Virus record (IMG/VR): IMGVR_UViG_3300008266_000512
Coordinates: 1 to 23,368 of that record
Origin: a virus
Reading direction: 5' to 3' (one strand)
Length of the DNA stretch: 23,368 nt
In this document: positions 1-23,368 of the stretch, piece by piece
Position numbering within the stretch: position 1 is the first letter of the stretch
Layout of the letters: the number at the start of each line of letters is the position of its first letter
The notes under the pieces: model-generated
The model's database searches: none
What the model was told of the DNA's origin: nothing
What the model saw: only the letters and a program-made list of their open reading frames with translations
Translations under genes and position numbers: made by a program

Positions 1-3
1 CAT
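1..3 (-). CDS. Start codon of a further downstream gene (cut by window edge)
   Basis: The first three bases read as an ATG on the minus strand, two bases after the stop codon of the preceding gene. This spacing matches the one- to two-base gaps and stop/start overlaps throughout the cluster, so another gene probably begins here and continues outside the window. Nothing can be said about its product. Confidence 0.35.
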
Positions 4-5
4 TA

Positions 6-194
6 TTACTTTCTTTTAGTAGTTCCACCTTTTTTAATAACTCCTCTACCTTTAAGGATATCTTTTTTAGTTACTTTACCGTCCCCTGTAAGATCAGGAA
101 AAGTACTACCTCCAGCAGCCATCTTCTTAGGTTTCTTACCAGCTTTTTTCATTGACATTGCAATTGCTGCTTGTTGTGCTCTATTTTTTGCCAT
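6..194 (-). CDS. Small basic protein with an EF-hand/dockerin-like calcium loop (62 aa)
   Basis: This 62-residue protein is rich in Lys and Arg at both ends. Residues 34-45 read DLTGDGKVTKKD, with acidic or polar residues at loop positions 1, 3, 5 and 12 and Gly at 6, matching the consensus of an EF-hand or dockerin calcium-binding loop. The C-terminus, KKGGTTKRK, recurs near the end of the 97-aa protein encoded at 1154-1447, which suggests a shared tail signal. Its start overlaps the 3' end of the upstream gene by 14 bases, so the two are translationally linked. I infer a small virion-associated or DNA-associated protein. Calcium binding is predicted from the motif only, and no specific function can be assigned. 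Confidence 0.72.
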   Translation of the reverse strand: MAKNRAQQAAIAMSMKKAGKKPKKMAAGGSTFPDLTGDGKVTKKDILKGRGVIKKGGTTKRK

Positions 195-435
195 TTCCTT
201 TACCTTTATATTTATAATCAGGATTGTCTTTATGCCACTTCTTAGTAGCAGCTACACCCTGCTTAACTGTTTTTGCTCTTCCTTTAGCCGTAAGATCTAT
301 TGTATCCCACTGACCTTTATCTTTAGTAGGATGGTTAACCATTATATGACCAACCTTTCCTTCACCTTTTTTAGTAGTTTTTTTATAAACCACATGTTTT
401 TCTCCTCCTGCTGTAACTTTTACTTTCTTAGCCAT
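181..435 (-). CDS. Small lysine-rich protein of unknown function (84 aa)
   Basis: This 84-residue, strongly basic protein has many Lys and few acidic residues. A more ordered centre (about residues 28-60) contains GHIMVNHPTKDKGQWDTIDL, and the tail is KWHKDNPDYKYKGKGNGKK. The ATG shares one base with the stop codon of the upstream gene (TAATG arrangement), which supports both the start and translational coupling. It belongs to the run of basic microproteins after the capsid genes. I do not recognise the family. The position and charge suggest a late, virion- or nucleic-acid-associated role, but that is inference. Confidence 0.7.
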   Translation of the reverse strand: MAKKVKVTAGGEKHVVYKKTTKKGEGKVGHIMVNHPTKDKGQWDTIDLTAKGRAKTVKQGVAATKKWHKDNPDYKYKGKGNGKK

Positions 436-659
436 TACTTGCTAAAATTCTTAAGTACATTCATTTGTTCCTGTGCTAGCTTCTTTACATCAGCCATCAT
501 CTTAGAATCTTTACGAATCTGCTCTGCTCTTTGTAAAGTACTCAATGCAGATTCAATTTCCCATTTACGCATCTCATTCTTACTAGGTCCAGAGATTGCT
601 GTACCACCTGTTTTTTTAACAGGTGTAGATTTCTTTGCAGTTGTTTTTTTAATTGCCAT
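435..659 (-). CDS. Small basic helical protein (74 aa)
   Basis: The first 25 residues form a Lys/Thr/Pro-rich tail (MAIKKTTAKKSTPVKKTGG). They are followed by a predicted amphipathic helical segment (about 28-74) with regular Leu, Met and Ala spacing, for example WEIESALSTLQRAEQIRKD. A flexible basic tail on a helical body resembles histone-tail or scaffold-like phage proteins, but I recognise no family. The start lies two bases after the stop of the upstream gene, and the stop overlaps the next start by one base. It is clearly part of the co-translated microprotein cluster. Confidence 0.72.
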   Translation of the reverse strand: MAIKKTTAKKSTPVKKTGGTAISGPSKNEMRKWEIESALSTLQRAEQIRKDSKMMADVKKLAQEQMNVLKNFSK

Positions 660-661
660 AA

Positions 662-823
662 CTATACATTTTTAACTCTTCTACCCATTCCTACTTTAGA
701 TTTCTCTGCTTTCTTAGCAGCTAGTTTAGAAGGAGTTAGTTCATACTTAGTTTTAGGAGTATCCTTTGATACTCTTTTGGTAGGCCTGCAGTACTCGTTT
801 TTACCACCAGCACCACATGGCAT
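662..823 (-). CDS. Small basic protein MPCGAGGK-type, or 3' half of a frameshifted gene (53 aa)
   Basis: Reading from the ATG at 823 gives a 53-residue Lys-rich protein starting MPCGAGGKNEYCRPTKR and ending GMGRRVKNV. It was found by hand translation. It overlaps the ORF at 736-906 in another frame by 88 bases, far more than the usual 1-14 bases in this cluster. Removing two bases near 817-818 (an AT in the minus-strand string GCCATGTGG) would join the two frames into one ORF reading AKC-R-GAGGKNEYC. This frame is therefore either an independent gene with its own start or the downstream half of a broken or programmed-frameshift gene. The coding character is good either way. Confidence 0.55.
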   Translation of the reverse strand: MPCGAGGKNEYCRPTKRVSKDTPKTKYELTPSKLAAKKAEKSKVGMGRRVKNV

Positions 824-906
824 TTAGCAATAGCTTGAGAAGCTCTCGCAGATGGAAAGACCGCATATCTTGCTTTAACACTATGGTAGCATGCATCCTT
901 TGCCAT
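736..906 (-). CDS. Small DACYxxVKARYxVFPSA-type phage protein, probably frameshifted (56 aa as read)
   Basis: The first 29 residues (MAKDACYHSVKARYAVFPSA then RASQAIAKC) match a widespread small phage/bacterial motif recalled from family knowledge as DACYxKVKxRYxVFPSAxASxAxxxCR. After residue 29 the reading turns into a hydrophobic, non-typical tail (HVVLVVKTSTAG), while the neighbouring frame carries the Lys-rich sequence expected of this cluster. The start shares one base with the stop of the upstream gene (TAATG), which supports it. The likely intact product would run on into the 662-823 frame. The function of the motif is not known to me. Confidence 0.55.
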   Translation of the reverse strand: MAKDACYHSVKARYAVFPSARASQAIAKCHVVLVVKTSTAGLPKEYQRILLKLSMN

Positions 907-1157
907 TACTTATTTTTTCTAGCCTTAGCCATTGCCTTAAAGGTTCTAGCTAATGCCTTACGTTTAGGTGTACAGGTAGGTTTACTCATTGGTGTACAGT
1001 ATCCTTTATGTTCTGGATTCACTGCTTTCTGTATCCACTTCTTATCAGTAGACCCGCCTTTCTTCATTGGCTTAGCTAGATCAACCTTTTTAGATGCAGA
1101 GTAAGCCCTAGGTGATTTAGGACTTACTTCTGCAGCTTTATTTTTCATTGCTTTCAT
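906..1157 (-). CDS. Small basic protein with KKWIQKAV motif (83 aa)
   Basis: This 83-residue Lys-rich protein contains KKGGSTDKKWIQKAVNPEHK and then KRKALARTFKAMAKARKNK at the C-terminus. The KKWIQKA followed by a basic C-terminal helix is a layout I recall from many small uncharacterised phage proteins, and Cys residues sit in a Pro/Thr-rich linker (GYCTPMSKPTCTPKRK). The start overlaps the stop of the upstream gene (ATGA), and the stop overlaps the next start by one base. An internal Met at residue 31 could be an alternative start. A nucleic-acid-binding or capsid-internal role is plausible from charge only. Confidence 0.72.
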   Translation of the reverse strand: MKAMKNKAAEVSPKSPRAYSASKKVDLAKPMKKGGSTDKKWIQKAVNPEHKGYCTPMSKPTCTPKRKALARTFKAMAKARKNK

Positions 1158-1447
1158 CGCTTAGCTTTACGCTTAGTAGTTCCACCTTTCTTTTCTTTCT
1201 TCAAAAGTTCTTTACCCAAAGCTAATGTACCTAAAATACCTGATGCAACTCCTGACCATGTCATAGCATTTTGAGCTCTATTATTTTTAAGCTCTTGTCT
1301 TTTTTGTTTCTTATCAGCTAAACTTTCGTAACCCTGAGCAATAGCTTTTTCATTACGTTTTTCAGCTATAGTTTTTTTAGGTTTTGGACCACCATTTTTC
1401 ATTTTAGTGCGTCCACCACACGACTTACAAGTTAATGACTTTTTCAT
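1154..1447 (-). CDS. Basic protein with N-terminal CxxC and a central hydrophobic segment (97 aa)
   Basis: I place the start at the ATG giving MKKSLTCKSCGGRTKMKNGG. A longer reading from 1540 would run into the upstream small gene and adds unconvincing sequence. C7 and C10 form one CxxC pair that could bind metal. Residues 62-82 (MTWSGVASGILGTLALGKELL) are hydrophobic and could be a short membrane or packing helix. The C-terminus KKGGTTKRKAKR shares GGTTKRK with the 62-aa protein at 6-194. The stop overlaps the next start as ATGA. No family is recognised. The hydrophobic segment sets it apart from its neighbours. Confidence 0.68.
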   Translation of the reverse strand: MKKSLTCKSCGGRTKMKNGGPKPKKTIAEKRNEKAIAQGYESLADKKQKRQELKNNRAQNAMTWSGVASGILGTLALGKELLKKEKKGGTTKRKAKR

Positions 1448-1457
1448 AATATCAAGA

Positions 1458-1607
1458 TTATCTACCCTGACCTTTCTTAGGCATAGCATTTTTACCGCCA
1501 GTGTATCTTGTAGGATTTTTTTGTGCTGTAACATTAGCATTAGTTCCTCCTACACGTCCTGTTGCTTTCTTAGAAGCATATACAGGTGTATTTTTATGTG
1601 ATCCCAT
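1458..1607 (-). CDS. Small basic protein (49 aa), first gene of the microprotein cluster
   Basis: Hand translation from the ATG at 1607 gives 49 residues beginning MGSHKNTPVYASKKATGRVG and ending GKNAMPKKGQGR. It is rich in Lys, Gly and Thr, with no clear hydrophobic core, and is probably extended or disordered. It lies ten bases before the start of the next gene. It is the first gene after a promoter-like element at about 1623-1648, so it probably opens the basic-microprotein transcription unit. The function is unknown. Confidence 0.65.
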   Translation of the reverse strand: MGSHKNTPVYASKKATGRVGGTNANVTAQKNPTRYTGGKNAMPKKGQGR

Positions 1608-1622
1608 GTTTTATTTATTTAA

Positions 1623-1648
1623 GCGTTATATATATAATATACATTATT
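1623..1648 (-). promoter_or_regulatory. Candidate phage promoter ahead of the basic-microprotein cluster
   Basis: On the minus strand this reads AATGTATATTATATATATAACG. It shares GTATATTA plus a TATATA and ACG stretch with the elements at 21280-21304 and 15521-15550, each also placed just before a new block of genes. It overlaps the stop codon of the 337-aa gene and lies about 15 bases before the first microprotein ATG. It is a comparative inference within this window. The AT-rich background makes chance matches possible. Confidence 0.4.
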
Positions 1649-2657
1649 CATTCCACATAGGCTCTATTGTGTTCAAAATATCTACTAAAATATTTTCATT
1701 TAGTGGATTTTTGAGGTACTCTACAATCTCTGATGCATTCCTACCCATCATTGTAGATGTTTGTAGGTGGTAGATCATACCATCAGCTCGTGGAGCTAGA
1801 ACCTTATAGAAGCTAGCATCTTTAACAAGAGCCTTAAGCTTTAGAGTTTCCATATCAAGCTCTGCTGCTTTTAGGAATGATTCTGCTGCTCTTAACTCAT
1901 TGCGCTCGATACCTTCTCCATTGATAAACATGTCCATATTTTCGTACATGATATCAATAGGAGTTGACTTCCTATATTGTGAACTGTGAGCGTCAACAAT
2001 CTTACATACATACATAAGTTTGTTAACATTCTTATTATACAGTTTATCAAGTTCACTAAGAGCTTTGTTACGTAGCTTTTTAGTTTGTGTTCTTGATGCA
2101 ACTGTATCAACAGTTTTATCTAGATAGAATTTAGGAGGTCTTGCCATGTTTTGAGCATCTTCCCAGCTCTTTGCAACAATGGAGAAACCACCTGCTTCTA
2201 TTGCTTTTAATTTAATTAGATCAAATGGATCATTCTTAGGATTAAGAAACAGAGGCTCGTTACCACATCTTACTGTTATCTTAGTCCAAAAATCATCATT
2301 ATCTGGTCTTAGTAACTTAACCTTTGACCAGAAATCTTCATCTTCTGGATCAATGATGTTTGCTGCCAATTCTTTTTCAAGCTCTGCTACTGTAAGTCTA
2401 ATGTCCTTAATGACAGCAGCTCTATGCTCTGGATCCTTAATATTCTTTACTTCAGGAGCAAATTCATTAAGTCCTGTAATATAACGCTTGATACCATTCT
2501 TCTCTAGGCATGCAAGCTGTTCTTCCTGAAATGTTCCAGGAAATAGGGATAGATTATAATTCTGCAATCCCATGTTATCAGAATCAGGATTAATCAATGG
2601 TTTAATTGAAATAGGTCCTGTTGCTGAAGGTCCGTTACTAACTAATGTTACACTCAT
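1644..2657 (-). CDS. Head-associated protein downstream of the major capsid gene (337 aa), function unknown
   Basis: This 337-residue, mainly helical, soluble protein has no signal peptide or membrane segment. The N-terminal ~45 residues are Pro/Ser/Asn-rich (for example SNGPSATGPISIKPLINPDS) and likely extended. The middle holds acidic helices (LTVAELEKELAANIIDPEDED) and a basic segment near 190 (SRTQTKKLRNKALSELDKLY). It follows the capsid gene after an 88-base gap holding a strong hairpin, and it has an A-rich leader with two AAAACCAACA copies. By synteny it could be a head-completion, neck or decoration protein, but no motif decides this. I do not recognise the family. Confidence 0.8.
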   Translation of the reverse strand: MSVTLVSNGPSATGPISIKPLINPDSDNMGLQNYNLSLFPGTFQEEQLACLEKNGIKRYITGLNEFAPEVKNIKDPEHRAAVIKDIRLTVAELEKELAANIIDPEDEDFWSKVKLLRPDNDDFWTKITVRCGNEPLFLNPKNDPFDLIKLKAIEAGGFSIVAKSWEDAQNMARPPKFYLDKTVDTVASRTQTKKLRNKALSELDKLYNKNVNKLMYVCKIVDAHSSQYRKSTPIDIMYENMDMFINGEGIERNELRAAESFLKAAELDMETLKLKALVKDASFYKVLAPRADGMIYHLQTSTMMGRNASEIVEYLKNPLNENILVDILNTIEPMWNE

Positions 2658-2660
2658 TTT

Positions 2661-2684
2661 TGTTGGTTTTTATTTGTTGGTTTT
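2661..2684 (-). promoter_or_regulatory. Tandem AAAACCAACA translation-leader motif
   Basis: Two copies of AAAACCAACA (as TGTTGGTTTT on the plus strand at 2661-2670 and 2675-2684) sit directly before the ATG at 2657. The same ten bases precede the ATG at 5678, and a close version precedes the ATG at 21606. No Shine-Dalgarno sequence is present. The A-rich, SD-free leader fits Bacteroidota initiation. The exact repetition suggests a selected phage leader element, but its role is inferred. Confidence 0.5.
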
Positions 2685-2694
2685 ATTTATTGAT

Positions 2695-2738
2695 CAAAAC
2701 AGGGAGAGCAGGGAATGGTTACCCTGCTCTTTGTTTTG
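2695..2738 (-). terminator. Strong hairpin after the major capsid gene (terminator or mRNA-stabilising)
   Basis: A perfect 9-bp stem (AGAGCAGGG with CCCTGCTCT) closes an 8-base loop. It is extended by a second 7-bp stem (CAAAACA with TGTTTTG) across a small internal loop. It starts eight bases after the capsid stop codon. On the minus strand the T-rich tail (TGTTTTGATC) lies partly inside the outer stem, so it may be a partial terminator or a 3' stabiliser that sets capsid mRNA level above that of the downstream gene. Confidence 0.6.
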
Positions 2739-2745
2739 TGACATA

Positions 2746-4365
2746 TTAGAATGATCCACCAGTGATTGGGTTTCTCATAACAATCTTAAGGACTTTAGTA
2801 GGATCCTTAACCCAGATCGCAGGCATAGTTTGTGTCATATATACACGATATCCATTGAACTGACCAGAAGACTGGAATCCTTGGCTACGTCCCATGTAAT
2901 CCATAGTACCATTCTGATACCACCACTTCAATTGATTGTCCCAAGACAACTTCAATAGGTAGATGTTATCATTTGTATTATCAGTGATATCAAAGATAAT
3001 GAATGAGTAAGAAGACAATGGGTTACCATCGATGATTGGGTTTTCAATATCATTAGTATGGATGTTATCAAATGCTGGGTTAAGAACAAACTTAACGTTA
3101 GCAAGGAATGGGATGATATAGCTAGTATATGCAAATCCAAATCCTAGATCCATACCTTTGTTAGTGATTGCTCCAATATCAGCAGCAAGGATGTTCAAGT
3201 TAGAAGAAGCTGCTTCACGCTTAATAGCCTCATTAACCATACGCATACCACCAATTCCTGTCTGAACAATAAGCTGACGCTTAGGATCTGGACCTTGGAA
3301 TTCTACACGACCTGCATAGAAGTTGTAAAGCTCTGAACGGAATAATTCAAGAGAGAAGCTAGATTTGTTATATACTCTTTTGAAAGAGCTATCCAACTGC
3401 TTCCAAAGACCTACAGAAAGACGTAGATCATCTGGACCATCTTGACGAAGTCTACCTCCGTGTCCCCACATAAGATAAGTCTCGATGTCAGTAGCAATCT
3501 TAGTCAAGTGTGCAGCTTCCATAGAAGTCAAGAAAGTACGAGAAAGATCTCCATTTCCAATTGCACGCTTAACATAATCTTTACCCATCTTAGCAACCAT
3601 ATCCTCAATGTTAGAGATAGATGGATCCATAGATTTGTCAAAGTTTCTCCAGATCTCAGTTACAGGAACTGTACCATCTGCATTCATTCCTCCTTTGATC
3701 ATCATATCTGCACGAGAAGAGATAGAGTAATGAACATGAGCTTCTGCACCTCCTACGTAGTTGTAGAATTCACGGAAACCTGACTTAGTTTGGATATCAG
3801 AGAATCTTTCACCATATTCTCCACGCGCAGAACCTTTACGGAAGAATTTAGTACCATTTGTAAGATACTTATTATCCAAGAACTTGTAGTTGTCATTGTT
3901 TACAAGTTGAACTGTATAGATGAATCCATCTCCAATAGGAAGGATATCTTCTTCAGGAACTACGTAAAGTTCGACACCATTGTACTTGTCATAAGTGATG
4001 ATGTCTCCATGACCAAACTCACGCTTGTTAAGCTTGATTTTGAATGTAGTTCCATCAACACCTTTTGCAAGGTTCTGTGGTTCGATATCTTCGATGATAT
4101 ACGCTAGATCTTGAGCTACAGGTGTTTGCCACTTGTACTCTCCTCTTACGTTATCTACGTTGATAACATTTTTACCACCAAAGGATGACATTTGATAAAG
4201 GGGCATTTCAACCTTTTGAGTCATAGCCCAAATGTCTACAGGACCTAAATCCATAGGTTCTGCATCCTTCAGCATGTTTACAAGGTGGTATGAATCCACG
4301 TGAGAAGACGCATTGTACTGCGTATCACGAAGGAATATACCATTGTTTAAAACTGGAGTTGCCAT
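2746..4365 (-). CDS. Major capsid protein, HK97-fold expected (539 aa)
   Basis: It is identified as the shell protein from gene order (TerL, portal, scaffold-like protein, then this gene) and size. Its composition is balanced, with mixed alpha/beta regions, no signal peptide, no membrane segment and few Cys, as expected for a capsid subunit. Codon choice also stands out: AAC, TAC, TTC, ATC and AAG are frequent here, whereas neighbours favour AAT, TAT, TTT and AAA. This is a common mark of very high expression. The strong hairpin right after the gene fits the same idea. I see no direct family motif, and the N-terminus gives no obvious protease site. A different abundant structural protein is the main alternative. 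Confidence 0.72.
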   Translation of the reverse strand: MATPVLNNGIFLRDTQYNASSHVDSYHLVNMLKDAEPMDLGPVDIWAMTQKVEMPLYQMSSFGGKNVINVDNVRGEYKWQTPVAQDLAYIIEDIEPQNLAKGVDGTTFKIKLNKREFGHGDIITYDKYNGVELYVVPEEDILPIGDGFIYTVQLVNNDNYKFLDNKYLTNGTKFFRKGSARGEYGERFSDIQTKSGFREFYNYVGGAEAHVHYSISSRADMMIKGGMNADGTVPVTEIWRNFDKSMDPSISNIEDMVAKMGKDYVKRAIGNGDLSRTFLTSMEAAHLTKIATDIETYLMWGHGGRLRQDGPDDLRLSVGLWKQLDSSFKRVYNKSSFSLELFRSELYNFYAGRVEFQGPDPKRQLIVQTGIGGMRMVNEAIKREAASSNLNILAADIGAITNKGMDLGFGFAYTSYIIPFLANVKFVLNPAFDNIHTNDIENPIIDGNPLSSYSFIIFDITDNTNDNIYLLKLSWDNQLKWWYQNGTMDYMGRSQGFQSSGQFNGYRVYMTQTMPAIWVKDPTKVLKIVMRNPITGGSF

Positions 4366-4406
4366 TTGTGATTTGTTTTTGTTTGTTAATTATTAATTTA
4401 TGTTGT

Positions 4407-5678
4407 TTACCTTCCAAAGAAGTTCTTTTTGGGCCTATTTAATGTTCGAGAAGGCTCTCGTGAAGAAGCTCTATTATCATCTTCATCCATTGATGATGAT
4501 GTAATTTTATTAGCTTCCTCTGTCTTAAGCTGACGAACTGTTTTTTCAATTGCTGATTTTTCTGCTCCTTCTCTTAATTTAGTTTTGTATCCATCAGGAT
4601 CAGCAAGCAACCAAAGTGCTTCAGCAATAAGATCATGACGTGGTTCAACCCACTGATACTTTTCTAGCAAGTGACCTAACATATTTGTTTGACGGCCATT
4701 GATAGATGGATAGTTAGGTTGAACAAGTCCTGAGAAAAGTAAATTCTGCATTTTGTTATCTAACTTAATGCCATTAAGCTGTCCTCCTGCAAGTGCACTA
4801 TATACATTATCTTGATAAAGCTTAGCTTGCGCTTCTTGCTTTGCTTTAGCTTGTTCCTGTTGCTGAATACGTGACTGAATAATTTGTTCTTGCATTTGAT
4901 CTAAACGTGGCTTAAATCTTTCTGCCTTTAGTTGAAGATCTCCTCTATCGCGTAATGCTTCAATTTCTTCTTCAATTTCATCAGCAGTACCATATTTAGT
5001 AGCTTGTAGATAAGATCTTACAATACTTTCCTGTCCTTCAGGAGATTTTGGATCTAACTCTTTAACTTCTTCAGCAGCTGCAAGTGCACGGAACATATTC
5101 TTAAGATCTGTTCCTCCATTTGCTACATATTCATATGCACGTTTTAATTCGTTAGGTAGACTGTTGTAAAAAGTTGCAGGTACTTCTTCTAAGAGGCGTT
5201 CTTCTCTTTCATTAAAGTTTGCTTCAAGAAGCTCTTCCCAATCTGCCTGAGAATAATCTTCCAACTTCTTTCCGTCATCAAAAGGAAACAACAAACCTTT
5301 TTCAATAAGTTTGTTTGCTGTTTCAATCATAACGTCTTTAGTAAGAGTAGGACGACCCCCTACATTTTTCTGATTTTCATCTGAAAAACTTTCTTCAATC
5401 AATTGACTCAGGCCTTCTAGTGAAGTATCTTCAATTGATGGAGTTGCAGATGGTGTACCTTCTGTACTTGTACTTGCTGAGGCAGCAGGTGGATCATTTA
5501 CAATTGGTTTGTCAAGGAACGTAGTGTCAGTTGTAGTCTGCGAAAAGATACCTGGTTTCTTATTATCATCTACTGTTGTAGATCCTGAAGCAACCATAAT
5601 ACTTTCACTTCCTACTCCTAACAACTCTTCCAGGTTGTCAAATTCTACTTCCTGGACATTTGTTTTTTCATCAGCCAT
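4407..5678 (-). CDS. Putative scaffolding / internal head protein (423 aa)
   Basis: The protein begins with an acidic region (to about residue 25) and a Ser/Thr/Pro/Ala-rich low-complexity stretch (about 55-100). A helical domain with many Glu and Leu follows, then a Gln/Lys/Glu-rich coiled-coil segment near 250-300 (MQEQIIQSRIQQQEQAKAKQ). It ends in a basic tail (NRPKKNFFGR). An acidic helical body with a coiled coil and a short basic C-terminus, placed between portal and capsid genes, is the usual layout of phage scaffolding proteins, whose C-terminus binds the shell. I see no protease motif, so a fused maturation protease is unlikely. The assignment rests on position and architecture. Confidence 0.6.
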   Translation of the reverse strand: MADEKTNVQEVEFDNLEELLGVGSESIMVASGSTTVDDNKKPGIFSQTTTDTTFLDKPIVNDPPAASASTSTEGTPSATPSIEDTSLEGLSQLIEESFSDENQKNVGGRPTLTKDVMIETANKLIEKGLLFPFDDGKKLEDYSQADWEELLEANFNEREERLLEEVPATFYNSLPNELKRAYEYVANGGTDLKNMFRALAAAEEVKELDPKSPEGQESIVRSYLQATKYGTADEIEEEIEALRDRGDLQLKAERFKPRLDQMQEQIIQSRIQQQEQAKAKQEAQAKLYQDNVYSALAGGQLNGIKLDNKMQNLLFSGLVQPNYPSINGRQTNMLGHLLEKYQWVEPRHDLIAEALWLLADPDGYKTKLREGAEKSAIEKTVRQLKTEEANKITSSSMDEDDNRASSREPSRTLNRPKKNFFGR

Positions 5679-5682
5679 TTTT

Positions 5683-5692
5683 TGTTGGTTTT
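5683..5692 (-). promoter_or_regulatory. AAAACCAACA leader before the scaffold-like gene
   Basis: The minus strand reads AAAACCAACA four bases before the ATG at 5678. It is identical to both copies before the 337-aa head gene. There is no Shine-Dalgarno match, and this A/C-rich string probably acts in initiation. Confidence 0.45.
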
Positions 5693-5699
5693 AATTATT

Positions 5700-5790
5700 G
5701 ACTTACTATTAATATAAGCAAATTTAACGAGTTAACTTTTATATATTTAAGGTAAAGTGATTATATATTTAAAAGTTTCTCATTATATAG
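5700..5790 (-). promoter_or_regulatory. AT-rich intergenic region with a TAnnTTTG-type promoter candidate
   Basis: This is a gap of about 110 bases between portal and scaffold-like genes, unusual in a segment where most genes touch. On the minus strand it holds GTTAAATTTGCTTATATTAA. TAAATTTG fits the TAnnTTTG -7 element known for Bacteroidota housekeeping promoters, about 50 bases before the ATG. No clear -33 TTG was found. A separate promoter here would allow the scaffold and capsid genes to be expressed above the portal. Confidence 0.4.
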
Positions 5791-8559
5791 CTATGATTTT
5801 TTATTCTTTTTTTCAGTAGGTTTTTTAGGTTTTACGTCAAATCGATTTTTATTTTCTCTAGCTATATCCATTTCCATTTGCTTAATGTTTGTTTGATGGT
5901 TCATTTTTTCTTTTTCCATCTGCATCTTTTGAGCAAACTGATTATTCTTATTAATTTCTTTTTCTCTATCCATGTTCATAGTCTCCTGATATTCAGCAGT
6001 TTTACGCATAGATTCCATTTGATCAACAAAATCAGATTGTAGATTTTGATTAACATCTTGCATAGCACCATACCCAGATGCTTTAATTTCAGCTACAAGA
6101 AGATCTTTTCTTCTGTTCTTCTCAGCTTCCATTTGTTCAAACTCTCTTTCATTTGCTTTTTCTTGAGCAGCGGCTTCAAGTTCCATCTGTTTCATTTTTT
6201 CAGCTTGAGCATATTCTTCTTGTTTCTGCCGTTTCTGTTTAGATTCAATATCTTTTAGAATATTATTTAGGTGACCCATAGAGTCAGTCTGTAGGATATG
6301 TCCTAAATCATAAATAGAAGCACCAGATGTATTGTTAGATATAGCAAGTTGCTTCATCTGCTCAATAATTGTTCTATGGTTAGCCTTAGTAGAACAGAAT
6401 ACATTAAGATCACGCATTAAAAGATCTGTACCATTTATTTCAAAGTTGATGCGCTCATCATTGGATGTACTTACCTGCATTCTAATAGATGGTTTAGTAG
6501 AAGCATAATACTGTGCTAAGTCTGTACGCATCTGATGCACACGTGGCATTAGATGATCAGAGTGCTGAGTAAAGTACTGTTCTGTCTGTGCATAAGATCC
6601 TGCAATAGCTTGTTCAATACCTGTGGCAGTATTTGTCTGACCTAATTGTTGCCCTAGACGTTGTGGTGTAATACCTATTACTTCAAATGCTTGTTGCTTA
6701 AAGAAGTTAGCTAACTGAATACGAGAAAGCATACGTTGGGTTTGCTCTAGGTTAAGAACCTGGAAATGTTGGAAGTTAAGAGCATTCTCAGTATTAGTAA
6801 TTGAAGTATCTAATGGTAACATACCAAAATCTTTCATTGCAACATATGCTTTAGCAAGGTTACCCTTACCCCAGTCTTCACCTAATGAATGTTGTGGTAA
6901 TGTATTCTGATCTAGCATAATTACAGATCCAATTTCATCAACAAGGATATCAGATATCTGATTGTTCACCATGTTATATGAAATCTGGAATGGTTTCATT
7001 AAATCTACAAGGGATACAGATTTTGTATTTCTATCAGAAAATACTCGACCCTCTACAGGGAGTTTACATCCATATAATGTGTTATCACCTTTAAACTGAA
7101 ATTTCATAGGCTTAATCCTGTTCTGCATGATACCAAGATACATAGGATTGATACCTCCAGGGTTTTGCATTCCCCACCATGATGGCATGTTAGGACCTAT
7201 TTTAACACCACCCCATACCTGATTAATCCATATCCAGTCAATATGCTCACCAAATAATAGATTATCCTTGGACTTATTCTTAAAGAAAGTAGTATCATAC
7301 ATAGGTTTATCTACAATTTTATAATGCTCATCTACTATCTTATTTATAACTGAACCATCTTCATCTATCTTAGTAAGATGTCCTATCTTACGTTGAGATT
7401 TCCAATATGCTGTAGTTACACGAAGCATGTGCGCAGTACCCATGTCATAGTAGTCTTCTGACTCACCCATAATCCAGTTAATGATATCTCCTCCATTATA
7501 AACAAAGTTATCATACATAGAAGTAAACTGACGATACTCTAAAGAAGGTCTGTTTACGTTCCACTCATGAGATCTTGTAGCATCATAGTAAGTACCATCA
7601 TTTTGATATCCCTGGATAGGATAACCAGCAGATCTTACAGGATAGATTGCCTCAATAGATTCAAGTTGCTCTTCAGACATTATCCATCCGTATTTATCAA
7701 TTATGTCTGATGCAGTAAGCATTTCTATTTTACCTACCCAATTACCTTGAGATATATAACGTACATCAGGAGATTTATGGTAGAATGTAAGTACGGGATT
7801 CCATAACTCAAGATTATAATCATCCTCAAGCATTTGGAAATGCCAGAATTCTCTATCTGTTATAAGAGCATCTTCAAAAGCGCGTTCTTCTAATTCATCC
7901 AGCTTAAATCTTTCCTCATCAATAAGATGTTGTTTAGATGCCCATTCTTCACAAAGACTGATATAATCTTTAGCGTAAAACTTTTCAATTTCAGGAAGTG
8001 ACTTAATAGCTTCAGGTGACATAGCCTTTTTAATCTCTGGATCATTAGGATCAGCACCCATTTCAATAAATTTAGCAGCTAATTTCTGTTCTGCTTCTTT
8101 TACTAATGCTTCTTCTATGTCAGCTCTTTTAGCTTCCATAATTTCATTATAAGTGTACTCATCAACAGCTCTAAAGTTTACACGTGTATTTCTTTTAGCA
8201 AACTCTGCTGTAAGTACCTTAATGACATTAGGAATAATTGGATAAAATTTAAGTTCTAATGCAGAAGGATAGTCTCTTGCCAATGTATCTACGATATCTC
8301 TATACTCATTATCTTCTTCTATTAGATAATCAGTTTTATCAATGATACCTTTGGCCAACTTATAGTTCTTCATCAACCTTCTAGCATTTCTACGAATATG
8401 TTTTAAACCTTGCCATTCTAGCCAGTCCATATTCCATGCTGTCCAATCATCATCCTTATCTTTTGCAGGTAAGAATTGAAGAGGCTGAGTGATATTACCT
8501 AAACGGTTATATTCAGCTCTTTTGCCCTTTTTAAGTTGGAGCGCGTTTAAAATTTCCAT
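5791..8559 (-). CDS. Portal protein with long C-terminal coiled coil (922 aa)
   Basis: This large protein is encoded directly after TerL with the stop/start TAATG overlap, the standard place for a portal. The first ~750 residues are mixed alpha/beta with many Trp and Tyr, as in portal wing/stem/clip domains. A segment near 560-640 resembles the helical crown-proximal part seen in other large portals. The last ~155 residues are strongly charged coiled coil (Gln, Glu, Lys, Met-rich, e.g. EKMKQMELEAAAQEKANERE) with a Lys-rich end. The portal forms the dodecameric ring at one capsid vertex that DNA passes through. At 922 residues it is long for the family, and the coiled-coil tail probably accounts for the excess, perhaps as an internal barrel. 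The assignment rests mainly on synteny and size. Confidence 0.78.
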   Translation of the reverse strand: MEILNALQLKKGKRAEYNRLGNITQPLQFLPAKDKDDDWTAWNMDWLEWQGLKHIRRNARRLMKNYKLAKGIIDKTDYLIEEDNEYRDIVDTLARDYPSALELKFYPIIPNVIKVLTAEFAKRNTRVNFRAVDEYTYNEIMEAKRADIEEALVKEAEQKLAAKFIEMGADPNDPEIKKAMSPEAIKSLPEIEKFYAKDYISLCEEWASKQHLIDEERFKLDELEERAFEDALITDREFWHFQMLEDDYNLELWNPVLTFYHKSPDVRYISQGNWVGKIEMLTASDIIDKYGWIMSEEQLESIEAIYPVRSAGYPIQGYQNDGTYYDATRSHEWNVNRPSLEYRQFTSMYDNFVYNGGDIINWIMGESEDYYDMGTAHMLRVTTAYWKSQRKIGHLTKIDEDGSVINKIVDEHYKIVDKPMYDTTFFKNKSKDNLLFGEHIDWIWINQVWGGVKIGPNMPSWWGMQNPGGINPMYLGIMQNRIKPMKFQFKGDNTLYGCKLPVEGRVFSDRNTKSVSLVDLMKPFQISYNMVNNQISDILVDEIGSVIMLDQNTLPQHSLGEDWGKGNLAKAYVAMKDFGMLPLDTSITNTENALNFQHFQVLNLEQTQRMLSRIQLANFFKQQAFEVIGITPQRLGQQLGQTNTATGIEQAIAGSYAQTEQYFTQHSDHLMPRVHQMRTDLAQYYASTKPSIRMQVSTSNDERINFEINGTDLLMRDLNVFCSTKANHRTIIEQMKQLAISNNTSGASIYDLGHILQTDSMGHLNNILKDIESKQKRQKQEEYAQAEKMKQMELEAAAQEKANEREFEQMEAEKNRRKDLLVAEIKASGYGAMQDVNQNLQSDFVDQMESMRKTAEYQETMNMDREKEINKNNQFAQKMQMEKEKMNHQTNIKQMEMDIARENKNRFDVKPKKPTEKKNKKS

Positions 8560-10772
8560 TATCTAAGTTTTCTATATGGTAATCTAGGTAATCTACTTCC
8601 ACTTGAACCTCCCTTTCGATTACCCATATGTCGAAAAGGGGTACTATTTAATTTATATAAATTATCTGAGATTTGCAAGTTTTTAGTTCTTACATCGTCA
8701 ACTCTTTTACTATATCCTCTATTTGATTGCTGTACTTTAGCAAACGCAATCAAAGCAGCTAGTGAAACAAGTCTATCCACGTTAGTACCTGGTCTGTATT
8801 GTTCCATTTCTACTAATGACATGTAATCTGTTATTCTTTCTACACCATATGTAGTAGAAATAACAGTACCATCTTCATCAGTTTCCTGATTGATTTCTTC
8901 TGTAAGCCAACCAATTAAGTAGCTGAGAAGATGTGTTTTAAATATAGTACCTGTATTCTTCCAGCCATAATCAGAATAAACAGACTTATTAGCACCTAGA
9001 TCTTTAAGAAAAACAATCTGATTTTTAGGTACTAAATATTTTTGTTTTCTTCTTTCAATCATATACTGAATAAAGAGTGATACGTTGTTTTCTACAATTG
9101 TCCAAGCATTATACCACTCAATGATGAGCTCTAGTTGCTCATGTGTTTTAGTAAGATCATCATACCTACCACACCATGATGCTACTATTTTATCTCCTTC
9201 TGCAAGATTTTCTACTCCTCTATCTGTAATTCTGGTTACCTCTACAGGATTTTTGTATACATGTATAGAGCAAAGCGATTCTGATGTAGTTGTCTTACCT
9301 TCACCTACAGGGTCAACAGATGCGTAATATGTACCCCATTTAGAATCAGGAACAGGTCTTTCATATACAATAAGTACTCCACGTTTATCTTCAAGCTTCT
9401 TATCTACGGGAAACTGCATAATTGGAAGCCTTCTTGATTGCTTGGCATTGATATCCCCATTCATCATCCTTTCCAGCTCAATATGCTCATAAGGAAACTC
9501 TTTATCTTCAATACGTTTTTTTTGAGCTCCTATAAGTAAAAGTGGGAATACTGATTCATCACGAAAAGCAAAAGCTTCTTTTATATTGATAGGGTGCTGA
9601 GATATACGTAATCTGTAGATCTCAGGTGAAAGATTTCTTTTCCACTCTTCTCGTATTAGCTCAATTGCTTCTAATGATTCTTTTATAAGTGAATTACCGT
9701 ACTTATCAATATATGGAGGCATAGACCAATGCTCAGGAATAAAAAGAGCTGTTCTACCTCTAACTCCTGTTTCATCTATAAGATCTGTTTCTACGCCATA
9801 CATACCATTAGCGTCTGGATTCATTGTAAAATCCTCTAATGGTTTACACTGTGATAAATCACCCACAGATCCTGCAGCAATAAATAATCCTGTAGTTATA
9901 CTGCCTGATTGCATTGCAGGTCGTAAGTATTCAAAGGTTTTGTTCATTGTAGGAGCAATACCTGCTTCTTCATAGAAGAAGTAAGAACAAGGTCCACCGA
10001 CGCCTTTTGTGTCAGATTGCTCAAAAGACATACCTTGAAGCATTCCTTTAAGTCCTTTCTCTTGCTTACGACCATTTTCAGTTACTTCAATCTTTTGCTG
10101 CCATGTAAGTACCTTACCTGGATTCATAGGACGATACCATGCTGTCTTAGAATTTAAGAATGCGCGATACTCATCTAGAAACTTCCAGGATCCTTCTAAG
10201 CCAATATAATCTTTAAGTGATGCGCCTAACTTAAGTATTACACCTCGTTCAAACCATATCTGATTAATGAACTTACCCATATGATAATATGAGGAAGCTA
10301 TCTGACGTTTCTTAAGTATACTGCAGTGCTTATAGTTTAATTCTGCGAGGCACTCATAAAGTGCCATGTGATATTGTGCATCACGCACACCTGCGAAGTC
10401 AAAGTTCTTTTTCTCCTTATCATATATTGGAAGGAAGTTAAGCCACATGTAGTAGTCACGTGGTAGATACCATGTTTTGTCTCCATTTTTAAATATTACT
10501 CCTTTACGACATTTTTCTTTTTCATTATCCCAGTAAGAGATGAAGTCTTTGCTCATATAAGGAGCCATACAGTAAACCTCACCCTGTTCTTTGAATTTGC
10601 GTGCCTGTTCATTAAAAGCAAATGATGTTTCATCAAATTCATATAAGCCAGGTTCTTTAAATAACGAAGTGAGAAATTCTATAAAGTCTTCTCTTGTATC
10701 AAAAGAAGATGTTTCCCATACACCATTATTCCATGTAGGAATTACATATTCTGGATCATTATAGCTGATCAT
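8559..10772 (-). CDS. terL: Terminase large subunit, ATPase plus nuclease (737 aa)
   Basis: TerL is the packaging motor that cuts concatemeric DNA and drives it into the capsid through the portal. The ATPase half shows a Walker B-like YFFYEEA at 264-270 with the catalytic Glu, and a coupling-type FIAAGSVGD at 297-305. The Walker A position (near 153-163, KKRQIASSYYH) lacks the usual GKS/T, reading ASS. The nuclease half has YYASVDPVGEG with D487, IVENN with E561, and NVDRLVSLAALIAF with D666, matching the three acidic positions of the RNase H-fold terminase nuclease. It overlaps the upstream gene by 14 bases and the portal gene by one base. The basic, Gly/Ser/Arg-rich C-terminus may contact portal or DNA. 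Family-level confidence is high. Confidence 0.9.
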   Translation of the reverse strand: MISYNDPEYVIPTWNNGVWETSSFDTREDFIEFLTSLFKEPGLYEFDETSFAFNEQARKFKEQGEVYCMAPYMSKDFISYWDNEKEKCRKGVIFKNGDKTWYLPRDYYMWLNFLPIYDKEKKNFDFAGVRDAQYHMALYECLAELNYKHCSILKKRQIASSYYHMGKFINQIWFERGVILKLGASLKDYIGLEGSWKFLDEYRAFLNSKTAWYRPMNPGKVLTWQQKIEVTENGRKQEKGLKGMLQGMSFEQSDTKGVGGPCSYFFYEEAGIAPTMNKTFEYLRPAMQSGSITTGLFIAAGSVGDLSQCKPLEDFTMNPDANGMYGVETDLIDETGVRGRTALFIPEHWSMPPYIDKYGNSLIKESLEAIELIREEWKRNLSPEIYRLRISQHPINIKEAFAFRDESVFPLLLIGAQKKRIEDKEFPYEHIELERMMNGDINAKQSRRLPIMQFPVDKKLEDKRGVLIVYERPVPDSKWGTYYASVDPVGEGKTTTSESLCSIHVYKNPVEVTRITDRGVENLAEGDKIVASWCGRYDDLTKTHEQLELIIEWYNAWTIVENNVSLFIQYMIERRKQKYLVPKNQIVFLKDLGANKSVYSDYGWKNTGTIFKTHLLSYLIGWLTEEINQETDEDGTVISTTYGVERITDYMSLVEMEQYRPGTNVDRLVSLAALIAFAKVQQSNRGYSKRVDDVRTKNLQISDNLYKLNSTPFRHMGNRKGGSSGSRLPRLPYRKLR

Positions 10773-11280
10773 ATCCTAGATTTTGACCTCCACGTACTGA
10801 TGTTTTACTCTGTTCTGCTTCAAGATCTTTAAGAACACCTTTGAATGATTCTCTAATTGCCTGAAAGTTTTTGGCTGCAGCAATAAGAGAGTTAATATTT
10901 CCATCTCTACCAGCTGTGATATTTGCTGTCTCCATATAGTAACTTAAGTTATCCAACATCTTTGCAATACCATTATATGCACGTAATGTAGGTGTTGTAT
11001 ACAATATAGTACATTTTTCAATTGCTTTTACAATTAGCTGATCATCTGTTGATACATCCAGACCAATTGACTCTACAATTAAATCCTCTTTATCATCTTC
11101 AGGCATGTTAAAGAATGGATTAAGTTCTGGGTTAGGACATGTCATATAAAAGATATAAGCATATATCTTAAGGTGATTGTCAGGATAGTTAACCATTATA
11201 TCATGCAGCCAGTTAATTGTATAACAGTGCTCTGTTGCTTTGATAACTCCATTTTCTAGATCAAACAGTTTTATTGTCAT
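10759..11280 (-). CDS. Helical protein directly upstream of TerL, possible small terminase (173 aa)
   Basis: This 173-residue, mostly helical protein has an acidic centre and a C-terminal helix (NFQAIRESFKGVLKDLEAEQ). Its start overlaps the stop of the nuclease gene as ATGA, and its stop overlaps TerL by 14 bases, so it is co-translated with TerL. Small terminase subunits usually lie just upstream of TerL and are helical oligomers of this size, so TerS is a reasonable guess. No helix-turn-helix motif is clear, and the name is not secure. The winged-helix-like gene at 12976-13347 is a competing TerS candidate. Confidence 0.6.
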   Translation of the reverse strand: MTIKLFDLENGVIKATEHCYTINWLHDIMVNYPDNHLKIYAYIFYMTCPNPELNPFFNMPEDDKEDLIVESIGLDVSTDDQLIVKAIEKCTILYTTPTLRAYNGIAKMLDNLSYYMETANITAGRDGNINSLIAAAKNFQAIRESFKGVLKDLEAEQSKTSVRGGQNLGYDQL

Positions 11281-12113
11281 TTCTTTGTCTTTTTAAAATC
11301 TGGGTTATTCTGGATATGCTTTATAATATTTATCACTTCTTTTTTTAGATAAGGTAAGTTATAAGGAACTATCTTATCCACAACAAAATTACCATCTTGA
11401 TCTTTTGCGTAAATAGGATTACCATATTTATCTTCACCTTCTTTTTTAAAAATAATATGCTCTAATACAATCTTACCTGGTTTTAGATTAGGATTATGCT
11501 TAAGCATGATATACATATAAATAGACAGCTGTAAGGAGTAATGAGTATAGTTGCAATCATCTAAATGGTTAATTGGCAATAGCATTTTTTCTGTTACACC
11601 CTCCCAGTTAGTATATGCATTAAGCTTTATCTCTTTGTTGGTTTTGTAGTCATAAAGATCGATAGTATCACCAATTACCTCCACTCTATCTGCTTGACCA
11701 CAGATGCCTGCAGACTTTAAATATACCATATGTTCAGGGTAAATTCCTTCTACAAGATTTTGATCTGGAGCAAGTTTTACTCCATCTTGTTCAATAGGTC
11801 TAACAATAGTTATATTTTTTCCTGATCTACCGATAGTATCACATGATACTATATCTTCTTCTCTTTGGTTATGATACCAAGTACCTAAATCTATAGCTAC
11901 TGTATTACTTTTATCCCATATAGATATTATCTCTTCTGGTGTAAGACCAAACCACTTTGATCGTTTATTTTTAGAAGCTTTAAGAGCTGTTGCTTCTTTA
12001 TCAAATGGTTTTTTAAGTAAGCTGATTAAGCTTGTTACGCTTATCCATTCTATATTTTCGTTTTGGTCTATGCTTTGGTATTTGTGATCTGATGCTGTGA
12101 ATTGAATTGCCAT
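11277..12113 (-). CDS. PD-(D/E)XK nuclease, RecB/Cas4-like (278 aa)
   Basis: The protein shows the ordered motifs of RecB-family nucleases. GTWYHNQRE (77-85) has the conserved His and Glu. GICGQADRVEV (137-146) has the first metal-binding Asp. IDLYDYKTNK (151-160) has the D-x-K catalytic pair (D155, K157), and YSLQLSIYMY (192-201) matches the QxxxY helix. Such enzymes cut or trim DNA ends in a metal-dependent way. Here it lies in the packaging block just before TerL, so it may process branched replication DNA before packaging or take part in recombination, which is inference from context. It overlaps the next gene by four bases. Confidence 0.83.
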   Translation of the reverse strand: MAIQFTASDHKYQSIDQNENIEWISVTSLISLLKKPFDKEATALKASKNKRSKWFGLTPEEIISIWDKSNTVAIDLGTWYHNQREEDIVSCDTIGRSGKNITIVRPIEQDGVKLAPDQNLVEGIYPEHMVYLKSAGICGQADRVEVIGDTIDLYDYKTNKEIKLNAYTNWEGVTEKMLLPINHLDDCNYTHYSLQLSIYMYIMLKHNPNLKPGKIVLEHIIFKKEGEDKYGNPIYAKDQDGNFVVDKIVPYNLPYLKKEVINIIKHIQNNPDFKKTKK

Positions 12114-12116
12114 ATG

Positions 12117-12335
12117 TTAATCTTCTGGAGGGTTAATAATAGCCATTGCTTCTTCATATGCTTCTCTACCGTCAAAGGAGTTATGAATTATCAATGTAGA
12201 GATTTCATCTACTGCGCTGGCTTGAGGTCTACAGTCACATGCTCTACTTAATATATGCATGTTATCATCATCTAAAGGAACAATGTGATATGCATTGTCC
12301 TCATTATCTTCGTTATATTCGTATGTTGCCCACAT
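12117..12335 (-). CDS. Small acidic protein of unknown function (72 aa)
   Basis: The N-terminal third is very acidic (YEYNEDNEDNAYHIVPLDDD). A CDC pair and a short helical segment (DGREAYEEAMAIINPPED) follow. It sits five bases after the zinc-ribbon gene and three bases before the nuclease gene, so it is clearly part of the same unit. Its negative charge contrasts with the basic proteins elsewhere in the window, and it might act as a DNA mimic or partner of a basic protein. No family is recognised. Confidence 0.65.
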   Translation of the reverse strand: MWATYEYNEDNEDNAYHIVPLDDDNMHILSRACDCRPQASAVDEISTLIIHNSFDGREAYEEAMAIINPPED

Positions 12336-12340
12336 AATAA

Positions 12341-12637
12341 TTAATTTTCATCTTCATATTCTTCATCATCTTTTTCTACTGCTACCCAATGCTCATATGG
12401 ACATGATGAAGATAATGATCTTGTTTTATAGGCTAGTGAACAACCACATGCTTTACAACAGGGCTGTGTGCCAGCAACTGCACAATCTAATCCTTCTTCA
12501 TCTAAACCTTCGCAATCAAAACAGATAGCTAATCTTTCGTTTGCTATTTTTTCAATATAGCGCTTTCTAAAGATAGTATTCCAGACTCCTTCAAATATCA
12601 GTTTCCTGTTTTTCCAGATTTCCTTGATCCTGTTCAT
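12341..12637 (-). CDS. Cys-rich zinc-ribbon-like phage protein (98 aa)
   Basis: Cysteines at 39, 42, 52, 60, 61, 64, 66 and 79 follow the layout ERLAICFDC ... CCKACGC ... SSSCPYEHW. This resembles a family of small phage proteins with pattern RxxxCxxC...CKxCGCxxxxKTRxxxxxCPxxxW, which I recall from tailed phages. It probably binds one or two zinc ions. The N-terminal 30 residues are basic and aromatic (RIKEIWKNRKLIFEGVWNTI), and the C-terminus is acidic. It overlaps the upstream HU-like gene by 47 bases, unusually long here, but no later start fits. A regulatory or assembly role is possible; none is established. Confidence 0.75.
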   Translation of the reverse strand: MNRIKEIWKNRKLIFEGVWNTIFRKRYIEKIANERLAICFDCEGLDEEGLDCAVAGTQPCCKACGCSLAYKTRSLSSSCPYEHWVAVEKDDEEYEDEN

Positions 12638-13004
12638 TACGTTTTTGTTTTATTTGTTTCTTACGTTCACTTTCTTCTTTAATCATTTTACTAATGCGCT
12701 CAATATTTTTCAACCTATCTTCCAGATCTTTTTTAATACGCATTTGATTAAATGTCTCAGGGTCCTTAAGTGCATTTAAGTGAGTAGACAATCTCGCGCG
12801 TAAGCGTCTTACTTCTTTTGGTTTTACTTTAAATGTACCTAATTTATCTATTTTAATAGATATAGAATCAATCTCACTTAGTAATCGTCTTAATTCGCTA
12901 TAATAGAAACCTACAACATCTGTAACAAGAATCTTATTGAAACCAGTTTCTTCTGCTGTAGGTTCTATAAATATCTTATGACTCTTGGGTATCAAGATAA
13001 ACAA
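12591..13004 (-). CDS. HU/IHF-like DNA-binding protein with coiled-coil tail (137 aa)
   Basis: Residues about 28-65 (VTDVVGFYYSELRRLLSEID then SISIKIDKLGTFKVKPKEV) fit the HU/IHF pattern: a helix leading into beta strands with the G-T-F-x-V-K signature. The usual DNA-clasping beta arm is not obvious. In its place the last 70 residues are a highly charged coiled coil (RIKKDLEDRLKNIERISKMI, then EESERKKQIKQKRNEQ). Divergent IHF-like subunits are known in crAss-like phages near structural genes, so the context fits. It may bend or bridge DNA for packaging, or serve a structural role. It overlaps the upstream gene by 29 bases and the downstream one by 47. Confidence 0.6.
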   Translation of the reverse strand: MFILIPKSHKIFIEPTAEETGFNKILVTDVVGFYYSELRRLLSEIDSISIKIDKLGTFKVKPKEVRRLRARLSTHLNALKDPETFNQMRIKKDLEDRLKNIERISKMIKEESERKKQIKQKRNEQDQGNLEKQETDI

Positions 13005-13347
13005 TTTTGTAATCCAGTACTATGTTGCCTGATGTTTGTATCTGAAGATCATCCTTAAGTTTTACCTTCTTTTTACTAGTACCATTCTTGTCAATCAGAT
13101 TCATTTTTTCTGCTTTTGTAAGAAAGTTACGTGCGGTTTGAGACACCTTAAAGATATTTTCGTCAACAGTGTAATTACAGAATTCTGATAGATCAGTTTC
13201 TCCACATACACCTAATAGAGTCAAGCAATTTAATTCAGCATCACTATATGATATAGAGTTAATAAAAGAATGAGACATAAGCTGATACTTAATAATATCT
13301 CTTTTGCTCATTCTGATTCGCTTTTGAACCAAATTTGCTTTTGCCAT
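12976..13347 (-). CDS. Winged-helix-like small protein (123 aa)
   Basis: A basic N-terminus (KRIRMSKRDIIKYQLM) precedes a helical core (SYSDAELNCLTLLGVCGETD) and a pattern like a recognition helix (KVSQTARNFLTKAEKMNLI). A predicted beta wing and a strand-rich C-terminus (IVLDYKIVYLD) follow. This order fits a winged helix-turn-helix fold. In this position, upstream of HU-like, zinc-ribbon and nuclease genes and TerL, it could be the small terminase or a late regulator. No diagnostic motif decides between these. Its start lies two bases after the previous stop. Confidence 0.6.
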   Translation of the reverse strand: MAKANLVQKRIRMSKRDIIKYQLMSHSFINSISYSDAELNCLTLLGVCGETDLSEFCNYTVDENIFKVSQTARNFLTKAEKMNLIDKNGTSKKKVKLKDDLQIQTSGNIVLDYKIVYLDTQES

Positions 13348-13349
13348 TT

Positions 13350-13589
13350 TTACTCAGATTTTTCAGACTCTTCTTCAGCTTCTTCTTGTGGTGGCGCAGT
13401 TATATGTGCCATTTTAAGCCTAGCCATTAATCCTTTTAGCTTAGCTTCATCAATTTCAGCAGATAAGCGCTCGTACTCCAACTGTACTTTCATAAAGGAT
13501 ATACGATCCTTGTAAAAAGCCATAGATGTCTTTCTGTACTCAGCGATTTGTTCTGCTGTCAGTTCTTGTTGGTTTTCTGCTTCTGACAT
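13350..13589 (-). CDS. Small coiled-coil protein, first gene of the packaging block (79 aa)
   Basis: This 79-residue, almost entirely helical protein contains heptad-like spacing (QLEYERLSAEIDEAKLKGLM), an acidic C-terminus (PPQEEAEEESEKSE) and no membrane segment. It follows a terminator and promoter-like sequence, so it opens the packaging and head transcription unit. It probably oligomerises or acts as a partner protein. No family is recognised. Confidence 0.7.
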   Translation of the reverse strand: MSEAENQQELTAEQIAEYRKTSMAFYKDRISFMKVQLEYERLSAEIDEAKLKGLMARLKMAHITAPPQEEAEEESEKSE

Positions 13590-13602
13590 AATATATATTA
13601 TT

Positions 13603-13631
13603 TAGTATATACAAATATAATAAAAAATAGT
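13603..13631 (-). promoter_or_regulatory. Candidate promoter for the packaging/head block
   Basis: On the minus strand it reads TATTATATTTGTATATACTA. It contains TATATTTG, matching the Bacteroidota TAnnTTTG -7 consensus, and the TTTGTATAT core seen ahead of other blocks. It lies between a terminator and the ATG at 13589, about 20-40 bases before the start, exactly where a promoter is expected. Confidence 0.5.
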
Positions 13632-13650
13632 TAACTAATATATGTTTAAA

Positions 13651-13679
13651 TAAAAAAGGCCCCTATATAAGGAGCCTTT
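13651..13679 (-). terminator. Rho-independent terminator after the lysis block
   Basis: The arms AAAGGCCCC (13655-13663) and GGAGCCTTT (13671-13679) form a 9-bp stem with one mismatch or wobble and a 7-base loop. On the minus strand a run of T residues follows the stem (13651-13657). It ends the lysis transcript just before the packaging-block promoter. Confidence 0.75.
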
Positions 13680-13699
13680 GTGCTAACATGTGTTGTTGG

Positions 13700-13858
13700 T
13701 TATTTATTTTTGCCTTTCTTTTTCATAAGGGATGCATTACCCTCGAGCATGCAAATAGAAGAGGTAGGATAAGCAATAAGCTTTGTAGCATCAATAGGAC
13801 CCATTTGATAGAGTCGTTTGTTACCTGTAGTAGTTATTGTTTTTTTAGTTGATTTCAT
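13700..13858 (-). CDS. Small basic protein (52 aa)
   Basis: Hand translation from the ATG at 13858 gives 52 residues starting MKSTKKTITTTGNKRLYQMG and ending GNASLMKKKGKNK. It has Lys-rich ends around a short ordered centre (YQMGPIDATKLIAYPTSSIC). The start is one base after the upstream stop, and the stop precedes the terminator. It is the last gene of the lysis transcript. The function is unknown. Confidence 0.6.
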   Translation of the reverse strand: MKSTKKTITTTGNKRLYQMGPIDATKLIAYPTSSICMLEGNASLMKKKGKNK

Positions 13859-13859
13859 A

Positions 13860-14018
13860 TTATCTGTTTTTAATACTAAAGTTTAACAATGTAAGCATGT
13901 AGAATGAACGTGATATATCTACTTCAATAGCAAATACATCTATCTTTCCTAATCTAAAACGTAATTCAAATTTATCCCATTGTTTATTACGTACTGTCCA
14001 GTTATTTCTAAATTTCAT
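13860..14018 (-). CDS. Small aromatic-rich protein (52 aa)
   Basis: Hand translation from the ATG at 14018 gives 52 residues starting MKFRNNWTVRNKQWDKFELR. It has alternating charged and hydrophobic residues, suggesting beta strands (KFELRFRLGKIDVFAIEVDI), and a helical end. It lies four bases after the endolysin stop and one base before the next gene. The tight spacing supports it as real. No family is recognised. Confidence 0.6.
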   Translation of the reverse strand: MKFRNNWTVRNKQWDKFELRFRLGKIDVFAIEVDISRSFYMLTLLNFSIKNR

Positions 14019-14022
14019 AATC

Positions 14023-14541
14023 TTAAGCTTCATTTGTACTTATTTTACCCTTTGCTGTAAGTTGTATTTTTCTTACGTTAACAGGCTGAGCTACTTTCCA
14101 TTTTGTTCTTCTTGCTTTATGCAATCTTGATTTAAGTATGCGAGTAACATTCATCGCGTTACTCTGATTGCCTCCTAATACGTGATAACATTCATCATCT
14201 TCACCTACGTAAATACCTACATGACCACCACCATCTCTTTTAAAAGTAAGAATATCGCCAAGCATAGGTTCTGTTACTTGCGTACCAAAATTTGCCCAGT
14301 TCAGTGCCCATAATGGTTGTGATGGATATTCAAGGTTAGCCATTTTAGCAGCATATGCCATTGCAAGACCACACCATGGAATCTCATCTGCATTATAAAA
14401 TTTTTGAAGACCAAGTACTTGAGCCCATCTTAAAATTTCAGGATTATGCTCTTTACCAACAATCTCTTTTGTACCCATCATCTTTACTGCTTCAACAAGG
14501 ATTCTGGGAGCCCTTTCTAATTTTAAAAATTCATAAGCCAT
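14023..14541 (-). CDS. Endolysin, NlpC/P60-type peptidase (TIGR02594-like, 172 aa)
   Basis: The protein has the order typical of this cysteine-peptidase family: WCGLAMAY with catalytic C57, a GDILTFKRDGGGHVGIYVGE segment with H107, and VLGGNQSNAMNV near 121-132. It would cut peptide bonds in peptidoglycan at the end of infection. It has no signal peptide, so it needs the holin made two genes upstream to reach the cell wall. Its start overlaps the spanin-like gene by 11 bases. The C-terminal ~30 residues (VNVRKIQLTAKGKISTNEA) extend past the catalytic core and may help binding. An NlpC/P60 hydrolase used on the virion would be the alternative. Confidence 0.82.
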   Translation of the reverse strand: MAYEFLKLERAPRILVEAVKMMGTKEIVGKEHNPEILRWAQVLGLQKFYNADEIPWCGLAMAYAAKMANLEYPSQPLWALNWANFGTQVTEPMLGDILTFKRDGGGHVGIYVGEDDECYHVLGGNQSNAMNVTRILKSRLHKARRTKWKVAQPVNVRKIQLTAKGKISTNEA

Positions 14542-15064
14542 AATGCTTCAATATACTTCTAATTAATATTAATATAACGCATATAATAGATGCTAAAATA
14601 ACCCATACCCATGGTTGACGATTCTCTATGCGTGTAATAACTCTTTCTGTTTTATTTTCTTGACGATTTGCTTTTATATATGCTTTAAGCTGTTTACCTA
14701 AAGAATCATTCTGAAGCTTCATCATTTTTTCAAGATGTTTGTAATAATCTTCCAATGCTAATCTTTCTTGACGCGACATTCCTGGAGCTATCACATTATT
14801 AATAGTTTGAAAGCTACTATCTTTCTTTAAGATCTCTTTATAGGTATTTGTTACTGTATCAAATACAACTTCTTTTGTATAGCTATACTGCCATACAGTA
14901 TCAGGTTTGATTACTGCACCTTTTCTTTTGGCTATATCAATATGCTTCTGTGCCTTAGATAAGTGGTGCTCAATAGAACAAGAGTTAAGCAACACAATTA
15001 AGATTGCTGTACCTATGATCCAGGAGATTATTGCTATTATTACTTTTTCCCAATTAAGCTTCAT
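14531..15064 (-). CDS. Spanin-like lipoprotein with C-terminal membrane segment (177 aa)
   Basis: The N-terminus has a basic start, a hydrophobic stretch (about 8-26) and a lipobox LLNSC with C29, as in a lipoprotein signal peptide. Residues 98-148 are a charged coiled coil (KHLEKMMKLQNDSLGKQLKA). Residues 151-169 (PWVWVILASIICVILILIR) form a strong second membrane segment near the end. A lipidated N-terminus plus a C-terminal membrane helix is the layout of unimolecular spanins such as phage T1 gp11, which bridge inner and outer membranes and fuse them at lysis. It sits between holin and endolysin, overlapping both, which supports a lysis role. If C29 is not lipidated, the first segment would be a plain membrane anchor. 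Confidence 0.68.
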   Translation of the reverse strand: MKLNWEKVIIAIISWIIGTAILIVLLNSCSIEHHLSKAQKHIDIAKRKGAVIKPDTVWQYSYTKEVVFDTVTNTYKEILKKDSSFQTINNVIAPGMSRQERLALEDYYKHLEKMMKLQNDSLGKQLKAYIKANRQENKTERVITRIENRQPWVWVILASIICVILILIRSILKHYGL

Positions 15065-15498
15065 GGTTGCATGTCATCTTTTACTTTCTTGATATTTCTC
15101 AAGTTATCGTAAAGCTTACCTATGAATGAATATCCTTTTACTTTCTCAAATGACTCATCCATTGACTTAACTTCAATAACTATGAGCCCTAAAGATACAA
15201 GTTTTGTGGATACAAAATCAATATCAATAAAAAGCTTAGTAAGTTCATTTACTATATAGTAATCAGCAACAAATAGAAGCAGCACTATTCCAACATATGA
15301 TCTTATCTTTGGTACTAGTCCCTTGCGGCACTTTTTAGAATCACAAACTTCACCTAATGACTTAGCTTTCCAAATACCAAATGCTGTATCAACTAAAGTA
15401 GCTAGACCCACTAGAAATACCATTACATATATTGGAGCAAAGAATACAATCACTGGTAGTATTAATGATCCGTATACTTTAATAAGAGTTGCTTTCAT
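15061..15498 (-). CDS. Holin, Phage_holin_4 / toxin-secretion type (145 aa)
   Basis: The protein has hydrophobic segments near residues 10-36 (LILPVIVFFAPIYVMVFLVG), 68-85 (YVGIVLLLFVADYYIVNE) and 95-108. A polar loop (KSLGEVCDSKKCRKGLVPKI) lies between the first and second. The loop with a K/R-rich start after the first hairpin and the charged C-terminal tail (YDNLRNIKKVKDDMQP) fit the Phage_holin_4 family. It would form the inner-membrane holes that trigger lysis. It is first in the holin, spanin, endolysin cassette and shares four bases (ATGA) with the spanin-like gene. A promoter-like sequence lies just upstream. Confidence 0.82.
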   Translation of the reverse strand: MKATLIKVYGSLILPVIVFFAPIYVMVFLVGLATLVDTAFGIWKAKSLGEVCDSKKCRKGLVPKIRSYVGIVLLLFVADYYIVNELTKLFIDIDFVSTKLVSLGLIVIEVKSMDESFEKVKGYSFIGKLYDNLRNIKKVKDDMQP

Positions 15499-15520
15499 TG
15501 TCTATTAATTATAAAAAATA

Positions 15521-15550
15521 CGTATATATACTTAATATACAAAAAAAAGT
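15521..15550 (-). promoter_or_regulatory. Candidate promoter for the lysis cassette
   Basis: The minus strand reads AACTTTTTTTTG, then GTATATTAAGTATATATACG, ending about 20 bases before the holin ATG. It aligns closely with the element at 21280-21304 (AACTTTTTTG then GTATATTATATATGTACG). No terminator hairpin separates it from the adhesin gene before it, so read-through plus a local promoter is likely. Confidence 0.5.
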
Positions 15551-15553
15551 TGA

Positions 15554-17185
15554 TTAATCTATTCTTTTATATCTCATTATTGAACCTTTCCAAGTGCGTG
15601 ATGTACGCCCTGCTCCTGCTGTAACGTTTGCAAACTGATATTTACAAGTTGCATTTGCTGATGCTATAAAATTGAAATAGATCTTGGAAGTCATTAAAAA
15701 ATCTATATCTGTAGCCACAAGGTTATACGTTGTCTGAGTTGATATGCTACCACCAGCAACCGTTGAAAGCGTTTTCATTGCCGTTGTATCGGATGCAAGT
15801 GATAACCCATAACCTTTCATCGTTCCTGCACTCACAGCAATAGCCATTTTGTAGTCACCCGTTGCGTTGTTTCCTGACCAGCATACATTCATTTCAATCA
15901 TATAGTGACCTCCTGCCACAACAGAGAATTGGAGTTCTGTATCGTCTTGAAAAGTAGCGTTATTCGTCACATCTTGGTTTGCACTCTTTACGATTGTTGT
16001 CCATCCTGCTGGGTCTGGTGCTGTAACAGTCCAAGTTCTATTAGCAGATAAATCTTGTGTAGTACCATTAATAGTAATGTTTCTAGTTAGTGGTACATAA
16101 GTAGAAGCTGCTAAAGCAGAAGTCAGATATGGGGCTAATGCTGCAGATGTAATGTATCCTGAAGGGTTTGTTAAAGGATAATAAGTAGCTGCTGCTGTAG
16201 CTGCAGTAAGATATCCAGCAAGAGCTGAAATATCAATATATCCTGCAGGGTTAGTAAGTGGGTAATAAGTAGCTGCGGCAGATGCTGTTGTAAGATATGA
16301 CGCTAAACTTGCTACTGTAGCTATCAAAGACGTATCTACAGAAAGAACATTAGGAGTAAGTTCCTGAAGCCCATATCCTGCTGCTACAACTTGGGCAGCA
16401 TTAAACTGAACATAGTTGATAGCTGTTACACCTACAGTAATTGCTCCTGTAGTATTTAGGATAAAACCATATCCTCCATAAGTTGCCCCTACTTGTATAA
16501 AAGTAAAGTCACCATTCTGTAATTCACCTGTAGGAGAGTTATCTGCATCTGTAGCTCTAGTTAATATCCAAGGAGTAGATGCTGATCCCGCATCTGTTAC
16601 TGAGTAAATACCATTCTCAAGACCTGCTGTTTGCTGCCACACTAGCACTCTATCTCCAACTGATAAAGTATGAGTATCTATTACTAATGCTATGTTTATA
16701 GTAGAAGTCAATGTAGCACCAACTCCTGATACACCATTCAGATATGTTGCTGACAGGTTTCCTGTGGTAGCAACGTGACAAGGAGCATGGAAGTTAATGC
16801 CTCCTGATAAGTTATCTACATATTGCTTTGTTGCTGCGTGTAAAGCTGTAGTAGGGTCAGCATTTAATGTAAGGTACCCAGTCATTGACCCACCTGCAAT
16901 TGGCACATACGTAGCAGCTGCAGTTGCAGAAGTTAAATAAGGAGCTAGTGCAGTTATATCTATATATCCAGCAGGATTTGATGATAAAGGATAAAAGAGT
17001 AATGCGTAAGTTGAAGAACCATTAGTCCATACTACAACTGGATTGGGATAAGTACCTGATAGATCCCCACCTGCAGGGCCAGATGGAGGTCCCCCTGTTG
17101 TTAGTGTTTTAGGTTTACCGTCTATACCTATTACTGTAACTCCAGGTATGCCAAATATATTGCCATTGTTATCAAGTAGTTCCAT
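15554..17185 (-). CDS. Long tail-fibre / adhesin protein with internal repeats (543 aa)
   Basis: The N-terminal part carries GGPPSGPAGGDLSGTYPNPV (31-50), including the GDLSGTYPNP motif common in phage fibres, and LHAATKQYVDNLSGGI (115-130), also typical of fibre shafts. Residues 135-270 form a beta-rich domain with SVGDRVLVWQQTAGLENGIY and TRATDADNSPTGELQNGDF, known from many fibre proteins. Repeats of about 28 residues (GYIDISALAGYLTAATAAAT type) occur once at 73-100 and three times in a row at 286-369. The C-terminal domain (393-543) is a separate beta-rich unit and the likely receptor-binding tip. It is the last and largest gene of the adhesion block and overlaps the upstream gene by 14 bases. 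Confidence 0.82.
   Translation of the reverse strand: MELLDNNGNIFGIPGVTVIGIDGKPKTLTTGGPPSGPAGGDLSGTYPNPVVVWTNGSSTYALLFYPLSSNPAGYIDITALAPYLTSATAAATYVPIAGGSMTGYLTLNADPTTALHAATKQYVDNLSGGINFHAPCHVATTGNLSATYLNGVSGVGATLTSTINIALVIDTHTLSVGDRVLVWQQTAGLENGIYSVTDAGSASTPWILTRATDADNSPTGELQNGDFTFIQVGATYGGYGFILNTTGAITVGVTAINYVQFNAAQVVAAGYGLQELTPNVLSVDTSLIATVASLASYLTTASAAATYYPLTNPAGYIDISALAGYLTAATAAATYYPLTNPSGYITSAALAPYLTSALAASTYVPLTRNITINGTTQDLSANRTWTVTAPDPAGWTTIVKSANQDVTNNATFQDDTELQFSVVAGGHYMIEMNVCWSGNNATGDYKMAIAVSAGTMKGYGLSLASDTTAMKTLSTVAGGSISTQTTYNLVATDIDFLMTSKIYFNFIASANATCKYQFANVTAGAGRTSRTWKGSIMRYKRID
16079..16330 (-). repeat. Three tandem ~28-codon repeats in the fibre gene
   Basis: Three adjacent repeats encode variants of S-L/I-x-x-x-x-x-L-A-x-Y-L-T-x-A-x-A-A-x-T-Y-x-P-L-T (protein residues about 286-369), with a fourth copy near 16886-16969. 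Unit length is about 84-87 bases. They probably form fibre shaft segments and could expand or shrink by recombination. Confidence 0.7.
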
Positions 17186-17480
17186 ATAAGAAGTAAGTTA
17201 ATTCATATGTAGTACCTGAAACTGATGATGTAAATGTGATATAATCACCTGGATTAAGAATATAACTTCTTTCATCGATTAATGTATCTCCTGCAGATAA
17301 ATTAACAGAATAAATTACTACAGTCTTATTAGTGGCTTTGCTATACTTAGATACAGTAAATGTATATGCTATAGAGTTGTTTACAGTAAATACCAAGAGT
17401 TTAATAGTAGAATTAGATGGTGCAGTAAGTACATTTGTACCAGATGTACTAATTACCCCTTGCAATGGTTTCTCTAGCAT
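17172..17480 (-). CDS. Small beta-rich adhesion-associated protein (102 aa)
   Basis: This 102-residue protein is dominated by alternating beta pattern and Ser/Thr (IKLLVFTVNNSIAYTFTVSK, then NPGDYITFTSSVSGTTYEL). It has no Cys, signal peptide or membrane segment. This is the composition of small tail-tip or fibre-associated domains. It ends 14 bases inside the start of the long fibre gene, so the two are translated together and may form one complex. An accessory subunit or fibre chaperone is possible. Confidence 0.65.
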   Translation of the reverse strand: MLEKPLQGVISTSGTNVLTAPSNSTIKLLVFTVNNSIAYTFTVSKYSKATNKTVVIYSVNLSAGDTLIDERSYILNPGDYITFTSSVSGTTYELTYFLYGTT

Positions 17481-17489
17481 ATCTAACAG

Positions 17490-18053
17490 TTATTTAAGTT
17501 TTTCAAGGGTAAGAATATTACTAACCATTTTGTTTGTAACTAGTGCAGTTGAGAAATAGCCATTTATAAATAATGTATTATTTACAGTAGTATCGAATGT
17601 AGTACCTATACTAAAAGATGTACCTGATTGTGATGGTGATGTACCTACACTAATATTCATGGAACTAAATAATATAGTTCCCATTATCCCAGCCACACCT
17701 GCTACTCCTGTAGTTTTAACAGTAAATGTACACTCAAGTTGAAAAGCATTACCGTTATTAGATGCAGGGGATGGATAGCTAAGTTGTGCAAAAGACTGTG
17801 TTGATAATCCTATATCAAACTTGATGTTCTGTCCTGCTACATTGCTTACATCAGCTATACCACCCATTATAAATCTATACGTACTTCCTACCTGTAATGT
17901 ATCTTTAAGTATTGTAAGACTACCAATTCCAGATCCAATCCCAGTTGCAATTAATGATGTAGGGAGTAGTCCAGTAATAATATTACTTTCTTTTGTTTGT
18001 ACGTACACTAAATTACTAGATAACGCACCAGATATTGAAATTTGTGTACTCAT
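17490..18053 (-). CDS. Beta-rich probable tail-tip / receptor-binding protein (187 aa)
   Basis: The protein is rich in Ser, Thr, Gly, Asn and Ile, with strand-like segments throughout (GSTYRFIMGGIADVSNVAGQ, then FQLECTFTVKTTGVAGVAG). The pattern fits a jelly-roll or related all-beta fold like fibre head domains. The start is ten bases after the stop of the 417-aa gene. No catalytic motif is seen. It is probably a stand-alone adhesin module or tip subunit. Confidence 0.62.
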   Translation of the reverse strand: MSTQISISGALSSNLVYVQTKESNIITGLLPTSLIATGIGSGIGSLTILKDTLQVGSTYRFIMGGIADVSNVAGQNIKFDIGLSTQSFAQLSYPSPASNNGNAFQLECTFTVKTTGVAGVAGIMGTILFSSMNISVGTSPSQSGTSFSIGTTFDTTVNNTLFINGYFSTALVTNKMVSNILTLEKLK

Positions 18054-18063
18054 TGTTTAATTT

Positions 18064-19317
18064 TTATCTGCTTATTTCTTCCCAATCTATTGAAACATAT
18101 GCTCCTAAAACTCCTCCTATTGTATCTATTGCCATTTCAATTACTAGCTCATAAGGAGTTGACGTAAAACTATTTCTTTCTAGTTGAGTAGTAAATACTG
18201 CTTCTTTTAATATATTGATGCTAGGAGATGCTTGATTAGATGAATTAACATATCCTTGTGCTAATACTCTACCTCCTGTAGAAGATGTTCCCGTAAGATT
18301 GTACTCTACAGCAGAATCTACACCAGTGGTTAACCATGATCCTCCTGCTACAGTAGCATTTTGTACAATTCTCCAAGCATAATTTTTACCATTACCCAAT
18401 CCTAATATAGATGCAGCAGTAATAATAACTACGGCATCTAAGGCAGTAGTTTTTAATCTAAGAGCACTAATTGGATAATAAGTTCCTGCTGCTGCAAAAG
18501 TTATTGGTGCTGTAATTGGAGTACCTATTGCTTGTTGCGCTCCTCTAAGTTCATACCCTCCTTCAGATATAACACTAGAACATACTTGTTTTAATGTACT
18601 TGGACTAGTTGTTGTGCCTAGATTTGAAATCTCATATCTAAGCGGTAATGAAGCTGTAGTAATATAAGTAGAGGTAATATAATTAGCATGATTAAATCTA
18701 TGACAAAGTACAAAGTTACCCTCTATAACAAAGCCTAATCGTACAGTACCTTCGCCTAGCCACTCAATATCCATAAATAGAATCTGAGCTTTAGTTATGT
18801 CTAATGTAATTCCTGATGGACCATTACCATCTAAAGTATCTACATTCCAAGCAGCTTGATTTACAATACTTTCAGTTACTAATCCAGTTACTGAGCTTCT
18901 TTCTACAAAACTTAAAGTACTGTTGTTTAATTCAACGTATATACCATTTTGTGTACCAAAATAACCTACTCTTTGTCTAAGATTATTTTGTGCAGGAGCC
19001 ATCACAAATGTATTCAGTACAAGTAATGATTTACCTGGTTGGTATGAAAATACTTTAGTTGTTTCTCTTACTACTCTACTTCCGATAGAAGTATCTACAT
19101 TCATATTTACTAATCCTTCATTAGGACTAAATACTGCTGTACCTCCACCAGTTGCAGCTGTAGCCCAAAGACCATTGTCTTTGTATCTATGAGAAGAATC
19201 AAATAATGTTAATGGTGTAGATACTCTTAACCTGCCAAATGCATCTGCAAGCATAGGTAGGTTAGTGAGTATATTGGAATTACTTGATCCAGATGAGGAT
19301 GTAATAATTGTACCCAT
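18064..19317 (-). CDS. AFGRLR-type phage fibre protein (417 aa)
   Basis: After a short Ser-rich start, residues 24-34 read ADAFGRLRVST, followed by TLFDSSHRYKDNGLW. Further landmarks are YQPGKSLLVLNTFV, RQRVGYFGTQNGIYVE, NQAAWNVDTLDG and DIEWLGEGTVRLGFVI. This order, including AFGRLR, the GYF-x-x-NG element and the WLG-x-G-x-VR-x-GF element, matches a family of structural proteins I recall from diverse marine and other tailed phages, usually described as fibre or virion proteins of unknown role. It is all-beta in character. It shares one base with the stop of the upstream gene. Confidence 0.7.
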   Translation of the reverse strand: MGTIITSSSGSSNSNILTNLPMLADAFGRLRVSTPLTLFDSSHRYKDNGLWATAATGGGTAVFSPNEGLVNMNVDTSIGSRVVRETTKVFSYQPGKSLLVLNTFVMAPAQNNLRQRVGYFGTQNGIYVELNNSTLSFVERSSVTGLVTESIVNQAAWNVDTLDGNGPSGITLDITKAQILFMDIEWLGEGTVRLGFVIEGNFVLCHRFNHANYITSTYITTASLPLRYEISNLGTTTSPSTLKQVCSSVISEGGYELRGAQQAIGTPITAPITFAAAGTYYPISALRLKTTALDAVVIITAASILGLGNGKNYAWRIVQNATVAGGSWLTTGVDSAVEYNLTGTSSTGGRVLAQGYVNSSNQASPSINILKEAVFTTQLERNSFTSTPYELVIEMAIDTIGGVLGAYVSIDWEEISR

Positions 19318-19670
19318 TAGTCTATTATATAAGAAACTAATAATTCTGTTCCTGTACCATTTGCTGTTAATGTACCTGCTGCAAAATAGTTGTTTAGTAC
19401 ACCAGCATCAAAGTTTACTATTTCACCTGGCTTGATTGTTGCACCCATAACTGTACCATTTCCAGTACCAACATTAGCTACAGAAAAGCTGTACACTTTA
19501 ACTGGATTTGAATAGCCACCTGTTACTCTTACAATACCTGGAGTTCTAACTTGACCTGTAGTTGTACCTGTTAACGCATTTGCAATAGCCTGCAGGCCTA
19601 GCAACATTTTTAACTGCCAAGGAAAGTTCTTTGATTGATTACCCTGATCTCTTAAATTACCTATTGACAT
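19317..19670 (-). CDS. Small fibre-associated protein with NLRDQGNQ start (117 aa)
   Basis: The N-terminus MSIGNLRDQGNQSKNFPWQL resembles the start NLKDxGNxxxNFPxQ recalled from small phage proteins near fibre genes. The second half is Gly/Thr/Val-rich beta sequence (SVANVGTGNGTVMGATIKPG, then EIVNFDAGVLNN). Short helix followed by a beta domain suggests an adaptor attaching a tip to the tail. Its stop shares one base with the start of the 417-aa gene. The exact role is unknown. Confidence 0.65.
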   Translation of the reverse strand: MSIGNLRDQGNQSKNFPWQLKMLLGLQAIANALTGTTTGQVRTPGIVRVTGGYSNPVKVYSFSVANVGTGNGTVMGATIKPGEIVNFDAGVLNNYFAAGTLTANGTGTELLVSYIID

Positions 19671-19704
19671 ATCTATTTGTTTTTAGCTAATTAGTCGTTA
19701 TTAT

Positions 19705-20547
19705 TTATCCTATAAACCAATTATTACCATCTGAAAATACAGGTACTATATTAGTACCACCACCTGTAGCAATAACACCAAAGTTACCTAATGCAGGAAC
19801 AGTAGAATCACTAATAATAGCTGTTGCTCCAGGAAACCCTGGACTTGGAAGCACATTTAATACTACTACTGGATGTGCTATAAAACCCTCGTTTAAGGCA
19901 AAGTTCCAACTATTAACTATTCCAAGTATTGCAACATTACCAGAAATACCACTTGCACTACTACCCCCACGAATATATACATCAGGTCCTGCTATTCCTG
20001 TACGTGGTGTATAACCAGCTTCAATAGTTACATAACCTCCTTCTCCATTAATGCCAGAAACACTGGTACCACCAATACCTGCTGTAATTACAATATCTCC
20101 TCCATCACCTGCATTAGCTGCATTACCATCTGAACCGTTTCCTGCAGAAAGCCTTATATCTCCACCTTCAAATTCTTGGTCAAAAGTACCTTGATCACCT
20201 TCAAGTCTAATATCATCTCCTGATTGAAGAATAATATCATCTCCAGCTAGTGTTCTGATATATAAGTCAGAGTTTGGACTTGATGTCTGTATTACTGCCG
20301 CACCTGCATCAAATGTTAATTCTGCAACGCCACCAGCATCAGCTAGTACAACTTCTCTATCGCCAGCAACTAGTCTATCAGTAGCTAAATTAGTTGCTAA
20401 GTCTTCTACAGTAATAGCACCATCTGAATAACCCCCATCATAGTTATCATCCTTAATACCTACAATGATTAGATCTTTATTAGCAAGTTGCTTTCTAAGT
20501 CGTTTTCCTGCAATAATTGCCCTTAGATTTGATATATTATTCCACAT
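19705..20547 (-). CDS. Tail-fibre protein with MWNNISN anchor and Gly-rich repeats (280 aa)
   Basis: The first ~54 residues (MWNNISNLRAIIAGKRLRKQ and on to YDGGYSDGAITVEDL) match the start of the 180-aa protein at 20705-21247 at about half of positions, defining a shared N-terminal module. Residues about 95-200 carry repeats such as GDDIILQSGDDIRLEG and GGDIRLSAGNGSDG, a Gly/Asp-rich pattern typical of beta-solenoid or triple-beta shafts. The end (NFGVIATGGGTNIVPVFSDG then NNWFIG) is a beta tip. The design, conserved anchor plus different shaft and tip, is that of an exchangeable fibre. Confidence 0.75.
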   Translation of the reverse strand: MWNNISNLRAIIAGKRLRKQLANKDLIIVGIKDDNYDGGYSDGAITVEDLATNLATDRLVAGDREVVLADAGGVAELTFDAGAAVIQTSSPNSDLYIRTLAGDDIILQSGDDIRLEGDQGTFDQEFEGGDIRLSAGNGSDGNAANAGDGGDIVITAGIGGTSVSGINGEGGYVTIEAGYTPRTGIAGPDVYIRGGSSASGISGNVAILGIVNSWNFALNEGFIAHPVVVLNVLPSPGFPGATAIISDSTVPALGNFGVIATGGGTNIVPVFSDGNNWFIG

Positions 20548-20552
20548 GATCT

Positions 20553-20702
20553 TTATTTATTTGCGTGCTCAGCTTCTAATTGAGCCCAGGTTTTACCTGT
20601 TCCATTAACTAATACTACTGGTTTTTCAACCTTAGCTTTTTTAGTAGATGTCTTTTTTACTTTAACTTCTACTACTTCTTCTGTTTTCTTTTTAGTTGCC
20701 AT
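20553..20702 (-). CDS. Small Lys-rich protein between two fibre genes (49 aa)
   Basis: Hand translation from the ATG at 20702 gives 49 residues: a Lys/Val/Glu-rich N-terminal half (MATKKKTEEVVEVKVKKTST) and a C-terminal KTWAQLEAEHANK that can form a helix. It lies two bases after the stop of the 180-aa gene and five bases before the start of the 280-aa gene. Its composition is like the basic microproteins at 1-1607. It might be a linker or chaperone-like factor, but no function is supported. Confidence 0.6.
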   Translation of the reverse strand: MATKKKTEEVVEVKVKKTSTKKAKVEKPVVLVNGTGKTWAQLEAEHANK

Positions 20703-20704
20703 AA

Positions 20705-21247
20705 TTAAATTGTGTAAAGTTCATAATAAACATATAACGCGCCTTCCCAGTTATTTGTATCTGCGGCCAAAGGATTAGCATTATACAAGCTAAATCCTAC
20801 TCCATTAGGATCCAATCCTGTTGAAACAAGATAAGGAATTGCATTGTCATCAGCAGCTTGAGAATAGTATACAGAATACTGTAGATATACATTATCTCTG
20901 TTGCCAACAGTTAAATCGAGCTCAGGATTATCAATGTAAAACACATAAGGTGCACCAAAGTTTTCAACTGGTCCACCACCTACATTTGTATTAATGATAT
21001 CAATAATTCCCTTAGTAGTATTCACTGTAACAGTAAAAGGAAAAACACTAATATCTAATTCATAATGTGCAGTATTCTGTACATCCGCAGCATTTACAAG
21101 ATCTTTTGGTTTAATAGCAGCATCTCTATAATTACCATCGTAGCTTTCATCACGTGCACCTAATGGTAATAGATCAAGATCATTAAGCTTGGTACGCACC
21201 ATTCTATTAGCAATAATGGCTGCGAAGTTTGAAATATTATTCCACAT
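20705..21247 (-). CDS. Fibre-type protein with MWNNISN anchor (180 aa)
   Basis: The N-terminal ~54 residues (MWNNISNFAAIIANRMVRTK, then LDLLPLGARDESYDGNYRD) are shared with the 280-aa protein downstream. The remaining ~125 residues are an unrelated beta-rich domain with Asp, Asn and Tyr (FYIDNPELDLTVGNRDNVYL, then QYSVYYSQAADDNAIPYL). The common N-terminus probably binds the same tail site, and the C-terminal domain gives specificity. It is the first gene after a terminator and a promoter-like element, so it starts the adhesion transcript. Confidence 0.72.
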   Translation of the reverse strand: MWNNISNFAAIIANRMVRTKLNDLDLLPLGARDESYDGNYRDAAIKPKDLVNAADVQNTAHYELDISVFPFTVTVNTTKGIIDIINTNVGGGPVENFGAPYVFYIDNPELDLTVGNRDNVYLQYSVYYSQAADDNAIPYLVSTGLDPNGVGFSLYNANPLAADTNNWEGALYVYYELYTI

Positions 21248-21279
21248 TGTTTTAAGTTTTTAATGTTATAAAAATAAAC

Positions 21280-21304
21280 GTACATATATAATATACAAAA
21301 AAGT
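21280..21304 (-). promoter_or_regulatory. Candidate promoter for the adhesion block
   Basis: The minus strand reads CTTTTTTGTATATTATATAT then GTACG. It lies immediately downstream of a terminator and about 35-55 bases before the ATG at 21247. The core GTATATTA with a following TATATA/ACG recurs at 15521-15550 and 1623-1648. Confidence 0.5.
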
Positions 21305-21309
21305 TATTG

Positions 21310-21343
21310 AAAAACAAAATCCCCAGGAAAATATCCTAGGGAT
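21310..21343 (-). terminator. Rho-independent terminator after the accessory block
   Basis: The arms ATCCCCAGGA (21319-21328) and TCCTAGGGAT (21334-21343) pair with one mismatch around a five-base loop. On the minus strand the stem is followed by TTTGTTTTTC. It lies 26 bases after the stop of the 78-aa gene and ends the accessory transcript. Confidence 0.75.
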
Positions 21344-21369
21344 GTCTTACCTAATATCAGTTTTACAAT

Positions 21370-21606
21370 TTATGGTTTATAAGTTATCAGTTTTACAACT
21401 GACATCTGCGCATTGATGAGTTCGCCAATAGCATGATCAAAAAGCAGACTCTTCACTGGCGATCTTTCTTCTTCATAATTCTTTTTTACTCGCTCTGCAA
21501 GTTCAGCAAAGATAATCTTTACTTGCTCTACATCTGTTGGATTCTCTATTGTGGTATCAATGTTAAATAGGTCCTCTCCAAATGGTTTCATTTTTACTTC
21601 TTTCAT
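21370..21606 (-). CDS. Small two-helix protein, possible Acb2-like anti-CBASS factor (78 aa)
   Basis: Residues about 25-45 (DVEQVKIIFAELAERVKKNY) and 50-75 (SPVKSLLFDHAIGELINAQM then SVVKLIT) predict two amphipathic helices joined by a short loop. This two-helix layout, the final A-I-x-x-L-x-x-A-x-x-x-V-x-x-I pattern and the length are like the Acb2/Tad1-hairpin family, phage proteins that sequester cyclic nucleotides to block CBASS immunity. The similarity is in pattern only, and I cannot confirm it without a profile search. It follows a PGDYG-type gene. The start has an AACCAACA leader. Other small helical phage proteins remain possible. Confidence 0.45.
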   Translation of the reverse strand: MKEVKMKPFGEDLFNIDTTIENPTDVEQVKIIFAELAERVKKNYEEERSPVKSLLFDHAIGELINAQMSVVKLITYKP

Positions 21607-21607
21607 A

Positions 21608-21617
21608 TGTTGGTTTA
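21608..21617 (-). promoter_or_regulatory. TAAACCAACA leader before the 78-aa gene
   Basis: The minus strand reads TAAACCAACA one base before the ATG at 21606. It differs by one base from the AAAACCAACA elements before the ATGs at 5678 and 2657. Confidence 0.35.
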
Positions 21618-21869
21618 TTCAGTTACTTCTTCATATGTAAGATCAAATATCTCAGGTTTACACGGATAGAACTCACCCTGTACTCCCTTTATGATATAAT
21701 CACCTACTGATGCAGTCATAGTACCTTCCAGTGTAGCTACGGCTAATACACGAGCACCATTCTTTTCATAGCTAAAACATGCTGTTGCAAAAGATAAAAT
21801 CTCAGTTACGTTATCACCCGTCCACTGCAGAGCCTCTATCTCTACAGGTTTCTTAACATATTTACGCAT
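21615..21869 (-). CDS. PGDYG-type small phage protein (84 aa)
   Basis: I choose the ATG at 21869, giving MRKYVKKPVEIEALQWTGDN. The second Met one codon earlier is also possible, and the longer reading adds an atypical tail. The start KKPVEIEAxQWTGDN, the middle ATLEGTMTASVGDYIIKGVQ and the end GEFYPCKPEIFDLTYEEV follow a widespread small phage family (PGDYG domain). Here the canonical P of PGDYG is replaced by V. Its function is not established. It overlaps the upstream gene by eight bases. Its product is cytosolic and globular by composition. Confidence 0.78.
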   Translation of the reverse strand: MRKYVKKPVEIEALQWTGDNVTEILSFATACFSYEKNGARVLAVATLEGTMTASVGDYIIKGVQGEFYPCKPEIFDLTYEEVTE

Positions 21870-22050
21870 CATACTGCTTAGGAGTTGGATCGTCATTACT
21901 AAGATTATCCATATCAGTAAGAATCTGCATCTTTACTTGTTCTAAAATACCTACCAGCATAAGTGGTGGAAACTTATTAGCACCACCTACCTGTATCTCT
22001 AATGAATCATTCTCGTTTAGTGCTACCTGCAATATTACTGTCTTTTCCAT
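21862..22050 (-). CDS. Small beta/alpha protein of unknown function (62 aa)
   Basis: The ATG at 22050 gives MEKTVILQVALNENDSLEIQ, preferred over an upstream TTG. The first half predicts two beta strands and the second a helix (LMLVGILEQVKMQILTDMDN) with a polar tail. It overlaps the PGDYG-type gene by eight bases. No family is recognised. Confidence 0.62.
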   Translation of the reverse strand: MEKTVILQVALNENDSLEIQVGGANKFPPLMLVGILEQVKMQILTDMDNLSNDDPTPKQYDA

Positions 22051-22071
22051 AAGCAAATATAAAATATTTAT

Positions 22072-22197
22072 CTAACAGTTACAACCTCTGGAATTAGATT
22101 TATTGTAAAGCCCTACTTTCTCTTTAAGTGTAAGCTTCTTTACAGCTTTAAGCTTTTTGATACTGTCAACATGTTTCTTAATGTCAAATCTTTTCAT
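22072..22197 (-). CDS. Very small basic protein ending in CNC (41 aa)
   Basis: Hand translation from the ATG at 22197 gives 41 residues: MKRFDIKKHVDSIKKLKAVK, a Lys/Leu helix, and a C-terminus SNSRGCNC. The amphipathic basic helix could bind nucleic acid or membrane. It lies just after a terminator hairpin with no obvious promoter of its own. The small size makes it less secure than its neighbours. Confidence 0.5.
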   Translation of the reverse strand: MKRFDIKKHVDSIKKLKAVKKLTLKEKVGLYNKSNSRGCNC

Positions 22198-22204
22198 AAG
22201 GCAA

Positions 22205-22240
22205 ATATAAAACAAAACTCCCAGTTGGTGCTGGGAGTTT
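22205..22240 (-). terminator. Rho-independent terminator with perfect 10-bp stem
   Basis: The arms AAACTCCCAG (22215-22224) and CTGGGAGTTT (22231-22240) pair perfectly around a six-base loop. On the minus strand a T-rich tail TGTTTTATATTT follows. It lies about 64 bases after the lipoprotein stop and ends that transcript. Confidence 0.82.
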
Positions 22241-22303
22241 CATCATAACCACTATGAACTTCAAATCATTTATGAAAGGAAAGCTTGTCAAATGTAAAAA
22301 AAA

Positions 22304-22465
22304 TTATTTGACAATTACATAACTACAGTATTTTTTTTGTGACTCTATATTAATCTTATGGATGTCATCTATATCAACATCACCATATGCATCACATTTA
22401 TGTGAACTTGTCTTACAAGATACCATTATAAAAACTATCCCCCCTATTAATCCTAACTTCCTCAT
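22304..22465 (-). CDS. Small lipoprotein with CDAYG motif (53 aa)
   Basis: Hand translation from the ATG at 22465 gives 53 residues. MRKLGLIGGIVFIMVSC is a short lipoprotein signal peptide with lipobox MVSC and C17. After it come KTSSHKCDAYG and an acidic segment (DVDIDDIHKIN). The CDAYG element after a Ser/Thr-rich linker is reminiscent of small lipoproteins in Bacteroidota and their phages. It would be exported and lipidated, possibly acting in superinfection exclusion, but that role is a guess. The start overlaps the stop of the upstream gene as ATGA. Confidence 0.65.
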   Translation of the reverse strand: MRKLGLIGGIVFIMVSCKTSSHKCDAYGDVDIDDIHKINIESQKKYCSYVIVK

Positions 22466-22602
22466 CTCCCCTGTGCGCGATACGCTTTTTTATAATTCTT
22501 ACTCGATTTAAGCTTAGACGTCTTTGTCTTAGCATGTACACCTGGTCGTGATACCTTCACCCTAAACAGCTTCTTACTAGATGCTTCTTTAACCTTTGCC
22601 AT
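22462..22602 (-). CDS. Tiny basic protein ending KNYKKAYRAQGR (46 aa)
   Basis: Hand translation from the ATG at 22602 gives 46 residues: MAKVKEASSKKLFRVKVSRP, then GVHAKTKTSKLKSSKNYKKA and YRAQGR. The KTSKLKxSKNYKKxYRxQGR end is a pattern I recall from small uncharacterised proteins of Bacteroidota phages. It is highly basic and probably binds nucleic acid. It has an upstream GAAAGGA that could serve as an SD-like site, unlike most genes here, and a promoter-like element just before that. The stop overlaps the lipoprotein start. Confidence 0.65.
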   Translation of the reverse strand: MAKVKEASSKKLFRVKVSRPGVHAKTKTSKLKSSKNYKKAYRAQGR

Positions 22603-22614
22603 AATATATCCTTT

Positions 22615-22632
22615 CTTATAATATACAAATTA
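22615..22632 (-). promoter_or_regulatory. Candidate promoter before the tiny basic protein
   Basis: The minus strand reads AATTTGTATATTATAAG, sharing TTTGTATATTA with the elements before the adhesion and lysis blocks. It overlaps the 3' end of the 208-aa gene and lies about 15-30 bases before the ATG at 22602. Confidence 0.4.
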
Positions 22633-23256
22633 TTCTTCAGTAAATTCAGTCATGTAGCTATAATCTGTCTGATACCCCATATCATTCTCTACAGAATAAA
22701 CATTCATATCAATTTTATAACCAGGATTTGACTCTATCCTGTTAAAGGTCCACGCCTTATCTGACCAGATAATCCTATTGTTAGGATAGATAAAGTAATT
22801 ACCATTGTCCATCTTAAACACATGCCCGCACTTATGCTCTGGCGTCTCAGAGAAATTAGTGTCTAACATATTACGATTCTCATGAGACCAATCAAGAGTA
22901 AACATATAAATACCTTGCCTCTTTACTCCAGTAATAGAAATAAGATCTGCTTGCTTACCCGCTAACCTCTCTCGTACATGTACATCTATATAAGAAGAAA
23001 AACAATCCCAGTACACATGCTCAGTAAGAGGTAACACCTCAGCATCCTTCTTCCAACAGAAAGCATGGATAGGCCTACGAGTCCAGTTGACACCATTCTC
23101 TAAGAATGCCTCAAAGAGAGGTACCCTCTTCTGTATAGAAGCAACCGCATGTACATCAGCTAAAGTAAACTCCCCATGACCCTTCTCATGGTTATACAAA
23201 AACTGATTCCTTATAAAACAAGTAATCGTAGGAACATTAGAATTAAGATATGCCAT
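22630..23256 (-). CDS. Conserved phage protein of unknown function (208 aa)
   Basis: I choose the ATG at 23256 (MAYLNSNVPTITCFIRNQFL) over a GTG at 23283, because NxPTITCxxR looks like a natural family start. Further landmarks are DVHAVASIQKRVPLFEAFLE, PIHAFCWKK, YWDCFSSYIDV, IYMFTLDWSHENRN, HKCGHVFKMDNGNYFIYPNN and RIIWSDKAWT. This order (PIHxFC, YWDCFS, FTLDW, PNNRIxWSD) resembles an uncharacterised protein family I recall from large marine phages. It is soluble and mixed alpha/beta, with several Cys and Trp. Codons ending in G (AAG, GAG, AGG) are more common here than in the head genes. The function is unknown. Confidence 0.75.
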   Translation of the reverse strand: MAYLNSNVPTITCFIRNQFLYNHEKGHGEFTLADVHAVASIQKRVPLFEAFLENGVNWTRRPIHAFCWKKDAEVLPLTEHVYWDCFSSYIDVHVRERLAGKQADLISITGVKRQGIYMFTLDWSHENRNMLDTNFSETPEHKCGHVFKMDNGNYFIYPNNRIIWSDKAWTFNRIESNPGYKIDMNVYSVENDMGYQTDYSYMTEFTEE

Positions 23257-23368
23257 ACCCCAAATATACGCCTTTTTAGACACACATTATGTAAGAGTGT
23301 AGGTCATGGGTATATGCATTTTTAGTGTATTAGAGTGTGGGTGGGGGCCCTACAGCAGCCAGCCCCGC
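23257..23368. other. Right-edge non-coding stretch with GC-rich end
   Basis: I see no gene in these 112 bases apart from the possible GTG extension of the 208-aa gene. The first ~80 bases have ordinary AT-rich composition, whereas 22 of the last 28 bases (23341-23368) are G or C, unlike the rest of the window. It could be an assembly edge, a terminal feature or the beginning of a different region. Confidence 0.4.

Follow-up and report, generated by a model that had tools for sequence, protein, structure and literature searches.

What is the role of a tightly packed row of small, strongly basic genes that sits beside the head genes of a virus? The window considered here is an entire IMG/VR record of 23,368 b; the row lies on its minus strand and is truncated by the contig end, so the array is incomplete in the window. 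An initial reading of the sequence had proposed that such a set could comprise DNA-condensing or packaged internal proteins, or early-acting proteins that are injected along with the DNA.

Context and coding status of the small basic genes

The minus-strand head genes of the window include TerL (8559-10772), a portal gene (5791-8559), a gene for a 423-aa protein, and a crAss-like major capsid protein (MCP; 2746-4365) that matches phrog_11589 (E 1e-30) and, by tblastn, csAssE, cr10_1, Cellulophaga phi17:2, and Leptolyngbya Lbo-JY46. Cellulophaga phi4:1 is a further MCP relative, and identity to csAssE, cr10_1, and Lbo-JY46 is 22-27%. A crAss-type MCP, portal, and TerL are thus all found in the window (phrog_11589, phrog_6547, and phrog_6681). 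The fragment stops short of the ring and muzzle genes, which are found in its relatives (CrAss_Ring_1, 3e-11; CrAss_Ring_2, 6e-23; muzzle, 26-28% identity over 68-82%). Judged by these markers, the phage is crAss-like and belongs to the order Crassvirales or to a sister group. Between the MCP and the array, and bordering the latter, lies the conserved gene p337 (1644-2657, minus), for which 64 homologues were recovered with dN/dS of 0.05-0.2.

All eight minus-strand ORFs that had been counted as separate basic microproteins are present, although they amount to seven genes, one of them broken. From the contig end inward, these begin with a 62-aa basic protein (6-194; 20 homologues, dN/dS mostly 0.06-0.45) that is laid out as a RAQQAAIA module, the string KMAAGGST, an FPDLTGDGKVT loop, and the tail KKGGTTKRK; the loop is EF-hand/dockerin-like, with a Dockerin_1 score of 14.3 bits that falls under the cut-off. 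It is followed by an 84-aa basic protein (181-435), which carries the 'g84' module (KVKVTAGGEKHVVYKK...WDTIDLTAKG), and a 74-aa basic protein (435-659; 20 homologues, dN/dS 0.06-0.36) of the MRKWEIESALSTLQRAEQIRK family. Beyond the broken gene are an 83-aa basic protein (906-1157; 25 homologues, dN/dS 0.02-0.07), in which a SPRAYSASKK part is joined through PMKKGGST to a WIQKA module, and a 97-aa basic protein (1154-1447; homologue in relative L003, dN/dS 0.17) with a CxxCGG-type start, a hydrophobic stretch (WSGVASGILGTLALG), and the tail KKGGTTKRKAKR. A 49-aa basic protein of the ASKKATGRVGGTNA...NPTRYTGGKN family (1458-1607; 10 homologues, dN/dS 0.06-0.54) completes the row. The TAATG junctions at 906 and 435, the ATGA junction at 1154-1157, and the GGTTKRK tails of the 62- and 97-aa proteins are all as the first-pass annotation described them. 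ORFs on the opposite strand are probably a shadow of the Lys codons.

The broken gene (662-906, minus) consists of an N half (736-906; 56 aa) with a frame-shifted tail, which matches phrog_727, and a C half (662-823; 53 aa), which matches DUF5872 (PF19197) at 29.2 bits, over the Pfam cut-off of 27.5. Its intact counterpart in relatives is a 112-aa gene, scoring 49.4 bits against DUF5872 in one of them, and DNA alignment with the relatives indicates that the window is without 94 bp at about 820/821, causing the frameshift. A count of eight separate genes is ruled out, since this deletion splits a single gene into the 56- and 53-aa ORFs. The deletion junction was absent from every other IMG/VR contig, which points to a mutation private to this contig or to an error of assembly.

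The remaining ORFs all have homologues among 80 close relatives, with dN/dS mostly <0.3. Chance ORFs are ruled out by values this far below 1 and, on the evidence of conserved frames, the window ORFs are genes under purifying selection; the reservation that most might lack conserved homologues, with dN/dS near 1, did not materialize. The 84-aa protein is identical to that of relative L018 over 82 aa (100% amino acid identity) at a dS of 1.69, in a pair whose p337 proteins are just 58% identical. Its family has 196 relatives in IMG/VR and no match among phage records.

Two further features lie toward the opposite end of the contig. A small basic ORF of 46 aa (22462-22602, minus) has the C-terminus KKAYRAQGR; a YRGQGR-ending family to which it belongs has relatives in G003, G006, and G007, and a more distant one in pelagiphage HTVC010P gp39, which ends in KKYNRQGR. 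Two neighboring tail-fibre-like genes (19705-20547 and 20705-21247, minus) have a common start, MWNNISN..AIIA, and diverge thereafter, as if tips had been exchanged on a common adaptor.

A recurrent slot with hypervariable content

The array was found again after the capsid genes of relatives, as had been suggested for checking, and there the strand and gene order of its slot are unchanged. On the far side from p337 the slot is bounded by a gene taken to be ring protein 1, because the csAssE gene at this next-conserved position is annotated as a ring/adaptor protein and because the late-region proteins of relative G001 include matches to both CrAss_Ring_1 and CrAss_Ring_2 (Pfam). Across 50 relatives with a complete p337-ring protein 1 interval, that interval is as short as 13 b and as long as 4.25 kb, with a median of 2.4 kb, and holds 0-15 genes. 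The 13-b gap, which leaves no space for an array, occurs in two relatives (L037 and L065), indicating that the array is dispensable. In phi17:2, csAssE, and Lbo-JY46, the counterpart of p337 directly abuts that of ring protein 1, and no array is present.

The content of the slot turns over rapidly. Arrays flanked by p337 proteins that are 99% identical share as few as 25-43% of their gene families, while other such pairs share all of them; these figures score fusions as different families and so overstate loss somewhat. A total of 141 families were distinguished among 339 distinct array proteins. Of 160 loci encoding DUF5872 or the 84-aa family, 141 also carry a homologue of p337 or ring protein 1, and the remainder represent a second basic-gene site or other phage groups. 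DUF6321 (PF19846) was detected in the arrays of relatives at 73.7 bits, over the Pfam cut-off, and in 11 of 12 long relatives; it is absent from the window, where the array is truncated by the contig end. Of the proteins encoded by 363 array genes in relatives, 96% carry a net charge of +5 or more. Lys accounts for 19% of their residues, 97% of the array sequence is coding, and the median net charge per array is +124. In a 122.6-kb relative, the array, a single block of 3.8 kb, holds 10 of the 13 strongly basic small ORFs.

Other insertions were seen in and around the slot. A fibre-like gene resembling the one at 20705-21247 of the window is inserted within the basic-protein array of one relative (L016:10743-11180), which indicates that the slot also takes non-basic cassettes. 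In another (L013:11582-12052), the first residues of an HNH endonuclease-like ORF are those of ring protein 1 (MLNSVITIKIKEL), and the remainder of that protein comes after the ORF, likely reflecting an intron or homing insertion in the ring protein 1 gene.

A GG seam in array and post-muzzle proteins

The small proteins had been described as unrelated apart from shared tails. The shared strings are real; however, they are copies of a standard seam that joins interchangeable modules. Its consensus is K-M-K-x-G-G-(S/T), with M at position -3 of the GG enriched 7.4-fold and S/T following the GG, and typical examples are KPKMKSGGST|PAWTR and AKPMKKGGST|DKKWIQKA. For seven modules (DUF6321, WIQKA, the 84-aa module, FPDLTGDG, HPGFK, LGSG, and NPN), a GG lies no more than 10 residues before the module in 40 of 40 N-terminally extended cases, where about 8 would be expected; the module patterns were written after inspection of examples and this comparison is thus descriptive. 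All of these modules except FPDLTGDG were also seen free. The seam ends many proteins as well: 94 of the 339 array proteins (28%) have a GG in their last 12 residues, against 30.5 +/- 5 after shuffling. Outside the array, a basic protein encoded upstream of TerL in G001 (L256:9137-9445, minus) has the same motif, in the strings SMQKGG and SYAAGG and the tail KKGGAVARKK.

One explanation of a seam at exactly the module boundaries is that the proteins are polyprotein-like precursors, from which a maturation protease would free modules and short basic peptides by cutting at the GG, much as in adenovirus core proteins or the T4 internal proteins. The same modules do occur free and fused (24 free and 11 fused for DUF6321), and when a two-module protein was modelled with AlphaFold, the seam fell in a segment with pLDDT <50, although the model is weak as a whole. 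A protease to match was sought. Among about 70 proteins of G001, a Pfam search for a maturation or head protease returned only M15 endolysin-type and metallopeptidase-like domains, and no Ulp1-type protease was found in 12 long relatives, although the control also had no match and this result is weak. A site of adenovirus type is rejected, as [MLIF].GG, with F allowed, is not enriched (25 proteins versus 36 in shuffled sequences). Cutting at the seam is less favored because no maturation protease was found, and we regard precursor processing as improbable. Structural searches added little, the AlphaFold models (mean pLDDT 57 and 59) being too weak for a fold search and PDB profile searches with the post-muzzle proteins, the muzzle, and two modules returning nothing credible.

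The strong content turnover and the shuffling of modules could also mean that the seam is a shared sequence through which cassettes recombine, or a neutral linker, having no role in the particle. The Gly codons of the seam are mixed and near genome usage, so that its DNA is not fixed, which disfavors a DNA recombination seam. The motif is also found at C-termini and in large post-muzzle proteins where shuffling is not evident, and we consider this explanation very unlikely.

The post-muzzle proteins were compared in seven near-complete relatives (G001-G007), whose muzzle was identified by tblastn matches to the csAssE 'Muzzle protein' and phi4:1 gp42. The muzzle is followed by as many as three large proteins and, beyond these, by a protein of ~1,000 aa and giant RNAP-size proteins. 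Relative to shuffled sequences, [MLYFI]xxGG, K..GG[STA], and KA[QKR]xG are enriched 4.9-, 4.7-, and 2.3-fold in the microproteins and 3.2-, 3.8-, and 6.8-fold in the three post-muzzle proteins. These counts are not fully independent, but identity of the post-muzzle proteins to the G001 copy is low, at 19-37%. The muzzle itself gave 1.6, 0.9, and 0, and RNAP, capsid/packaging, and other proteins are not enriched, at 0-1.2 (KAxxG up to 1.9). One post-muzzle protein retains a ..GG..E(Y/F)L C-terminus in all seven relatives, its remainder being 19-26% identical.

Links of the post-muzzle proteins to other phages are confined to one protein and are weak: one of the three finds a match in a 495-aa protein of Lbo-JY46 (4e-12). 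In Cellulophaga phage phi4:1, gp38-gp42 are annotated as detected by MS/MS in virions, and the syntenic gp40, which has a similar start, contains KKFQSGGSF, KMLKSGGEL, and the C-terminal string NKLKWGGKKR. In crAss001, the genes for gp45 and gp46 lie directly after the muzzle gene. These two proteins are cargo detected in the virion and are numbered beside the RNAP subunits gp47-gp50 (PMC10172136). By position, the post-muzzle proteins of the relatives are probably particle cargo, and the seam motif that they have in common with the microproteins suggests that the latter are probably packaged too. The earlier proposal of packaged or injected proteins thereby gains indirect support.

Possible roles and comparison with known systems

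The block can be described as an array of hypervariable cassettes placed among the late head/tail genes of a crAss-like aquatic phage, and the reading that we prefer, and to which we give an even chance, is that its products are made late, packaged, and in contact with DNA. Each gene encodes a short protein, strongly basic and built from a single small module or a few of them; the flexible K-M-K-x-G-G-(S/T) seam joins the modules and ends many of the proteins. Made late, these proteins would travel in the particle beside the large cargo/ejection proteins, which bear the same seam, would associate with the packaged DNA through their positive charge, and may enter the host along with it. The seam could serve as a joint between modules or as a tag by which they are recruited into the particle. 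That the proteins condense DNA is a conjecture drawn from their charge. A bolder version, which we hold only tentatively, is that the short GG-containing code shared with large ejected proteins admits arbitrary basic modules, making the array a row of exchangeable mini-proteins, a plug-in cargo swapped between near-identical phages.

Alternatively, the proteins may act outside the virion, as small basic nucleic-acid-binding, host-takeover, or assembly factors in the infected cell, their location providing just late expression. Sharp content turnover suits accessory host-interaction genes, and the occurrence of the same modules in other viruses is pertinent. DUF6321 is present in 519 phage records, mainly of cyanophages and pelagiphages, and in T4-like cyanophages several modules are fused in one protein (syn9 gp114 and S-SM1_115). 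S-SM1_115 is annotated 'hypothetical', whereas the same record designates others of its proteins as virion structural; as S-SM1 virions were profiled by MS, the missing label counts against packaging in cyanophages. The cyanophage fusion homologue is, moreover, located in a mobile metabolic cassette region (PMC3037559), and pelagiphage HTVC034P carries a small cluster of the same families away from its capsid genes. Against a role outside the virion stands the seam motif, which is shared with the post-muzzle proteins and with no other proteins of the same genomes; we judge such a role possible, though the less probable one.

In the unrelated podophage HMO-2011, gp63, gp67, and gp69 have related modules and GG motifs, M-x-x-GG recurs in the large late protein gp25 (L299:22504-24624), and an unannotated basic ORF of 50 aa (L089, about 10629-10781) has three motif copies (KKMMRGGM). 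DUF5872 and DUF5754 proteins are also listed for the algal giant virus Chrysochromulina virus CpV-BQ1 (PMC12085832). The literature found directly on DUF5872/DUF5754 consists of one giant-virus and one polinton-like-virus paper, with none on DUF6321. The statement that a cluster like this has no described function holds, although several of its modules are known DUFs (DUF5872 and DUF6321) common in aquatic phages. Such small basic modules, to which no role has been assigned, occur widely among aquatic phages as well as in algal giant viruses. A swappable late-region array whose seam recurs in candidate ejected proteins offers a testable hypothesis of virion cargo and a packaging code, one that bears on many orphan families and on what crAss-like phages deliver beyond RNA polymerase.

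Four known systems invite comparison. Adenovirus core proteins are small basic virion proteins with GG-containing motifs, cut at (MIL)xGG; the M-x-x-GG spacing of the array differs, and no adenain/Ulp1-like protease was found. T4 internal proteins are hypervariable between T-even phages. Like the array proteins, IPI-IPIII are small and otherwise dissimilar and share a short sequence element, which in T4 is an N-terminal targeting sequence of ~10 aa removed by the head protease (PMC7697877). The array element, in contrast, lies between modules or at the C-terminus; a T4-type N-terminal, protease-cut peptide was not seen in the array, nor a head protease by Pfam. Crassvirus cargo (crAss001 gp45/gp46 and the RNAP subunits; PMC10172136) resembles the array in coming from late-region genes of crAss-like phages, and the post-muzzle proteins in that slot share the seam motif; the array proteins differ in being 40-250 aa long, strongly basic, hypervariable, predicted from genes, and encoded beside the capsid gene rather than after the muzzle. 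Finally, the DUF5872/DUF6321 modules of cyanophages, pelagiphages, roseophages, and algal giant viruses belong to the same protein families as the array, and resemble it in the multi-module fusions of syn9 gp114 and S-SM1_115 and in the small-gene clusters of HTVC034P and HMO-2011. In those viruses they are fused into a single long protein or occupy a few genes at other places in the genome, whereas the array lines up as many as 15 genes in one fixed slot among the head genes.
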